DNA from: Sorangium aterium
Lineage (GTDB): Bacteria; Myxococcota_A; Polyangia; Polyangiales; Polyangiaceae
NCBI RefSeq assembly: GCF_028368935.1
Contig: NZ_JAQNDK010000003.1
Coordinates: forward strand, 310,001 to 374,000
Direction of reading: 5' to 3'
DNA: 64,000 nt
Shown here one piece after another: positions 1 to 64,000 of the stretch (position 1 is its first letter; every line of letters starts with the position of its first letter). The position numbers and the translations under genes are program-made. Under the pieces are notes generated by a model. It was given only the letters and a program-made list of their open reading frames with translations, was not told the origin of the DNA and searched no databases.

Positions 1-250
1 CCTTGCTGCAGAACGGACACTCGAAATCGCTGAAGACGACCATCGTCACCGGCGCCGCCCGCGTGCCCCACAGGGGGTCCTTCGACGACACCGGGATCGC
101 CGCGTCCTCGTCGGTCCACGGCTGACCGTCTTCGACGGCGGCCGAGATCTCATGGCCGCGCGAGCCGGCGCTCCGATCGATGCTCCACATCAGCCCCATC
201 CCTGCGATGAAGCAGAGAAGAAAGCCGACGATGGCTGTTCCCTTGTTCAT
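1..250 (-). CDS. DsbA-like thiol:disulfide oxidoreductase (partial, N-terminus only)
   Basis: Only the first ~83 codons are in the window; the gene runs off the left edge. The protein starts with an uncleaved-looking hydrophobic segment at residues ~5-24, so the rest is probably periplasmic and anchored. A thioredoxin-fold start follows: APVTMVVFSDFECPFC, in which CPFC is the redox-active CxxC. The layout (anchor, ~40-residue linker, xSDFxCPFC) is that of the DsbA-like thioredoxin family, which oxidises or isomerises disulfides in exported proteins. The ATG at 250 is preceded by AGGAAA at a good distance. The C-terminal half, including the cis-Pro loop, is not visible, so oxidase and reductase cannot be told apart. 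Confidence 0.8.
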   Translation of the reverse strand, partial: MNKGTAIVGFLLCFIAGMGLMWSIDRSAGSRGHEISAAVEDGQPWTDEDAAIPVSSKDPLWGTRAAPVTMVVFSDFECPFCSK

Positions 251-660
251 GATGTTTCCTCTCTCAACGTGGGTGGGGCTCCGCCAGGCGGGCCCCTCCT
301 TCAACGCGGGTGCGGCACCGGGTGCAGCGCCCGCGACAAGATCGCCAATCGTGAGCTCCCGGGGCGGCGCGCCACCCCGGGCCAAGGGAGCCGCCGCCGC
401 GTGCCCACAGCGCAGCCCCCGGCGGAGCGCCAGAGCCGCTCTCGACCCCTCACGCCGGCGCCTGCGCCCGGCCTCGAGCGCGGCTGGCACGTCGCCCTCG
501 AGAGGGCGAGCCTGCGCGACGTGGGACCGGACCGGCGCCTAGGAGGCTCGGGTCAGACCGGCAAGCGCTCCGGATCTCGCGGCAGCACCGCCCTCGCGCC
601 TGGAGCGGTCTCCGAGAGACCGAGCGGCGCGATCGCGTGCGGGCTGCCGGCGAGCTCGCC
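251..660. other. Intergenic region, about 410 bp
   Basis: No convincing gene. It is the 5' region of the DsbA-like gene and lies downstream of the secreted-protein gene at 661-1155, on the same strand. At 275-296 there is an interrupted inverted repeat, GGGGC-T-CCGCC with GGCGG-GCCCC, 25 bp upstream of the DsbA start; it could fold in the leader. Short open frames here are GC-driven and lack ribosome-binding sites. Confidence 0.4.
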
Positions 661-1155
661 TCATCGAGGCGGGTGGTAGACGCCCTGCGCGACGCCGGGA
701 CGCGGTCCTCCCGAGACCGCCCCGAACGAGAAGAGCGAGACGGGCGCGCACGGGGGAGGGAGGACGAGCTCCGGAAGGAGCAGCGCCTGGTGCGGAGCGC
801 TGGCGAGCTCGCTCACAGGACCTGGGTGTCGCGAGTTCGGCCCCACCATCGGCCCGCCATCGAGCCCGGCGCAGCCTGGCGCCGCGTCGATCCGCGCGTC
901 GGTGATCGGGAGGGTGCGGGGCGGAGCGACGGCGGAGGCTCCGCGGGGATCACAGATGGGCGCGTCCCTCGTCTCGCCCGTCGCATCGTCGACGCTGGTC
1001 AAGACGGTGCACGACGGCTCGTCCGGCGGGGCGACGATCGTCATCCGGTCGTCCTCGCACACCGGGATGATCGCAGCGCGCGCTTTCAGCGGCAGGACCA
1101 GCGCCAACGCGAACGTCAGCACGGTCATCAGGCGCTGGACAGCGTGTCGCGACAT
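661..1155 (-). CDS. Small secreted protein of unknown function
   Basis: 164 residues when started at the ATG at 1155. A longer reading from a TTG at 1164 adds three residues. The N-terminus is a textbook Sec signal peptide: basic MSRHAVQR, a hydrophobic core (TVLTFALALVLPL) and an ARAA-type cleavage site near residue 28. The mature part is Pro/Ala/Gly-rich with four Cys, two in the first 20 mature residues (PVCEDD and PSCTV), and ends in YHPPR. I recognise no family. It lies upstream of, and co-directional with, a DsbA-like gene, which would fit a disulfide-containing exported substrate. That link is inference. The signal peptide is the main reason to believe the gene. Confidence 0.6.
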   Translation of the reverse strand: MSRHAVQRLMTVLTFALALVLPLKARAAIIPVCEDDRMTIVAPPDEPSCTVLTSVDDATGETRDAPICDPRGASAVAPPRTLPITDARIDAAPGCAGLDGGPMVGPNSRHPGPVSELASAPHQALLLPELVLPPPCAPVSLFSFGAVSGGPRPGVAQGVYHPPR

Positions 1156-1293
1156 CCCTCGCAAGGATTAGCCGAGGCGTGCAGGGAGAGCAATGGCCCG
1201 GATCCCCGAGGGAACGCGGCACTCCGGGCCTTCCTGGACGGAGCCCGACGCTTCTCCAGGGTACCGCCCGGAGGACGCCACTTGTCGACAGGG

Positions 1294-1348
1294 TGTGGAT
1301 AACCCTGTGGATAAGTTGGAGAGCCCCTGTGTCGAACCGGTGGTTCGA
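1294..1348. promoter_or_regulatory. Two DnaA boxes and a 17-bp palindromic element upstream of the twin kinase gene
   Basis: TGTGGATAA occurs at 1294-1302 and again at 1306-1314. Each is the exact reverse complement of the consensus DnaA box TTATCCACA, and the two are 12 bp apart in the same orientation. A perfect inverted repeat TCGAACC-GGT-GGTTCGA follows at 1332-1348. A smaller one, CCTAC-ATCCG-GTAGG (1422-1436), lies just before the kinase start at 1445. Two perfect 9-mers in one 290-bp intergenic are unlikely by chance at this base composition. No replication gene is nearby. Confidence 0.55.
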
Positions 1349-1444
1349 GCAGCCCGCGCCAGCAGGAGCACGGCCGGTTTCAGGGTTGTGCGGCGATCCG
1401 CGCGAACTTGGCCCACCTTGTCCTACATCCGGTAGGTTCGCTTC

Positions 1445-4315
1445 ATGGCGAACTCCTCCGCGACCGTGCCTCGCCCGGTTCCTCCGCCCTCGCATGAGCC
1501 CAACAAGAGCGGCTTCGCTGCGGACGATGTTCCCCGGCCGCTCGGTCGTTACGTGCTCCTGCGGCGCATCGCCCGGGGAGGCATGGGGGAGGTGTTCCTC
1601 GCCTCCACGACCGGGCTGGAAGGGGCCGAGCGCCCCGTCGTCGTGAAGATCATCCGCCGCGAGCACGCGTCCGATCCGAGCTACATCGCCCGCTTCCTCG
1701 ACGAAGCGCGGGTGCAGGCGCAGCTCCAGCACTCCGGCGTCGCGCAGGTCATCGAGGCGGACGTCGACCCGGCGACGGGGGAGCCTTACGCGGTGGTCGA
1801 GCACGTCGAGGGCCGGAGCCTCGGCGAGGTCCGCGCCCGCGCGGTGCAGCTCGGGCACCGCTTCGACTGGGCGGAGGCGGTCGCGATCGCGACGATGATC
1901 GCGGAGGCGCTCGCCCACGTGCACGAGCGCAGGGACCCGTCGGGCGCCGCGCTCGCCATCGTCCACCGCGATCTGTCGCCGCAGAACGTGATGCTCGGCT
2001 TCGCCGGTGACGTGAAGATCATCGACTTCGGCACCGCCCGCGGGCAGAACCGGCGCTGCCACACGGTCGCGGGCGTCGTCTTCGCGAAGCCGGGCTACGT
2101 CGCGCCGGAGGTCGCCAACGGCGATCCGGGCGACGCGCGGGTCGATCTCTATGCGCTCGGGATCATGCTCTGGGAGCTGTGCGCGGGGCGCCGGTTCCTG
2201 CAGGGCGACGCGCAGGCGCACATGGCCGCGGTCGCGCGCAACCAGAACGACCCGCCGCCGATCGCGCTGTCGCTCGGGGCTCCATCGGCGCTCGACGCCG
2301 CCATCGGGCGGCTCACGGCCTTCGACCGCGACGCCCGCTACCCGTCGAGCCGCGCCGCCGCGCGCGACCTCGCCGCGCTCCTCGGGGCGGCGGTCGCCCT
2401 GCCCGGCGGCGAACGCGGCGTGCGCGCGCGGGCCGCGCACCTGATGCAGCGCCTGTTCCCCGGCGAGCCGGGGCGCTCGCGCAGCGAGTTCGCGGCCCTC
2501 GTCGCCGCCGCCAAGGCCCACCGCGCCACGGCCGTGACGCCGGTGAGCCCGCGCGCGGAGGCCATGGCCTCCGCCGAGCGCGTGGACGACGGCACGCTGC
2601 CCGGGACGCGCTACCGGCTGCTGCGCGAGATCGGGACGGGCGCGAGCAGCACCGTCCACGAGGCGGAGCACGTCGATCTGGGGCGCCGCGTGGCGCTCAA
2701 GGTCGTCTCCGCGGAGCACTCGGCGACCGACGTGGTCGCGAGCCGCTTCCGGCGCGAGGCGCGCGTCCTCTCGCGCCTCTCCCACGAGCACCTCGTGAAG
2801 GTCCACGATTTCGGCATGGCCGCGGATGGCCGGCTGTTCTGCGCCATGGACCTCCTGGAGGGCGAGACGCTCGACGCCCTGCTCGTCCGCGGCGGCGCGA
2901 TCGACTGGAGGGACGCGCTCGCGATGGCCGCCAAGGTGCTGAGCGCGCTCGAGCTCGCGCACGCCGAGGGGCTCGTTCACAGGGACATCAAGCCCGAGAA
3001 CCTGTTCATGACGCGCCCGCGCGCCGCCGAGGGGGCGCTCTCCCTCGCGGACGCCGGCCTGAAGCTGCTCGATTTCGGGCTCGCGAAGCGCCTCTCCGAG
3101 GATCGCGGCGAGGCCGACGGCGTCGCGGACGAGACGGGCGCCGGCGAAGGGCCGGCCCGGGCCGCGGTCGCGATCGTCGGGACGCCCGAGTACATGGCCC
3201 CCGAGCAGGCCGCGTCGGGGCGCATCGACGGCCGCGCCGATCTCTACGCGCTAGGCTGCGTCCTCTACGAGATGCTCACGGGGCGCCTGCCGTTCGTCGA
3301 GCACAGCCTCGTCGCGCTGATCGACGCGAAGATCAAGGGCAGCCCCGAGCGCCTCCGCGAGCGCGCGCCGACCCGGCAGATCCCGACCTTCGTCGACGAT
3401 CTGGTGATGCGCGCGCTGGCCCGTCATCCGAGCGTCCGCTTCCAGAGCGCCGCCGAGATGCGAAAGGCCATCCTGGATGCGCTGGGGCAGCCCGCGCGCG
3501 CGCGCACCCGCCGCCGCGCGCTGGGGTTCGCCGCGGTGGCCGCCGCGATGACGCTCGCGGGCGTGCTGGTGGTCGGCAAGGGGCGCGAGCTGGTGGCCAG
3601 CGTCCCCGCGGTCGCTGCGCTCGTCGGCGCCGCGGGCGAGGCGACCGCGGCGTCGGGCGACGAGGCGCAGCCCGCTGCGCCCGGCGCGCCGGCAATCGCT
3701 GCGGAGGCGCCGGCAGTCGCTGCGGATGCGCCGGCGGCAGCCGCAGAGGCGCCGGCAGTCGCTGCGGATGCGCCGGCGGCAGCCGCGGATGCGCCGTCGC
3801 TCGCGGCAGCTTCCTACGCGCCGGCGTCCGCCGCGGCAGCTCTCGCAGCGGCCAGCGCGCCAGGGCCTGGCGCGGCAGGGCAGGGGAGCGCCACGCCTTC
3901 GACCCTCGCCGCTGTGTCCGCCGCCGGAGCTGATGCCGCCGCGCCCCGAGAGGGAGCCGCGCTGCCCGCGGCGGTGGTGCCGCATGCGCAGGCCGCCATC
4001 GCGAAGAGCGACGCGGCGAAGCCACCGGCGAGGGACGAGCCCGCCCGGCGCGCCTCGGCGACGGCCGCGCGCGCACCGGCGCCCAAGGCCGCCAAACCTG
4101 CGGCGCGCGGCGCGGCGGATCGCGCCTCCCGCGAGGTTGCGAAGCGCGAGCAGAAGGCGCGCGAGCGATCGTCCTCGTCCGCGGCGCGCGAGTCGGCCGC
4201 GCCGACACCCGCGCGTGGCGAGGCTGACACGGCGGCGAAAGACGCGCACGAGGATCGCGGCGAAGCGAAGCGGCGCCGTCACAAGCGGCGGTCCCGGGTC
4301 GCGAAAGCGGAGTAG
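1445..4315 (+). CDS. Membrane-anchored Ser/Thr protein kinase with two kinase domains
   Basis: 956 residues with two complete Hanks-type kinase domains in series. Domain 1 spans roughly residues 35-315: Gly-rich loop ARGGMGEV, ATP Lys at ~68, catalytic HRDLSPQN at ~174, DFG at ~194. Domain 2 spans ~390-680: GTGASSTV, ALK at ~419, HRDIKPEN at ~512, DFG at ~543, APE in GTPEYMAPEQ. One transmembrane helix at ~692-711 is followed by an Ala/Pro-rich repeat linker and a Lys/Arg-rich C-terminus, presumably outside the membrane. Domain 1 has Ser in place of the usual catalytic-loop Lys (HRDLSPQN for HRDLKPEN), a variant common in myxobacterial kinases as far as I know; domain 2 is canonical. No PASTA or other sensor domain is recognisable. 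The ATG at 1445 gives the N-terminus directly ahead of domain 1. Confidence 0.93.
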   Translation: MANSSATVPRPVPPPSHEPNKSGFAADDVPRPLGRYVLLRRIARGGMGEVFLASTTGLEGAERPVVVKIIRREHASDPSYIARFLDEARVQAQLQHSGVAQVIEADVDPATGEPYAVVEHVEGRSLGEVRARAVQLGHRFDWAEAVAIATMIAEALAHVHERRDPSGAALAIVHRDLSPQNVMLGFAGDVKIIDFGTARGQNRRCHTVAGVVFAKPGYVAPEVANGDPGDARVDLYALGIMLWELCAGRRFLQGDAQAHMAAVARNQNDPPPIALSLGAPSALDAAIGRLTAFDRDARYPSSRAAARDLAALLGAAVALPGGERGVRARAAHLMQRLFPGEPGRSRSEFAALVAAAKAHRATAVTPVSPRAEAMASAERVDDGTLPGTRYRLLREIGTGASSTVHEAEHVDLGRRVALKVVSAEHSATDVVASRFRREARVLSRLSHEHLVKVHDFGMAADGRLFCAMDLLEGETLDALLVRGGAIDWRDALAMAAKVLSALELAHAEGLVHRDIKPENLFMTRPRAAEGALSLADAGLKLLDFGLAKRLSEDRGEADGVADETGAGEGPARAAVAIVGTPEYMAPEQAASGRIDGRADLYALGCVLYEMLTGRLPFVEHSLVALIDAKIKGSPERLRERAPTRQIPTFVDDLVMRALARHPSVRFQSAAEMRKAILDALGQPARARTRRRALGFAAVAAAMTLAGVLVVGKGRELVASVPAVAALVGAAGEATAASGDEAQPAAPGAPAIAAEAPAVAADAPAAAAEAPAVAADAPAAAADAPSLAAASYAPASAAAALAAASAPGPGAAGQGSATPSTLAAVSAAGADAAAPREGAALPAAVVPHAQAAIAKSDAAKPPARDEPARRASATAARAPAPKAAKPAARGAADRASREVAKREQKARERSSSSAARESAAPTPARGEADTAAKDAHEDRGEAKRRRHKRRSRVAKAE
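3706..3789 (+). repeat. 42-bp in-frame tandem repeat in the kinase linker
   Basis: A 42-bp unit beginning GGCGCCGGCAGTCGCTGCGG is repeated at 3706 and 3748. Each copy encodes 14 residues of the type APAVAADAPAAAAE. Degenerate copies flank it. The repeat sits in the extracytoplasmic linker after the transmembrane helix and may expand or contract without breaking the frame. Confidence 0.8.
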
Positions 4316-4380
4316 CCCCGCGTCGCGCGGCGCATTTCGCTCGCGCGTGGGCTGCGGCGTTGTATACCGCGCAGCCTGCG

Positions 4381-5886
4381 ATGGCTCAGATCGCCCTGTC
4401 CGCGCCGGGTTCGAACGCCGTTACGTCGGGGCCACCCCATCGCGCGATCCTGCGGCTCGCGCTGCCGACCGTGGCGGCGATGCTCACCCAGAGCATCGTC
4501 AACGAGGTCGACATCGTCTTCTTCGCGCACCTGCCGTGCCCCGAGTCCTCGAACGCGCACGCGGCGCTCTTGCCGTCGCTGATCGTCCTCTGGCTGTTCG
4601 GCGGCTCGCTCAGCGCGATCTCGGTCGGCACGCAGGCGTTCACGGCGCGCCGCTTCGCCGAGAATCGCCCCGGGGACGCCGGCGCTGTCCTCGCGAACGC
4701 CCTGTTCTTCGCGATCGTCGCCGGCGTCGTGTTCTCCGCGATCGGGTACCTGACGATGCCGTACATCCTGTCCGTCATCATCAAGGTGCCGGACGCGCGG
4801 CATGCGGCGCTCGACTACCTCGGCTGGCGCCTGCTCGGCGTGACGTCGATGGCGGCGACGTTCGCGCTGAAGGCGTTCTTCGACGGGATCGGCAAGACGC
4901 ACATCCACCTGGTCTCGGCCCTCGCGATGAACGGGCTGAACATCGTGCTCTGCCTCCTGCTCATCTTCGGCAACGCCTCGCTCGGCATCCCGAAGTACGG
5001 CATCGCCGGCGCGGGCATGGCCGGCTTCATCTCGACCTACGTCGGCCTCGCGATCATGCTCGCGTACGCGCTCCTGCCGGCGTACCGGCGCCGCTATCGC
5101 CCGTTCGCCACGAGCAAGCTCTCGGCCCCGCTCGTCTGGTCCATCCTCAGGCTGTCGATCCCGAGCGCCGTCGCCACCGTCGCGATCATGACGGGCTTCG
5201 CCCTCTTCTACGCGATCGCCAGCAAGCTCGACCAGGTCGCGCCGGCGGGCGTTGTCTCGCCGCTCTGTCCCGGCGGCCGCGCGGAGCCGGTGTACGGCGC
5301 CGCCACCACGGTGATCGTCGGGATCCTGAAGCTCACGTTCACCGCCTGCCTCGCCTTCGGCACGTCGACGGCGACGCTGGTCGCGCAGTCGCTCGGCGAG
5401 AAGGACGGCGACAAGGCCGCGCGCTTCGGCTGGACCAGCGTCCGGCTGGGGCTCGCGATCTTCGGGGTCGTCGGCCTGCTCGAGGCGATCTTCGCGCGGC
5501 AGATCCTCGCGTTCGCCAGCAGCAGCGAGCTCGTCCAGGCCGCGGCGCTCCGGCCGCTGCAGGTCATGGGCATCTGCACGCCGCTCGTCGCGGTCGGCAT
5601 GATCCTGACGCAGGCGCTCTTCGGCGCGGGCAACACGCTGTTCGTGATGGTCGTCGAGCTCATCCTGCACTTCACCTGCCTCGTCCCGCTGGCGTGGCTG
5701 CTCGGCATCACGCTCGGCTTCGGCCTGATGGGCATCTGGGGCGCCGGCGTCGCCTACGTGGTCCTCCTCGCCGCGACCATGGTGTGGAAGTTCCGCTCGG
5801 GGGACTGGAAGAAGATCCGGCTCGACGCCCATAAGCCCCTCGACGGGGCCGCGCTCGGCGAGGGCGGCGGCGGCGCGAACGCGTAG
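4381..5886 (+). CDS. MATE-family multidrug/polysaccharide-type efflux transporter
   Basis: 501 residues from the ATG at 4381; a TTG at 4360 would add seven residues. About twelve hydrophobic helices are visible, arranged as two similar halves. The first half opens with ILRLALPTVAAMLTQSIVNE, the typical MATE N-terminus, and the second with ILRLSIPSAVATVAIMTG. MATE proteins are cation-coupled antiporters of the cytoplasmic membrane that export drugs or metabolites. A polar insert (residues ~285-305, with a Cys-Pro-Gly-Gly stretch) follows helix 7. The gene stands alone between the kinase, 65 bp upstream, and a convergent aldolase gene. The substrate cannot be predicted. Confidence 0.85.
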   Translation: MAQIALSAPGSNAVTSGPPHRAILRLALPTVAAMLTQSIVNEVDIVFFAHLPCPESSNAHAALLPSLIVLWLFGGSLSAISVGTQAFTARRFAENRPGDAGAVLANALFFAIVAGVVFSAIGYLTMPYILSVIIKVPDARHAALDYLGWRLLGVTSMAATFALKAFFDGIGKTHIHLVSALAMNGLNIVLCLLLIFGNASLGIPKYGIAGAGMAGFISTYVGLAIMLAYALLPAYRRRYRPFATSKLSAPLVWSILRLSIPSAVATVAIMTGFALFYAIASKLDQVAPAGVVSPLCPGGRAEPVYGAATTVIVGILKLTFTACLAFGTSTATLVAQSLGEKDGDKAARFGWTSVRLGLAIFGVVGLLEAIFARQILAFASSSELVQAAALRPLQVMGICTPLVAVGMILTQALFGAGNTLFVMVVELILHFTCLVPLAWLLGITLGFGLMGIWGAGVAYVVLLAATMVWKFRSGDWKKIRLDAHKPLDGAALGEGGGGANA

Positions 5887-5888
5887 GG

Positions 5889-5910
5889 CGCTGAGCCGAC
5901 CGGCTCAGCG
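5889..5910. terminator. Bidirectional terminator-like hairpin between convergent genes
   Basis: CGCTGAGCC-GACC-GGCTCAGCG is a perfect 9-bp stem with a 4-base loop. It starts 3 bp after the MATE stop codon, and its right arm contains the stop codon of the aldolase gene on the other strand (5905-5907). There is no T-tract, as is usual at this GC content. Confidence 0.6.
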
Positions 5911-7974
5911 GGGGAAAGCGGCGGCGTTCCCGCCGTCGACGGTCACGACGCAGCCCGTCGTGGCCTCGGCCGTCGCGAGGTAGAGGAACGCCTGCGCCAC
6001 GTCGGCCGCGGTGGTCTCGCGCCGGAGCAGGTTGTCGCGGAAGTAATCGTCGACCGAGACGTTGCGGGCGCGGGCGCGCGCCTCCAGCAAGCCGGCGCCG
6101 AAGAGCGCGGTGCGGATCCGGTCGGCGTTCACGGCGTTGGCCCGGATGCCCTGAGGTCCGAGGTCCACGGCGTACTGGCGCATGAGCGAGACGAGCGCCG
6201 CCTTGGCGACGCCGTAGGGGCCGAAGTCGGGCCCCTGGTTGAACGCGCTCTTCGAGGCGTTGAACAGGATCGCGCCGCCTGAGCCCTGCGCGAGCAGCAC
6301 CCGCGCCGCCGCGCGGGCGACGTTCTGGTGGCCGAGCAGGTTCAGCTCGAGCGAGGCGCACAGCGCCTCGTGCCCCTCGGACGTGTGGAGGGAGCCCGAG
6401 AACGCGCGGCCGGCGTTCGAGACGACGACATCGACGCCGCCGAAGTGCGCGGCGCTCTGCGCGAACGCGCGGTGCACGCTCGCCTCGCTGCGCACGTCGC
6501 AGGCGACCTTCATGCAGCGGCCGCGGTAGCGGCCCCCGAGCTCGGCGGCTGCCTTCTCGAGTGACTCCTCGTCGCGATCGGCCAGCACCACGTGCGCCCC
6601 CGCGGCGAGGAACGTCGCCGCGGTCGCGTGGCCGATCCCCGAGGCGGCGCCCGTGATCAGCGCGATCCGCCGATCGAGCGGGCCCCTCTGGCCCGCCCCG
6701 AGCTTCAGCTTCGCCTGCTCGAGGCTCCAGTACTCCATGTCGAACAGGTCGAGCTCCGGGACCGGCTGGTACCCGCCGAGCGCCTCGGCGGCCTCGATCA
6801 CGGAGACGGTATGAGCGTAGACGTCCGCGACGATCTCCGCCTCGGCGCGGGAGCCGCCCACGCACAGCGCGCCCGCGCCGGGGAACAGCAGCACCCGCGG
6901 GAACGGATCGAGCTCATCGCGGACGACGCCCCGCGCCGCGCAGGAGCGGCGGAAGTACTCGTGGTACTCGGCCACGTACCTCGCGATGGCCTGCTCGACG
7001 GTCGCACGGAACCGCGCCGCGTCGGTGATGGCGTGGGCGTCGATGACGAGCGGCCGCGCCTTGGTGCGGATGACGTGATCCGGCGTGGCGCAGCCGATCT
7101 GCGAGACCCTGGCCAGATCGTCGCGCGCGCAGAACGCGAGCAGCTCCAGGCCGGTGCGGAGCGTGCAGACCCAGGGGCGCCCCGACGCGCGGGCGAGCGC
7201 TCCGCGGACGACCGGCCCGATGGCGGCCCGGAGGTCCGGATCCGCCGCGACCGTGGGGTGCGAGACGACCACGCTGCGCTCTTCGATGTAGTGCTCGGCG
7301 CGCGTCACGGCGTCGATCATGCGCGTGTAGCTCTCCTCGGCGGTGTCTCCCCACGTGAAGACGCCGTGCTTGTCGAGGATCATCAGCGACGGGAGCGCCC
7401 CTCGCGCGAGGCGCTCCCGGACGAGCTCCGCGACGCGGCGGGCGAGCGCGAAGCCTGGCATCACGTACGGCACGAAGAGCGCGCCGTCCCCGTAGATCGC
7501 CTGGACGACCTCGGCCGAGCCGGGCTGATCGATGACCGCGAGCACCGCGTCCGCGTGCGTGTGATCGACGAACTTCGCCGGGATGATCGCGTGCAGCAGC
7601 GCCTCGACCGACGGCGTCGGGCTCGCCGGATCCAGCATCTGGCCGCGCAGGAGCGCGACCATCTGCTCGTCGGTCATCGCCTCGAGCGCGCACGCGCGCT
7701 GGAGCGGCGCGAGGCGGCACGCCGGGAAGCCGCGCGGCTCGATGGTCGCGAGGTCCCACCCGCTGCCCTTGATGAAGAGCACCTCGACGCGATCGCCGAG
7801 CAGGTCGACGGCCGTGCTCTTGACGCTCGTGTTCCCGCCGCCGTGCAGGACGAGCGACGGATCGGCGCCGAGGAGGCGGGAGGTGTAGACGCGGAGGGCG
7901 AGATCCTCGCCCCAGATCGAGGCGTAGGTGTCGAGGGTGCGCTGGGCTTCGTCCTTGCTGTGGCGAGGATCCAT
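5905..7974 (-). CDS. Bifunctional class II aldolase / short-chain dehydrogenase (RhaEW type)
   Basis: 689 residues. Residues ~1-400 are a class II (zinc) aldolase with HGGGNTSVKS near the start, a metal-binding DHTHAD and KHGVFTWG. Residues ~430-689 are a short-chain dehydrogenase: NAD loop TGAASGIG, NAG, and a YGVAK catalytic Tyr-Lys with an upstream Ser. This fusion matches L-rhamnulose-1-phosphate aldolase/lactaldehyde dehydrogenase, which cleaves rhamnulose-1-phosphate to DHAP and lactaldehyde and oxidises the latter. No rhamnose isomerase, kinase or transporter is in the window, so it is an orphan here and its real substrate may be another sugar phosphate. The ATG at 7974 follows no strong ribosome-binding site but fits the family length. 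Confidence 0.87.
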   Translation of the reverse strand: MDPRHSKDEAQRTLDTYASIWGEDLALRVYTSRLLGADPSLVLHGGGNTSVKSTAVDLLGDRVEVLFIKGSGWDLATIEPRGFPACRLAPLQRACALEAMTDEQMVALLRGQMLDPASPTPSVEALLHAIIPAKFVDHTHADAVLAVIDQPGSAEVVQAIYGDGALFVPYVMPGFALARRVAELVRERLARGALPSLMILDKHGVFTWGDTAEESYTRMIDAVTRAEHYIEERSVVVSHPTVAADPDLRAAIGPVVRGALARASGRPWVCTLRTGLELLAFCARDDLARVSQIGCATPDHVIRTKARPLVIDAHAITDAARFRATVEQAIARYVAEYHEYFRRSCAARGVVRDELDPFPRVLLFPGAGALCVGGSRAEAEIVADVYAHTVSVIEAAEALGGYQPVPELDLFDMEYWSLEQAKLKLGAGQRGPLDRRIALITGAASGIGHATAATFLAAGAHVVLADRDEESLEKAAAELGGRYRGRCMKVACDVRSEASVHRAFAQSAAHFGGVDVVVSNAGRAFSGSLHTSEGHEALCASLELNLLGHQNVARAAARVLLAQGSGGAILFNASKSAFNQGPDFGPYGVAKAALVSLMRQYAVDLGPQGIRANAVNADRIRTALFGAGLLEARARARNVSVDDYFRDNLLRRETTAADVAQAFLYLATAEATTGCVVTVDGGNAAAFPR

Positions 7975-7992
7975 CGATCGGCCGCCTACCCC

Positions 7993-8020
7993 AGCGGCGG
8001 AGGCGCCGAAAGCCCGCCGC

Positions 8021-8021
<1 letters not shown>
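7993..8021 (-). terminator. Terminator-like hairpin at the end of ahcY
   Basis: AGCGGCGG (7993-8000) pairs perfectly with CCGCCGCT (8014-8021) around a 13-base loop. The 5' arm of the transcript overlaps the ahcY stop codon. It separates ahcY from the aldolase gene downstream on the same strand, only 46 bp away. Confidence 0.45.
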
Positions 8022-9326
<1,305 letters not shown>

Positions 9327-9337
<11 letters not shown>

Positions 9338-10439
9338 GGTGTCCCTTTGCCTTTTCGGTGAATGCGCTTGTGCGCGCGCCGCGCCAGCCGACGAGCAGCT
9401 GCCAAACCAGGTGTCGATCCGGGCCTTCGCCCTGCCATGCGGACGGCAGCCGCCGGAGCTCGACGCCGCAGAGCCCGGCCTCCTCGGCGAGGCCTCGGAG
9501 GTCGCCCGGCGAGAAGCCGAGCCAGATGTCCGCCTCCTGCTCCCGGAGGGCCTGATCGTGGTGCGCCTCGTAATCGAGCACGCACACCGCGCCCCCGCGG
9601 GCGTGAGCGCCGTCGCCGCGGCCTTGGGCGGCCGGGCGCGCGAGCTCGACGAGCGCGCGCATCGCCTTCGCCGGCTGAGGCGCGTGGTGCAGCACGCGCG
9701 CCGCGAAGACGACGTCGGCGCCCCCGGAGAGGGCCTCGCCGGCCTCCGGAGGATCGCCGCCGAGCGCGCGCGCCACGGCCCGGATCACCTCGGGCCCGTC
9801 GATCTCGCCGCACACCAGCTCGACGTTCTCGAGGCTGCGCCTCCGCAGGCGCTCCCCGGCGAGCTGCAGCTGCGCGCTCGCGCGATCGAGCGCGACGACG
9901 CGATCGAAGACGGGCGACAGCACCTCGAGCAGCGCCCCGTCGCCGGTGCCCGCGTCGACCGCCAGCCGCCGATGGGGCAGGAGCGGCGCGAGCGCCGCGA
10001 GGTAGGCGGCGAGCTCGGACGGCGGCCCCGGGCGCAACGGCCGCCCGCCGCGCGCGAAGAACTCGCGCGTCTCGGCGTCGCGCGCGGCCAGCACCTCCTC
10101 GACGCGCGCGAGCGTCCCGTCCGCCGCGCACGCGCGCTGGCCCGCGCGCACGGCGTCGTCGACCACGGGATCGGTCGTCGCGCGCGGGTCCAGGCGGAGC
10201 AGCGTCCACGTCCCCTGGCGCCGGGCGAGCAGGATCCCCGCCTCGCGGAGCGCGGCCGCGTGGCGGGAGATCTTCGGCTGACCCTCGCGGAGCAGCTCGG
10301 CCAGCTCTCCGACGGCGAGCTCTTCCGCCGCGGCCAGGCCGAGGAGCCGCACCCGCACCGGATCCGCCAGCAGCCGGTACAGCTCGCACCGCGCGACCGC
10401 CTCCTCCGGTTGAGCCGGCGTCTCTACGACCGAGACCAT
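9327..10439 (-). CDS. ArsR-family regulator fused to a SAM-dependent methyltransferase domain (SahR-like)
   Basis: 370 residues. Residues ~15-110 form an ArsR winged helix: [17 protein letters not shown], then [19 protein letters not shown] as the recognition helix region. Metal-binding CxC motifs of classical ArsR proteins are absent. Residues ~135-360 look like a class I methyltransferase, with motif [16 protein letters not shown] and an HHAP motif IV-like stretch. It directly precedes and overlaps ahcY. ArsR-type regulators of the methionine cycle (SahR) sit beside ahcY in other bacteria. By analogy this protein would sense SAH or SAM with the methyltransferase-like domain and control its own operon. 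It could still be an active methyltransferase. The sensing role is inference from fusion and context. Confidence 0.85.
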
Positions 10440-10444
10440 GGCTC

Positions 10445-10490
10445 ATACATATGTGTTGATGCGCATGGATGCAAATAGATTATTCAAGGC
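10445..10490 (-). promoter_or_regulatory. Putative promoter/operator of the ArsR-methyltransferase-ahcY operon
   Basis: This is an AT-rich patch in otherwise GC-rich DNA, just upstream of the start at 10439. It contains two perfect 8-bp palindromes, ACATATGT (10447-10454) and ATGCGCAT (10459-10466), with centres 12 bp apart. An A/T-rich stretch follows at 10470-10485. Palindromes close to the start fit autoregulation by an ArsR dimer. No Shine-Dalgarno sequence is visible, so the transcript may be near-leaderless. Confidence 0.4.
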
Positions 10491-10689
10491 CCTGAACGCG
10501 CTCGGTTCCCCTCGAAAGCCCCCGCTGACACGTATGCCCGGGCACCACGGCTCGCGCGCCGGGGCAGGTAGCAGGGGCGAGCGATGCGCACGGGGGCGCC
10601 CTTCAGCGACCGCCCCCTTGCCGGGCCCCTTCCGCTTCCTCTGCGATCGTCGCTGTCGTGGTGCGTCGCGGCTCTTGGCTCGCGCTGGG

Positions 10690-11985
10690 TCAACCGAACG
10701 AGCGGACGGCCTTCTCCAGCTTCGCCTCTTCCGAGGAGCGGAGCAGGCCCACGGCCACCACGGTCAGGCGCTCCGGCCTGAACAGCGCGCGCGCGGCGTC
10801 GCGCACGTCGGCGACGCTGACGCGCGCGAGCTCCTCGTGCCGCGCCTCCGGGGTGCGCGTGATGTCGGCGAGCGCGGCGAGCCCATGGAAGCCGGCGGTC
10901 GCCTCGACGTCGTCGAGCATCGCCTCCACCGACCAGAGGTGGCGGTCCCGCGCCTTGGCGAGCTCGTCCTCGCGCGGGCCGACCTCGGCGAGCTCGCGGA
11001 GCAACGCGAAGATCTCCCGGACCACCACGGTCGCGCGGTCGTGCTGGACGCCCGCGGCGATGTCGACGACCCCGTCGTCCTCGTAGGCCTCGAACATCCC
11101 CGACACGTCGTAGCAGAGGCCCAGCCGATCGCAGATCCGCTCGTACAGCCGCGTCGACATGCCGTCGTCGAGGACGCGGAGCAGCATCTCCACGGCGGGC
11201 TCGCGCGGATCGCGCTCGCTCACGCCCCGGAACGCGATCCGCAGATCGGTCTGGCTCGACTGGTTCTCGATGAAGCGGAACCTCGGCTTCTTCTGCCCGT
11301 TGGGCGGCGGCGCGGCGGGCACCTGCTCGCCGCGCGGCATGGCGCCGAAGTGCCGCTCGGCGGCCCGCGCGCACGCCTCGGGATCGAGCCGACCCGCCAG
11401 GCAGAGCACCGCGTTCGCCGTCGTGTAGTGCCGGGCGTGGTGGGCGCGCAGCATCGGCTCGTCGAACCGATCGAGCGCCGCGATGTCGCCCGTGATGGTG
11501 AACCCGAGCGGGTGTCGCTCGTACATGAGCGCGCGCGCGTTGTTGTCCGCGTCGATGTCGCGCCCCTCGTCGTCGAGGTCCTCGAGGATCTCCTCGCGCA
11601 CGATGCCGCGCTCGACCTCGATCGCGGTGAAGCGGGGCGACGTGGTCACCTCGCCGAGCAGGGCGAGCACCGGCTCCAGGTTCGTCGGCGGCACGGAGAT
11701 GCTCATCACGCCGTGGTCGACGTGGGTCGCCGCGTAGAGCGTCCCTCCGAGGCGCTCGAAGGCGAGCGCCTGCGCGTGCGCGGACGGCAGCGTCGACGTC
11801 CCCCGGAACACCATGTGCTCCAGGAAGTGCGAGATTCCGTTGTTCTGCTGGCTCTCGAACCGTGAGCCGACGCGCAGGTACAGCGAGGCGACCGCCCGGT
11901 GGACGTGCGGTTGCGGGACGAGGACGACCTTGAGGCCGTTCGGGAGGACGACGTCGCGCGCGTCACGCAGCGGGAGCGACGTCAT
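10690..11985 (-). CDS. M16-family zinc metallopeptidase (pitrilysin/processing-peptidase type)
   Basis: 431 residues from the ATG at 11985. The inverted zinc motif HxxEH is present as HFLEHMVFRGT near residue 60, followed ~75 residues later by the third-ligand Glu region (IVREEILEDLDDEG). Both halves of an M16 module are present, in the size class of single-module PqqL/MPP-beta-like peptidases. No signal peptide is seen, so it is probably cytoplasmic or loosely associated. Its start overlaps the stop of the foldase gene upstream (ATGA), indicating an operon. A role in peptide or signal-peptide turnover is plausible; the substrate is unknown. Confidence 0.92.
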   Translation of the reverse strand: MTSLPLRDARDVVLPNGLKVVLVPQPHVHRAVASLYLRVGSRFESQQNNGISHFLEHMVFRGTSTLPSAHAQALAFERLGGTLYAATHVDHGVMSISVPPTNLEPVLALLGEVTTSPRFTAIEVERGIVREEILEDLDDEGRDIDADNNARALMYERHPLGFTITGDIAALDRFDEPMLRAHHARHYTTANAVLCLAGRLDPEACARAAERHFGAMPRGEQVPAAPPPNGQKKPRFRFIENQSSQTDLRIAFRGVSERDPREPAVEMLLRVLDDGMSTRLYERICDRLGLCYDVSGMFEAYEDDGVVDIAAGVQHDRATVVVREIFALLRELAEVGPREDELAKARDRHLWSVEAMLDDVEATAGFHGLAALADITRTPEARHEELARVSVADVRDAARALFRPERLTVVAVGLLRSSEEAKLEKAVRSFG

Positions 11986-13811
11986 TCCCCCTCGTCTTCG
12001 AGCGGCAGCGGCGGCTCGCCGGAGCCATCCTCGGCAGGCTTGGACTCCTTCAGGAGGTTCTGGTCGTACTTCACCTCGCTGCCGATCGTCGACTTCAGCC
12101 GGCGCACGTACCCGATGAGCGCGTCGTTCTGCTTCGCGGCGCGCATGGCCGACGTGTAGAACTCGCGGTCCTTGTCCCACTGCTCCTGGCTCGCGGAGGT
12201 CTTCTCCTTGAGCTGGATCACGGCATAACCGTTCGCCAGCGCCACGACGTCCTTGGGCAGATCGCCCGGCTTGTCGAGCTGGAAGGCGATGCGCGCGGCC
12301 TCGGTGCTGTCCTTCGCGTCCGCGATGGGCGAGCCGGAGACATTGAACGGCAGGCTCGTCTCGACGGTGGGCCGGTTCGGGTGGTTCGCGATCGTGTAGG
12401 GAGCCCGCGCATCCCCGGCATCGGCCTGGCCATCCTCCTTCGCGCCCGCCTCCTTGTTCCCTTCCTGCTTCGCCGCGGCGGGCTCGCCGCCCGCCTTCGC
12501 GCCCGGCGCCGCGGTGCCTGCCTTCTCGCTCGCTTTCTCCTTCGGTTTCGCCGGCGTGAGCTGGGCCATGTAGGCGGCGAGCGCGTCCTCCAGCGACTTG
12601 CCGCCCGCGGCGGCGGCGAGCACCTGCTTCGCGGCCTCGGCCGCGAGCCGCTCCGACTCGTGGGCGATGTAGAGGTCGCGCGCCGCCTCTTGCCGGCCGA
12701 TCTTCTCGGCCTCGGCGTCCTTCGCGATCTGCTCGAGCTTGATCACGTGGAAGCCGTCCTCGGTCTCGATGAGGTCCGACACGTCGCCCGCCTTCATCTC
12801 GAAGAGCTTGTCCTCGACAGGCTTGCTCAGGCGGCCCTTGGCCACGCATCCGAGCTCGCCGCCGCGCGCCGCGCTCGGCCCGTCGCTCGCGGTGCGGGCC
12901 ACGTCGGCGAAGCTCTCGCCCTTCTTGAGGCGCTGGACCGCGCCCTCGATCCGCGCCTTCGCGGCCGCCTTGCCCGCCTCCGGCCCCTGCTCGGCCTCCT
13001 CGGGCTTCACCTCGACCACGAGCTCTCGGGCGACGCGGCACTCGGGCTGATACTGCGCCTTCCGCCCCTCCCAGGCCTTGTCGAGCTCTTCCTTGTTGGT
13101 GTCGGCCCAGGCCTGGATCGCCTTCTCCGACGTGTCCACGATGAGGTCGCTGTAGAAGCGCCGGTCGAAGCGCACGTAGGCGAGCGTCCTGGTGGATTTC
13201 TCGCGCGAGAACTGCTCGAACGCCTCATTCTCGCCGACACGGACCCGCGCCCGGATGAGGTCGCGCATCCGGGCGGCGATGAGCTCCTTCCGCTGGTAAT
13301 CGCGGAAGTCGGTGGGGCTCATCTTCGTGATGTTCCGGATTTGCTTCTCGTACTGCTTGTTGTCGAATTTCTTCGTTTGCCGGTTGCGGACGTCCAGGTA
13401 GCGAGTGAGGTCTTCCCGGAGGCTGAGGGCGTAACCGACCTGGCGGATCTTGTCTGCCGGGAGCGAGACATGGACCCTGCCAGACACGAGCTCGTTCGTG
13501 AGCTCGTCGTCCGAGACGGTGATCCCGAGGCGCTTCGCGTCCTCATTGAGGAGCCACCGCTCGTAGAGCCCCTCCGCCGTGAGCCGCCGGTAACCCATCG
13601 CCCGGAGGCGGTTTTCGTCGACGCTCCGCATCGCGAGCAGGTTCTTGGACGCGTTGAAGTCGGTCGAGGAGATGCAGCTGCCTCGGACCTCGACGGCACA
13701 GGTCCTTCCGGCCGACTGCACGGGGCCCGTGCTCGGGCGGAACTGGACGATGAAGACGACGGCGATCGCGATGATGATGGCAGCGCCGAAGATTTGGCTC
13801 AGTCTGTTCAC
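11982..13811 (-). CDS. Membrane-anchored peptidyl-prolyl isomerase (PpiD/SurA-like foldase)
   Basis: I start it at the GTG at 13811 (609 residues) because GGGAGCGAG lies just upstream and this places the membrane helix (IFGAAIIIAIAVVFIVQF) at residues ~6-24. The longest frame starts at 13886. A SurA-N-like chaperone region follows, with many Arg/Lys. A parvulin rotamase domain lies near residues ~270-390: SAARGGELGCVAKGRLSKPV, then DLIETEDGFHVIKLE. A Lys/Ala/Glu-rich linker precedes a second helical region. PpiD-type proteins help fold secreted proteins at the periplasmic face of the inner membrane. The overlap with the M16 peptidase gene suggests a joint envelope quality-control unit. Confidence 0.86.
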   Translation of the reverse strand: MNRLSQIFGAAIIIAIAVVFIVQFRPSTGPVQSAGRTCAVEVRGSCISSTDFNASKNLLAMRSVDENRLRAMGYRRLTAEGLYERWLLNEDAKRLGITVSDDELTNELVSGRVHVSLPADKIRQVGYALSLREDLTRYLDVRNRQTKKFDNKQYEKQIRNITKMSPTDFRDYQRKELIAARMRDLIRARVRVGENEAFEQFSREKSTRTLAYVRFDRRFYSDLIVDTSEKAIQAWADTNKEELDKAWEGRKAQYQPECRVARELVVEVKPEEAEQGPEAGKAAAKARIEGAVQRLKKGESFADVARTASDGPSAARGGELGCVAKGRLSKPVEDKLFEMKAGDVSDLIETEDGFHVIKLEQIAKDAEAEKIGRQEAARDLYIAHESERLAAEAAKQVLAAAAGGKSLEDALAAYMAQLTPAKPKEKASEKAGTAAPGAKAGGEPAAAKQEGNKEAGAKEDGQADAGDARAPYTIANHPNRPTVETSLPFNVSGSPIADAKDSTEAARIAFQLDKPGDLPKDVVALANGYAVIQLKEKTSASQEQWDKDREFYTSAMRAAKQNDALIGYVRRLKSTIGSEVKYDQNLLKESKPAEDGSGEPPLPLEDEGE

Positions 13812-13940
13812 GAAGGGCTCGCTCCCGGGGCGTGCGCCGCTCGCTCTTCGAGCGGCCTCCCGCCTTGGCCTGGCGCGGCATAGCACGGCGTCGACGGCGT
13901 GTCTTTACGGCGGTCGGGAGCGGGGCTAGGGGCTCATGCC

Positions 13941-14450
13941 ATGGCAAGCTCGAAGTCACAGCTCCCCGATTGCGGCCTCTACCTGACGACAAAGCCGCTC
14001 CCCGGACACGAGGACAAGGTGCCTGCTGGCACCCTCGTTTCCTTCCACAACCACTCGGACAACGGTCTGCCGACGGTCACGACGCCCGACCACAACGTTC
14101 ACAACCGCTGGCACTTCCACGGTCCTGCGGTCGCGTTCCGGGGCACGACGTGGGCGGACTCCCTGCAGCGCCTCCCCGCCGAAGGGTTCTACACGCTTCG
14201 CAAGGAGCTCGCGTTCGACGGCGGCAACTGGCCGAAGGGCACGCTGGTGCAGCTCGGTTACACGCAGGCGGGCATGCCTATCCTGTTCATCGCCCGTGTG
14301 CGTTCGCGGCTTCAGGAGAACGACCTCTTCTTCTCCGACAAGGGCGTAGGCATCAAGCGCGAGCAGCTGTCCCTGCTCGAGCCCGTCTCCGTCTTCGAGG
14401 AGCCGAGCGACGGCTCCGGTCACCAGCCCGACCACGCAGACGCGCACTGA
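13941..14450 (+). CDS. Conserved hypothetical protein, His-rich
   Basis: 169 residues from the ATG at 13941, preceded by AGGGG. There is no signal peptide, membrane segment or known domain. A notable stretch at residues ~35-60 has six His in about 25 residues (FHNHSDNG, DHNVHNRWHFHGP), which could bind metal. The C-terminus also has three His. Codon use matches its neighbours, and composition away from the His region looks like a compact globular protein. It is divergent from the foldase gene and precedes a PilZ gene by 124 bp. Confidence 0.72.
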   Translation: MASSKSQLPDCGLYLTTKPLPGHEDKVPAGTLVSFHNHSDNGLPTVTTPDHNVHNRWHFHGPAVAFRGTTWADSLQRLPAEGFYTLRKELAFDGGNWPKGTLVQLGYTQAGMPILFIARVRSRLQENDLFFSDKGVGIKREQLSLLEPVSVFEEPSDGSGHQPDHADAH

Positions 14451-14574
14451 GCGACCGCTGTTGGGGGCGCGTCCTCGTGCGCCATGCAGGACCCAGCTCT
14501 CCCGTCCACGCTGAATATCGACCGGAGCCCACATTTCTGTCCCCAGGTACGGCGTGTGCTTGTAATTTTCTTTC

Positions 14575-14958
14575 GTGATTCGACGCAGAACCCTCACACC
14601 CCCGTCCCTCCAGATTCCCCCTGAGCTCCTGGCCAACCGTCGCAGGAGCCCCCGCCGCGAGCTGAGCGAACGGGTACGCCTGGAGACCGGCGAGCGCGCC
14701 GTCGCCGGCTGGACGCTGAACGTGAGCGTCGGCGGGCTCAGGGTAGTGATAGAAAATTCACTCGACCCTGGTACGGAACTAACGGTCTGGCTCGACGGCA
14801 GGAGCCCGCGTCCAGGTAGGATAATGTGGGTACAAGACGAGCCCGATGGGTCGATCGTCGGTGTGTGTTTCCTGGATGGTCTGGAGGATCGAGAGGGCAT
14901 CAACGGCCTGGGGGGCCTGGAAGGCGGCCCCTCGAGGTCGCCGCGATCGAGCTCCTGA
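14575..14958 (+). CDS. PilZ-domain protein (c-di-GMP binding)
   Basis: 127 residues from a GTG at 14575. It is a single PilZ domain. The first motif lies at RRSPRRELSERVRL (RxxxR type, residues ~21-34) and the second at NVSVGGLRV (DxSxxG type, residues ~50-58), where Asn replaces Asp, a frequent variant. PilZ domains bind cyclic di-GMP and act as effectors for motility, exopolysaccharide or gene regulation. The C-terminal 20 residues are low-complexity Gly/Ser/Arg. No partner domain is fused, so it probably acts by protein-protein contact. Confidence 0.85.
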   Translation: MIRRRTLTPPSLQIPPELLANRRRSPRRELSERVRLETGERAVAGWTLNVSVGGLRVVIENSLDPGTELTVWLDGRSPRPGRIMWVQDEPDGSIVGVCFLDGLEDREGINGLGGLEGGPSRSPRSSS

Positions 14959-15085
14959 GCACACACGAGCGCGCCGGCGTTCCAGAGCGCCACACGTGGT
15001 CGGCGCTGTCGGCTTGACGAGGCACCCGCAATTTTGCGATGGATGTTCCTGCTGACAGCTGGGGGTAGCCGGAAACCAGCGGAAG

Positions 15086-15511
15086 ATGCCGACACCCGCG
15101 GAGATAAAGAAGGCCCTGCTCCAGGCCGGATTCGAGGTCTACCGCACCCGGGGCGACGCCGTGCAGGTCGCGGAGCGGGTGCGGGAGAACCTCCTCATGG
15201 ACTCGGGGATCGTCGTGGGCGCCGAGCCGCTGCGGGTCGGGTTCATCGTGCGCGCCCAGCGCAACGATTTCCCGGGGGCGGCGGACGAGCAGCTCTTCGA
15301 GCGGGCGCGCGGGATGGCCGAGGTCGCCGTGGCGCATGGCTACACCGAGGCCGAGGCCGCCCTCCGCCACGTCCGCGACCCCGGCGACGCCGAGCGGACG
15401 CTCGATACGTGGTGCGAGGTCCACTTCGAGAAGCGCGTGGCGTCGCTCGAGCTCGCCGTCAGCGAGGTGGGGTTCGCCCTCTCGCTGGAGAAGACCGCCC
15501 TGCCGCGCTGA
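15086..15511 (+). CDS. Conserved hypothetical protein upstream of a DinG-like helicase
   Basis: 141 residues. The protein is acidic and soluble with no signal or membrane segment. It begins MPTPAEIKKALLQAGFEVYR, has an alternating beta-strand core (LRVGFIVRAQ) and a single Cys in a TWCEVHFEK motif. I recognise no family. It ends 10 bp before the helicase start on the same strand, so the two are probably cotranscribed. Good codon usage and a compact fold pattern support a real gene. Confidence 0.75.
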   Translation: MPTPAEIKKALLQAGFEVYRTRGDAVQVAERVRENLLMDSGIVVGAEPLRVGFIVRAQRNDFPGAADEQLFERARGMAEVAVAHGYTEAEAALRHVRDPGDAERTLDTWCEVHFEKRVASLELAVSEVGFALSLEKTALPR

Positions 15512-15521
15512 GCGGTACGCG

Positions 15522-17630
15522 ATGCCCTTCGATCGAGCCGCGAGCCTGCTCGGGCCCTCTGGCCCGTTCGCGCGTGGCCTGGACGGGTACGAGGACCGAG
15601 AGGGGCAGGTGGCGATGGCGAGCGCCGTCGAGCGGGCGCTCGCGGAGGACCGCATCCTCCTTTGCGAGGCGGGCACCGGGACGGGCAAGACGCTCGCCTA
15701 CCTGGTGCCCGCGATCCTGAGCGGTCGCAAGGTCGTCGTCTCGACCGCGACGAAGGCGCTCGAGGACCAGATCTACACGAAGGATCTGCCGCTCGTGGCC
15801 GAGCACCTCCGGCTGGATCCGCGCGCGGCGCTCGTGAAGGGGCTCGGCAACTACCTGTGCCTGCGGCGCTTCAGCGAGCTCCGGACGAGCCCCGGCGCGG
15901 GCGCCGGGATCGCGGGGCGCTCGCTGCCGCTGATCGAGGCGTGGGCGCAGGAGACCGAGATGGGCGACGTCGCGGAGCTCGCCCACCTCGCCGAGGGGGA
16001 TCCGCTCTGGCGAGAGGTCGCGTCGTCCAGCGAGACGCGCCTCGGCGCCTCGTGCGAGCACTTCGAGCGGTGCTTCGTCACGCGGATGAAGCGCGACAGC
16101 GAGGCGGCGCGCCTCCTCGTCGTCAACCACCACCTCTTCTTCGCGGATCTCGCGCTGAAGATCGCCGGAGCGCGCCGCGGCTTCGCCGGCGCCGGCGCGC
16201 TCCCGCCGTACGATGCGGTCATCTTCGACGAGGCGCACCAGCTCGAGGACATCGCGACGGGCTTCTTCGGCGTCCGCGTCTCGCGCGCGCGGGTCGACTC
16301 GATGCTGCGCGACGCGGACCGGGCCTTCATCGCGTCGGGCCTCGCCGATCGCATCCTCGGGCGGGGCGAGGGGACGGCGATCACGGCCGTCGTGCGCGAG
16401 TCCGCGGACGCGCTCTTCGATCGGCTCGCCTCGCTGGGCGGCGCCGCCGCCGGCGGCGGGGATCGCGGCGAGGCCCGGAGCCCGCTCGCCAGGGACGCCT
16501 GGTCCGGCGAGCTGCTCGACGCGTACCACCGCCTCGACGACCACCTCGAGGCGCTCGCGGCGTACGCGAGCGCGAACGCGATCAGCGAGGCGGTGCAGCT
16601 CGTCGGCAACCGCGCCGCGCAGCTGCGGGACGACGCGGCGCGCATCGTCGACCCCGCGACGAACCAGGTCACGTGGGTCGAGGTGCGCGGCCGCGCCGTC
16701 TCGTTCGGCGCGTCGCCGGTCGATCTCGGGGACATGCTGCGCGAGCACGTCTTCGAGCGGATCGGCGCCGTGGTGCTGACGAGCGCCACGCTGACGACGA
16801 GCGGCTCCGCCGGGGCAAAGTTCCGCTTCCTCCGCTCGCGCATGGGCCTCGACGAGGACGTGTCGGTCCCTGTCGACGAGCTCGAGGTCCCGTCGCCCTT
16901 CGACTACCCGACCGCCGCGCTGCTCTACACGCCGCGCGATCTCCCCGAGGCGACCGACGCTGCGTTCGTCGAGCGCGCCGCCGATCGCGCGGCCGAGCTC
17001 ATCGGCATCACGGGCGGCGGCGCGTTCCTCCTCTGCACGTCGATCCGCGCGATGAACGCGCTCGCCGCGGCCCTCCGCGTCCGGTTCGCGCGCGCCTCGG
17101 CGGTCGCCCGGGCGGACGGGAGCGCTCCGGGGCGGCAGGCTCCGCTGCTCGTGCAGGGGGACGCGCCGAAGGGCGCGCTGCTGCGCCGCTTCCGCGCAGA
17201 GCGGCACGCGGTGCTCGTCGCGACGATGAGCTTCTGGGAAGGGGTGGACGTCCCCGGCGAGGCGCTGCGCCTCGTGATCATCGAGAAGCTCCCGTTCGCC
17301 GTGCCGACCGATCCCGTCGTCGCGGCCCGGTGCACGGCGATCGAGCAGAACGGCGGCAACCCGTTCATCGCCTACAGCGTGCCGCAGGCCGCGATCACCT
17401 TGAAGCAGGGCTTCGGCCGGCTGATCCGCGCGCGCACCGATCGCGGCATCGTCGCGATCCTGGACCGCAGGATCCGCACGCGCGGCTACGGCCGCGTGCT
17501 GCTCGACAGCTTGCCCGACGCGCGCCGGACCGACCGCATCGAGGACGTGCGCGCGTTCTGGGCGGCCCGCGCGGCCGACGCGGAAGCGGAGCGAGGAGCA
17601 GCGCCGGCCGGGACAGGCGCGCGGACGTGA
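15522..17630 (+). CDS. DinG/YoaA (XPD-like) superfamily 2 DNA helicase
   Basis: 702 residues from the ATG at 15522, which removes 62 upstream residues that read through the previous gene. Walker A is EAGTGTGKT (~residues 48-56), motif II FDEAHQ, and the C-terminal helicase motifs include SFWEGVDVPG and QGFGRLIR. XPD-type helicases unwind DNA 5' to 3' and usually carry a 4Fe-4S cluster held by four Cys. Here I find the first Cys (GNYLC) and then GASCEHFERCF, only three in all. The place where relatives have a Cys about five residues before GASC reads TRLGA. The protein probably acts in repair of R-loops or stalled forks, as DinG and YoaA do. Confidence 0.9.
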   Translation: MPFDRAASLLGPSGPFARGLDGYEDREGQVAMASAVERALAEDRILLCEAGTGTGKTLAYLVPAILSGRKVVVSTATKALEDQIYTKDLPLVAEHLRLDPRAALVKGLGNYLCLRRFSELRTSPGAGAGIAGRSLPLIEAWAQETEMGDVAELAHLAEGDPLWREVASSSETRLGASCEHFERCFVTRMKRDSEAARLLVVNHHLFFADLALKIAGARRGFAGAGALPPYDAVIFDEAHQLEDIATGFFGVRVSRARVDSMLRDADRAFIASGLADRILGRGEGTAITAVVRESADALFDRLASLGGAAAGGGDRGEARSPLARDAWSGELLDAYHRLDDHLEALAAYASANAISEAVQLVGNRAAQLRDDAARIVDPATNQVTWVEVRGRAVSFGASPVDLGDMLREHVFERIGAVVLTSATLTTSGSAGAKFRFLRSRMGLDEDVSVPVDELEVPSPFDYPTAALLYTPRDLPEATDAAFVERAADRAAELIGITGGGAFLLCTSIRAMNALAAALRVRFARASAVARADGSAPGRQAPLLVQGDAPKGALLRRFRAERHAVLVATMSFWEGVDVPGEALRLVIIEKLPFAVPTDPVVAARCTAIEQNGGNPFIAYSVPQAAITLKQGFGRLIRARTDRGIVAILDRRIRTRGYGRVLLDSLPDARRTDRIEDVRAFWAARAADAEAERGAAPAGTGART

Positions 17631-17676
17631 GGCGCGGGGCGAAGGGGCCGCGAGGCGAAGCGCGAGACGAGGCGCA

Positions 17677-17708
17677 CGCTCCGGCGACGCGCGCGCTTCG
17701 TCGGAGCG
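17677..17708. terminator. Hairpin between convergent helicase and glycosyltransferase genes
   Basis: CGCTCCG (17677-17683) pairs with CGGAGCG (17702-17708), and inner GACG/CGTC bases can extend the pairing with a bulge. It sits in the 82-bp gap between two converging genes and could stop transcription in both directions. Confidence 0.4.
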
Positions 17709-17712
17709 CTCG

Positions 17713-19365
17713 TCAGGGATACGACGTCTTCCCGTAGATGCACCAGGCGCCGCCCTTCCGGAGGGCGATGGCCTGGAGGAGCCTGTAGTCGGCCTTGAAC
17801 CTGGGGTCGTCGTACGAGGCGCGGGAGGAGGGCACCGTCGGGTTCTTGCAGTCGATCCCGGAGGAGATGACCAAGAAGTAACGCGGGTTCTTCGCGAAGA
17901 TCGCGTCGGTGTAGCCGGCCCCGACCTTGTGCGTGTACCCGCCCGGCAGGCGGGAGACCTCGGGGCTGAGCAGCCCGAGCATGTCGACGACCGGGAAGCC
18001 CGTGCGGTAACCGACGTAGCCGATGTCGGCCAGCGCGATGGGGCCAGGCTCCGCGTTCTGGGCGAGCCACTCCGCGGAGCGCCCTGCCGCGTCGTCCCAG
18101 AAGCCCTTGTCGTTGACGAGGAGGTTCCGCTGGGCCCGCACGAGCTCGCCGGCGCGGGTCGCGATCGTGATCGCGCCGAACGCTGCGATCGCGATCGACG
18201 CCACGCGCTCGCGGCGCGCTGCGATCGCGCGGACCGCGTCGTCGACGAGCAGGAACGCGAACGGCTCTGCCGGCGCGAGGAACCGGAAGTAAGGCATCCA
18301 GTCGCCGCCCACCGCGACGACGTACACGCCGAAGAGCAGCGCGATCGACGCGATCGCGAGGCCGCTCCGGCGCCGGTGGACGATGGACGAGGCGACCGAC
18401 AGGAGCCCGAGCCACAGGAAGGCGCCGGCGTGCTGCGCGTACTTGCGGACGTAGTCGCCCCCGCCCTGGATTTGCAGCGCGAAGTCGCCCGTCTTCGCGG
18501 CGAGCGTGTTCGGGAGCCATGCGCCGTAGTAGCTGTGCCGCCACACGAGGTGCGCGGCGACCGGGAGCGCGAACGCGACAAGGCGCAGCGCGCTCCGGCG
18601 CGAGAGCGCCTGCTCCGAGTGCCAGACGACGAGCAGACCGAGGAACAGCGGCGCCTCAGGGCGGGTGAGCGCGGCGAGCGCGAACACAGCGCCGGACAAG
18701 GGGAACCAGGGGAACGAGGAGAAGACGAGCGCGGATCGAGCGCCGCCGTCGTCGCTGGCGGCGTCCTCTTCACGGAAGAAGAGCTCGGTCCCCGCGAGCG
18801 TGAGCAGGAGGAACAGCGGCGTCTCCAGCCCGAACACCGCGTAGCCGGAGAAGAGGACGCTCATCGCGAGCAGCCACGTCGCGAGGCAGGGCACGTTCGA
18901 GAACGGACGCAGCCGCCGGGAGAGGAGGTACGTCGGGACGAGCGCACCTGCAGCGCAGGCGGCGCCGAGCACCTTCGACGCCGCCGCCGGCGCCGCGCCG
19001 AGCTTCACCGCCGCGGCGAGGAGCACCGTCCAGAGGAAGTTCGTGTAGCCCTCGACGCGCTCGCCCACGTTGTAAACGAGCCCATTTCCGTTCGCGAGGT
19101 TCTCCGCGTACCGGAACGAGATGTATGCGTCGTCGATCGTGAAGCTCGCGACGCGGAGCGCAGCCGCGATCGTGATCACCATCGGCGCGAGCAGCCCGAG
19201 CGTGAGCTCCAGCGAAGCGGGGAGGGGAGCGCCAGCGAGCCAGCTTCGAAGATCGCGCGCCGGCGAGGCGTGGCGCTCCGCTCCCGACGGCTCCTCGCCT
19301 TCGAGGGACTCGTCGTATCCCACCTCCTCGCTCCTCTCCCCTGTGGCCACGGGCTCGTCGCTCAT
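17713..19365 (-). CDS. GT-C family membrane glycosyltransferase (arabinofuranosyl/mannosyltransferase-like)
   Basis: 550 residues. A ~50-residue acidic cytoplasmic N-terminus precedes about ten transmembrane helices. Right after helix 1 comes [20 protein letters not shown], with the DD pair typical of the first extracytoplasmic loop of polyprenyl-phosphate-sugar dependent GT-C enzymes. [12 protein letters not shown] then matches the AftB-like subfamily. The C-terminal ~130 residues are soluble and would face the periplasm. Such enzymes add a sugar from a lipid-linked donor to envelope glycans or proteins. Donor and acceptor are unknown. It is a single gene, divergent from the GMC dehydrogenase operon. 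Confidence 0.75.
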
Positions 19366-19431
19366 CGGGCGCCGACCATACCGCGATTGTCACAGCCACA
19401 ACGTCGAGCCGCGTAAATCGGGACAGGATGG

Positions 19432-19472
19432 TGTGCGCACATCCCGACGCAGTGCGAACGAAATTGCGCACT
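19432..19472. promoter_or_regulatory. Palindromic operator candidates between divergent genes
   Basis: TGTGCGCACA (19432-19441) is a perfect 10-bp palindrome. Ten bases further is AGTGCG-N10-CGCACT (19451-19472), sharing the GTGCG core. Both lie in the 179-bp divergent region between the glycosyltransferase start (19365) and the dehydrogenase subunit start (19545). Repeated GTGCG half-sites suggest binding of one regulator. Confidence 0.4.
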
Positions 19473-19544
19473 CCGACTGCAGGACTACGCTGTCGAGGCA
19501 GCCACGGCGACGGCTTCCCGTGCTGACAAGGAAGGAGTCGAGTG

Positions 19545-20132
19545 ATGAGCGAGCTCGTTGCGCACCTGCCCGTGATCGGTCCCCTCGTCGCCCTGGTGGC
19601 GCTCGCCCTCGCCGCCGTCTTCCTCGCGCGCAGGGCGTCGGCTCCTGCTGCTCCCTCTTCCGCGCTGTCCGTGAAGGAGCGGGCCATCGTGGCGGCCTGC
19701 GCTGACGCCCTGTTCCCGGCCGGGGGTCCAATCCCGGTCTCCGGCACGGAGGCCGGGCTGGTCGAGTACATGGACCGCTACGTCGCGCGCACGCCGCGGC
19801 CTCTCCGGCCCTACATGCGGCTGCTGTTCCACTTCGTCGAGCTCTCGCCGTGGGTCTTTGGGCCGCGCCGCGCCCGCTTCACGCGTCTCCCGCAGGCCGA
19901 TCGCATCGCGGTGCTCGCGTCGATGGCGCAGAGCTGCATCTATCTCCGGCGGGTGACGTTCCTCTCGCTGCGGACGATGCTCTCGATGGGGTATCTCGCG
20001 AACGAGAAGGTCGCCGGCGCGATCGGCGTCGCCTGCTGCGCCACGCCCTTCGAGCGCCGCGCCGCCGGGAGAGCGGCGGGTGAGCCCGCCGCCGCGGCGC
20101 CCCCGTCGCTCGTGCCGGGGGTGACGGCATGA
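19545..20132 (+). CDS. GMC dehydrogenase small subunit (gluconate 2-dehydrogenase subunit 3-like)
   Basis: 195 residues from the ATG at 19545; AAGGAAGGAG lies ~8 bp upstream. A hydrophobic N-terminal helix (VIGPLVALVALALAAVFLA) anchors it. The body has LSVKERAIVAACADALFPAG and an SGTEAGLVEYMDRYV segment, like the small subunits that accompany membrane-bound GMC oxidoreductases. The stop overlaps the start of the GMC gene (ATGA), so the two are made together. Small subunits of this kind help export, assembly or anchoring of the flavoprotein. The family match is by pattern and position. Confidence 0.7.
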   Translation: MSELVAHLPVIGPLVALVALALAAVFLARRASAPAAPSSALSVKERAIVAACADALFPAGGPIPVSGTEAGLVEYMDRYVARTPRPLRPYMRLLFHFVELSPWVFGPRRARFTRLPQADRIAVLASMAQSCIYLRRVTFLSLRTMLSMGYLANEKVAGAIGVACCATPFERRAAGRAAGEPAAAAPPSLVPGVTA

Positions 20133-21775
20133 AGCTCCCCGTCTTCCCGGAACCGCCTCGCGCCGTGAGCCGCGAGCGCGGCGAGCGGCGCTCGCTCTCC
20201 GAGGCCACGCTCCGATCGCGGGGCGCTGTGGAGCCGCTCGCGCCCGGCGAGCCGCGCACCCAGGTGAAGGTGTTCGCCGACTACGAGGGCGAGGTGCGGG
20301 CGTCGTGCGAGGTGCTCGTCGTCGGCTCGGGTCCGGGCGGCGCGGTCGTCGCCAAGGAGCTCGCCGAGGCGGGGCGCGACGTGATCCTCGTCGAGGAGGG
20401 GCCGCCGTTCGGGGTGGAGGATTTCCGCCAGGAGGCGGGCGAGTCGCTCTCGCGCACGCTGCGCGAGGGCGGGATGCGCGCCGCCCGCGGGCGCATGCTC
20501 ATCCCGACCATGCAGGCGATCGCGCTCGGGGGCGGCTCGGTCGTCAACTCGGCCATCTGCGCGCGCTCGCCCGCCTGGGTGTTCGACAAGTGGGCAGAGC
20601 GGACCGGCACGGCCTCGCTCACCCTGGACGCGCTGCTGCCCCACTACGATCGCGTCGAGCGCCTGCTCGGCGTCTCGCCCACGCCGATGGAAGTGCAGGG
20701 CGAGCGCAACCTGCGCTTCAAGCGCGGCTGCGATGCGCTGGGGCTGTCGAGCGAGCCGACCCACCGCAACGTGCGCGGCTGCCGCGGCTCGGGCGAGTGC
20801 TTCACGGGGTGTCGCAACCGCGCAAAGATGTCGACCGACGTCTCGTACGTCCCCGCCGCGATCCGGGCGGGCGCGCGCGTCTTCACCAGCGTGCGCGCCG
20901 AGCACCTGCTCCTCTCCGGCAGGCGCGCCGCCGGGATGCGCGGGCGCACGATCGAGCCCTTCACGTGGCGCGAGGGGGCGCCCGTCGAGATAAGGGCGGA
21001 GCTCGTCGTGCTCGCGGCCGGCTGCATGGCGACCCCGCTCATCCTGCTCCGCAGCGGCGCCGCCGGCTCGAGCGGCTACGTGGGCAACGAGCTGCAGCTC
21101 CACCCGGGGCTCGCCATCATGGCGGTGTTCCCCGAGCCCATCGATCCATGGGAGGGCGCGACCCAGGGCTATCATTCGCTCCACTTCATCGAGCAAGGGA
21201 TCAAGCTGGAGGTCCTCTGGTCGCCTCCGGCGGTGCTCGCCGCGCGATTCCCCGGCTTCGGGCACGACTACCAGCGTCACCTCCGGACATACAACCGGAT
21301 GGCGCCGTTCGACGTCATCATTGCTGCCGAGCAGTCGCGCGGGACGGTGCGTCCGAAGCGAGGCAGCTGGGACCCTGATGTGCGATTCGACTACGCACCG
21401 CGCGACGTCGAGAAGATCCAGCGCGGTCTCGGCATCCTGTCCGACATCTGCTGGGCGGCGGGGGCCTCGTCGATCCTGCCCGGGCTGCACGGGGTGCCCG
21501 ACGAGCTGAGGTCGCCGAAAGAAGCCGAGATCCTGAAGAGCAAACGGCTCGACGGACGAGACACGATCACCGCGGCGAATCACGCCTTCGGCACGGCGCG
21601 GATGTCGAGGCGCCCGCGGGACGGGGTGGTCGATGAGGAGGGGCGCTGCCACGATCTGGACAATGTGTACGTCGCTGACACGAGCGTCTTTCCTGGAAGT
21701 CCCGCAGTGAATCCGATGCTTACGTGCATGGCGCTGGCCGATCGGATCGCATGCGGCATCATCGAGCGCTGGTGA
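20129..21775 (+). CDS. GMC-family FAD-dependent oxidoreductase
   Basis: 548 residues. The FAD-binding loop is VLVVGSGPGGAVVAKELAEA (~residues 60-80), followed by the GMC signature around ALGGGSVVNSAI. The C-terminal signature contains NHAFGTARM and then VADTSVFPGSPAVNPMLT, giving the catalytic His and Asn regions. A Cys cluster CRGSGECFTGC at ~residue 215 occurs in a subset of GMC dehydrogenases. The family oxidises alcohols, sugars or sterols and passes electrons to a membrane acceptor. With the overlapping small subunit it probably forms a membrane-bound dehydrogenase. No cytochrome subunit is adjacent. The substrate is not predictable. Confidence 0.88.
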   Translation: MKLPVFPEPPRAVSRERGERRSLSEATLRSRGAVEPLAPGEPRTQVKVFADYEGEVRASCEVLVVGSGPGGAVVAKELAEAGRDVILVEEGPPFGVEDFRQEAGESLSRTLREGGMRAARGRMLIPTMQAIALGGGSVVNSAICARSPAWVFDKWAERTGTASLTLDALLPHYDRVERLLGVSPTPMEVQGERNLRFKRGCDALGLSSEPTHRNVRGCRGSGECFTGCRNRAKMSTDVSYVPAAIRAGARVFTSVRAEHLLLSGRRAAGMRGRTIEPFTWREGAPVEIRAELVVLAAGCMATPLILLRSGAAGSSGYVGNELQLHPGLAIMAVFPEPIDPWEGATQGYHSLHFIEQGIKLEVLWSPPAVLAARFPGFGHDYQRHLRTYNRMAPFDVIIAAEQSRGTVRPKRGSWDPDVRFDYAPRDVEKIQRGLGILSDICWAAGASSILPGLHGVPDELRSPKEAEILKSKRLDGRDTITAANHAFGTARMSRRPRDGVVDEEGRCHDLDNVYVADTSVFPGSPAVNPMLTCMALADRIACGIIERW

Positions 21776-21993
21776 GGCGCGCGGCGGCGTGTCACCACAG
21801 GAGTCAGTGAGCCAGGGGCGCCGCATCCGTCGGGCAGGCACGGCATGTCGCGGACGGTATGTGAGGGGGGCTTTGCACCCGAGAAGGAGGCAACTCCCGA
21901 GTTGATACGAGGCCCCCGCGAGGTACAAGTTTAACGGCACGTTTCAACTCGCACGGGGCCGAGCCGTCCGTCCGCCGAGCTGGGAGGGAAGCT

Positions 21994-23805
21994 TTGGGAC
22001 CGAACGCAGTTTCAGCTGCAATTCCGCGCGGATCGCGCTCGCCGCATCGGAGCCACAGCCATCACGGCCGCGTGCTCCTCGTCGAAGACGAGCCCGACCA
22101 GGCGGCCATCCTCGAGGCGGTACTGCGCCACGAAGGGCTCGACGTCGTCGTGGCGTCGAGCGGCGAGCAAGCGCTCGAGATCCACCAGCGGACGCCGGCT
22201 GACGTGCTCGTCACGGATCTCAACCTGCCGGGCATGACGGGGGTCGATCTGATGCGCCGGCTCTCGCCCGGCGAGCTCGAGGGGCCCGAGCCGAAGGCGC
22301 CGCCGCCCCACGTGGTCATGGTCACCGGCGCGGCGTCGATCACGAGCGCCGTCGACGCGCTCAAGCTGGGAGCGGCCGACTACCTCCAGAAGCCGCTCGA
22401 TCCGGCGCGCCTCGTGCTGCTCGTGCGCGAGCTCCTCTCGTCGCCGCCGACCGAGTTCGACGACGACGATCCCCTCCATGGGCAGCTCGTGTTCGAGGGG
22501 ATGATCGGCGGCTCGCCGCGGATGCGGGAGGTCTTCACCCGCATCGATCGCGTCGCCGCGACGATGGCCCCCGTGCTCATCGTCGGCGAGAGCGGCACGG
22601 GCAAGGAGCTCGTCGCGCGCGCCATCCACAACCGGAGCCGCCGCCGCGCGGGACCGTTCGTGCCGGTCCACACGGGCGCGATCCCGCGCGAGCTCATCGG
22701 CAGCGAGCTCTTCGGCCACGAGAAGGGCTCGTTCACCGGCGCGTTCGCGGCCGCGGAGGGCAAGTTCGAGGCGGCGGCTGGCGGCACCGTCTTCCTCGAC
22801 GAGGTAGGCACGATGGACGCGGCCGTGCAGGTCAGCCTCCTCCGCGTGCTCGAGACGTACAGGTTCACGCGCGTCGGCGGGCGCAAGGAGATCGAGGCCG
22901 ACGTCCGCGTCGTCGCCGCCACGAACAAGGACCTGCTCGACCTCGTCGACGACTGCGTCTTCCGCGAGGACCTCTACTACCGGCTCAACGTGTTCACGGT
23001 GACGCTGCCCCCGCTGCGCGAGCGCAGGGAGGACGTCCTGCCCATCGCCGAGCGCTTCCTGCTGAAGTTCGCCAAGCGCTACGGCACCCCGGCCCGCCGC
23101 CTCTCGGACGCCGCCGTCGAGCGGCTGGCCGAGCACGACTGGCCCGGCAACGTCCGCGAGCTGCGCAACGTCATCGAGCAGACGGCGCTCTTCGCCTCGA
23201 ACGAGCTGGTGTCGGCCAACGACGTCCAGCTCGGCCAGGGCCGGATCGAGCGGCGCGCGGGCCGGCGTTCCTATGACAGCATCCCGTCGGCGAGGGTGGC
23301 GGCGCCGGTCGCCCCTGCCGAGCCGGCCGAGCCGCTCTCCGTGCCGATCGTTCATGCCGCCGACCTGGTGGTCCCCTCCGAGCCCGTGCCGTCGCACGTC
23401 GGCGCGCAGCCCGTGCCGTCCTCAATCGGCCCTGCCTCGATGCCGCGGAGGCCGGGGGAGGCGGGCACGCACGAGGCCGAGCCGTCGCGGGACGCCGGCG
23501 AAGCGGCGGAGCACCCGCTCGTGCTGCGCCTTCCTGTCGGGACGCGCCTGGCGGATGCGGAGCGCAAGCTCATCCTGCTGACCCTCGAGGCGGTGCGCGG
23601 CAACAAACAGCGCGCCGCCCGCGTGCTCGGGATCAGCCGCCGCGGCCTGTACTCGAAGCTGCAGGCGTACGGGGAGCACGTGGGGAGCCACGAGGCCCAG
23701 GGGCACAGCGAGAGCGCCGAGCCGCAGGACCCGGTCGACGACGTGCCGGTCGTCACCGACGAGCCCGCCCTGGAAGAGCTCGGCTCCGCGCGCGGCGACG
23801 CCTGA
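21994..23805 (+). CDS. Sigma-54-dependent response regulator (NtrC family)
   Basis: 603 residues from a TTG at 21994 with GGGAGGGA just upstream. A receiver domain occupies ~26-145, with acidic pair ED, phospho-acceptor Asp ~75 in TDLNLPGMTG, and Lys ~133 in QKPLD. The AAA+ sigma-54 interaction domain lies at ~168-410: Walker A GESGTGKE, the sigma-54-contacting loop GSFTGA (Ser for Ala), and Walker B VFLDEVG. A Pro/Ala-rich linker of ~90 residues leads to a Fis-type helix-turn-helix near ~530-565 (NKQRAARVLGISRRGLYSKL). It activates sigma-54 promoters when phosphorylated. No histidine kinase gene is adjacent, so it is an orphan here. The His/Ser-rich N-terminus (SPHRSHSHHG) is unusual. Confidence 0.93.
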   Translation: MGPNAVSAAIPRGSRSPHRSHSHHGRVLLVEDEPDQAAILEAVLRHEGLDVVVASSGEQALEIHQRTPADVLVTDLNLPGMTGVDLMRRLSPGELEGPEPKAPPPHVVMVTGAASITSAVDALKLGAADYLQKPLDPARLVLLVRELLSSPPTEFDDDDPLHGQLVFEGMIGGSPRMREVFTRIDRVAATMAPVLIVGESGTGKELVARAIHNRSRRRAGPFVPVHTGAIPRELIGSELFGHEKGSFTGAFAAAEGKFEAAAGGTVFLDEVGTMDAAVQVSLLRVLETYRFTRVGGRKEIEADVRVVAATNKDLLDLVDDCVFREDLYYRLNVFTVTLPPLRERREDVLPIAERFLLKFAKRYGTPARRLSDAAVERLAEHDWPGNVRELRNVIEQTALFASNELVSANDVQLGQGRIERRAGRRSYDSIPSARVAAPVAPAEPAEPLSVPIVHAADLVVPSEPVPSHVGAQPVPSSIGPASMPRRPGEAGTHEAEPSRDAGEAAEHPLVLRLPVGTRLADAERKLILLTLEAVRGNKQRAARVLGISRRGLYSKLQAYGEHVGSHEAQGHSESAEPQDPVDDVPVVTDEPALEELGSARGDA

Positions 23806-24206
23806 CGGGCATCCTTGCCGCTCCGCGCCGCGAACGCACGCCGCGCCGCGCCGCGAGCTCACACCGCCACACCGCAGGTTCGCAGTACCGCAGCAATCAC
23901 GGGTCGCGCGGGCGCGCCGAGTGTGAGCCGCCTCCCAGCGCGGATGGGCCCATGAGCCGCGCCGCGAGGCGGCTGGTCGCACTCCGGGACCCGACCTGCG
24001 CGCTGCTGCGCCGCACCCCGACAACGGTCCCGTCGGCGGTCCGTCCCTTTGTGCTTTACGAAGGGACGACGACCTCGGCTATCGTAAAGCGGAGCTGCGA
24101 GATCAGACGCGCGACTGGCACGTCAGAGAGCGGGCCACCGGCGCGGTATCAAGGTAAACTCTACGCGACGCCTCGCCGGCACTACACCCCAGCGGGCCAG
24201 CCCCCA
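23806..24206. other. Intergenic leader region, about 400 bp, before the zinc-ribbon/GYF gene
   Basis: There is no gene. The open frame that reads through it joins the downstream coding region only by lack of stops. The region carries two overlapping inverted repeats (24042-24090), described separately. No clear ribosome-binding site precedes the ATG at 24207. Confidence 0.45.
24042..24090 (+). promoter_or_regulatory. Two overlapping, mutually exclusive inverted repeats
   Basis: Repeat 1: CGTCCCTT (24042-24049) with AAGGGACG (24061-24068), an 8-bp stem and 11-base loop. Repeat 2: GCTTTACGA (24053-24061) with TCGTAAAGC (24082-24090), a 9-bp stem and 20-base loop. The left arm of repeat 2 occupies most of the loop of repeat 1 and shares base 24061, so RNA could form only one at a time. 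As DNA, repeat 2 could be a widely spaced operator. Confidence 0.5.
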
Positions 24207-25544
24207 ATGAAGATCACCTGCCAGTCCTGTCAGTCGAAGTACACCGTCTCGGACGAGAAGGTCCAAGGCAGAACCGTCAAGATCAAGTGCCGCAAATGCG
24301 GCGCCACGATCCTCGTGAACAGCTCGGGCGTGACGACGAACGGCGGGCTCGCCGATCCGGTGTCCGGCACGAGCGTTCCGAATGACGGGACGACGTACCT
24401 GGTCAACGTGGCGGACGGCGATCAGCGCTCGATGGCGCTGGCCGAGATCGTCACGAGCTACCAGTCGGGGGTGATCAACGCCGAGACGTACGTCTGGGCG
24501 GACGGCATGGCCGACTGGCAGCCGCTCGGCCAGATCGACTCGATCGTCGCGGCCCTGCACGCAGGCAGCGCTCCTGCCTCTGCGGCCGCGCAGGAGCCGG
24601 CGCCGGTGCAGTCGACGTCCGTGCCCAGCGGGGGAGCGGCCCTCGGGCAGACCTCCCCGGGCGTCGAGTCGGTCGCGGCGGCCGCTCCTCGGGCAGCGGC
24701 GGTGCGTCGCGATCCAGCGCGCCCGACGCAGGATCTCTTCGGCGGGAGCCCGGGCGTCGAGGCGCACCGGCCCAGCTCCGACGATGTGGCGACGAGCGCA
24801 CCGCTCTTCAAGAGCGGCGCCGCGCCTGGCCAGCGCGACGAGAACTCGATGCTGTTCTCGCTGAGCGCCCTCACGGCGAAGGCCGCCGCTCCTGCCCCGG
24901 CGCGGGCGGCCGTCAGCGCCTCGGAGGACTCCGGCCTCATCGACCTGAAGGCCCTCGCATCGGGAGCCGGCGTCCGAGCGCCGTCGCCCGTCGCGAGCAT
25001 CGTCGCCAACGATGGCGGCCTGTTCCAGCTCAGCGCGCCGATCGTGACCACGGCGCGAGCGCCGTCGGTCGCGCCGCCGAACGTCGGCGAGGCCCCTTCC
25101 AAGAACCGCGCCCCCTTGATCATCGGCGCGGGCATCGCGATCGCGGGCATCGCGATCGCAGGCGTCTTCTTCCTGATGAAGGGCGGCGGCAGCACGCCGG
25201 TCCCCGCCGCGGTGGAGACGACGCCGCCCACGGCCGCCGCGCCGGCGACGACGGCGCCCCCCGAGCCGGAGCCGGCGCCCACCGCGTCGGCGACGGCGTC
25301 GGCGACCGCGACGGCAGAGCCGGTCGCGAGCGCTGCGCCGAGCGCCACGCCGACGGCAGCAGGGGCGCGCCCGAGCACGAGGCCGTCGACGCGACCGAGC
25401 ACCGGCGGCAGCACCGCAGGCAAGCAGACGCCTGCTGCCGCCGCCCCGGCGCCGGCCGCTCCGGCCCCCGCGAAGCGCGGCGGCTGCGGGTGCGCGGCCG
25501 GCGATCTGATGTGCGCGATGCAGTGCTCCGCAAAGGGCAAGTGA
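24207..25544 (+). CDS. Zinc-ribbon / GYF-domain membrane protein with Cys-rich tail
   Basis: 445 residues from the ATG at 24207; the frame is open further upstream without a better start. Residues 1-40 are an MJ0042-type zinc ribbon (C5-x2-C8 and C28-x2-C31). Residues ~65-120 look like a GYF_2 domain (TYVWADGMADWQPLG). A long Ala/Pro/Ser linker leads to one transmembrane helix near ~305-325 (IIGAGIAIAGIAIAGVFFLM). A Pro/Thr/Ala spacer follows, then a tail with five Cys (GGCGCAAGDLMCAMQCSAKG). A cytoplasmic zinc-ribbon plus GYF followed by a membrane helix is the N-terminal layout of the Myxococcus gliding protein GltJ, though the periplasmic part here is far shorter. Function unknown; probably a cytoplasm-to-envelope adaptor. 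Confidence 0.82.
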   Translation: MKITCQSCQSKYTVSDEKVQGRTVKIKCRKCGATILVNSSGVTTNGGLADPVSGTSVPNDGTTYLVNVADGDQRSMALAEIVTSYQSGVINAETYVWADGMADWQPLGQIDSIVAALHAGSAPASAAAQEPAPVQSTSVPSGGAALGQTSPGVESVAAAAPRAAAVRRDPARPTQDLFGGSPGVEAHRPSSDDVATSAPLFKSGAAPGQRDENSMLFSLSALTAKAAAPAPARAAVSASEDSGLIDLKALASGAGVRAPSPVASIVANDGGLFQLSAPIVTTARAPSVAPPNVGEAPSKNRAPLIIGAGIAIAGIAIAGVFFLMKGGGSTPVPAAVETTPPTAAAPATTAPPEPEPAPTASATASATATAEPVASAAPSATPTAAGARPSTRPSTRPSTGGSTAGKQTPAAAAPAPAAPAPAKRGGCGCAAGDLMCAMQCSAKGK

Positions 25545-25753
25545 ACGCGCGCAGGCCGTCGTCCGATCGGTGAGCGCAGATCCTCGTCGCCGGAGCCGCG
25601 CGCGCGGCGGCTGCTCCGGCGCCGGCTCTGCAATGCGCGAACGGCATGAGCCAGACGCGGCAGACACGCACGACGCGCGCCGCGGCTGGACCTTCGAGCG
25701 GGCGCCCGCAAGGACGGTGCGGCGCCCGGACCGCCGCGCTAGCATCGTCCGTC

Positions 25754-28700
25754 ATGAGTGAGCCCGACGGGCGGCTGCGCGCGCCGATGCCTCGGTGGAT
25801 GCCGGGCGCGGCGCGGCGCTCCGCGATGGCGCTGCTCCTCTGCGCGAGCGCGGCAGGGTGCGGTGGACGGGCGGCGATGACGCCATCCGGAGGACAGCCG
25901 TCGAGCGATCGCGGCGCCGCTGGGCACGCGTCGCGCCAGGCTCCGGGCGGGCGAGCCTCGCAGGGCGCGCTCGTGACCATGGTCACTCCATCGCGGCTGC
26001 TCCCGGACCTCGTCGGAGAGCGCGGCGTGGTGGCCAGCGAGGCGGGGGCCAAGCGGGTGCTCATCGATCGCATGCGCGTCGTCGCGCACGACGACGGATC
26101 GCTCGAGCGCGCCGCCGACCTGTTGCCGTCGGGTCAGGTCACCTCGCTCAAGCTGCCGACGCGCCTGGGCGGCGGTTACCTGTTCTACTCCTCGAACCGA
26201 GGCAGCGCGCAGCTCTGGCGGGCCCAAGCGTGGCTCGCCCCGCTCGAGCCGCTCGTCCAGCTGCCGTCGGAGGCGAACGAGATCCTCGCGGGGTTCGATC
26301 GCCTCTACGCTCGGCTCTCGCACAGCCACCGGCTCCTCGCGATCGACGCGCAGACGGGCGCGGCGATGCCGCTCGGCCCGCTCCCACCGGCGAGCTCGTA
26401 CGGCCAGATCGCGTTCGCCGACGGCTGGCGCGCCGTGGTCGAGGCCGATCTGCGCGGCTTGCTCGTCACGTTCGACGCAGGGGCCACCTGGCGTGAGGTC
26501 GAGATCGACGCGCGGCCGACCTCCGTCGCCGTCGTCGGCGGCGATCCTGCCGTGATGACCGCGAGCGGGCTCTACGCGGTCGATGCGCGCGGCGGCGTGA
26601 CGTACCGCACGCTGGAGGCCTCCGACGAGGTGCACGAGCCGCCGGCGCGCGCCCAGGGGCCTCTCGGGAGGCGCCCGCTGCGCGCGGCGGTCGAGGACGG
26701 GTGGCCCGACTCAAGCACGACCGCGGTGGTGGCTCGCGGCGGCGCCCTGGCGCGCGTCTCGCTGCGCGACGGGGCGGTCATCGACGTCGCGCCCGACGCC
26801 TATCCGGAGCGAGAGGCGGCCTGCCATGCGATCCGCGCGGGGGCGTCGTTCGGGTTCGTGTGCGGCGAGCGCGAGGGGCCGACGACCCTGTACGCCTTCC
26901 AGCCGCCGCTCGGCATGCGCCGGCTGATGCGCTTCGACGAGCCCCGCTTCGTTGTCGCGAGCGGCAACGGTGCGCTGGTGATCCGCGGCTCCTGCAGCGA
27001 GGACAGCGCGGTGCGCGCCGGGCGTGCGTACTGCGTCGTCGCCGCCGACGGGCGCACCCGCGAGATCCACGTCCGCGCGCCCGCGCGAGACGCCGGCATC
27101 GAGCGCGTCGTCGCGCTGTCCGACGGCCGCATCGCCGTCCTCTCGCCGCCTCGCCTGGACGCATCGGGGCAGCTCACGCTGCTCGAGGGGAGCGACGTCA
27201 CGACCGTCCCGCTGATCCTCCCGGGAAAGCCGCGCAGCACCGCGCGCGATCTGCAGCGCGGCATGTGGATCGAAGGGTTCGAAGAGCGTGAGCCCGGCGT
27301 CATCGGCGGCTGGGTAGAGGCAGGCGGTCCGATCGTGGGCGTTCGGATCGACGCGAAGAGCGGGAAGGTGACCGCCGGCGCGCCGCGCCAGGACGGCACG
27401 GGCGCGCTGTTGTCAGGGCGGTTCGCGTTCTCCCTCGGAGAAGGCGAGCGCGCCGCCGAGTCGACGGACGGCGGGATGACCTGGCGCGCGCTCGATCTGC
27501 CGGAGCGGGACGACGACACCGCGGCGTCGAGGACGCGCGCGTGCGGCCCCGTCGGCTGCGTCTTCAGGGGCTGGATCCGGGTCGGCTGGGGCAAGGCGGC
27601 GATGCCGGACGATCTCGCCGAGGCGAAGCCGCCGCCGGTGCTTCAGATGCCGCTCCGCGCAGGGAGCCCGATCGCGATGCGCTGCGAGGCCCTCGGCTCC
27701 TCGACGCCACCGCTGCCGGACAAGCCTTCCGCCGCGCCGTCTGCGCGCGCCGAGGGAGCGCGCCCGGCCTCGTCGGTCACGCGCTCGGCGTCGACGGAGA
27801 CACCGACGTCGCCGTGGGCTCCTTTCCGCAACACGCCGCCGCCCAAGCGCGGGGCGGACGAGATCGGCCTCGACAACGGGGCTCCGTACGACATCGTGAC
27901 GATGCGCGCCTACGCATGGGGCAAGCGAGGCGCAGACTGGGCGCGCGCCGGGCGCTGGCTCCTCCGTTTCGACGATCGCTTCGACCCGGATGGCGGGGTG
28001 CGCTCCAGCGGCGTGAGCGCCTCGCCTTGGTCGGATGAGGCGTCGGCCGCCGAGGCGCTCGGGGTGGTGAGCCAGGGGGCGGCGTCCTGGGGCGCGTACC
28101 TCGACCCTGGCGGACGGGCCGCGCTGACCCACGTGTGTCGCGGCGCCGGATGCAGCCTGTTCGCAGCCTCTGAAGGGCTGCCGATCCTTCCGTTGCGCGA
28201 CAGCGCCGGCCGCGCCGGCAATTTCCTCCGGCCGTTTCCGAGCGGCGCCGTGCGGCTCGGCGAGACGTGGTTCTTCGTGACGCCCGGCGGCTCGTATGAC
28301 GTCGTGGCGCTGTGGCGCGCCGACCTCGGGATCGCGCGGCAGCTGGCGACCTACTATCGGCCTGGCCGCGCCGGCTACGGCGTGGATCCTCCGCGCCTGG
28401 TCCGGCGTGCGCTGGGCGGCGGTGTCGGCCTGCTCATCTCGGCGGCTCCCGACCCTGGCGTGCGCGCCGGCTCCTGGCACGTGCTCCCGATCGACCGCGA
28501 GACCGGCGCGCTCGGCGAGGCGGTGCCGCTCGGCCGCAAGGACCTCGCGGATACACGGCTCGAGCGTTGTACTCCGGGGCAGGACGGCTGGCTCCTCGAC
28601 ACGAGCCTGGAGGGCTCGCCGAGCTTCGATGTCGTCGGCAGCTCTCCCTCCCTCGACGGCGCCGAGTTCAGGCTTCGCCTCGATCCAGGCAGCGCGTGCG

Positions 28701-28855
28701 TCGAGGCGATGGCGGTGAGGCTGCAGGGCGCCTTCTCGAAGGCGCCCGAGAAGCAGAGCGACGTCGGCGCCGGCGCGATCCCGCTCGCTGCGACCGAGCG
28801 CGCGACGGGTCGGAGGTGGCGGTTGCGCTGCGAGCCGAAGGACGCCGCCAGATGA
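25754..28855 (+). CDS. Large lipoprotein with predicted beta-propeller (BNR/Asp-box-like) repeats
   Basis: 1033 residues from the ATG at 25754. The signal ends in a lipobox (ASAAGC, near residue 36), so the protein is a lipoprotein. The mature chain has many short beta-rich repeats. Two have Asp-box-like signatures, FDAGATWREV and STDGGMTWRAL, typical of sialidase and photosystem-assembly-type propellers. A Pro/Ser/Ala linker near residues ~660-700 separates two halves. No enzyme active site is recognised, so it is probably a surface or periplasmic binding scaffold. It converges on the next gene with only 4 bp between stop codons. Confidence 0.8.
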   Translation: MSEPDGRLRAPMPRWMPGAARRSAMALLLCASAAGCGGRAAMTPSGGQPSSDRGAAGHASRQAPGGRASQGALVTMVTPSRLLPDLVGERGVVASEAGAKRVLIDRMRVVAHDDGSLERAADLLPSGQVTSLKLPTRLGGGYLFYSSNRGSAQLWRAQAWLAPLEPLVQLPSEANEILAGFDRLYARLSHSHRLLAIDAQTGAAMPLGPLPPASSYGQIAFADGWRAVVEADLRGLLVTFDAGATWREVEIDARPTSVAVVGGDPAVMTASGLYAVDARGGVTYRTLEASDEVHEPPARAQGPLGRRPLRAAVEDGWPDSSTTAVVARGGALARVSLRDGAVIDVAPDAYPEREAACHAIRAGASFGFVCGEREGPTTLYAFQPPLGMRRLMRFDEPRFVVASGNGALVIRGSCSEDSAVRAGRAYCVVAADGRTREIHVRAPARDAGIERVVALSDGRIAVLSPPRLDASGQLTLLEGSDVTTVPLILPGKPRSTARDLQRGMWIEGFEEREPGVIGGWVEAGGPIVGVRIDAKSGKVTAGAPRQDGTGALLSGRFAFSLGEGERAAESTDGGMTWRALDLPERDDDTAASRTRACGPVGCVFRGWIRVGWGKAAMPDDLAEAKPPPVLQMPLRAGSPIAMRCEALGSSTPPLPDKPSAAPSARAEGARPASSVTRSASTETPTSPWAPFRNTPPPKRGADEIGLDNGAPYDIVTMRAYAWGKRGADWARAGRWLLRFDDRFDPDGGVRSSGVSASPWSDEASAAEALGVVSQGAASWGAYLDPGGRAALTHVCRGAGCSLFAASEGLPILPLRDSAGRAGNFLRPFPSGAVRLGETWFFVTPGGSYDVVALWRADLGIARQLATYYRPGRAGYGVDPPRLVRRALGGGVGLLISAAPDPGVRAGSWHVLPIDRETGALGEAVPLGRKDLADTRLERCTPGQDGWLLDTSLEGSPSFDVVGSSPSLDGAEFRLRLDPGSACVEAMAVRLQGAFSKAPEKQSDVGAGAIPLAATERATGRRWRLRCEPKDAAR

Positions 28856-28859
28856 TCCG

Positions 28860-30434
28860 CTAGTGGGTGATGGCGTCCGGCGAAACCGCGTTCACCCGCC
28901 CTTCGACGCCGACCTCCTCGCCTTGCCCGTAGCGGATGGCCCCGAGCCAGTCGGCCGTCCATGCGATCGGCGTGGCGGAGCTGTCGAGCTGCGCAGGGCC
29001 TGACGCGTTCACGACGATCTCGCCGATCATCCCTGCCTTCTCCGATGCCTCCGTGCCAGCGCGCCACAGGAGCTTGAGCCCGCCAGCGCACAGCATCGCC
29101 ATGCAGTCGCTGGAGCAGTCGGAGTAGCCGCCGAGCAGCTCGCCGAGCGCCTGGCACTCTGCCGCAGCGGCGAGCGCTGCAGGGACGGACTCCGCATCCG
29201 CCTCCGCTGCGACCCCGAGCCCGGTCACTCCGCCGATGTATCGGGTCGGCGACCACGTCAGCGTCCCCGCGAGCCGGAGCACGTCGCCGGGATCCGCCGT
29301 CCACGACATGAAATGTTCCGATGGTACGCCCGCGTTGTCAGCGGTCACGCTGCCGAGCCAGCTCGCCTCGAAGAGCGCGCGTCCCTGCATGTCTCCCGCG
29401 CCGCTCAGCTGGCCATCGAGCGCGAGCGGCGTACCCGCGAGCCCGGCATGGGCCCATCCACGACACCTGTTGCGCAGGGGGACTGGGAGGGCGGCGAGGT
29501 GCGCCTGTGCCGCCGCGTCCCAGTCACCCTCGATGCGCTGCGCGGCAAACGCGGTCGCCTGGGCCGGCGGCGCCGCGCGCTGCATCGCGTCGAGCAGGGA
29601 CGCGGCTTCCGCGCCGGCAGGCAAGAACGCGTCGAGCAGCTGCTCGGTCGCTGCTTCGAGCATCGCGGTCAGCCCCTCAGCCGTCACGAGGGTCAGCTTC
29701 GTGTCGAGGCGCGTCGCCGCCATATCGATCGGCAGGTCCTTGATCGGGACCCAGACGTCGCGCGCCGACCCGGCCAGCAGCTCTCGTTCGCCCACGCAAC
29801 CCCACATGATCCGACCGCTGTGCAGAGCGACGGTAAGGCTCGGCCCTACAGGCGCGCCCTTGACGACCACCGGCTCGCCTGGACCGCCGTGCGCCACGAG
29901 CGCGCCCACGGGTGCTTCGGGCGCAGCAGCCGCGATCTCCTCGCAGGTGGCCTCCGCGACGACGCTCGCCGTCCAGCCCTTCGCGACCCGCGTTCCGTCG
30001 TAGACCGGGATGACGCGGAGCGTGCCGAAGCCCTCTGCGCTCACCGAAACACCGAGCTCGGCGGATGGCCCCTTCTTCGTCGCGGCGCGGAGCCGAAACG
30101 TGCTCCCCAGAGTCGACGCGTGGAGCTGAACCGAGGCCCTGCCATTTTCGTCCGCGACGGCCGTCGTGCGGTCGACCCATGCACCCGCAGCTTCGCCGAG
30201 GAGGGTGAAGCTCACCTCGTAGGGCGCGGGCGGTTGTCCCGTGACCCAGACCGTGCGCAGCTCCCCTGGCACGAGTTGGAGCGTACCTTCCTCCTCGAAC
30301 GCCAAGACGGTGGGTTGAGCGGCGTCCCCGGGCGTATCGGGGCCATCCACCGACCCCTCGGCCATACGAAAAGAGCAGGACGCCAGTCCGACGATGGCGA
30401 TCCAGGGAGCCGAGTACTTCCAAGGCAAGCTCAC
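28860..30434 (-). CDS. Lipoprotein with Ig-like N-terminal region, unknown function
   Basis: 524 residues from the GTG at 30434. The longest frame starts at 30560, but the GTG puts a clean lipoprotein signal at the N-terminus: VSLPWKYSAPWIAIVGLASC, with the lipid-attachment Cys at residue 20. Next comes a region of regular beta-strand pattern (residues ~40-140; LQLVPGELRTVWVTGQ, ASVQLHASTLGSTFRLRA) resembling a bacterial Ig-like fold. The remaining ~370 residues match nothing I know. Six Cys in the C-terminal half, including CSSDC, suggest disulfides. No strong ribosome-binding site is seen. Probably an outer-membrane or periplasmic lipoprotein. Confidence 0.72.
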   Translation of the reverse strand: MSLPWKYSAPWIAIVGLASCSFRMAEGSVDGPDTPGDAAQPTVLAFEEEGTLQLVPGELRTVWVTGQPPAPYEVSFTLLGEAAGAWVDRTTAVADENGRASVQLHASTLGSTFRLRAATKKGPSAELGVSVSAEGFGTLRVIPVYDGTRVAKGWTASVVAEATCEEIAAAAPEAPVGALVAHGGPGEPVVVKGAPVGPSLTVALHSGRIMWGCVGERELLAGSARDVWVPIKDLPIDMAATRLDTKLTLVTAEGLTAMLEAATEQLLDAFLPAGAEAASLLDAMQRAAPPAQATAFAAQRIEGDWDAAAQAHLAALPVPLRNRCRGWAHAGLAGTPLALDGQLSGAGDMQGRALFEASWLGSVTADNAGVPSEHFMSWTADPGDVLRLAGTLTWSPTRYIGGVTGLGVAAEADAESVPAALAAAAECQALGELLGGYSDCSSDCMAMLCAGGLKLLWRAGTEASEKAGMIGEIVVNASGPAQLDSSATPIAWTADWLGAIRYGQGEEVGVEGRVNAVSPDAITH

Positions 30435-30714
30435 GCTTGGAGTGTACCTTGCATCTCCCCCGGCGAACAGCGGAGGGCGAAACGTACGACGTCCTTCCGG
30501 GTGAGCCATGTCCATCGACCACCGACCCTGCCGAGCAGAGCTTGGGGCGAGCGGGTTCACACAGGGGTGACGTCGCGAGCCGTGCCGCGAGGCGGTGGTG
30601 CCAGGGCCACGTGGCGGCAGCGGACGACCGCAGGGCAGCGGACGTCCCGCTGTGCGAGCGGTGGCGCCGCGCCTCGAGGCACGAGGCAGACGGCGCCGGA
30701 CCGCAGGGACGCGA

Positions 30715-31398
30715 CTACTTCACGTAGATCTGGGCGACGGCGAGGCCGCTGCCGCGGACGGTCATGATGGCCTTCGCGGGGCCGCCGACGGGGAGCGGAT
30801 TCTTGAAGCAAGTGCCTTTGCCGCCGAGCGTGGCGTTCGGTCCGGTGGTGTTGTCCTGAGAGAGCACCACGGGCGGCAGCATCGGTGCGGGCTGGGCGAC
30901 GATCTGCAGGTTGAGCTCCTGGACGCCGAGGCCCACGCCGATCACCGAATAACACTTGCCCGGCTGGATATTGAACGGCTGCTCGAGCGTCTGGCCGTCC
31001 TGGAACTGCCCGGCAAACGCGCCGCCTTCCGGCTGCATGCCCTGGACCTCGGAGGCCGCCATGGCGGTGAGGATCGGGGTCGCTGCGCTGACCGCGGCAG
31101 GCGCGATCGGGGTCGCCTGGCCGGTGCTCGTGCCCGTCGCGGTGGGCGTCTGCGTCGGGGTGGGGGTCGTGGTGGCAGGCGGCGTGTACTGGCCCGGCTG
31201 CTGGGTGGGTTGGCCGTACTGGCCCGGCTGGGCGGGCTGACCGTACTGTCCAGGCGGATATTGTCCGGGCGGGTACTGGGTTGACGCCCCGTACTGGTTC
31301 TGCATCTGCGACGGGTTGTTCGGCTCCGGGTCGCTGCCGCCGCAGGCGAGGGGCGCGAGGCCGAGCAGGGCCGCTGGGATGAGGACGTGCAAGCGCAT
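30715..31398 (-). CDS. Lipoprotein with Pro/Gln/Gly/Tyr repeats and a beta-rich C-terminal domain
   Basis: 227 residues from the ATG at 31398, preceded by AAGGAGCC. The lipobox is APLACGG, with Cys at ~residue 19. Residues ~30-75 are low-complexity PPGQYGQPAQPGQYGQPTQ repeats, then a Thr/Pro linker. The C-terminal ~120 residues form a compact domain with two Cys (GKCYSVIGVGLGVQELNL and GGKGTCFKN) ending in AVAQIYVK. The layout is a lipid anchor, a flexible stalk and a small beta-sandwich-like head. Function unknown; a surface-exposed head is likely. Confidence 0.82.
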   Translation of the reverse strand: MRLHVLIPAALLGLAPLACGGSDPEPNNPSQMQNQYGASTQYPPGQYPPGQYGQPAQPGQYGQPTQQPGQYTPPATTTPTPTQTPTATGTSTGQATPIAPAAVSAATPILTAMAASEVQGMQPEGGAFAGQFQDGQTLEQPFNIQPGKCYSVIGVGLGVQELNLQIVAQPAPMLPPVVLSQDNTTGPNATLGGKGTCFKNPLPVGGPAKAIMTVRGSGLAVAQIYVK

Positions 31399-32095
31399 AC
31401 GAGGCTCCTTCAGGGTTGTGCGGGTGAGGCCGCGACAATGGGACGCTCGCCGCACCCGCGGCGGCTCACCGCCGCTGGTCACGGTCGGTGAGACGGCCGA
31501 GGTGGGGGCGTGTTCTACAACGACTTGGCAGCGCGAGGCCAGACGCTGCGGTGCAGGCGGCACGAGGCGCGTCCAGCGGGCCGAAAGCGCGGCGTCGCCG
31601 GGGCCTGGGTACACAGGTCCTGGAGCACGTTGTCGACCAGCATTCGACGTTCCGGTGTCCGCAGGCGGGCGCGCGCCGTATCGATCGCCCACCGTGTCCC
31701 TGCCCGGCCGCGGCCGTCGAGCCCCCTCGGTGGATGCGCTGAGCCCGGTCGGCGCGGCCCACCGACCCTGCGCCCCTCGCGAAGACGCACCTAGCCGTCG
31801 CCGCACCCGCCCGAGGATACACTGGTCCCTGCGGCCCTCCATGAGACCCCTGCGGCGCTCCATGAGACCCCTGCGGCGCTCCAGTCCAGTTGACGCGGGC
31901 GGAGGGCGACACCAGAAACCCCGTTCACAACCGCGCGCGGGGCGGGGCGGTCACGTGGTCCGCTTGGCGAGCCAAGTGCGGTCCCGTCGCGAGCCCCGCC
32001 GGACGCCACGGCGTGCGGCCCGGCGGTCACGCGCCGCTTCTGTGTAGATTGAACAATGGGCGATCCCGCTCGCGGCGGGAGATCAGGAACGAGCC
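31399..32095. other. Intergenic region, about 700 bp, divergent between a lipoprotein gene and grxD
   Basis: I see no supported gene; frames here are long only because of GC content. It holds the 21-bp tandem repeat at 31827-31883. Close to grxD there is a hairpin, TCCCGC-TCGCG-GCGGGA (32064-32080), and a less GC-rich patch around 32040-32055 (TGTGTAGATTGAACAATGGG) that may be the grxD promoter. Confidence 0.4.
31827..31883. repeat. 21-bp tandem repeat, about 2.7 copies
   Basis: The unit CCCTGCGGCGCTCCATGAGA plus one base is repeated with an exact 21-bp period; CTCCA recurs at 31837, 31858 and 31879. The first copy differs by one base. It is non-coding as far as I can tell. Confidence 0.7.
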
Positions 32096-32410
32096 ATGAG
32101 CGACATCCACCAGGCAATCAAGGATACCGTCGAGAGCAACCGCGTCGTCCTCTTCATGAAGGGCACCAAGACCTTCCCGCAATGCGGGTTCTCGGCGCGG
32201 GCCGTCGACATCCTGAAAAAGTGCGGCGTGGACTTCAAGGACGTCAACGTGCTGTCCGACCCCTCGCTGCGCCAGGGGATCAAGGACTACTCGCAGTGGC
32301 CGACGATCCCGCAGGTCTATGTGGACGGGAAGTTCGTCGGCGGCTCCGACATCCTGATGGAGATGTTCCAGTCGGGCGATCTGCAGAAGCTCCTGTCGAA
32401 CCAGAGCTAA
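32096..32410 (+). CDS. grxD: Monothiol glutaredoxin, Grx4/GrxD family
   Basis: 104 residues, full length for the family. The CGFS active site is present in [14 protein letters not shown], with the glutathione-binding [20 protein letters not shown] region. CGFS glutaredoxins coordinate a bridging 2Fe-2S cluster with glutathione, acting in Fe-S cluster delivery and iron homeostasis in the cytoplasm. AGGAACGAGCC precedes the ATG. Its stop codon overlaps that of the convergent uracil-DNA glycosylase gene, itself an Fe-S enzyme. The proximity is suggestive but not evidence of a functional link. Confidence 0.96.
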
Positions 32411-33168
32411 CGTCCGGATCGCTCGGGGGCGCGAAGCCCTGCTGCGCTCACCGCGCGGCGCAGGACCTCGTCGAACATGTCGCCGGTGAGCCGCCCCGTC
32501 TGGGTGTTCTGCTGGCTGACGTGATAGCTGCCGAAGAGCAGCGCCGCCGCGGCGCCGCCGCGCGGATCGGGGATCGACGCCTCCACGCCGTGCGCGAACG
32601 GCGGCAGGCGTGGGTGAGCTTCCGCGCGATCCCCCGCGGACGCGCGGCGTGCCCGGGCGAGCGCGCCGACGGCGTCATAGCCGATCTTGCCGAGCGCGAG
32701 GTAGACGCGCGCCCGATGCAGCGCCGCGAGCTCTCGGTCGATCCACCCACGACACGCCGCGAGCTCGGCGATCGTGGGCTTGTTGTCCGGGGGGGCGCAA
32801 TGGCAGGGGGCGGTGATGAACACGCCCCGAAGCGAGAGCCCATCGTCGCGCGAGGTGCTCGTCGGCTGCGAGGCGAGCCCCGCTCGATAGAGCGCCGCGT
32901 AGAGAAAGTCGCCCGATCGATCGCCCGTGAACATGCGACCGGTGCGGTTCCCGCCGTGCGCCGCCGGGGCGAGCCCGACGATCACGAGCGGCGCGTCCGG
33001 ATCGCCGAAGCCCGGCACAGGGCGGCCCCAGTAGGTCTGGTCCCGGTAAGCGCGCCGCTTCTCTCGCGCGACGTCCTCGCGCCACGCGACGAGCCGCGGG
33101 CAGCGCCGGCACTCGACGAGCTCCGCCGTGATCTGAGCGAGCGCGCGCGCCGCGCCGCCGCGGCTCAC
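32407..33168 (-). CDS. Family 5 uracil-DNA glycosylase (Fe-S type)
   Basis: 253 residues from a GTG at 33168. Family signatures are [19 protein letters not shown] (residues ~65-83, active-site motif with Ala where other families have Asp/Asn) and [10 protein letters not shown] near residue 218. Cys at 20, 23, 122, 124 and 139 include the four ligands of the 4Fe-4S cluster typical of families 4 and 5. It removes uracil, and often hypoxanthine or xanthine, from DNA in base excision repair. It overlaps the upstream hydrolase gene by 4 bp (GTGA). The last codons overlap the end of grxD on the other strand. Confidence 0.93.
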
Positions 33169-34514
33169 GCGGCGGGCTCGCCGCGCGCGCTCGTCGAGGC
33201 GCTGGTCTGCTCGAGGTCTACGCCGCGCTCCGACGCGCGCGCGTCAGCGAGCGGGCGCGGCGGCGCCGCCGCGTGCTCTGCCAGGCCGCCCTGCTCGCCG
33301 GCCACCATCCCGGTCACGATGCGGTCGAGCACCGCGTCGAAGCGCAGGCGATTGAAGCGGGCTCCGCTCGCCAGCCAGTCGATGTGCCCGCCCTTGCCCG
33401 GAAAATGGCCGACGATGTCCAGGTGGTCGGCCTTGCCGGCCCAGATGAGCTCCCCCCAGACCTGCGAGGCGAGCGGGACCACGCCGTCGTTGGCGTCCGG
33501 CGGCGGCAGCTCGCCGAGCACGCGCGCGAGCTTCTGCTCGATCGAGCCGTCATGGGAGCGGCAAGGGTAGTGCTCGTTCAGGCGGGCGGTGATGTTCGAC
33601 AGCGCGGTGAAGATGGCAGCCGACATGGCCCCCCACGGCGACCGGAGCGCCGATACCCAGTCACGGACGGCGTTGCGTGGCGCGTACGTCGCGACGCTCT
33701 GGTACCGCAAGCCTGCGCGGTCCTCGAGGCCGGCGTGGAGCAGATCCATCGCCTCGGGCATGAGCTGGACGATGGCGCCCTGGTCGTCGCGCAAGAGCTT
33801 CAGCCAGGCGCGCAGCTCGCGGCTCGACGCGTCGTCGAGCACGCGGATGAAGCTCTCGACCGCGCGATCGATGAGCTCGATCTCGAAGAAGCCGAGCTGC
33901 GCCCGGCCGAAGGCGGCGACCAGCGCCGACGCGGCCGCGAGCGGAGGCGCGCCGAGCTTGAGGCCGGCCACCGTCAGCGCGGTGACGGCGTAGAGCAGGC
34001 GCTGGCCGCTCACCGTGGCGAAGAAGGCGGCGAGCGGGGTGCCGAAATGAGGCGTGTTGATGGTGGTGACGGACCGCAGCCGGCTCGTCCAGCCGAGCCT
34101 GCGATGAGCGTTCCCGGGGAGCCGCGCCGTCGGCGAAGCGACGAGGCGGGCGTCCAGGCCTCCGGTCGAGTGGCCTACGATGTGGATAGGGCCGTCATCG
34201 TCTCCGGCGCTCTCGTCGACGAGGCGGGCGAGCTTCGCCGCCCGGCGGAGGATGGAGGCCGTCGGGTGGACCTCGCAGACGTGGATCTCGACGATCCGGC
34301 CGCGATCGCGGAACCGCTCCTCGATCGCGCGGATGAAGTGCTCGAAATACTCGAGGGAGGCGAGGGTCGCGAAGCCGAACATGCCCGGCGACAGGTAGAC
34401 GCGCGTCTTCTGCACGCGCGGGAATGTGACATGCCCGCCGGCCCTCCGCGGCATTTCCATCGCCGCCCGCGCCTGCGGCCACGGCAGCCGGGCGGCGTGA
34501 AGAAGCGGCGGCAT
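33165..34514 (-). CDS. Alpha/beta hydrolase, lipase-like
   Basis: 449 residues from the ATG at 34514; in-frame ATGs at 34460 and 34454 are possible true starts. The nucleophile elbow is HIVGHSTGGLDAR (Ser in GHSTGG), near residue ~118. Later acidic and His segments (DANDGVVPL, then KADHLDIVGHF) fit the catalytic Asp and His of lipases. The region around TTINTPHFGTPLAAFF resembles triacylglycerol lipases and PGAP1-like esterases. No signal peptide is visible, so it may be cytoplasmic. The C-terminal ~40 residues are low-complexity. It is transcribed together with the UDG gene. Confidence 0.83.
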   Translation of the reverse strand: MPPLLHAARLPWPQARAAMEMPRRAGGHVTFPRVQKTRVYLSPGMFGFATLASLEYFEHFIRAIEERFRDRGRIVEIHVCEVHPTASILRRAAKLARLVDESAGDDDGPIHIVGHSTGGLDARLVASPTARLPGNAHRRLGWTSRLRSVTTINTPHFGTPLAAFFATVSGQRLLYAVTALTVAGLKLGAPPLAAASALVAAFGRAQLGFFEIELIDRAVESFIRVLDDASSRELRAWLKLLRDDQGAIVQLMPEAMDLLHAGLEDRAGLRYQSVATYAPRNAVRDWVSALRSPWGAMSAAIFTALSNITARLNEHYPCRSHDGSIEQKLARVLGELPPPDANDGVVPLASQVWGELIWAGKADHLDIVGHFPGKGGHIDWLASGARFNRLRFDAVLDRIVTGMVAGEQGGLAEHAAAPPRPLADARASERGVDLEQTSASTSARGEPAA

Positions 34515-34544
34515 GCCGGCCGCAAATCCGGCTACCCTGCGAGC

Positions 34545-35759
34545 GTGGACGACCCCAGCGCGCGGGAGATCGAGGCGGCTGTACAGGAGGCCCTGGGCCT
34601 GTTTGGAACATCAGGCTCGGTGAGCGTGCAGGGGCGCCAGATCGCGCTGCGTGGGCGCGGTGCGCCCGTGGCCATTGATCTGGAGCAGCTGGTCGAGCAG
34701 TGGCCGCTTCTGCCGCAAGAGCTGCGCACGCGTAAGGCGTCCGACATCGCGCGGCGGCTCGCTCAGGCGCACCGCGCGGTGAGCTCGCTCGCGCCGCCAG
34801 CGCCGGCCGCCCGGGTCCGGCCAGCGCGGCACCTCGTGATCCCCGTCGGCGTGATCGCGCTCGTGGTGGTCGGCGCGCTCTTCGCGTCGCGCATGTTCCG
34901 ATCGCGCGAGGCCCCGGCCGCCTCGCCCACAGAGCCGGAGACGACCGCCGGCGAGGATGCGGCGCGGAACGCGCGCACGTGCGAGGCCGCGCGCAAGCGG
35001 ATCTACGCCGGCGCTTCCATGGGGCCCTTCGAGCTCGCGGGCTGGGCCGCCGAGCTCTGGCTGGCGATGCCGCGCGGCGCCGCCGCAGCGGAGGTCGCCG
35101 CCGGCGCCGGGGAACCTCCAGCCCTGACCGCCGAGTCCGTGGGGCTGGGCGCGCTCATCGCGCAAGGCAAGCTGACGGCGGGCGCCGACGCCGATCTCGC
35201 CGCGATCACCGACGGGGTCGTGGAGATCGTCCCCGGGTTCGACGCGGAAGAGGCGAAGCGCTCGCCGTCGTGGCGCGCGATCACCGCGCGCTTCTCCGGC
35301 GGATACGCGCGGGCATACTTCGATCCCGCGCACCGGGCGCGCTTCGTCGCGCTCGGCGATCGCATGGCCGACGCGTCCGCCGCGGCGCTGGGCGCCCTGT
35401 ACGCGCGCTGCGCGCACCTGCCCTACCACGACGCAGGCGCCTGGTTCCGCGGCTCGGATCCGGCCGCGGCGGCGACGGCGCTCGTCTATGCGTCCGGCCT
35501 CTTCGCCGAGATGTCGGCGGTCGATCGAGGGGCGCTCGCTGCGCTGCCAGGGGTGGGGCCGATCGACGCCTTGCGCGGCGCCGGCGCCTCGCTCGACGCG
35601 GCGAGCCTTGGCAAGCTGGTGGGGGCGCACGGCGGGGGCATCACGAAGGGCGGCACGGGCGCGGTCGTCATCACGTTCCCCGTCGGCGGGCCGACCCGGG
35701 CGACGACCGCGAGCCGCACCGTCGCGCGCAAGCTGCAGGTCGGCGTGGGCCAGGAGTGA
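34545..35759 (+). CDS. Single-pass membrane protein of unknown function
   Basis: 404 residues from a GTG at 34545. The open frame extends far upstream but is antisense to the hydrolase gene there. Residues 1-75 are a small soluble domain (EIEAAVQEALGLFG, DLEQLVEQWPLLP). One transmembrane helix follows at ~92-112 (HLVIPVGVIALVVVGALFAS). A ~270-residue domain then has two Cys (ARTCEAARKR and YARCAHLPYH) and no recognisable family. The N-terminal piece would be cytoplasmic and the large domain periplasmic. Its start is only 30 bp from that of the divergent hydrolase gene. Confidence 0.72.
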   Translation: MDDPSAREIEAAVQEALGLFGTSGSVSVQGRQIALRGRGAPVAIDLEQLVEQWPLLPQELRTRKASDIARRLAQAHRAVSSLAPPAPAARVRPARHLVIPVGVIALVVVGALFASRMFRSREAPAASPTEPETTAGEDAARNARTCEAARKRIYAGASMGPFELAGWAAELWLAMPRGAAAAEVAAGAGEPPALTAESVGLGALIAQGKLTAGADADLAAITDGVVEIVPGFDAEEAKRSPSWRAITARFSGGYARAYFDPAHRARFVALGDRMADASAAALGALYARCAHLPYHDAGAWFRGSDPAAAATALVYASGLFAEMSAVDRGALAALPGVGPIDALRGAGASLDAASLGKLVGAHGGGITKGGTGAVVITFPVGGPTRATTASRTVARKLQVGVGQE

Positions 35760-35769
35760 ACGCTCACTC
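35754..35769. terminator. Hairpin formed by two convergent stop codons
   Basis: GAGTGA-ACGC-TCACTC is a perfect 6-bp stem with a 4-base loop. The left arm contains the TGA of the membrane-protein gene and the right arm the TGA of apt on the other strand. The genes are 4 bp apart. Confidence 0.4.
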
Positions 35770-36342
35770 GCCCGCGGCGAAGTGAACGATCGAGAAGACC
35801 GGCGCCGCGTCGCCGGCGCGCTCCGCGAGGAGCGCCCGACCGCCGAGGAAATCGAGCTCGACGACGAAGGCGAAGCCGGCGACCTCGCCGCCCTGCTTGC
35901 GCGCGAGCTCCGCCGCGGCCGAGGCCGTGCCGCCGGTAGCGAGCAGGTCGTCCACGATGAGGACCCTGGCCCCCGGCCTGATCGAGCCCTTGTGCATCTC
36001 GAGCTCTGCCGTGCCGTACTCGAGCGCGTACGCCACGCGATCGGTCGCGGCCGGGAGCTTGCCGGGCTTGCGCACGGGCACGAAGCCGGCGTTGAGCCGG
36101 GCCGACAGCGCGCCGCCGAAGATGAAGCCCCGCGACTCGACGCCGACCACGACGTCGACGTGCTCGCCGACGAAGCGCTGGGCCAGGAGATCCAGCGTGA
36201 TGTGGAGCGCCCGCGGATCCGCGAGGAGCGGCGTGATGTCCTTGAAGAGGATCCCGGGCTTCGGAAAATCCGGGACGTTCCGGAGGTGCGCCTTGAGGTA
36301 ACGGAGCGCGTGCTCGGAGGGCAGGGCGTCGTGATTGAACAT
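35764..36342 (-). CDS. apt: Adenine phosphoribosyltransferase
   Basis: 192 residues. It converts adenine and PRPP to AMP in purine salvage. The PRPP-binding motif is VLIVDDLLATGGTA (~residues 126-139). The N-terminal family block NVPDFPKPGILFKDITPLL is present, as is ESRGFIFG. Length is slightly above the usual 170-180, with extra residues at the N-terminus. It is followed 64 bp upstream by surE and then an aldehyde dehydrogenase on the same strand. The pairing with surE, a nucleotidase, is consistent with nucleotide salvage. Confidence 0.96.
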   Translation of the reverse strand: MFNHDALPSEHALRYLKAHLRNVPDFPKPGILFKDITPLLADPRALHITLDLLAQRFVGEHVDVVVGVESRGFIFGGALSARLNAGFVPVRKPGKLPAATDRVAYALEYGTAELEMHKGSIRPGARVLIVDDLLATGGTASAAAELARKQGGEVAGFAFVVELDFLGGRALLAERAGDAAPVFSIVHFAAGE

Positions 36343-36406
36343 GACGCGAGCCTAGGCGAGCGCATTCGAGCCGGAAAGCGCTCCACGCGTCGCGATGCGA
36401 GCTACG

Positions 36407-37183
36407 TCAGGCGACGTGGCCGTCGTTGAGCTCCGCGGCGAGGAGGCCTGCGATGCCCTCGTGCTGCGCGGCGAAGAGGTCGAGCGTCAGCGGCGTGACG
36501 CTGACGGCCCCTTCGTCGTAGGCCTCGGTGTCCGAGCCGGGGACGAGGTCGTGGCGTACGCCCGCGCCGCCGATCCAGAGGTACTCGTGCCCGCGCGGAT
36601 CCCGGCGAAAGATCACCTCTTCTGTGTACAAGCGCGCGCCGATGCGAGTGGCTCGCACGGGCCAGCTGCTGCCCGCAGGGATGTTGACATTGAGCAGCGG
36701 CGCTGGCCGGCGCCCCTCCTGCCCGGCGGCGCGGTGGAGGGCGAGGGCGAGCTTGACGCCGAGCGCCGCGGCGGCCGGGAGCGACGCGCCTGCATCGGCG
36801 GAGAGCGCGATCGACGGGACGCCGCGGAGCGCTCCTTCTCGCGCGGCGGCCACGGTGCCCGAGTAGAAGATGTCGGCGCCCAAGTTGAGCCCGTGGTTCA
36901 TGCCCGACACGACCAGATCGGGGCGCCGCGGCAGCACGCGCGCGCCGGCGTGAAGGGCGACGTAGATGCAGTCGGCGGGCGTCCCGTCGACCGCGAACAC
37001 GCCAGGCGCAGCCTCCAGGAGCCGGAGGACGCGGTGCAGGCTCAGGGAGTGGCTCGTCGCGCTCTGGTTGACCGCGGGGGCGCACACCACCACGTCGGCG
37101 TGCTGGGCGAGCTCGTCCCGCACCGCGATCAGGCCCGGGGCCGAGTAGCCGTCATCGTTGGAGAGGAGGATCAGAGGGCGCAT
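36407..37183 (-). CDS. surE: 5'/3'-nucleotidase SurE
   Basis: 258 residues, normal length. The metal-binding N-terminus LLSNDDGYSAPGL (Asp10, Asp11) and PAVNQSATSHSLS are diagnostic, as is VSGMNHGLNLGAD. SurE dephosphorylates nucleoside monophosphates and possibly short polyphosphates, often linked to stationary-phase survival. It lies 24 bp downstream of the aldehyde dehydrogenase gene and 64 bp upstream of apt, so a three-gene transcript is likely. Confidence 0.96.
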   Translation of the reverse strand: MRPLILLSNDDGYSAPGLIAVRDELAQHADVVVCAPAVNQSATSHSLSLHRVLRLLEAAPGVFAVDGTPADCIYVALHAGARVLPRRPDLVVSGMNHGLNLGADIFYSGTVAAAREGALRGVPSIALSADAGASLPAAAALGVKLALALHRAAGQEGRRPAPLLNVNIPAGSSWPVRATRIGARLYTEEVIFRRDPRGHEYLWIGGAGVRHDLVPGSDTEAYDEGAVSVTPLTLDLFAAQHEGIAGLLAAELNDGHVA

Positions 37184-37207
37184 GCGTTCGCTCGATGGGT
37201 CTCTGGA

Positions 37208-38821
37208 TCAGCGGCCGAGCAAGCGCCTCGCGAGCGCGGCGACGAGCTCGACGAGGGCGCTGATGCGGCCGAACCATGCGGCTCCACCTCGCGCCCGCGC
37301 CATCGCGAAGGCGACGGTCCGGAGCGCGGGCGTATAAGGGTACCACCACAGCTCGCTCTTCGCCCTGCTGCGGTCCTCGAGCAAGAAGCGCGGCCGCGTC
37401 AGCTCCGCGAGCGCGTGTGGGCTGCTCGTGACGCCGTAGCCGCTGTCTCCCGCCCCCGTCCACGGCGCAGCGGGGAGCGCGCCCGTGAAGCCGTGGTTGT
37501 TGATCGTCACCACGCCGGAGCGCAGCCGTCGCGCGAGCGCGTGGGCCCGCTCGTAGCCGCGGGTCCAGAGGCTGGTCGTGAGCGCGAAGCGGGATGCGTT
37601 GGTGCGCGCGATCGCCTCCTCGGCGTCCTTCACCACGATGACGGGAAGAACGGGGCCGAAGGTCTCCTCCCGGAGCAGCGGCGTGTCCTCGCGCTCCACC
37701 TTGAGGACCGTCGGCGGGAAGGCGAGCGAGCCCTCTTCCGGCGCGCCGCCTGCGAGGATCTCCGCCCCGCCCTCGACGGCCGCCTCCAGCTGATGCCGCA
37801 CGAGCTCCGCCTGCCTCGCCGTCGTCATCACGCCGACGTCGACGCCGGCCCGGAGCTGCCCCGTGAGCTCGACGACGCGCGCGATGAAGCGGTCCGCGAT
37901 CGCCTGCTCCACGTAGACGCGCTCGATGGAGGCGCAGTTCTGTCCGGCGTTCGTGAAGGCGCCCCAGAGGACGCCGCGCGCGGCGCGCTCCAGATCGCAG
38001 TCGCCGAGCACGATGGCGCTGTCCTTCCCGCCGAGCTCCAGCGACGTCGGGATGAGGCGCTCGGCGCACGCGACGGCGATCTTCTTGCCAGTGGCGACGC
38101 TGCCGGTGAAGACGACGAGATCGACGCCGGCTCCGACGAGCGCGGCGCCGAGGTCGCTGCCGCCCTGCGCGACGGCGAGGACGCCGTCCGGGAGCAGCCC
38201 GTCGAACAGCGAGGTGACGAGCGCGCCGGAGCGCGGCGTGACCTCGCTCGGCTTGAAGACCACGGCGTTGCCCGCGAGCAGCGCCGGCACGATCGTGCGC
38301 AGCGGGATCGCGACAGGGTAGTTCCAGGGCGTGATGAGCGCGACGACGCCGCGAGGATCCCTCTGGATGCGCCCGACCTTGCCGGGGTAGGCGAGCGGGT
38401 CGAGCGCGACGGGGGAGTCGTCGAGGAGCTCCTCGATGGAGCGGGTCCAGTAGTCGATGAGATCCGCGTTCGGGAGCACTTCAGCGAGCGCGGCCTCCTC
38501 GATCGGCTTGCCGCACTCGCGGTGCACGAGCGTCGCGATCTCCTCGGCCCGCGCGAGCAGGCGCTTCTTGACGCGCGCGACGAGCTCGGCGCGCTCCCTG
38601 ATCGGGACCTCGGCCCAGGCGACCTGCGCCGCCCGCGCTCTGGCGACGATCGTCGCGAGGGCGCCGAGCTCTGTCTCCGCCACGTCGTCGAGCGGCGCTC
38701 CCCCTGCCGGGCTGCGCAGAGGGAAGGGACCGGAGCTCGCCACCCTGACGGACGCTGACGACGATGCGTCGCCAGCTGCGGCGCCGGCGTCGTGGGGAAG
38801 GGGAGTCGTCTCGGAATTCAT
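37208..38821 (-). CDS. Aldehyde dehydrogenase (NAD(P)+-dependent)
   Basis: 537 residues. The ALDH superfamily is clear: NAD-fold TPWNYPVAIPLR, catalytic-Glu motif LELGGKDSAIV, nucleophile Cys in NAGQNCASIERV, and EETFGPVLPV. There is a ~25-residue low-complexity Ala/Ser extension at the N-terminus and an amphipathic hydrophobic C-terminal tail (ALVELVAALARRLLG) that could associate with membrane. The substrate class is uncertain; succinate semialdehyde or long-chain aldehydes are possible. The ATG at 38821 directly abuts a 27-nt hairpin. An alternative GTG start lies at 38743. Confidence 0.9.
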   Translation of the reverse strand: MNSETTPLPHDAGAAAGDASSSASVRVASSGPFPLRSPAGGAPLDDVAETELGALATIVARARAAQVAWAEVPIRERAELVARVKKRLLARAEEIATLVHRECGKPIEEAALAEVLPNADLIDYWTRSIEELLDDSPVALDPLAYPGKVGRIQRDPRGVVALITPWNYPVAIPLRTIVPALLAGNAVVFKPSEVTPRSGALVTSLFDGLLPDGVLAVAQGGSDLGAALVGAGVDLVVFTGSVATGKKIAVACAERLIPTSLELGGKDSAIVLGDCDLERAARGVLWGAFTNAGQNCASIERVYVEQAIADRFIARVVELTGQLRAGVDVGVMTTARQAELVRHQLEAAVEGGAEILAGGAPEEGSLAFPPTVLKVEREDTPLLREETFGPVLPVIVVKDAEEAIARTNASRFALTTSLWTRGYERAHALARRLRSGVVTINNHGFTGALPAAPWTGAGDSGYGVTSSPHALAELTRPRFLLEDRSRAKSELWWYPYTPALRTVAFAMARARGGAAWFGRISALVELVAALARRLLGR

Positions 38822-38848
38822 GGGGCGCGGAGCCTAGCACCGCGCCCC
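38822..38848 (-). promoter_or_regulatory. Stem-loop directly abutting the aldehyde dehydrogenase start codon
   Basis: GGGGCGCGG (38822-38830) pairs perfectly with CCGCGCCCC (38840-38848) around a 9-base loop. In the minus-strand transcript this 9-bp GC stem ends exactly at the ATG and would cover any ribosome-binding site. It could instead be the terminator of the upstream gene, whose stop is 74 bp away. Confidence 0.5.
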
Positions 38849-38921
38849 TGTCCCTCTGCATGGGGCATGCGGTGACCCCAAGGGAGCAGGCCCCGACCGG
38901 ACGGGCCGGGGGCGCGGGTTT

Positions 38922-41168
38922 CTACGGAGCGGGATCAGGCGTCGGTGCAGTCTCCTCGGCGGGAGCGGGCGCAGCGCCCTCACCGTCCGGGGTGGCGGTG
39001 CCGGCGGCGCTGCCTTTCCGCTTCGTGGGCCGGTCGGGCGCCGGGCTCGCCGCGGAGGGCGTGATCGACACGACCGTCTGCTTGCGGCAACCGACGATGA
39101 CCGCCTGACCGGCGGAGAGCCATGCGGGGGTCGACGTCTTCTCCGTCGTCAGCTTACCGAGCCGCACGTAACGCGTCCCGCAAGGCACATCGAGCGTCTC
39201 TCCGGTGCTTCCGGCGAGCGAGCCGTTCACATACACCGACGCTCGCTCTGGCGAGTTGACCGTCAGGTGGCCCCGGTTTGACGGCAGATCCTCGGCTTTG
39301 CCTGCGGCCGGCGCAGCGCTCGCTTCGGGCGCGGCGCTCGCTTCGGGGGCAGCGCTCGCCTCGGGCGCAGCGCTCGCCGCCGGCGTCGCGGTCTCGACCG
39401 CGGACGGTGCAGCGGGCGCCGTCTCGGTGGGCGCAGCGGTCGGCGTCGGCGCGGTGGTCGGCGGCTGCTCGGTTGCGCTCTGGGTCGCTCCGGGAGACGT
39501 GGTGTCGGGGGCGACGTTGGGGAGGGGAGCGGGCTCGGAGCCGAACACGCCGAGCTTGTACGCGACCGCTGCGCCGCCCACGAGGAGCGCCACGGCTGCG
39601 ATCACGAGGCCCACGGGAGAGCGCGGGCGCGGCGGCGGGCGCACGGTGATGCCGGCGTCCGCGGTCGGCCGCGTCGTGACGTGGTCGGAAGGCTTCACGT
39701 CCTTGTCGGCCGGGAGGGGCGGATCCTTGGTGATGACCTTCGGGAGAAGGTCACGGTCGGCCGCCTTCGGCCTGGACCTGCGATCCGCTTCGTCGCTGGC
39801 GTCTCTGGACAGCGTTCCGGGCGACGCAGCGCCGGTCTCTTCCGCGACCGAGCGCGCGATGGCCTGAGCTTCGGACCGCGCGGAGCGGACCGCCGTTTCC
39901 TCGTCTTCGAGGCCCTCGGGGCGGGAACGAATGACGGTGGGCTCGTCCTCGAGCATGCCGCGGATCACGGTCGGTTCATCGTCGACCATCTCGCGGCTGA
40001 ACTCTTGCTCGCTGGCAGGCTCCCCCATCGCGCGCCGGGTGGCGACGGCGATCTGATCGGGCGCCTTCGGGGTGACCGGCTCCCCGGAGGACGACGGCGC
40101 GCGGGCGGTGACCGCCTCGAGCGTCGGGGCGTCGTCCGCGGCGCGCGACGCGGTCGTGGCGTGCGCCTCCGCGCGGTCGGGCAGGGATCTGCGCTCCGCG
40201 CGCGCCTCGGCATCCGGCGTCGGCCTTCGCTCGGCCGGGAGCTTCAGCGCTGCTGCGGGCCTCTGGCCGGGTTCCGGCTCGTCGGGGAGGAGCCCCGCGA
40301 ACGAGAGCTCGCTGTCGCTCTCCGCCACCTTGGGCCGCGCGGCGACGTCCTCGTGAGGGAAGAACGGCTTCGTCTCTGCGCGCGGGCTGGAGCCCCGGGC
40401 CGGGGGCACCGCTGCAGCGGGCGCATCCTTGGCCTGGGCACCTGACCTGGCAGCGGGCGCCGTGACCTTGGCCGCTGTTCTGGCTGCCTCTCTCGGCTTC
40501 AGCTCGGCGGCCTCCGCGGGCGGGCGGTAGGTCTCCTGAGCGCCGGCGGGGGGACCCGCGTCAGCTCGCGGGAGATCGAGCGATGCGGCGGGCCTCGCGA
40601 CCGGCTTCCCGGGTGAGCTGGGAGGCGGCGCAGGGTTGCGCGCCGGCGTCGCCGCGGCCGGCTTGACGGCCCCCGCCTTGACCCCGCTCGCCGCGGGCGT
40701 GGCCCCTGCGGGCGCCTTTACCGGCGGCTGTGGCGGCGTCTTCGCCGGAGATTGCTGCGGCGCCTTCGCGGCAGCTGCGGGCTGCTTCGCGGCGCTGGCC
40801 GCCGCGGTCTGCGGCGCCTGCGCGGCGATCTGGCGCGCATCGGCCGCCGGGCTAAAGGCGTCGATGCCACCGACGTCGTCGAGGACGGGCTCGAGGGAGC
40901 GCGGCGCAGACGGTCCGCTCGCTGCGACCGCGCTGGCCGCCGCCGCCGTCCGTGCTTCGTTCGCCGGCGACGTTTCCGTCGAGCTGAACCTGGGGTCGGG
41001 CGAGGCCGCGCCCGCCGTGTCGTTGGCGATGGCGCCGGGCGCCTCGCCGCGATGCGGGACGAGCTCGGCGGAGGCCGCGAGCTGCGCCCGAGTACGAGGC
41101 GCAGCGGCGTTCCGCTGCACCCGGTGGAGGAGCCCTTCGAGGGTGGCGACTTTTTCGGCGACGTTCAC
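38922..41168 (-). CDS. Membrane protein with long low-complexity region and PEGA-like C-terminal domain
   Basis: 748 residues from a GTG at 41168. The first ~25 residues may form a helix (AEKVATLEGLLHRVQRNA). About 460 residues of Ala/Pro/Arg/Glu-rich low-complexity chain follow. A transmembrane helix at ~525-545 (VGLVIAAVALLVGGAAVAYKL) separates it from a Thr/Pro/Ala spacer with APEASA repeats. A small C-terminal domain (GHLTVNSPERASVYVNGSLAG) has the look of PEGA domains, which are surface-attached beta modules. The N-terminal part would be cytoplasmic and the PEGA-like head periplasmic. Two DEPTVI motifs (DDEPTVIRG, EDEPTVIRS) in the cytoplasmic part could be phosphorylation or FHA-binding sites. 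Confidence 0.75.
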   Translation of the reverse strand: MNVAEKVATLEGLLHRVQRNAAAPRTRAQLAASAELVPHRGEAPGAIANDTAGAASPDPRFSSTETSPANEARTAAAASAVAASGPSAPRSLEPVLDDVGGIDAFSPAADARQIAAQAPQTAAASAAKQPAAAAKAPQQSPAKTPPQPPVKAPAGATPAASGVKAGAVKPAAATPARNPAPPPSSPGKPVARPAASLDLPRADAGPPAGAQETYRPPAEAAELKPREAARTAAKVTAPAARSGAQAKDAPAAAVPPARGSSPRAETKPFFPHEDVAARPKVAESDSELSFAGLLPDEPEPGQRPAAALKLPAERRPTPDAEARAERRSLPDRAEAHATTASRAADDAPTLEAVTARAPSSSGEPVTPKAPDQIAVATRRAMGEPASEQEFSREMVDDEPTVIRGMLEDEPTVIRSRPEGLEDEETAVRSARSEAQAIARSVAEETGAASPGTLSRDASDEADRRSRPKAADRDLLPKVITKDPPLPADKDVKPSDHVTTRPTADAGITVRPPPRPRSPVGLVIAAVALLVGGAAVAYKLGVFGSEPAPLPNVAPDTTSPGATQSATEQPPTTAPTPTAAPTETAPAAPSAVETATPAASAAPEASAAPEASAAPEASAAPAAGKAEDLPSNRGHLTVNSPERASVYVNGSLAGSTGETLDVPCGTRYVRLGKLTTEKTSTPAWLSAGQAVIVGCRKQTVVSITPSAASPAPDRPTKRKGSAAGTATPDGEGAAPAPAEETAPTPDPAP
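39316..39387 (-). repeat. 18-bp in-frame repeats, four copies
   Basis: GCGCTCGC recurs at 39316, 39334, 39352 and 39370 with an exact 18-bp period. On the minus strand each unit encodes six residues of the type APEASA in the periplasmic spacer of the PEGA-like protein. Confidence 0.75.
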
Positions 41169-41229
41169 GCCGCGCCAGCATATCGCGGCTCGGCGCTCGT
41201 TACATCATTCGCGGTGATGCGGCGCGATC

Positions 41230-41257
41230 AGGCGGGCTCACCAGCCGAAAATCCCGC
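41230..41257 (-). terminator. Terminator-like hairpin after the cytochrome gene
   Basis: GGCGGG (41230-41235) pairs with CCCGCC (41252-41257), a 6-bp stem with a 16-base loop. It lies 11 bp past the stop of the cytochrome gene on the minus strand and 60 bp before the next start. Confidence 0.35.
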
Positions 41258-41267
41258 CGGAAGAGGG

Positions 41268-43088
41268 TCAGAGGGTCTCGAGGTAGGCGACCAGATCGTC
41301 GAGCTGGGCGTCCGAGAGGTGGGACGTCTTGCCGTGCCGGTCGCCGCCGCCGCAGGCGGGGTTGGTGAACCGGTCCTTCAGCGTCGGCGCGCACCCGTCG
41401 TGCATGAACGGCGCGCGCGCGCCGATGCGGACCAGCGACGGCACCTGGAAGGGCTTTCCCGTGCCGACGTCGAACGACTCGTTGCTCGTGAGCTGAGCGC
41501 CCGCGTGGCAGCTCGCGCAGTCGACGGCCTTGTCGTGGAAGAGCGCGTCGCCGCGCGCGACGGCCTCCGCGTCGGGCGCCGACGACACCGGCGGAGCGGG
41601 CAGGCTGTCGATCCACCGCGCGAAGACCTTCACCCGGCGCGGTCCCTGGTGCATGCCGCCCATGCGGCGCTCGAAGACCTCGTCCATGATGGCTTCGATA
41701 CCGGACATATCGCCATCCCAGTGGAACGGCGCGGTGTTGAGGATGCCGCCGCTGACGAACTGGGTGCGCCGCGGGCCGATGGGGTTGAAGACCCAGGTAT
41801 GGCTGTCCTCGCCTCCCTCGGGATGGCACGACGCGCAGGCCATCGGTCCGGACGCGTTCCGGTGGAACATCTCGTGGCCGGTATCCTTCCGGCTCTCCCC
41901 GGGGAGCGTGATGACCTGGGTGACGCGGTTGCCGGTGGCGTTGATTTCCCCGAGGATCTGGAGGCCCGCCGGTTCACGGGTCTGGACCACCACGGAGCTG
42001 CCAGCGAACGCGACGGCCGTGGGCTCGCCTTCCACGGCGACGCGCTGCTCCGCCTCGATGCAGGTCCCTTCGGGGGCACCCTTCGCCACGTTCAAGTTCG
42101 CGCTGCTGGTCACGAGGATCTCGCTCCTGCCGGCCGCGACGACCGCATACGAGAGGCCGTCATCGGACACCGCGACATCGACCGGCAGGGTGGCGGAGGG
42201 GAGGGCAGCGGCCAGGTTCGGCTGGCCGTCGGAGTCGGGCGTCCCGACCTCCGAGACCGTGCTGTGGACGACGCTCCCATCGCATCCGCCGGAGCTGTAG
42301 CCCCCCTCCACGATCTCGACCGGCGCGATCAAGGCGCGCTGGTGGACCATCGCGACACCGCCTGTCGGCAGCTTGATCGTCCGCCAGGCGACGGTCGGCG
42401 CGAACTCCTGCCCGAACAGGTTGAACTTCGGTAGCTTCTTTTGCTCCATGACGGCGCCGTCCGCTCCGATGGTGAGCAGCTCGGCAGACCGGAACTTGCT
42501 GACCAGGAGGCGATCCCCGTCCACGACCACGTCGCGCAGATCGCGATCGAGCTTCAGGCGGCGTGTCGCCGCGCCGGGACCGGCCGGGAGCGTGACGAGC
42601 TCGCCGCCGACGCAGGCGACGTGGAGCTCGTCGGTCTGCGCATCGTAGGCGATCCCCCGCGGGGCCGGGCACACGTCGCGCCTGTCGACGATCGTCCCGC
42701 TGTCCGCGTCGACGGTCACGATCGCGCCGCCGCGGCGGAGCGCGACGTGGAAGCGACCCGCGTCGTCCTCGACGACCCTGCCCGGCTCGTCGCCCTTCTG
42801 CAGGGCGATCTCCGCGGTCAGCTTCTGCGCCTGGAGATCGACGATCCACACCCGGTCGCGATCCGGATCCGCGGCCACCGCCCGGAGGGCGCTCTTGCTC
42901 ACGGCGAGCGTTCCGCCGCTGATGGCGGGCGGCGGCTCCGCCGCGACCGCGACGCTCCCGGGATCACCGATGTCGGGGGTGTCGTCCTCACCGAGCTCCC
43001 ACGGAGCGCAGGCGGCAAAGGATGATCCGATCACAAGGATGGCGAGGAACGGGGAGAAGCTGCGGCGCGACGCAAGCAGTCTATGCAT
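41268..43088 (-). CDS. Di-haem cytochrome c lipoprotein with N-terminal beta-propeller
   Basis: 606 residues from the ATG at 43088, preceded by GGAGG. The longer frame starting at 43520 lacks support. The lipobox (SSFAAC) at ~26 makes it a lipoprotein. Residues ~60-390 have propeller-like repeats (VWIVDLQAQKLTAEI, IVTVDADSGTIVDRR). The C-terminal third is a di-haem module with CASCHPEGG (~417) and CASCHAGAQ (~523), each a CxxCH haem site; MHDGCAPTL may supply a Met ligand. It resembles MauG/cytochrome-c-peroxidase-like proteins joined to a propeller. It probably transfers electrons or oxidises a substrate at the periplasmic or outer-membrane surface. No c-type maturation gene is nearby. Confidence 0.86.
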   Translation of the reverse strand: MHRLLASRRSFSPFLAILVIGSSFAACAPWELGEDDTPDIGDPGSVAVAAEPPPAISGGTLAVSKSALRAVAADPDRDRVWIVDLQAQKLTAEIALQKGDEPGRVVEDDAGRFHVALRRGGAIVTVDADSGTIVDRRDVCPAPRGIAYDAQTDELHVACVGGELVTLPAGPGAATRRLKLDRDLRDVVVDGDRLLVSKFRSAELLTIGADGAVMEQKKLPKFNLFGQEFAPTVAWRTIKLPTGGVAMVHQRALIAPVEIVEGGYSSGGCDGSVVHSTVSEVGTPDSDGQPNLAAALPSATLPVDVAVSDDGLSYAVVAAGRSEILVTSSANLNVAKGAPEGTCIEAEQRVAVEGEPTAVAFAGSSVVVQTREPAGLQILGEINATGNRVTQVITLPGESRKDTGHEMFHRNASGPMACASCHPEGGEDSHTWVFNPIGPRRTQFVSGGILNTAPFHWDGDMSGIEAIMDEVFERRMGGMHQGPRRVKVFARWIDSLPAPPVSSAPDAEAVARGDALFHDKAVDCASCHAGAQLTSNESFDVGTGKPFQVPSLVRIGARAPFMHDGCAPTLKDRFTNPACGGGDRHGKTSHLSDAQLDDLVAYLETL

Positions 43089-43525
43089 GAGGGCCTCCGG
43101 TCCGCCGCCAAGCAAGATGGCGGCCACTTCATTCGATGTTCTTCCATCCGATTGCGCGCGGCAATACGTGTTGCCGCGGAGAGAGCGACGTATTCCTGCC
43201 GTCCATAACGCGCGTGAACGGGGTTGGATGGCGCGTCTGGCGAGGGTCCCGTGCTGCGCATCGGCGATGACGTCCCTGCTGTCGTGGCCCATTGCGGCAC
43301 GGCATGACGAGCGCGCCAGACCATCGTGTCCGGCGCGGCCCAGGACGGTGCGCGGCGCGGTCACGGCATCACGCGGGCCCGGGGCGCAAGCACGCCGTGC
43401 GCCGAGAGCGCGGGCTGCCCGGTCACCTTCGCCAGACGGCGAGGCGAGCGATCGCCGAGACGCGATGCGTGGGATCGCCTGTGACTTGACGGGTGCTCTC
43501 GCCGCCCATAAGTGACCCACCGGTC
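43089..43525. other. Divergent intergenic region, about 440 bp, between the cytochrome and TolC-type genes
   Basis: No gene is supported. It contains a near-perfect 22-bp palindrome at 43157-43178, described separately. The remaining sequence shows no strong promoter motif that I can defend. Confidence 0.4.
43157..43178. promoter_or_regulatory. 22-bp near-perfect palindrome upstream of the cytochrome gene
   Basis: CGCGGCAA-TACGTG-TTGCCGCG has perfect 8-bp arms, and even the centre is palindromic except for its outermost pair. It lies 69 bp upstream of the cytochrome start on the minus strand. Its size and symmetry suit a dimeric repressor or activator operator. Confidence 0.5.
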
Positions 43526-45151
43526 ATGAAAAGCACCGCACCCTCGTCTCGACGCAGCATCTCGCTGGCTTCGACGCTCGCCGGGCTGCTCGCCCTCGGG
43601 CTCATCGCCTCACCGGCTGCGGGGCAGCCGGCCGCTCCCCGACCGGCGGCACCGCAGCCGGTCACCCCGCCGCCCGCCCCGGCGCCTCCTCCCGCGGGCC
43701 AACCGCAGCCTGCCGTCGCTGCGGCCCAGCCGGCGGCGCCGAAGGCCGATCCGCTCGCCACGGCCCTCGCGCCGCAGCCGGGAGGGCTGACGCCGGACGA
43801 TGTCGCGAAGGCTGCGCTGCAGACGCGCGCGTCGCTCCGCGCCAAGCAGGCCGATCTCCGCGCGGCGTCGGCGAAGGTCGACCAGGCCATGGTCAATTTC
43901 TTTCCCCGGCTGACTGCGACGGCGACCTACACGCGCCTCTCCGAGGTCGAGAGCGCGGGGCTCGGAGGCGGTGGCATCGTCGGCGCGAGCAGCGAAGGGT
44001 TGATCAAGGTCGGTCCATGTCCGCCCGACGTGCAAGGCCAGTGCGTCGTCGACAGCGCGGGGCGGCCGGTGGGGGCCGCCTCCCTGTCCTTTCCGGCGCC
44101 TCTCAACAGCATTTCGCTCACGGCGAATCTTGCCGTCCCCATCTCGGACTACGTGTTCCGCATCTCGCAGGGATACGCCGCCGCGTCCCACGCGGAGAGC
44201 GCGAAGAAGCTCGAGCTCCAGGCGGAGACGCTGCAGGCCGCGGCCGACGCGAAGGTCACCTTCTTCAACTGGGTCCGCGTGAAGGGGCAGGTCGTCGTGG
44301 CAGGTGAGGCGGTGTCTCAGGCGAGGGCGCACGTCGAGGACGCGCGCCGCACCTTCGAGGTGGGCCTGCTCTCGCGCGCCGACGTGCTCCGGCTCGAGGC
44401 CCAGGTGGCCGGCGCGGAGCAGGTGCTCAACGAGGCTCAAGCCGCGCTCCTGGTCGCGGATGACCAGATCCGGATCGCGCTCGGCGCCGGGCAGGAAAGG
44501 CCGCTCACGCTGGGGATCGACGTGATGGGCAGCGCGCCTGCGAAGCCGCCCGCCGAGGCGCTCCCGGCGCTGGTGCAGGAGGCGCTTCAGAGGCGCCTCG
44601 AGATCCGCGCGCTCGACGAGACGCAGTACTCGCTCGAGAAGGCCGAGGCGGTCGCGAGGGCCGGCTACTTCCCGCGCGTGGACGGGTTCGCCGATCTCAC
44701 CTACGCGAACCCCAACCAGCGCATCTTCCCGACGCAGGACAAGTTCGCCATGACATGGTCCGCCGGCGTCCGCGCCACGTGGGTCGTCAACGACATCTTC
44801 ACCACCGCGGGCGCCTCCGCCGAGGCGAACGCCCGCACCACGCAGATCGCGGAGCAGAAGGCCGCGCTGCGCGACGCCCTCCGCCTCGAGGTGGCCTCGG
44901 CGTATGCGGAGCTGAGCAAGGCTTCGAGCAGCATCGAGTCTTCAGAGCGCCAGCTCGCGGCGGCCGCGGAGTCGATGCGCGTCAGGTCCGAGTTGTTCCG
45001 GGCAGGACGGGCCACGAGCGTCGACGTGGTCGACGCCGAGGGCGAGGTGACGCGCGCGCGGCTCCAGCAGCTCAACGCGCGCGTCGGCGCGCTCGTCGCC
45101 AAGACCCGGCTGGACCACGTCGTCGGGCGCGACGCGAAGGACCTGAAATGA
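43526..45151 (+). CDS. TolC-family outer membrane efflux protein
   Basis: 541 residues from the ATG at 43526. A Sec signal (LASTLAGLLALGLIASPAAG, cleaved near residue 33) is followed by an unusual ~60-residue Pro/Ala/Gln linker. The two halves of the OEP fold follow, each with long amphipathic helices: QTRASLRAKQADLRAASAKV near 110 and DALRLEVASAYAELSKASSS near 450. TolC proteins trimerise into a channel-tunnel across the outer membrane and periplasm for RND or ABC exporters and type I secretion. No inner-membrane pump or adaptor gene lies beside it, so the partner is encoded elsewhere. Confidence 0.9.
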   Translation: MKSTAPSSRRSISLASTLAGLLALGLIASPAAGQPAAPRPAAPQPVTPPPAPAPPPAGQPQPAVAAAQPAAPKADPLATALAPQPGGLTPDDVAKAALQTRASLRAKQADLRAASAKVDQAMVNFFPRLTATATYTRLSEVESAGLGGGGIVGASSEGLIKVGPCPPDVQGQCVVDSAGRPVGAASLSFPAPLNSISLTANLAVPISDYVFRISQGYAAASHAESAKKLELQAETLQAAADAKVTFFNWVRVKGQVVVAGEAVSQARAHVEDARRTFEVGLLSRADVLRLEAQVAGAEQVLNEAQAALLVADDQIRIALGAGQERPLTLGIDVMGSAPAKPPAEALPALVQEALQRRLEIRALDETQYSLEKAEAVARAGYFPRVDGFADLTYANPNQRIFPTQDKFAMTWSAGVRATWVVNDIFTTAGASAEANARTTQIAEQKAALRDALRLEVASAYAELSKASSSIESSERQLAAAAESMRVRSELFRAGRATSVDVVDAEGEVTRARLQQLNARVGALVAKTRLDHVVGRDAKDLK

Positions 45152-45210
45152 CCCGGCCGCGCGCGTCTTCTTCGCTTGCACGGCCCACCTGGCCGGAGTA
45201 GGGAAGGCGT

Positions 45211-45244
45211 GCGCCGCTGCAGCGCGGGTTCCTGCGGCGCGTTT
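45211..45244 (+). terminator. Rho-independent terminator candidate after the TolC-type gene
   Basis: GCGCCGC (45211-45217) pairs perfectly with GCGGCGC (45234-45240) around a 16-base loop and is followed by GTTT. It lies 60 bp after the stop of the TolC-type gene and 80 bp before hppA. Confidence 0.45.
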
Positions 45245-45324
45245 GTCGATACCGCGGCAACCACCCGCATCATCCCTCACCGGCCGAGGTAGCGCGTCCA
45301 CGGTGCGCGCCCGGTCCGCCCGTC

Positions 45325-47541
45325 ATGACGGAGCTTGCGCTCACCCTCAGCGGCGGCCTGCTCGGGCTCGCCTTTGCGGCTTACCTCGCTCGCTGGGTCG
45401 TCGCACGCCCCGCGGTCGAGCCCGAGATGCTGCGCGTTGCCGCGATCATCCAGGGGGTCGCGGAGGCGTACTTTCGCCGCCAGAGCAGCGTGATCGGCGC
45501 GGTCTCGGCGATGCTCGGCGGCGCCATCTTCCTCGCTTACGGCCTCCTCCGGCGCGCCGGGGAGAACAACCCGGTGCCAGCGCTGGAGCTCGGTGTCTGG
45601 CTGACGCTCTCGTTCGCGGTCGGGGCCGCCAGCGCGGTCGCGACCGGCCGCGTCGCCACCTGGATCGCGCCCCGCACCAGCGTGCGCGCCGCGAGCGGCG
45701 CCCGCCGCTCGCTCGATCTCGCGCTGCAGATCGCCCTCCGCGGCGGCGCCGTTTCGGGGCTCTTCGTCGCGAGCATGAGCCTGCTCGGCCTCGGCGGCCT
45801 GTTCGCCGCGGTCCTCGCGTTCCGTGGCGGCTTCGGCGCCGAGCCGGCCGAGGCGCTCGCGCTCGCCCCGACCATCCCCTGGGTCATCGCCGGTTACCCG
45901 CTCGGCGCCTCCTTCGCCGCCCTGATGGCGCAGCTCGGCGGCGGCACCTTCTCCAAGGCGGCCGACCTCGGCGCGGACCTCGCCGGCGCGGAGGTCGGGC
46001 TCGACGAGGACGACCTCCAGAACCCGGCCACGATCGTCGACCTGGCGGGCGATACGGTCGGCGACTGCGCCGGGCGCGCGGCCGGCGTCTTCGCCTCGAC
46101 CGTCGCCGAGAACGCGGGCGCCATGGTGGTCGGCGCGATGCTCTTCCGCAACAACGCCGGGCTCCCGAGCGCCCTCGCCGTCGTGCTCTTCCCGCTCGTC
46201 AGCCGCGCGTTCGGCCTCATCGCGACGCTCTTCGGCGTCATGGTGGTCAAGACCGACGACCGGGAGGACGCCTTCAACGCCCTCGTGCGGGGTCTCTACG
46301 TCACGGCCACCCTCCACGCCGTCGGCATCGCCGGGGCCGCCAAGTGGCTGCTCGACGCCCACTGGGTCGTCTTCTTCGCGTGCGGCGTGATCGGCATCGT
46401 CGCCGGCATCGGCGTGCTGCACGTCACGCAGTACTACACCGAGCAGCGGCACCGCCCGGTGCGCGAGCTCGCCGAGGCGGCGCGCAGCGGCTCCGCGATG
46501 GCGGTGCTGCGCGGGCTCGCCATCGGCCTCGAGAGCTCGGTGCTCCCGCTCCTGGTCGTCGTCGGCGCCACCTTCGGCTCCTACCTGCTCGGCGCCCGCT
46601 CCGGGCTCGCCGGGGGTGGCCTGTTCGGCACCGCGGTCGCGACGATGGGGATGCTGGGCACCTCGGGCTACGTCCTCGCCATGGATGCGTTCGGCCCCAT
46701 CGTGGACAACGCGGGCGGCATCGTCGCCGTGACCGTCGCCCGCGAGCGGCCGGACGTGCGTGGCCGCACCCTCGTGCTCGATGCCGTCGGGAACACGACC
46801 AAGGCGCTCACGAAGGCGTACACGGCCGGGGTGGCCGCGCTCGCCTCGCTGCTGCTCGTCGCGGGCTACCTCGATGAGTCCCGGCGCCGCGCTCTGGCGT
46901 CGAGCGCGCCGATCCGCGGCGAGACGACCGCGATGGTCCTGCGCCTCGACCGGCCCGAGGTCTATCTCGGCGCCCTGGTCGGGATCCTCCTTGTCTTCTG
47001 GCTGGCCGGCCGCTGCATTCGCAACGTCCTCCAGGCTGGCCGACGTGTCCTCGACGAAGTGAGGCGCCAGGCCCGGGCCCGTCCGCCGGGTTTCGTCGGC
47101 GACCACGAGCCCTGCGTCGAGATGGTCTCTCGGGCAGCGCTGCGCCACATGATCGCGCCGGCCCTCGTCTCCGTGGCGGTGCCCGTCGTCGTGGGACTTG
47201 CCTTGCGCTTTGCAAGGACGGAAGATAATCCTCTGGTCGCGGCCGATTCAGTCGCGGCCCTGATCATGGCCGGGACGGTCGCAGGCGTCCTCGGGTCGCT
47301 CTTCTTGGGGAATACCGGGGCGATCTGGGACAATGCGAGGCAGTACATCGCGACCGGCGCGCACGGTGGGCGCTACCTTGTCGACGAGACGGGGGCGCGG
47401 GCGGACAACCCCACCTATGGTGCCGCCGTCGTTGGCGACACGATCGGCGATCCGCTCAAGGACGTGGCCGGTCCCGCGATCCACGTGCTCATCAAGATGC
47501 TCCCCGCCGTGACCATCGTGTTCTTGCCGTTCTTCATCTGA
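45325..47541 (+). CDS. hppA: Membrane-bound ion-pumping pyrophosphatase, divergent
   Basis: 738 residues with about 16 transmembrane helices. Family blocks present are GGGTFSKAADLGADLAG, ATIVDLAGDTVGDCAG, DAFGPIVDNAGGI, GNTTKALTK and VVGDTIGDPLKD. The Lys in GNTTKA (~493) marks the K+-independent, H+-pumping type. The substrate-binding motif DX7KXE is altered: D214-x7-A222-E-V, so the invariant Lys is Ala and the Glu is displaced. DNVGDNVGD reads DLAGDTVGD (all three Asp kept), and the Asp usually found in GADLF is Gly254. The enzyme would couple PPi hydrolysis to proton transport, but these changes make activity uncertain. It is translationally coupled to the SNF2 gene downstream (TGATG). 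Confidence 0.9.
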   Translation: MTELALTLSGGLLGLAFAAYLARWVVARPAVEPEMLRVAAIIQGVAEAYFRRQSSVIGAVSAMLGGAIFLAYGLLRRAGENNPVPALELGVWLTLSFAVGAASAVATGRVATWIAPRTSVRAASGARRSLDLALQIALRGGAVSGLFVASMSLLGLGGLFAAVLAFRGGFGAEPAEALALAPTIPWVIAGYPLGASFAALMAQLGGGTFSKAADLGADLAGAEVGLDEDDLQNPATIVDLAGDTVGDCAGRAAGVFASTVAENAGAMVVGAMLFRNNAGLPSALAVVLFPLVSRAFGLIATLFGVMVVKTDDREDAFNALVRGLYVTATLHAVGIAGAAKWLLDAHWVVFFACGVIGIVAGIGVLHVTQYYTEQRHRPVRELAEAARSGSAMAVLRGLAIGLESSVLPLLVVVGATFGSYLLGARSGLAGGGLFGTAVATMGMLGTSGYVLAMDAFGPIVDNAGGIVAVTVARERPDVRGRTLVLDAVGNTTKALTKAYTAGVAALASLLLVAGYLDESRRRALASSAPIRGETTAMVLRLDRPEVYLGALVGILLVFWLAGRCIRNVLQAGRRVLDEVRRQARARPPGFVGDHEPCVEMVSRAALRHMIAPALVSVAVPVVVGLALRFARTEDNPLVAADSVAALIMAGTVAGVLGSLFLGNTGAIWDNARQYIATGAHGGRYLVDETGARADNPTYGAAVVGDTIGDPLKDVAGPAIHVLIKMLPAVTIVFLPFFI

Positions 47542-50500
47542 TGACGGTTCTTCACCCAGCGGGATTTGCCAAGAGATCCCGTTCACCCGACCCATCCCGG
47601 CGAATAGCCGCCGCACCCGTATCCCGAGCCCACGACGTGCCGCCTCCGATCTCCGACGCACTCTCTACCCTCAGCGATCGTGGCCTGCGAAGGCTGCTTG
47701 GCGCCCGCACCTTCCTCCGCGGGCTGGAGTACTTCCGCCGCCGCGTCGTCGAGGACATCTCCATCAACGAGACGATGGCGAGCGGCACCGTCCGCGCCGC
47801 CGACTCCGAGCCGTATCCGGTCAAGGTCGAGCTCTCGCCCGATGGCATCCAGTCGCAGTGTTCCTGTCCTGCGTTCCAGAAGGCTGGGCAGCACTGCAAG
47901 CACGTCGCGGCGCTGCTCATCAGCATCCGCGACCAGGCGCGCGGCGCGCAGCCGCGGCGCGAGCCGCCGATCCCGGCGCTCGTCCCGCAGACCGCCCACG
48001 CCGGCGGCGACGCCCTGAAGCGCGTGCGCCGGCGCGACCGCCGCGGCCGCCTGGCGATCACGCCGGCGGCGCCCGTCCCGACCGTCGTCGGCACCCACGG
48101 GCCGCCGGGCTCACCCGTCGCCCTCGCGGCGCCGGTCCTGGACGCGACGGCCAAGCAGACCGGGATCGGCGCCTGGCTTCCGCCCGAGGGCGTCACCGGG
48201 GCACGGCGCGTGGAGTTCCGCCTCCACGTGCGGCAGGGGGCGCTGACGGTCACCGTCCTCGACGCCGAGGCGCGCGTCCCGGTGCTGCCCTCCGCGGCGC
48301 TCGCCTGGCAGGCGCTCTATCCGACGCCGGATCGCGACGCCCTCCGGCTGCTCGCCCGGTTCGAGAGCGGTAACCCGCGCCACCCGGCCGTCGACATCCG
48401 CGGCGAGGACGTGGCCGAGCTGCTCCCGCTGCTCGAGGGCCAGCGCGTGCTGCTCGAGCCGGCGCTGATGCAGCTCCGCTTCGGCGACGACAGCCTGCGG
48501 CCGCGCTTCGATCTCGAGACCGTCGGCGGCGACACCATCATCGTCAAGACGAGCTTCGAGCGGGGGAACGACAAGCGCCGCTTCTCGCTGCTCCAGGGCG
48601 GGTGGTTCGAGGGCTGGCCGGGCTGGCACATCGACACGCAGGAGGGGCTCGCGCGCCGCATCGACAAGCGCGTCTCCCCCGCGGCGATGCGCCGCCTGCT
48701 CCGCTCGCCGACCATCGGCGAGCCGATGAGCGAGCTGGCCCGCATCATCATGCAGGGGCTGCCCAAGATCGCGCTCGAGGTCGGCGCGGAGCTGCCCGAC
48801 CTGAACCAGATCGCCGAGGTCGTCGATCTCGTGCCCACGTTCCGCATGCGCGCGGGCGGCTCGCTCATCGAGGCGCGCGTCACGCTGACCGCCGCCTACG
48901 GCGACGCCGAGGTCGCCGTGCGCGCCGACGGCATGTCGCCCCCGGTGCTCATTCAGCCGCCCGAGGAGGGGATGAAGCGCGCCCGCTGCATCCGCGTGGA
49001 CATCGCCGCGCAGCAGGAGGCGGCGAGCAAGCTGCTCGCCCTCGGGCTCAAGCCGGACGAGACCGGCCAGGGCTTCATCGCGAACGGCGACCAGGCGCTC
49101 ACCTTCTGGACCGAGGGGCTCGCCGAGCTCCCCGACGACTGGGACCTCTTCGTCCCCGAGGATCTCGTCGACACGCAGGTGCGCGGCAGGCCCATCGGCG
49201 TGTTCGCCAAGGTCACCTCGGGGATGGACTGGCTGAACGTCAAGCTCAGCTTCGAGAGCGAGGGCGTCGGCGTCGATCGCGACGAGCTGCGCCGCTGCCT
49301 CGCCGAGGGCAAGCGCTACGTCCGCCTCGAGGACGGGTCGTTCGCCGCGTTCGATCCCGACGCCGTGCGCGCGATGCTCGATCGCGAGGTCGAGCTGATG
49401 ATGGCGGCCGGCAAGAGCGGCCGGCTGCCGCTCGCGCAGGCCGGGCGGGTGCACGAGCTGCTCCAGCACGCCAGCGGATCGAGCGTGACCGCGTCCGCGC
49501 GCGAGCTGTTCCAGAAGCTCAGCAACATCGACGAGATCGGCAGCACCAAGCGGCCCAGGAACCTGAAGGCGACGCTCCGCCCCTACCAGGAGGCGGGCCT
49601 CTCGTGGCTCAAGTTCATCCATGACATCGGCTCGGGCGGCGTGCTCGCCGACGACATGGGCCTCGGCAAGACGGTCCAGACGCTCGCCCTCCTGCTCGCC
49701 GTCAAGCAGGAGGAGAAGCACATGCGCGCGCTGATCGTCGCCCCGACGAGCGTCGTCACGAACTGGGAGCGCGAGCTCGCCCGGTTCGCGCCCTCGCTGT
49801 CGGTCGCCCTCTGGCACGGCGCCGATCGCAAGGACCAGATCGACGAGGTGAAGGCCGCGGAGGTGGTGATCACCAGCTACGCGCTCCTCCGTCGCGACGA
49901 GGATTTCCTCGCGCAGCTCGACCTGAGCTACGCCATCCTCGACGAGGCGCAGCACATCAAGAACCCGATGAGCGCCACCGCCGCGGCGGCCAAGCGGCTC
50001 CGCGCGAAGCGCCGGCTCGCGCTGACGGGCACGCCCATCGAGAACCGGCTCTCGGAGATCTGGTCCATCTTCGACTACGTCTCGCCGGGCTTGCTCGGCT
50101 CGCTCGACAAGTTCGAGGCGCGCTTCTCGCGCCCGATCGAGGCGGGCGACTACAAGACCGCGCAGCGCCTGCGCGCCGCCATCCACCCGTTCATCCTGCG
50201 CCGCACGAAGCAGGAGGTCGCCAAGGATCTTCCCGAGAAGATCGAGATGGATCAGATCTGCGATCTCACGGGCGAGCAGCGGGCGCTCTACCTGCAGGTC
50301 GCGCGCGAGGTGCGGGCGCAGGTCCTCGGCGAGGTCGAGCGCGTCGGCCTCGCGAAGAGCCAGCTGCAGATCCTCGCCGGCCTCACCCGCCTCCGGCAGG
50401 CGGCCTGCGACCCGCGGCTGCTCGGCTTGCCGCGGGAGTTCGGCGACGACGACTCGGGCAAGCTCGTCGCGGTCCGGGAGCTCATCGCGAACGCCGTCGA

Positions 50501-50966
50501 GGGCGGGCACAAGGTCCTCGTCTTCAGCCAGTTCGTGATGATGCTGAGGCTCATCGAGAAGGCGATGAAGGAGGATGGAGTCGCCTACGAGTACCTCGAC
50601 GGCTCCACGAAGGACCGGGCGGAGCGCGTCGAGCGCTTCCAGAGCGATCCGAGCGTGCCGGTCTTCCTCATCAGCCTCAAGGCGGGCGGCACCGGCCTGA
50701 ACCTCACCGCGGCCGACACGGTCATCCACTTCGATCCGTGGTGGAACCCGGCGGTCGAGCAGCAGGCCACGGACCGCGCCCACCGCATCGGTCAGACGAA
50801 GGTGGTGACGGCCTATCGGCTCATCGCCGAGGGCACGATCGAGGAGAAGATCCTGCTGCTCAAGGACAAGAAGCGCCAGCTCGTCGCGTCCGTCCTCAGC
50901 GAGGACGCCGGCGGCGCGAAGAAGCTCACCAAGGCCGACCTGGAAGAGCTGTTCGCGGTGGACTGA
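47541..50966 (+). CDS. SWIM zinc-finger SNF2/Rad54-family helicase
   Basis: 1141 residues if started at the ATG at 47541, which shares a base with the hppA stop; a GTG at 47637 is an alternative. A SWIM zinc finger is at ~107-121 (CSCPAFQKAGQHCKH, CxCx9CxH). A ~500-residue middle region is family-specific. The SNF2 ATPase occupies ~670-1130: Walker A DDMGLGKT, DEAQHIKNP (motif II variant DEAQ), LTGTPIEN, and the C-terminal block VFLISLKAGGTGLNLTAADT with DRAHRIGQ. SNF2 proteins translocate on double-stranded DNA and remodel protein-DNA complexes. Bacterial SWIM-SNF2 proteins are widespread but poorly characterised. Confidence 0.93.
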   Translation: MTVLHPAGFAKRSRSPDPSRRIAAAPVSRAHDVPPPISDALSTLSDRGLRRLLGARTFLRGLEYFRRRVVEDISINETMASGTVRAADSEPYPVKVELSPDGIQSQCSCPAFQKAGQHCKHVAALLISIRDQARGAQPRREPPIPALVPQTAHAGGDALKRVRRRDRRGRLAITPAAPVPTVVGTHGPPGSPVALAAPVLDATAKQTGIGAWLPPEGVTGARRVEFRLHVRQGALTVTVLDAEARVPVLPSAALAWQALYPTPDRDALRLLARFESGNPRHPAVDIRGEDVAELLPLLEGQRVLLEPALMQLRFGDDSLRPRFDLETVGGDTIIVKTSFERGNDKRRFSLLQGGWFEGWPGWHIDTQEGLARRIDKRVSPAAMRRLLRSPTIGEPMSELARIIMQGLPKIALEVGAELPDLNQIAEVVDLVPTFRMRAGGSLIEARVTLTAAYGDAEVAVRADGMSPPVLIQPPEEGMKRARCIRVDIAAQQEAASKLLALGLKPDETGQGFIANGDQALTFWTEGLAELPDDWDLFVPEDLVDTQVRGRPIGVFAKVTSGMDWLNVKLSFESEGVGVDRDELRRCLAEGKRYVRLEDGSFAAFDPDAVRAMLDREVELMMAAGKSGRLPLAQAGRVHELLQHASGSSVTASARELFQKLSNIDEIGSTKRPRNLKATLRPYQEAGLSWLKFIHDIGSGGVLADDMGLGKTVQTLALLLAVKQEEKHMRALIVAPTSVVTNWERELARFAPSLSVALWHGADRKDQIDEVKAAEVVITSYALLRRDEDFLAQLDLSYAILDEAQHIKNPMSATAAAAKRLRAKRRLALTGTPIENRLSEIWSIFDYVSPGLLGSLDKFEARFSRPIEAGDYKTAQRLRAAIHPFILRRTKQEVAKDLPEKIEMDQICDLTGEQRALYLQVAREVRAQVLGEVERVGLAKSQLQILAGLTRLRQAACDPRLLGLPREFGDDDSGKLVAVRELIANAVEGGHKVLVFSQFVMMLRLIEKAMKEDGVAYEYLDGSTKDRAERVERFQSDPSVPVFLISLKAGGTGLNLTAADTVIHFDPWWNPAVEQQATDRAHRIGQTKVVTAYRLIAEGTIEEKILLLKDKKRQLVASVLSEDAGGAKKLTKADLEELFAVD

Positions 50967-50974
50967 ACGAACGA

Positions 50975-51100
50975 CGGCGCGCAGGGGGAGCGCGCCGGTC
51001 GCGGAGCACCGGCCGATCCATGGGGGCGCGCAGGGGAGCGCGCCCCTCCCTCATGGGAGCACGGGTGGATCCATGACGGCGCTCGGAGTGGCCGTCATGG
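50975..51100. terminator. Array of three hairpins between convergent genes
   Basis: Hairpin 1: CGGCGCGC-AGGGGGA-GCGCGCCG (50975-50997). Hairpin 2: GGGGCGCGC-AGGGGA-GCGCGCCCC (51023-51046), with an outer CCATG/CATGG pair at 51018-51056. Hairpin 3: CCATGACGGC-GCTCGGAGTG-GCCGTCATGG (51071-51100), a 10-bp stem. All stems are perfect. They fill the gap between the SNF2 gene stop and the convergent TolR gene stop, so they probably insulate the two transcription units. Hairpins 1 and 2 are near-copies of each other. Confidence 0.65.
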
Positions 51101-51134
51101 GGGGCTTTGGGCACCGCAGGGCGGGGAAGGATGG

Positions 51135-51743
51135 CTACGGCTTGCGGCTGCCGCTCAGGACCATCAGGTGGTACTTGCCGAACTCGCTCTGCCCCAGGGT
51201 GAACAGGACCTCGATCAGGAGGCGGTACGGCGTGGTCGCGTCGGCGACGATGATCGCCTCCGACGACGACGGATCGAGCCCCTTCGCCGCGCGAATGGCT
51301 TTGTCCGTCTCGCGCGCGTGGGACAGGGCGTTCGCCAGCGGCACGATGTAGAGATCGTTCGGCCCGCTGCGCTTGTACTTTGCGTCGACGCCCGACTGCG
51401 CGAGCTGCTCGCGGTTGGGCAGCATGACGATCGGGGTCGGATCCTCGCCGACCAGGATCTGCGACTTCGAGACGATGACGACCACACCCTCCTGGGAGGG
51501 CTCGGCCTGCATCACCGACTTCGGCAGGGTGAGATCCTTCGACTGCGGGATGGATGCCGCCGACGATCCAACGCTCTTCAGCAAGAAGACGAGGATGATC
51601 GTCATCAGGTCGAGCATCGCCGTGATGTTCAAGAAGTCGATCTCGGGCTCCCGCCGGTTCCTTCGGATCGCCTTCCGGAGGGCCGCTTTGTAGCGGACGA
51701 CGCTCGCCCTCGGCCGCGGGGCAGGTCGCTGCTCGGCGCTCAT
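51135..51743 (-). CDS. TolR/ExbD-family protein (module A, second TolR)
   Basis: 202 residues from the ATG at 51743; the longer frame to 51911 runs over the previous gene. The N-terminus is basic and cytoplasmic, followed by one transmembrane helix at ~40-60. It contains the key Asp in NITAMLDLMTIILVFLL, the residue that takes part in proton flow in TolR/ExbD. The periplasmic domain is ~140 residues (QILVGEDPTPIVMLP, TPYRLLIEVLFTLGQSEFGK). The start overlaps the stop of the first TolR by 4 bp, so translation is coupled. It works with TolQ to turn proton flow into movement of a periplasmic partner. Confidence 0.9.
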   Translation of the reverse strand: MSAEQRPAPRPRASVVRYKAALRKAIRRNRREPEIDFLNITAMLDLMTIILVFLLKSVGSSAASIPQSKDLTLPKSVMQAEPSQEGVVVIVSKSQILVGEDPTPIVMLPNREQLAQSGVDAKYKRSGPNDLYIVPLANALSHARETDKAIRAAKGLDPSSSEAIIVADATTPYRLLIEVLFTLGQSEFGKYHLMVLSGSRKP

Positions 51744-52303
51744 CGGGCCACCCCGAAGTGGACCTCCGGGAACAGCACCTCCCCGTCGTCGCTCCTCAGC
51801 GCATCCATCACGTCGATGATCGTCTTGTAGTCGATGCCCGGGTTCGCCGTGATCGTCACCTGCGTCTCCTCTTTGAACTCGGAGCGGGCGTTCTTGAGGC
51901 GCTTCGCGCACGCCGTGAGGGCGGGATAGTCATAGCCATCGTTCACCTTCGGCACCGTGACCCCGCCGCCCACGTCCTGGCAGCCGGTCGCGATGTTGCC
52001 GCTCGACGTCTTCAGCGAGATCCCCTGGCTGGTGATGAACGCGGAGAGGTTCAACGCCTTGCTGGAGAGCTCGCTGCGCACCTTGCCCCCGCCGATGGAA
52101 GGCGGCGTCGTGTCGATTGACGACACGAATGTCACCGACACGCTGGCGAGCACGAAGATGAGGATGTTCGTGATGATGTCGAGGTACGGAACGACGTTGA
52201 GCTCGCCGGCCTCCTCCCCGGCTTCGGGCTCCTTGGGCTGCGACAGGCGCCGGATCTTCGATCGCTGCGCCGAGCTGAGCGGGACGTCTTGCGGGTCCGC
52301 CAT
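51740..52303 (-). CDS. TolR/ExbD-family protein (module A, first TolR)
   Basis: 187 residues. A cytoplasmic N-terminus rich in Lys/Glu/Pro is followed by a helix containing the conserved Asp (VVPYLDIITNILIFVLASV, ~residues 37-55). A ~130-residue periplasmic domain has two Cys (ATGCQDVG and ALTACAKRL), which may form a disulfide. It ends in ALRSDDGEVLFPEVHFGVA, the typical ExbD C-terminal fold. It starts 3 bp after the TolQ stop with no clear ribosome-binding site, so it probably depends on coupling. Confidence 0.9.
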   Translation of the reverse strand: MADPQDVPLSSAQRSKIRRLSQPKEPEAGEEAGELNVVPYLDIITNILIFVLASVSVTFVSSIDTTPPSIGGGKVRSELSSKALNLSAFITSQGISLKTSSGNIATGCQDVGGGVTVPKVNDGYDYPALTACAKRLKNARSEFKEETQVTITANPGIDYKTIIDVMDALRSDDGEVLFPEVHFGVAR

Positions 52304-52306
52304 GGG

Positions 52307-52984
52307 CTAGTAGCCAGGCTTGCTGCTGATCGTGAGCAGGTTGAACACGCGCTCCGTCGTCGACTCGAGATCGTGCTGGATGTTCTTGGAGCGGGTGTGG
52401 AGGAGCACGTGCGCGATCATGCACACCACCGCGATGGCGAGGCCGAACGCCGTGTTGTACATGGCCTCCGCGATGCCGTTCGAGAGCATCCGCTGCTTGT
52501 CGGCCTGCGAGAGGCCCTGGGCGGCGATGGAGGCGAACGTGTTGATCAGGCCGGAGACCGTCCCGATGAGGCCGATCAGCGTCGCGATGTTCGCGAGCGA
52601 CCACAGGGCGCCGATGCGCTTCTCCACGGCCGGCTTCAGCTCGGACAGCTTCTCGCTGAGGGCGGCGTCGATCTCGTCGGCCCCCTTGTTCGCGTGGGTC
52701 AGGCCGGCCTTGACGAGCTGCAGGATCGGATAGTCGCTCGCGTCGCAGAGCTTGATGGCGCGGTCGATGTTGCCGGCCGCCACCAGCTTCTTGACCTGCG
52801 CGAAGAACTCCTTGGAGTTCACGCGGTAGCGTCCGAGCTGGAACGCGGTTCGTTCGATGATGATGGTCACCACGACCGCGGAGACGACCAGGTTCGCGAT
52901 CAGGAAGGTCGGATTGTGTTTGATGGCCTCCCACATCCCACCTTCGCCACCACCCTCGGCCGCCAACATCAGCAGATGACGCAT
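52307..52984 (-). CDS. TolQ/ExbB/MotA-family proton channel protein (module A)
   Basis: 225 residues from the ATG at 52984, with GAGG nearby; the longer frame to 53128 lacks support. Three transmembrane helices lie at ~28-45, ~125-145 and ~175-195. The channel signature GLIGTVSGLINTF carries the conserved Thr/Ser lining the pore. Five TolQ/ExbB subunits surround a TolR/ExbD pair and use the proton gradient. It is the first gene of a three-gene operon and is followed by two TolR paralogues. The operon is divergent from a second such module at 53939. Confidence 0.93.
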   Translation of the reverse strand: MRHLLMLAAEGGGEGGMWEAIKHNPTFLIANLVVSAVVVTIIIERTAFQLGRYRVNSKEFFAQVKKLVAAGNIDRAIKLCDASDYPILQLVKAGLTHANKGADEIDAALSEKLSELKPAVEKRIGALWSLANIATLIGLIGTVSGLINTFASIAAQGLSQADKQRMLSNGIAEAMYNTAFGLAIAVVCMIAHVLLHTRSKNIQHDLESTTERVFNLLTISSKPGY

Positions 52985-53938
52985 CCTCGAAGTCCCTTTC
53001 TCAGCGTCGTCAGAAGCCCGACAATCTCCAGGCGCGGCGACTATAACTGCCGCCCGATCCCGTGCGCAAGCTCGGCGATGCTGCCGCGCCCCGAGCCGCG
53101 AGGCCGGGATCGCCGAAAATCCCCGCAAGAACCAGCGTATCTCACGGCGAGCTCACCCCGGCCACGCGGACGGGCGCCGGCGGTGTCGAGGCCGGACAGG
53201 GAGGTCCGGAGACCCCTGAATCGCCCGGACCGCCGGCGTCCGAGCGGGCCACCGTGCTCCGCCATGCCGCGTCCCCCGGGGCGGATGAGCCGCTGCGCTC
53301 GCTCTCGGGTGATGCGGCTCGCGCTGCCGCGCCGCGCGATCGGGCCGGCGGTGGTCATGCGGGCGCTGCGCCCCCTGAAATTCGCGGGATCTGCCGCATG
53401 TCGACCCGCATCGCGCCCGGCCGATCATGACATAACCCCGCGATTGTTGTAAAGTTTTGCCCGTATCAGAGCGCTCACGTGTGGCCAAATCTCTCTTGAC
53501 GGCGCCGGGTCTCAATCGCGAAGATGCGCGAGTCCCCCGGGCGCGTCGGCGTAGCTCGGCCACAAGGCGGCACGCTCTGCGGTGAACGGGGAGCCGCGCC
53601 CAGAGCCATGAAGGGCCCCTGGCGCGACGACGCGAAGTCAGTCTTGGACGACAGGTGGGAGAGCTGGGACGGCGCAGGGCGCCGGCACCAGAAGAGACGA
53701 TCAGGACTCTTGCAGAGGTCAGCGCCGCTCGGCTAGCGTCCCGTGGGCATCTCGCCAGAGAGCGACAGCAGCACGCCGTCCACGGCCAGCGCCGCCAAGC
53801 AAAAACAGGCCTCTCATCCGTCTTTACGTGTGAGTGAAAGACTGCCGCCCCTCGGCAACACGAGTCTGACAAAGGGAACCGATCGAGTTGCGCGAAACCT
53901 CATCCCGGGGACGCGAGGCGAACTGGAGGACAGAAGCA
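52985..53938. other. Divergent regulatory region, about 950 bp, between two QRR operons
   Basis: No gene is supported; the frames that cross it have Arg/Pro/Ser-rich junk composition. An AT-rich patch at 53425-53475 (GCGATTGTTGTAAAGTTTTG) stands out from the surrounding GC and is the best promoter candidate for one or both operons. The unusual length compared with other gaps in the window suggests complex regulation or a lost gene. Confidence 0.45.
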
Positions 53939-54601
53939 ATGCACGGAGCGTATGAAGCTTTCAAAGAGGGTGGGTGGGGTATGTGGCCCATCCTGTTCTG
54001 GTCGATCCTCACGATCGGCATCATCGTCGAACGCGCCCTCTACCTGTTCGGCTCGTCCATCAACAAGGACGTCTTTCTCGCCACCATGCAGAAGTGCATC
54101 CTGGCGGGTGACGTTGCCAAGGCCGTGAAGATGTGTTCGGCGGCGAACGCCCCGCTCGCCCGCATCGTCCAGGCTGGCCTCGTCAAGGTGAACCGTCCCG
54201 ACGAGGAGGTCCAGGCGGCGATGGACGAGGCGGCTCTCCGCGAGCTGCCGAAGATCTCGGCGCGCACCTCGTACCTCGCGCTGCTCGCGAACCTCGCGAT
54301 GCTCTCGGGCCTCCTCGGGACCGTGACGGGCCTCATCAAGTCGTTCGGCTCCGTCGCCGGCGAGTCGGTCGACCCCAGCCAGAAGGCCCGCGTGCTCGCG
54401 CTCGGGATCTCCGAGGCCATGAACTGCACCGCCTTCGGCCTCGGCGTGGCCATCATCGGCCTCATCGGCTTCGCCGTGCTGAACGGCAAGACGCAGCACA
54501 TCGAGGACGACATCAACGAGGCGTCGGTGCAGATCCTCAACCTCGTCGTCGCGAACCGTCAGAAGGTGAATGTCGCAGCAGTAGGTCAGGCGGCTGCCTG
54601 A
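53939..54601 (+). CDS. TolQ/ExbB/MotA-family proton channel protein (module B)
   Basis: 220 residues from the ATG at 53939, which has a strong GGAGG ribosome-binding site. The first transmembrane helix (MWPILFWSILTIGIIVERAL) is near residues 14-35, with two more in the C-terminal half. The pore motif GLLGTVTGLIKSF is present. The sequence is clearly different from the module A TolQ, so this is an old divergence rather than a recent copy. The first TolR follows after a 226-bp gap containing a strong hairpin, unlike the tight packing of module A. Confidence 0.93.
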   Translation: MHGAYEAFKEGGWGMWPILFWSILTIGIIVERALYLFGSSINKDVFLATMQKCILAGDVAKAVKMCSAANAPLARIVQAGLVKVNRPDEEVQAAMDEAALRELPKISARTSYLALLANLAMLSGLLGTVTGLIKSFGSVAGESVDPSQKARVLALGISEAMNCTAFGLGVAIIGLIGFAVLNGKTQHIEDDINEASVQILNLVVANRQKVNVAAVGQAAA

Positions 54602-54671
54602 TGGTCCTCGGCGGGCCCGGGTCGTCGAGCGCCCTTCGCGCGCGATGCAGCCTGGGCCCGCTCTCGCGCCT

Positions 54672-54718
54672 CGAAGCCCCCGACGGCGGCTTCCGCCGCC
54701 GGGGCCCCGGGAACTTCG
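54672..54718 (+). terminator. Strong stem-loop between tolQ and tolR of module B
   Basis: The inner stem is CCCCGACGGCGG (54678-54689) with CCGCCGCCGGGG (54693-54704), 12 bp with one mismatch and a CTT loop. An outer CGAAG (54672-54676) pairs with CTTCG (54714-54718). It sits inside the 226-bp gap of an operon and has no T-tract. It could reduce read-through into the TolR genes or protect the tolQ 3' end. Confidence 0.55.
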
Positions 54719-54827
54719 GAAGAGCGACGAAGTCAGACCCAGCATGGTGGCCCACCGCGAGCTGCGGGCAGGGCGTTCCCCGGAACAACTTGGATAGGTG
54801 AGCTCAGGCTCACGTTGGGAAGGCAAT

Positions 54828-55397
54828 ATGGGCGGCGTAGACGTCGGCGACGGTGGCGGCAAGAAGCGGTCGACGAACAGCGATATCAACATGATCCCGT
54901 TCATCGACCTGCTGATGGTCACGATTGCATTCCTGTTGATCACGGCGGTCTGGGTCACCAACTCGCGCATGAACGCGGACGCCCAGGTCCCTGGCCCTCC
55001 GGACCCGAACAAGGAGCTCACCCCGCAGACGCCGGAGAAGGTGCTGAACCTGCACATCGGCGAGAGCGAGTTCGGGCTCGTGTGGAAGCAGGGCGCGACG
55101 GTGGTCAACGAGGTCAAGGTCAACAAGTCACCCGTCGAGATCGGCGAGGCGGGCTCGAAGATCGTCCGCTACCCCGAGCTGGCGAAGCGGATCGAGGAGG
55201 AGTGGAAGACCCACGGCGGCCACCGGGACCCGAGCGACAAGAAGCTCGACCAGGCCATCCTCCACACCGACAACCGGACGCCCTTCAAGGAGATCGTCGC
55301 GGTGCTCGACGCGCTCTACGCGCCCAAGCGCGAGATGCGGCTGCCCGATGGGAACAAGCAGGTCCCCGTGTTCAACATGACGTTCTCGGTCCGCTGA
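54828..55397 (+). CDS. TolR/ExbD-family protein (module B, first TolR)
   Basis: 189 residues from the ATG at 54828 (GGGAAGG upstream); a GTG at 54798 is less likely. A short Gly/Lys-rich cytoplasmic start is followed by NMIPFIDLLMVTIAFLLITA, with the conserved Asp in the helix. The periplasmic domain is ~145 residues and contains GLVWKQGATVVNE and DNRTPFKEIVAVLDALYAP. Together with the next gene it gives the two-TolR composition seen in module A and in the Myxococcus gliding motor. Confidence 0.9.
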   Translation: MGGVDVGDGGGKKRSTNSDINMIPFIDLLMVTIAFLLITAVWVTNSRMNADAQVPGPPDPNKELTPQTPEKVLNLHIGESEFGLVWKQGATVVNEVKVNKSPVEIGEAGSKIVRYPELAKRIEEEWKTHGGHRDPSDKKLDQAILHTDNRTPFKEIVAVLDALYAPKREMRLPDGNKQVPVFNMTFSVR

Positions 55398-55412
55398 GGC
55401 AGGAGCGCGCAC

Positions 55413-55994
55413 ATGGATAGGTTCAATCCGAAGCACCACAAGAACCCCCACGCCCACGTGATCCACCAGCCGGGCCGCCGGCTGATGAAGGGCGTGCCGC
55501 TCCGGTTCGTGTGGAACAAGGTGTCCGGGCACGGCGCTCGCAGCCCGAACGCGGGGCTCAACCTCGTGAGCTTCATCGACTTCCTCGTCGTGACCGTGAT
55601 CTTCCTCCTGATGTCCTTCTCGGCGTCGGGCGAGATCGCCGTCGACAAGAACGTCAAGCTCCCGAAGGCGGAGAACGTCGAGGACGTCATCGACGCGCCG
55701 ATGGTCGCCGTGAACGGCAACCAGATCCTCGTCGACGGCGCCCTTGCCGGGTCGACCCGCGCGATCGAGGAGCTCGGGCGGCTTCAGAAGATCGACGAGC
55801 TCTTCAACCTGCTCAAGAACAAGCGCGAGCTGTGGAAGCAGGTGCAGCCGAACAAGCCGTTCCCCGGCGTGTGCATCCTCCAGGTCGATCAGAACGTGCC
55901 CGCGCTGGTCGTGAAGAGCGTGTTCCAGACCGCGGCGTTCGCCGGTTACCCGAACGTCAGCTTCATGGTCAGCAAGCTCCCGAAGTCGCAGTGA
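55413..55994 (+). CDS. TolR/ExbD-family protein (module B, second TolR)
   Basis: 193 residues; the ATG at 55413 is preceded by GGCAGGAGC. A His/Lys/Arg-rich cytoplasmic N-terminus of ~45 residues (FNPKHHKNPHAHVIHQPGRR) is unusual for the family. The membrane helix is NLVSFIDFLVVTVIFLLMSF with the conserved Asp. The periplasmic domain ends in AFAGYPNVSFMVSKL. It is 15 bp from the first TolR gene and cotranscribed. Confidence 0.9.
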   Translation: MDRFNPKHHKNPHAHVIHQPGRRLMKGVPLRFVWNKVSGHGARSPNAGLNLVSFIDFLVVTVIFLLMSFSASGEIAVDKNVKLPKAENVEDVIDAPMVAVNGNQILVDGALAGSTRAIEELGRLQKIDELFNLLKNKRELWKQVQPNKPFPGVCILQVDQNVPALVVKSVFQTAAFAGYPNVSFMVSKLPKSQ

Positions 55995-56184
55995 TCCCCG
56001 CTTCTTGACCTATCGAGCACAGAAGGATGGGGCACGCCGGGCGACCCCCGGCGGCCTCGGTCACCATGGAACGTGGTGGCTCCAGCGGCGCGCTCGGCGC
56101 GGCCTTCGCCTCTACGCGGCTCGCGTGGAGGAGGCTGCCTTGCTCGGGTGATCGGGCTGGGGCCTCCTGCGTGGAGCCTCTGCT

Positions 56185-57189
56185 ATGTCCTCTGAACAGC
56201 CGCCCCGCGAGCGCGGCTTGCCGTCGGTCTACAAGGCGCGCGAGGCGCGCTCCAAGATGCGCTGGCCCCCGGCGAAGTTCTGGGGTTACACGGCCCTCGT
56301 CCTGGCGGTCTCGGCGATCCTCCACTGGAAGTGGTCGCAGGGGCAGATGGAGAGCGCGCGCCAGAAGCTGATGGCGCGCCAGCGCGCGGTCGCCGTCGAG
56401 CTCGGCCCGCGCTGGTTCCCCATGCGCGAGCGCGTGGAGGGCTGGACCCTCGATCTGGCGCGGAGCGCTGGCGCCGATCTCGTGGATCGGGAAGCGCTCA
56501 AGACGTGGAATTTCCGTGAGCTTGCGGGTATTTACCTCCGCCTCCGGGTGGACGAGGCCACGGGCGTCGACGCCGTCCGGAAGAACGCGCAGCAGTCGCT
56601 CCGCGACGCGTTCACCGCGTGTCTCTTGCGTGTGCCGAACCCGAACCCGCTGGCCGGCGCGGAGTGCAAGCGCACGCGGGACTGCCCCGCGGGCGAGTAC
56701 TGCAACGAGGCCGAGCGCTGTTCCAGGCCCGCGCAGCCCTTCAACCTGCGCGTCGCCTACCGGACCATGCAGGTCCTCTCGGACGAGTGGGTGCGTGACG
56801 CACAGGATGCCTCGAGCGAGCTCCGCCTGCGGCTGCTGGAGTCCAGCTTCGAGGACACGATCCGAGACGATGTCCCGCTCGCGGCGGAGCTCCTCACGCG
56901 GGCGCAGTATTACCTCCTCGTCCTCGACGAGCCGGCCGAGGGGGCGGCGAGCACCGAGGCGCTGCTCGGCGTGCCGCACATGGCGCGGGTCGGGGTGTGG
57001 CGGCTGTCGGACGGCAAGCCCATCCTGCGGGTGCGCCGCGAAGCGAGCGGCAATCTCATCGGCGGGACGCCCTCGATCGAGGGGAGCGTGCTCGATGCGC
57101 GGCAGCGGCAGGCGAACAGCTGCGCGCTCGCTCTCGCGGTGCGCGAGGCGATGGGCGACACGACGGCCGCTGTCGCCGAGCCGCAGTGA
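56185..57189 (+). CDS. Single-pass membrane protein linked to the QRR module B, with Cys-rich motif
   Basis: 334 residues from the ATG at 56185 (GGAG upstream). A basic cytoplasmic N-terminus of ~35 residues leads into one helix (FWGYTALVLAVSAILHW). The ~280-residue domain outside has a compact Cys motif, ECKRTRDCPAGEYCNEAERC (four Cys, ~residues 155-175), resembling EGF-like or colipase-like knots. I know no family. It is cotranscribed with module B by position (190-bp gap, same strand) and is a candidate periplasmic partner for the motor. That role is inference. Confidence 0.8.
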   Translation: MSSEQPPRERGLPSVYKAREARSKMRWPPAKFWGYTALVLAVSAILHWKWSQGQMESARQKLMARQRAVAVELGPRWFPMRERVEGWTLDLARSAGADLVDREALKTWNFRELAGIYLRLRVDEATGVDAVRKNAQQSLRDAFTACLLRVPNPNPLAGAECKRTRDCPAGEYCNEAERCSRPAQPFNLRVAYRTMQVLSDEWVRDAQDASSELRLRLLESSFEDTIRDDVPLAAELLTRAQYYLLVLDEPAEGAASTEALLGVPHMARVGVWRLSDGKPILRVRREASGNLIGGTPSIEGSVLDARQRQANSCALALAVREAMGDTTAAVAEPQ

Positions 57190-57267
57190 GGGCGCGCCGC
57201 CCCCGGGGCGTCCATCCCGCTCATCGCGCCTGCGCGCGCCAGCTCGCGTCGTAGTCCGCGCTGCGGC

Positions 57268-57350
57268 GTGAGTTCACGCGGCTGTGCGTTGCCGCGTGAG
57301 CTCATGCGCGCCGCCGCGCCTCAGCGCGCGTTGCCGCGTGAGCTCACGCG
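57268..57350. repeat. Three palindromic repeats at the end of the glycerate kinase gene
   Basis: GTGAGTTCAC (57268-57277), GTGAGCTCA (57296-57304) and CGCGTGAGCTCACGCG (57335-57350, a perfect 16-bp palindrome) share one core. The last two also share the 19-bp direct repeat GCGTTGCCGCGTGAGCTCA (57286 and 57328). Spacings are 28 and 42 bp, both multiples of 14. The third palindrome contains the stop codon of the glycerate kinase gene. They lie between convergent genes. Confidence 0.6.
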
Positions 57351-58645
57351 TGCGCGCCTCTCTGGAAGTCTCGCGCAACGATGTGCAGGTCCGTGAGGTT
57401 GTGACCTGTCGGCCCGGTCTCGACACGCGTGCCGAGCGCGCGATGAACGACGGCGTCGTCGAAGCGCGCGAGCGCCGCGTCGATCGCGCGGTCGTCCATC
57501 GCGGCAGCTCCGGCGCCGCGGGCGACGGCCGCCCCCGCGGCGCCGGAGCTGCCGTCGACGCCGTCGGAGGCCGCGCAGAGGAGCGCGACGTCGGGCGGCA
57601 AGCGGCGCAGGGCGGCGAGCGCGATCCATCCTGCGCGGCCGCCGGCGCCGCGGTGGGCCGGCAGCGCCAGCGTCGGCTCGCAGGGGATCACAGCGGCTTC
57701 GCCGGGAGCGAGGGTGCGCGCGAGCGCGAGGCGGCGCTCCACGATCGTGCGCGCATCGCCGTCCTCGGCGGGGGCGGCGGCGGCGCGGAGCCCTGTCCTG
57801 TCGGCGAGGGCCGCCGCCACACGCTCGGCGAGCTTGTCCGGATCGGCGAGCACGCGCGCTTCCAGCAGGCGCGCGTCCGCTGGCTTCAGCGACTCGCTGA
57901 GCGCGGGCGTGAGCCGCGCGAACCGGGGAGCCCAGCGCTCGAGGGCGGCGAGCGCCTCCTCCAGGCGCGTCGGGTCCGGGACGGTGGGGCCCGAGCCGAC
58001 GTCGTGCGGGAGTCCACCCACGACGTCGCTCATGAGCAGCGTCAGCACGCGCGCCGGGACCGCCGCCGCCGCGAGCCGCCCACCCTTGATCCGCGACAGG
58101 TGGCGGCGAACGAGGTTGACGTCCTGGATCGGCGCGCCTGCTTCCAGGAGCTCTGCGACGACGGCCTGCTTGTCCGCGAGGGACACGCCCGGAGGCGGCG
58201 CGGCGATCAGCGCCGACGCGCCGCCGGACAGGAGGGCGATCAGGAGATCCTCGGGCCCGAGCGCGGCCGCGATGGCGAGGGCCGCTTCGGCCGCGTCGAC
58301 GCTGCGCGCGTCGGGGATGGGGTGCGCCGCGCGCATCACGCGCAGCGGGCGCAGCGCGGTCTCCTCGGGGTCGGTCGGCGATGTCGTCTCATCGCGCGCG
58401 GCGAGCGCCGGGGCCGCGACCGTGATGACGAGCCCTCCGGCGATCCTGTCACCCCAGCGGCGGAGCGCCCCCCGGGCCATCCCGGGCGCCGCCTTCCCCG
58501 CCGCGATCACGAACACGCGGCCGCGGTGCGCTCCGGCCTCGGCGTCGAGCGCGCGCTCGACGAGCCCTGCTGGGTCGAGCTCCGTCAGCCCGGCGCGGAA
58601 CGCGGCCACCAGCGCCGCGCGCAGCTCGCCGAGCGCAGCGCTCAA
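57344..58645 (-). CDS. Glycerate 2-kinase (GckA/MOFRL type)
   Basis: 433 residues from a TTG at 58645 whose bases overlap the stop of the gene before (TTGA). The family signatures are VIAAGKAAPGMA (residues ~45-57), LLSGGASAL, the ASDGVDGSSGAAGA block and C-terminal GPTGHNLTDLHIV. The enzyme phosphorylates D-glycerate at carbon 2 to feed glycolysis. It is the last of three overlapping genes. Its 3' end carries palindromic repeats. Confidence 0.9.
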   Translation of the reverse strand: MSAALGELRAALVAAFRAGLTELDPAGLVERALDAEAGAHRGRVFVIAAGKAAPGMARGALRRWGDRIAGGLVITVAAPALAARDETTSPTDPEETALRPLRVMRAAHPIPDARSVDAAEAALAIAAALGPEDLLIALLSGGASALIAAPPPGVSLADKQAVVAELLEAGAPIQDVNLVRRHLSRIKGGRLAAAAVPARVLTLLMSDVVGGLPHDVGSGPTVPDPTRLEEALAALERWAPRFARLTPALSESLKPADARLLEARVLADPDKLAERVAAALADRTGLRAAAAPAEDGDARTIVERRLALARTLAPGEAAVIPCEPTLALPAHRGAGGRAGWIALAALRRLPPDVALLCAASDGVDGSSGAAGAAVARGAGAAAMDDRAIDAALARFDDAVVHRALGTRVETGPTGHNLTDLHIVARDFQRGAHA

Positions 58646-59370
58646 CGGGTCCTCGCGCCAACCACGCCGCGCTGCACCGCCGCCCGGGCGGGGGCACGAT
58701 CGCCTGCGTCGACGAGGTGCGCGCGGAGCACGTGGTGCCAGCCCAGCGTGACCGACACCATCGCCCGCTGCGCGTCGCGCGGGCCCTCGTCGCCCGAGAG
58801 CTCCGGCCCGCGGAAGCGGAGCGCACCCCGCACGCCGAGGAACGGGCCCGTGGCGTCTCCCAGGAGCGGCACGTCGAGCGACAGCGAGAGCTCGAGCCCG
58901 GGCTCTGCGGCGAGCCCTGCTCCCGGCGGCGCTTCCCAGAACGAGCCCACGCCGAGCGCGACGGAATCGATGAAGAGGTCGAGCCAGGGCGCGCTGCGCT
59001 CGAGATCGCTCGCATAGCGGGCGAGGAAGAGCGGCTGGATGAAGACGCCGCCCGCGATCGAGCGCGCGACGGGAGCCCCGTCTGCGCCGAGCGCGTCGGT
59101 GTAGTGCGCATACAGGCCGGCGGTCGAGAGGTACACCGCGGCGCCGCGCGCGCAGAGCGCCGGACCGCCGTCCGCGAACGAGGCGCCAGCGCCCGCGCGC
59201 AGATCGAGGTCTCCGTCCAGCCGGCCGTACGCCCCATCGCCCTCCGCGTGCGCCGTGGACGCCCCCGCGAGCGCCGCGAGCGCTGCAATACCGGCGACTG
59301 CTCTGGTGATGGCGCGGCGCGCGCGCGCGGGCTCGGACGATCCCCGGGCGGCCTTGTTCCTGGTGGTCAT
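58642..59370 (-). CDS. Secreted protein of unknown function, predicted beta-rich
   Basis: 242 residues from the ATG at 59370, whose last base overlaps the stop of the HD gene; the longer frame to 60114 is antisense to nothing but duplicates the HD gene region. A Sec signal with TRAVAGIAALAALAGASTAHA is cleaved near residue 42. The mature chain has regular Gly/Ala-rich beta strands (GDLDLRAGAGASF, LGVRGALRFRG, MVSVTLGWHHVLRAHLV), suggesting an outer-membrane or periplasmic beta protein. No family is recognised. It is translated between an HD phosphohydrolase and glycerate kinase. Confidence 0.72.
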   Translation of the reverse strand: MTTRNKAARGSSEPARARRAITRAVAGIAALAALAGASTAHAEGDGAYGRLDGDLDLRAGAGASFADGGPALCARGAAVYLSTAGLYAHYTDALGADGAPVARSIAGGVFIQPLFLARYASDLERSAPWLDLFIDSVALGVGSFWEAPPGAGLAAEPGLELSLSLDVPLLGDATGPFLGVRGALRFRGPELSGDEGPRDAQRAMVSVTLGWHHVLRAHLVDAGDRAPARAAVQRGVVGARTR

Positions 59371-60701
59371 CAGCGTATCAGCGCCTCCCGCACCGTATCC
59401 CGCAGCTCGGGCGCGAAGAGGATCCGGGTGCGCGTCATCGTCTCGTTGCGCAGCCGATCCAGCAAGAAGGACACCTCGGCGGGGCGCCGCGGGCGCCCTT
59501 TGGAGTAGACGACCATGAGCGACTCGTCCTCGGCGTAGGGCGTGTCCTCGGCGACGTCGACGCCGACGTACACATCCGGGTCGAGCCCGCCGCTCTGCGC
59601 GATCTCTCGCACGGTCTCCAGCGCCGCCGCGCGCCGGGCGTCGCGCTCGGCCGGCGACTCGCCGGGCTCCGGGAACAGCTCGACCGACTTGAAGAGCGAA
59701 CGCACGCGCAGGCGGCGGGCGAGATCGGACAGCACGGGATCGGGCGCCGCCTCCCACGCGTGGATGGCCCCGAGCAGCACCTGATCGTCGAGCTCGAGGT
59801 ACTGCTCCAGGGTGGGCATCTCGCCGACGGCCATCGCGGCGACCGCGGCGGGGACCTCGGGGATCCGGTCCCCGGCGGCGAGGCGGGCGACGACGCGCCG
59901 GAGGATGGCGCCGATCATCCACTCCGCGCTGCGCGTCGTCTTGTGGAAATAGACCTGTTGAAACATGAAGAAGCGGGCGAGCAGGAACGACTCTATCGCG
60001 CTCATCCCCTTCGTCCCGTCGATGGCGAGCGCGGGCGCTGGCGGGGCGGACGCGGCGCCGCCGCCGGGCATCTCCACCTGGACGTCGCTGAACCTGAGGC
60101 TGCGGAGCAGCCACGGCAGGTCGTACTCGCCGTACCTGACGCCCGTCGCGTGCGCGTCGCGGAGCAGGTAGTCGCAGCGATCGACGTCAAAGGTCCCGCT
60201 CACCGCCTTGGCGAGGTACGGCAGCTCGTGCCGTCCGCCGATGAGGTCGGCGACCCGCTGCGGGAGGTAGGGATCCTGGCGCACGAGCACCTGGTGCACG
60301 TCCGAGGACGGGTCGAGCAGGATGCGCTCGGTCCAGCGCTCGTGGTGGAGCGCTCCCGGCATGGCCTCCTCGAAGAGATGCGACAGCGGGCCGTGGCCGA
60401 GATCGTGCAGGAACGCTGCGGCGATCGCGTCGCGCGCGCGGTCGCTGGTCACTCTCTGCCAGAACGGAAGGTCGCGATCGATCTGACGGAGCCTCGCGAT
60501 CAGGCGGCGCATCACGTGAGCGGCCCCGAGCGCGTGCGAGAAGCGGGTGTGCTCGGCGCCTGGGAAGGCGAGCGACGTCAGCCCGAGCTGACGGATGCGC
60601 CGCAGCCGCTGCACCTCGCGAGCGCCGAGCAGGCGCGGAACGATGGCCGCTTCGCCGCTCTCGAACTCGATCAAGCCGTGGACCGGGTCGCGCAGAATCA
60701 A
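59370..60701 (-). CDS. HD-superfamily phosphohydrolase (dNTPase/SAMHD1-like)
   Basis: 443 residues from a TTG at 60701 with GGAG upstream. The N-terminus (LRDPVHGLIEFE) matches COG1078-type HD proteins. Metal ligands: His56 in HTRFSHALG, His99-Asp100 in FLHDLGHGPLSH, and an Asp in FDVDRCDYLLRD near 174. The family includes dGTP triphosphohydrolases and SAMHD1-like enzymes. It could control dNTP pools or act on nucleotide signals. It is first in an overlapping three-gene operon with a secreted protein and glycerate kinase. Confidence 0.9.
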   Translation of the reverse strand: MILRDPVHGLIEFESGEAAIVPRLLGAREVQRLRRIRQLGLTSLAFPGAEHTRFSHALGAAHVMRRLIARLRQIDRDLPFWQRVTSDRARDAIAAAFLHDLGHGPLSHLFEEAMPGALHHERWTERILLDPSSDVHQVLVRQDPYLPQRVADLIGGRHELPYLAKAVSGTFDVDRCDYLLRDAHATGVRYGEYDLPWLLRSLRFSDVQVEMPGGGAASAPPAPALAIDGTKGMSAIESFLLARFFMFQQVYFHKTTRSAEWMIGAILRRVVARLAAGDRIPEVPAAVAAMAVGEMPTLEQYLELDDQVLLGAIHAWEAAPDPVLSDLARRLRVRSLFKSVELFPEPGESPAERDARRAAALETVREIAQSGGLDPDVYVGVDVAEDTPYAEDESLMVVYSKGRPRRPAEVSFLLDRLRNETMTRTRILFAPELRDTVREALIR

Positions 60702-61638
60702 GATGGGTCTCCACTCGACGCCATGGGCGCAAACGGCGCCGGGTCACTCAGGAGTCGCCTGATGGCGTCGATCCGCGGGCGTGTGCGCGGGGGAGAGGGC
60801 TCATTGCTTCGGGCGTGCGGTGTGGAGCACAGCATGGTGCGCCTCGAACAGGGGCGGGAAATCAAGGAGGTGTGCGACGTTCCCACGTGGGCCCGCGGGA
60901 AGGCAAGCGCGGCTCGTCGCCGAGCCTTCTTCGTGAGCGATCCAGCGAGCCGGTCAGCTCCCCCTGACGAGGACGACAGGCGCGCCGCATCGGGACGCCG
61001 CGAGCGTGGCGCGCGACGGAATTCATGCGACGGGGCCAGCCACGCCGAGGCGGAATCGCGCGGCGGACGCCGAGCGGCCGACGTCGCGGACGTCGCCAAC
61101 GTCGAGCGAGCGGCAAATCGTGTCGAGCGCCGCGTGAGGCGAACGCGCGCGCGGCGCATCACGGCACCGCGAGCGTGGTCCCGCGGCCGCATGCGATTGC
61201 GTACGAGCGCGTGTGATTGCGTACGGTTGCGTGCGGTTTCGTGCGGCCGCGGTACACGGGACGAGCGCTCGAGATACGGGCTGAGATGCCTGAGATGAAT
61301 CGGGCGAACAGCGGGTGACCATGCGACGAACGTGCGAGGAACGTGCGAGGACGACGCGAACCACAGCGGGGTGAACCGACGAACAACAGACGTGAACCGA
61401 CGTGAACCGACGTGAACCGAGGTGAACCGAGGTGAACCGGCGAAGAACAAACGAAGAACCGACGAAAAGGAGGCGCCGCGAGGCCAGCGAGCGAAATTGC
61501 GATCGGAGAAAATTGTGATCGACGGAGGAAAGTGCTCGATTTCTTGAAGCTGGACGAGCATCCTGGTGTACGGTAGGAGGCTGACTATTCCGCTGGTTAA
61601 CGTGGGTCATCGGATATCCGGGAGATCAAGTCGAGCGC
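60702..61638. other. Divergent intergenic region, about 940 bp, with short periodic repeats
   Basis: No gene is supported. Frames on the minus strand read repeated RFTSVH-type peptides only because of the DNA repeats. The right part (61195-61440) holds several blocks with a 10- or 11-bp period, described separately. The left part shows no features that I can defend. Confidence 0.45.
61195..61440. repeat. Blocks of 10-11 bp direct repeats
   Basis: Block 1 (61195-61254): six 10-mers such as GATTGCGTAC, GGTTGCGTGC and GGTTTCGTGC. Block 2 (61332-61352): GTGCGAGGAAC twice with an 11-bp period, the second copy losing one A. Block 3 (61391-61440): CGTGAACCGA three times perfectly, then GGTGAACCGA and GGTGAACCGG, with a partial copy just before. 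A period near the helical repeat puts each copy on the same DNA face. Confidence 0.7.
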
Positions 61639-63840
61639 ATGACCACAACCAACGGACGACAGTCGGGGCGGGGGCATCCTGCAGATGAGGAGCAAGGTCG
61701 GGTGACACGCGAATCGGGAGGCATGGCGAGCAGTGATGAGGCTGAGCTCGACGAGTCGCCGAGGCGGCTCGACGCCATCCTCCGCGCCCTCCCAGAGTCG
61801 GAGCTCAAGGGCCTCATCACACGCATGGGGATCCGCATCGACGCCGCGAAGCGCATCGACGCGCCTTCTCAGGCGGCGCGGGCGCTGGTCGGCCTCCCCG
61901 ACGTGCGCGACCCGTCGCGGCTCCCGACCGCCAGCCGCGAGCTGCTCCATCGCATCGCCGAGGCGGGCGGCGTGCTCGTCGTCCCGTCGCTCCCGGCCGG
62001 GCTCGAGCCGCTCATCGCCCGTGGCGTCGTCTACGCGCGCAAGACCGACGAGGGCATCGAGCTCGTGCTCCCGGCCGCGTTCCTCGTCCAGCTGAAGAGC
62101 TGGGAGAGCGAGGACCCCCGGGCGATCCGGGCGCTGCTCGCGCAGGCGCCCTTCGAGACGATGAGCGCGATCGCGACGCACTACCTCGGCCGCCCGGCCA
62201 CGCCGCCCATCGCGCTGTCCCTCGAGAACGCGTGGGAGACGCTGAGCGATCCGGACCGGCTCCGCGAGGAGATCGATCGCCTCGCGCCCGTCGAGCGCCG
62301 CCTGCTCGAGTCCATCGAGGCCGTCGGCGGCGAGGTGGACACGCAGGAGCTGCTCGATCTGGAGCGGGAGCCGATGCGCCTGCGCAGCGCGAGCGGGGTG
62401 ACCGCGAGCCGCCGCGGCGCGGGCTTCGCGCTCGAGCGCCGCGCCTTCCTCATCCCGATCCATCCGAACCGGCACGTCGTGCCGACCGAGGTAGCGGCGA
62501 TCGTCGGCGCGGATCGCCGCCGGATGCGCGAGAAGCGGCGCGAGCAGATCCGGTCGTTCGTCCTGGAGGAGGATCACGCCCCGCGGCGCGCCCGCTTCGC
62601 CTCGGATCCCGGGATGCTCGCGCTGGCGCTCGCGTACTGCGTGCGCGAGCCCGGCAGCGACGTGCGCCCCGGCGTCGGGACGCCGCGGTCGCTGCTCGTC
62701 CGGCTCGCGCAGCGCTTCGGGCGGGACGTCGATGGCGTCGCGCTCGTCGCCGCGCTGTCGCGCGCCGTCGGGCTCTGGGACGCTTCGGCGGCGTCGCCCG
62801 CGACGCCGCCCGGCTCGCTCCTGGTGCAGGAGCTGACGCCGCTCCTGTTCACGACGTGGCGCCGCGGCGGCGCGTGGGATGAGGCGCGCGCCGAGCGGGA
62901 GGTGCTCCGGGTCGCGTCGGACAACCGCGACGCGAGCCCCATCGGCGCGCTCCGCGAGATGGTGCTCGACGCGCTGCACGACCTCGGCGAGGGCCGCTGG
63001 GTCCCCTGGCAGTCGCTGCAAGGCTACCTGGCGGCGGACGAGCGCATCGCGGGGGTCGAGCGGCTGGTCCGTCGCTGGGCCGAGCGCGCCTCGGTCGAGG
63101 CGCCGGAGGTCCCCGACATCACGCGCCGGATCGCGCTGGAGTCGCTGCCGGCGCTCGGGATCATCGATCTCGGCGGGGCCGAGGACGTGGCGAGCGCGGA
63201 GCTGGCCCTCCGGCTGACGCCGCGCGGGCGGGCGCTCCTCGCGGGCTCCGCGCCGAGCTCGGACAACAGCAAGAGCAAGTTCGTCGAGGCGCACGCGCTG
63301 CGCGTCGGCCCGAGCGCCAGGGTCGCTGCCGTGCTCGGGCTCTCAGCGTTCGCCGAGATCGGCCGCGTCGGCGATCATGTCGATCTCCTGCTCACGCCGC
63401 CGTCGATCGCGCGCGCGCTGTCGGTGGGCCTCGACAGCGACGCCCTGCGCTCTCGCATCGAGGCGGTCGCGCCGCTGCCGGACACCATCTCGCGCATGCT
63501 CATCCAGGCGAGCGTCGTCATCGGCAAGGCGAGCTTCGTCGGCGCCTCCGGCTTCCTCTGGATCGAGGATCCCGAGATCCGCGAGCTGCTCCGCACGCGA
63601 CGGCCGGCGGCCGAGATGTTCGTCGATCCGTCGCCCCCCTCGGGGTTGCTGATCGAGGCGGGTGTCGATCTGGAGCGGCTCATCCGGCGCTGCCGCGCCC
63701 TAGGCGTCGAGATCGAGGCCGATCTCGGCAACCTCAAGGCGACGCGGCAAACCCCGGCGCACGGCACCGAGGGACCGCACCGGACCTCCTCGACGGCGAA
63801 CATGCGTCGCTCCCGGACCCCGCCAGCGCGCACCCGCTGA
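61639..63840 (+). CDS. Helicase-associated protein (Helicase_C_3/XPB-N-like)
   Basis: 733 residues if started at the ATG at 61639; a GTG at 61702 and an ATG at 61723 are alternatives. There are no Walker motifs, so it is not itself a helicase. The C-terminal part (~540-690), with LLLTPPSIARALSVGLD, GFLWIEDPEIRELL and LIRRCRALGVEIEADL, looks like the XPB/Ssl2-type helicase C_3 domain. In actinobacteria such proteins sit directly upstream of an XPB-type helicase. The N-terminal ~30 residues are low-complexity. The family call is moderate. The downstream neighbour is outside the window, so the XPB link cannot be seen. Confidence 0.6.
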   Translation: MTTTNGRQSGRGHPADEEQGRVTRESGGMASSDEAELDESPRRLDAILRALPESELKGLITRMGIRIDAAKRIDAPSQAARALVGLPDVRDPSRLPTASRELLHRIAEAGGVLVVPSLPAGLEPLIARGVVYARKTDEGIELVLPAAFLVQLKSWESEDPRAIRALLAQAPFETMSAIATHYLGRPATPPIALSLENAWETLSDPDRLREEIDRLAPVERRLLESIEAVGGEVDTQELLDLEREPMRLRSASGVTASRRGAGFALERRAFLIPIHPNRHVVPTEVAAIVGADRRRMREKRREQIRSFVLEEDHAPRRARFASDPGMLALALAYCVREPGSDVRPGVGTPRSLLVRLAQRFGRDVDGVALVAALSRAVGLWDASAASPATPPGSLLVQELTPLLFTTWRRGGAWDEARAEREVLRVASDNRDASPIGALREMVLDALHDLGEGRWVPWQSLQGYLAADERIAGVERLVRRWAERASVEAPEVPDITRRIALESLPALGIIDLGGAEDVASAELALRLTPRGRALLAGSAPSSDNSKSKFVEAHALRVGPSARVAAVLGLSAFAEIGRVGDHVDLLLTPPSIARALSVGLDSDALRSRIEAVAPLPDTISRMLIQASVVIGKASFVGASGFLWIEDPEIRELLRTRRPAAEMFVDPSPPSGLLIEAGVDLERLIRRCRALGVEIEADLGNLKATRQTPAHGTEGPHRTSSTANMRRSRTPPARTR

Positions 63841-64000
63841 GCTCGCTGTCAACTGGCATTGCGGGGCCACGAGCGCAGGCCGACCGCTGAGCCGAACCTG
63901 AAGGAACGGCCGGGCGGTCGTCGGCGCCTCACCGACGGACCGTGGAGGCGCTTCGTCCGCGGTGTGGCGGTGCGTGAGGAGCGCAGGCTGGCCCTGGGTT

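Follow-up and report, generated by a model that had tools for sequence, protein, structure and literature searches.

The locus at positions 51135-57189 of the window (the whole 64,000-nucleotide stretch of Sorangium aterium DNA that was analysed) carries two divergent operons, module A (51135-52984, minus strand) and module B (53939-55994, plus strand), each consisting of one TolQ-like and two TolR-like genes. They quite probably encode two separate AglRQS-type motors driven by protons, of which B, the orthologue of AglRQS, would serve a gliding-type Glt complex, and A, the orthologue of the Myxococcus motor M2, a G4-type Glt complex. By analogy with the family, both motors would use protons and have a 5:2 form, each presumably a TolQ-type pentamer around a TolR-type dimer of one R1 and one R2 subunit.

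Gene content of the locus

Module A comprises QA, a TolQ/AglR-type channel subunit of the M2 type (52307-52984, minus strand; Pfam MotA_ExbB, E 1.4e-25), and the TolR-like subunits RA1 (first; 51740-52303, minus strand; Pfam ExbD, 1.6e-8) and RA2 (second; 51135-51743, minus strand; ExbD, 7.7e-11), whose genes overlap by 4 bp. Module B comprises the AglR-type channel subunit QB (53939-54601, plus strand; MotA_ExbB, E 1.2e-24), the AglQ-type TolR-like subunit RB1 (54828-55397, plus strand; ExbD, 8.1e-12) and the AglS-type TolR-like subunit RB2 (55413-55994, plus strand; ExbD, 6.1e-10). All six proteins exceeded the Pfam gathering score of MotA_ExbB or ExbD (E 1.6e-8 to 8.1e-12 for ExbD). The six genes lie where the preliminary description had placed them, and its gap of 950 bp was measured as 954 bp between the starts of QA and QB. 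The alignment likewise confirmed that RA1, RA2, RB1 and RB2 all keep the helix Asp, which in RB1 stands at the column of AglQ D28.

TolA, TolB, Pal and TonB adjoin neither module, as had been described; the neighbours are an H+-PPase, an SNF2 helicase, a DUF4147/MOFRL protein and an HD protein. Rfam gave no match within 50900-57400, and searches of solved structures returned, above noise, distant TolQ, ExbB, TolR and ExbD chains alone. RB2 had matches in 79 of the 140 phylum genomes, a number that includes cross-matches to A or core modules. A chance arrangement is excluded by orthologues in identical gene order across many genomes of the phylum sample.

Module B is followed by a fourth gene, ACC (56185-57189, plus strand), which encodes a membrane protein with no Pfam or NCBIfam match over cut-off. 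A single N-terminal hydrophobic helix was read by eye, and the putative periplasmic domain holds two invariant Cys in an alignment of 18 rows. In much of the window's order ACC is the gene after module B, and its matches (15 of 140 genomes) all belong to that order. A fold predicted from the single sequence was unusable (mean pLDDT 35.9).

Phylogeny of the Q subunits

The Myxococcus modules were recognised by their subunit lengths (245/162/194) and by Asp28 of AglQ, according to passages of PMC3169522 and PMC3858216. Also compared were eleven Myxococcota loci (L084, L085, L119 and others) in which Q-R-R lies beside a GltG-like gene and mostly also beside GltC/D/E-like genes. They resemble the Glt/Agl 'core complex' clusters (gltC-D-E, aglRQS, gltG) of a passage in PMC3169522; the window modules, in contrast, lie outside any Glt cluster. 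The Q tree was calculated from 70 Q proteins, leaving out L112, L137, L124, L153, L155 and L059 (long branches or identity); in a quick tree of all 76 rows, L112 and L137 stood on long branches and joined the core/A side.

In the 70-protein tree, a split at 100/99 separates the Agl-type Qs from the Qs of the Tol, Ton and Exb systems in this genome and in related ones. QB groups with AglR (clade B, 98/80), and QA with the M2 Q rather than with AglR (clade A, 100/95). Core-type Qs are paraphyletic to clade A, and core plus A was recovered at 97/95, so that the closest relatives of module A are motors located inside Glt-like clusters. AglR is 53% identical to QB versus 36% to QA, and the M2 Q is 42% identical to QA versus 38% to QB and 44% to the core Q of L084. 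M2 (MXAN_3003-3005) has the same gene order as module A, and its R1 and R2 are 37% and 39% identical to RA1 and RA2, respectively.

The likeness to AglRQS noted in the preliminary description thus stands as homology of both modules. Its use of one TolQ plus two TolR as an unusual composition that marks Agl motors had to be given up: this genome also has two ordinary operons of the type TonB-ExbB-ExbD-ExbD (C1:388 kb and C1:1,537 kb), so that composition alone proves little. Both have TonB adjoining Q and a gene for a TonB-dependent receptor alongside, and their Qs fall into a separate clade. These operons, together with the common Pfam families, could be taken to mean that each module is an ExbBD or TolQR motor of the ordinary kind from which TonB or TolA has been lost. 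This is scarcely credible and is disfavoured, given the 100/99 split, by which neither module falls inside the ordinary ExbBD or TolQR clades, and the NCBIfam TolQ, ExbB and TolR scores of the window proteins, which were far under cut-off. Neither module combined an adjoining TonB with a Q in the ExbB clade, nor an adjoining TolA, TolB or Pal with a Q in the TolQ clade; the Tol-Pal system of this genome lies at C2:2,288 kb.

R1 and R2 subunits

All R1 proteins were split from all R2 proteins at 100/98 in the R tree, with RA1 on the R1 side and RA2 on the R2 side. Sorting the seven R groups on this tree took the minimum number of changes, although R2 of the A type and R2 of the B type are paraphyletic rather than single clades. 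R1 and R2 form an ancient pair of paralogues, with no sign of exchange. The preliminary description had also considered a single motor with exchangeable parts, that is, A and B forming one mixed motor or exchanging TolR subunits. Although the modules adjoin and QA shares about 34% identity with QB, this is very improbable in view of the sorting of the A, B, R1 and R2 sequences; moreover, A and B are not linked in Myxococcus or in two further genomes of the class (G076, G085), and G036 and G089 have B but no A.

In the helix-residue count, where at least L133 among the A-type rows was placed with R1 despite an R2 motif, B-type proteins had Asp in 36 of 36 R1 rows and 36 of 36 R2 rows, window included. 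Core-type R1 proteins have Asn in place of the proton-binding Asp (15 of 16 rows), whereas both R1 proteins of the window have Asp. The Asn of core-type R1 points to an R1/R2 heterodimer as the somewhat likelier form of the Agl-type TolR dimer; a passage of PMC9389320 states as an open question whether AglQ and AglS form homodimers or heterodimers.

Module B and the gliding motor

AglRQS (M1, MXAN_6862-6860), the gliding and spore-coat motor of M. xanthus, has the order Q-R1-R2 like module B, with Asp in both TolR-like subunits and no adjoining transducer gene in either case. AglQ matches RB1 and AglS has its best match in RB2, so that two distinct TolR-like subunits follow Q in both systems. 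Module B differs from AglRQS by ACC, which the Myxococcus genome read lacks downstream of aglRQS, and by the M2-type motor that lies head-to-head with it. A G1-type gltC-D-E-F-G cluster is located at C3:224-235 kb of this genome. By orthology, module B most likely powers a gliding-type Glt complex whose genes lie elsewhere in the genome, and would thus have a gliding role in this organism. The suggestion that one module drives gliding and the other a different process fits this picture of B on the AglRQS side and A on the M2 side.

Conservation and promoter-like elements of the head-to-head pair

Of the 46 genomes of the window's order that could be checked, 43 have modules A and B head-to-head (20 of 23 in the first sample), which answers the proposed synteny check in favour of conservation. 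M2 is unlinked to aglRQS in Myxococcus, whereas module A has its AglRQS-type partner linked throughout much of the window's order. TIGR02265, tried as a Myxococcus marker in the phylum sample, was discarded after matching 4 of 377 genomes, all of the window's order.

Two promoter-like patterns were derived from an alignment of 12 loci, window included, and were counted in that same alignment. The element ahead of module A (TTGC.., 18 nt, TATAGT; 53040-53071, minus strand) was conserved in 11 of 12 loci. The element ahead of module B (TTGACG, 18 nt, GAAGAT; 53485-53525, plus strand), about 440 bp before QB, was conserved in 7 of 12, these being the seven closest. Each pattern had one match in the 64 kb window. 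A bidirectional promoter common to both operons at 53424-53455 was rejected, as it is not conserved in relatives. Each operon has its own promoter-like element, and joint regulation of A and B is therefore not shown.

It is improbable that the pair is inherited synteny without functional meaning. The common ancestry of the modules and the separate promoter-like elements would suit such an explanation, but the order was kept in the 43 genomes though the flanking genes vary between families. Module A is, moreover, related to the core modules rather than to B, and thus did not arise by local duplication within the order.

Module A and the G4-type Glt complex

According to passages of PMC3169522 and PMC3858216, deletion of MXAN_3004 had no effect on motility or sporulation of M. 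xanthus, and two-hybrid assays described in the latter showed no binding of MXAN_3003 to GltG or NfsG. These results fit a separate role of M2 and name none. The G4-type Glt complex is a TPR/GltG envelope machine with a polysaccharide-export protein in its cluster, and the same kind of cluster still carries its own motor in other Myxococcota. In Myxococcus, the G4-type cluster, whose gltD is MXAN_1922, adjoins genes read as mglA and mglB. Module A most likely powers this complex and would be its detached motor; for this partnership the chances are about even.

G4-type GltC was present in all 28 tested genomes with A, and both were absent from G036 (98% complete) and G089 (100% complete). Eight genomes keep G4-type GltC without a detected A (G046, G172, G403, G410, G415, G374, G408 and G400); six of these are rated 80-90% complete, G172 100% and G046 98%, and no Q of either module was seen in G374 and G408. 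The resulting table (28/0 versus 8/2) gave a Fisher p of 0.064 with genomes that are not independent.

In eight G4-type clusters read from genomes with A, no intact Q-R-R was found between F and G. No gene separates F from G in G012, G076, G172, G403, G415 and G374. The protein between F and G in G177 matched the Q profile over 159 columns (hhalign 88.5%, E 2.7e-6; control protein 0.2%) and appears to be a degenerate Q in the former place of a motor. In the window's family (G000, G102, G347, G339), a protein of about 200 aa without Pfam match over cut-off lies between F and G and is weakly Q-like (hhalign 16.7%, E 0.0015). The G177 protein supports a former motor in the cluster; for the window's family, the match is too weak to decide the question. 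That a G4 cluster equals a core cluster minus exactly Q-R-R was ruled out by the 200-aa protein in four genomes and the degenerate Q in G177.

Mirror-tree comparison of A with G4-type GltC gave a partial correlation of 0.39 for 24 genomes and of 0.76 for 12 genomes of the family, a value reached in 0 of 2000 label shuffles. The control, A with G1-type GltC, gave 0.71, and the method was rejected as evidence for an A-G4 partnership. Module B showed no preference for G1-type GltC in this comparison, and A tracks species distance better than B does.

Alternatively, module A may be an Agl-type motor that serves another envelope process or assists AglRQS; assistance would explain why A stays beside it. 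The conserved head-to-head linkage with the AglRQS orthologue, the eight genomes with G4-type GltC and no detected A, and the negative mirror-tree control speak for this rather unlikely alternative. Against it stand the grouping of A with motors inside G4-like clusters, the lack of an intact Q-R-R in the eight clusters read together with the degenerate Q in G177, the joint absence of A and G4 from G036 and G089, and the gliding of M. xanthus, which a passage of PMC3169522 describes as unaffected by M2 deletion.

Implications

Starting from a G4-type partnership, a wider proposal is put forward tentatively. A/M2 could be the motor, now detached, of a second Glt machine of the G4 type, whose task would be to move or organise exported polysaccharide at the surface. 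The place of A/M2 head-to-head with the gliding motor would have been kept so as to set up both machines of surface transport jointly, and some G4 clusters would retain a degenerate Q. All Agl-type motors would use an obligate R1/R2 heterodimer, and most core-type motors would carry the proton on R2 only.

Whether AglQ and AglS form homodimers or heterodimers is a question to which both the fixed pairing of R1 with R2 and the natural change of Asp to Asn in core-type R1 are relevant. With the ACC family, gliding-type motors of the window's order gain a candidate accessory protein. For M2, no job has been known since 2011; its locus tags turned up in only two papers of the library searched, and a passage of one of them, PMC3169522, calls its function unknown. 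This locus and the core clusters now offer it a candidate partner, the G4-type Glt complex, and the related genomes that keep the pair together provide a concrete lead on the job of the sister motor.

Genes of the locus

The locus comprises two divergent motor modules and one further membrane protein. Module A is located on the minus strand and consists of QA (52307-52984), a TolQ-like channel subunit, followed by the TolR-like subunits RA1 (51740-52303) and RA2 (51135-51743). Module B, on the plus strand, consists of QB (53939-54601), RB1 (54828-55397) and RB2 (55413-55994), and is followed by the gene of the membrane protein ACC (56185-57189, plus strand). The start codons of QA and QB are separated by 954 bp. 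All six motor proteins matched Pfam MotA_ExbB or ExbD above the gathering score, and none of the six passed the cut-off of the NCBIfam TolQ, ExbB, TolR and ExbD models. The helix Asp that the preliminary description had assigned to all four TolR-like proteins was seen in RA1, RA2, RB1 and RB2. Flanking genes encode an H+-PPase, an SNF2 helicase, a DUF4147/MOFRL protein and an HD protein. Transducers of the Tol or Ton type were not found among them, in agreement with the statement that TolA, TolB, Pal and TonB are missing beside the modules. The membrane H+-pyrophosphatase gene (45325-47541; Pfam, 5e-183) is two genes away from module A. Five further loci of the family have a relative of this protein (30-36% identity) close to module A; L174 gave a partial match, and a distant relative (23%) adjoins module A in L082.

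Assignment of the modules

Myxococcus sp. CA023 and M. xanthus AM003, reached with Myxococcus Protein S as bait, were used as references. Each genome contained eight Pfam Q (TolQ-like) matches, two of them in Agl-type modules. In one of these modules the first subunit has exactly 245 residues, the second has 162 and contains Asp28, and the third has 194 when counting begins at an inner Met. AglRQS subunit lengths are tabulated in the available part of PMC3169522, and an aglQ D28N mutation paralyses the motor of M. xanthus, as stated in the accessible text of PMC3858216; this module was identified as AglRQS by its lengths and Asp28. AglR shared 53% identity with QB and 36% with QA. The Q subunit of M2 (MXAN_3003-3005 of M. 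xanthus) shared 42% identity with QA, 38% with QB and 44% with the Q of L084, a core-type Q-R-R module that lies beside Glt-like genes.

The careful Q tree was calculated from 70 proteins after six rows had been dropped; a quick tree took all 76. In the careful tree, Agl-type Qs were separated from Tol/Ton/Exb Qs at 100/99, clade A including M2 was recovered at 100/95, and clade B including AglR at 98/80. The proposed likeness to AglRQS was thus borne out for both modules. Judged by these trees and the conservation described below, this is a real, conserved dual-motor locus of the AglRQS type, with module B an orthologue of AglRQS and module A one of M2.

In the parts of the papers available, M2 deletion and G4/G5 disruptions left motility unaffected and their roles were called unknown (PMC3169522), sporulation was unaffected by MXAN_3004 deletion, and MXAN_3003 showed no binding to GltG or NfsG (PMC3858216). 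These were the only two papers with M2 locus tags in the literature searched. AglRQS is listed among motility motors in the accessible text of PMC12204202, which does not mention M2, and according to that of the older PMC2330069, homologues of aglR and aglS belong to the dif cluster in Anaeromyxobacter. When AglRQS was searched for together with Sorangium or Polyangium, no title on this locus was among the matches listed.

Other Q and R genes of the genome

The genome (13.5 Mb, 7 contigs) contained eight Pfam Q matches and twelve R (TolR-like) matches. One Q match lies right at the beginning of its contig (C3:541-849) and scores equally with the Tol-Pal Q on C2; it is probably an assembly or contig overlap. 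Reading of neighbourhoods, checked with Pfam, revealed outside the window a single Tol-Pal locus, two loci of the ExbB-ExbD-TonB kind with one R apiece, and two TonB-ExbB-ExbD-ExbD loci with two Rs apiece. One Q plus two Rs, which had been taken as a sign of gliding motors, is therefore no mark of them. A lone R, 57% identical to RB1, was also noted at C1:3,454 kb (L074:9232-9906) with no Q alongside. In other genomes, G037 has a tandem pair of QB-like channel genes (L107:751-2076), a different motor composition, and G120:C51 carries an additional gene of the RB2 type (75% identical) in a region without Q match (L177).

Conservation of the head-to-head pair

RB2 matched 79 and RA2 99 of 140 genomes of the phylum, both lists including cross-matches among A, B and core modules. 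Modules A and B were arranged head to head in 20 of 23 sampled genomes of the order; in G056 they lie on two contigs, each beginning close to the end of a contig, and no module A match was obtained in G036 and G089. A second, overlapping sample of the order comprised 115 genomes, 112 with a match. Among the matches listed, 46 genomes had a B row, and A and B were divergent in 43 of these, with 268-1272 bp between matched parts; the exceptions were G036 and G089 again, and G384, with A and B on different contigs. The expected conservation of the pairing in relatives was thus found. A and B are not linked in Myxococcus, nor in two members of the same class, G076 and G085. Since the relatives of A are the core modules and not B, the pair did not arise by local duplication within the order.

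Separate conserved promoter-like elements precede module A (53040-53071, minus strand; 11 of 12 aligned loci) and module B (53485-53525, plus strand; the 7 closest of the 12), both patterns having been drawn from the alignment in which they were counted. Promoter-like matches at 53424-53455 from a mechanical search were rejected, as they are not conserved in relatives.

ACC matches were obtained in 15 of 140 genomes, all within the order, and weaker relatives come after module B in further families of the order. Two invariant Cys residues are common to 18 aligned copies. In the one Myxococcus genome examined no ACC gene follows aglRQS, unlike module B here. ACC is a putative accessory or transducer protein.

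The two TolR-like subunits

The R tree contained 117 proteins, 112 Agl-type ones selected from the collected loci and 5 outgroup sequences. All first (R1) and all second (R2) subunits split at 100/98 across A, B and core modules; R2 of the A type and of the B type were paraphyletic. The seven R groups required six changes, the fewest possible, so that a single motor with exchangeable parts, one of the arrangements suggested earlier, left no sign of exchange.

The Asp column was occupied by Asp in 28 R1 rows (one row gapped) and 27 R2 rows of the A type, and in 36 R1 and 36 R2 rows of the B type. Core-type modules, defined by a Q matching the L084 Q best, had Asn in 15 of 16 distinct R1 rows and Asp in 16 of 16 R2 rows. 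Glt neighbours were seen at 11 core-type loci, with R1 Asn in 10; the sole exception, L127, is the core row closest to A in the Q tree. Retention of an R1 unable to bind a proton suggests an R1/R2 heterodimer; the available text of PMC9389320 states that homo- versus heterodimer formation of AglQ/AglS is not known.

Glt clusters and a possible partner for module A

Core-type modules adjoin GltC-, GltD- and GltE-like TPR proteins and a GltG-like protein; the NCBIfam GltG and GltE models stayed below cut-off and the AgmX/PglI tail domain was above. These loci match the 'core complex' in the accessible part of PMC3169522. The Sorangium genome has two Glt clusters without motor triplet, G1-type (C3:224-235 kb) and G4-type (C1:2,793-2,805 kb). 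The G1-type gltG (L196:15187-17230; C3:232-234 kb) reads as one open frame for the FHA half and an overlapping one for the TonB-tail half, owing to a frameshift or a sequencing error; G012 has one frame. In G039 a GltG-like gene is directly upstream of a B-type Q-R-R module (L125:6692-9315), which may link B-type motors directly to GltG.

In Myxococcus sp. CA023, a core-kind cluster with GltD- and GltC-like genes adjoins a small GTPase (Pfam Arf) and a Roadblock protein (Pfam Robl_LC7) (L197:115-7792), which we take to be MglA and MglB. By the mgl locus tags this cluster is presumably the published G4 (MXAN_1922), its E-F-G end lying beyond the contig. The C1 cluster was named G4-type after these relatives. 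G4-type clusters of the order have the core-cluster gene order and end with a short protein, a putative outer-membrane protein and a polysaccharide-export protein (Pfam Poly_export in G102).

No intact Q-R-R was found between genes F and G in the eight G4-type clusters read from A-bearing genomes (G000, the genome studied here, G102, G012, G347, G339, G177, G085 and G076). F and G directly adjoin in G012 and G076, and also in G172, G403, G415 and G374, which have no detected A. A protein of about 200 residues lies between them in G000 (L195:5209-5829), G102, G347 and G339; it matches the Q profile weakly over the full length (hhalign 16.7%, E 0.0015). The G177 protein in this position (L241:16987-17559) is a degenerate Q (hmmsearch 2.3e-7, at most 27 frames searched; hhalign 88.5%, E 2.7e-6, 159 columns covered; control with the ACC family, 0.2%). 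G4-type clusters therefore probably once held their own motor.

Among 40 genomes tested, G4-type GltC (at least 370 bits) was present in 28 of 28 A-bearing genomes. G036 and G089 (98% and 100% complete) have neither A nor G4-type GltC; G347, of the same genus, has both. GltC without detected A occurred in G046, G172, G403, G410, G415, G374, G408 and G400, the A status of G046 being taken from the first sample and that of the other seven from the second, where they were outside the matches listed. The remaining two were G402, with an A fragment and GltC, and G099, with a core module inside the cluster. Co-occurrence gave a Fisher p of 0.064 for genomes that are not independent, and the mirror-tree (co-evolution) test of A with G4-type GltC failed its control, G1-type GltC, which correlated with A about equally. 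The odds that module A is partnered with the G4-type Glt complex appear even. In four genomes of the family (G102, G051, G115 and G111), G4-type gltC shares a contig with the motor pair, at a distance of about 58-78 kb.

The kind of machine was already known; the new parts are the fixed pairing, the R1/R2 analysis and a candidate partner for M2.
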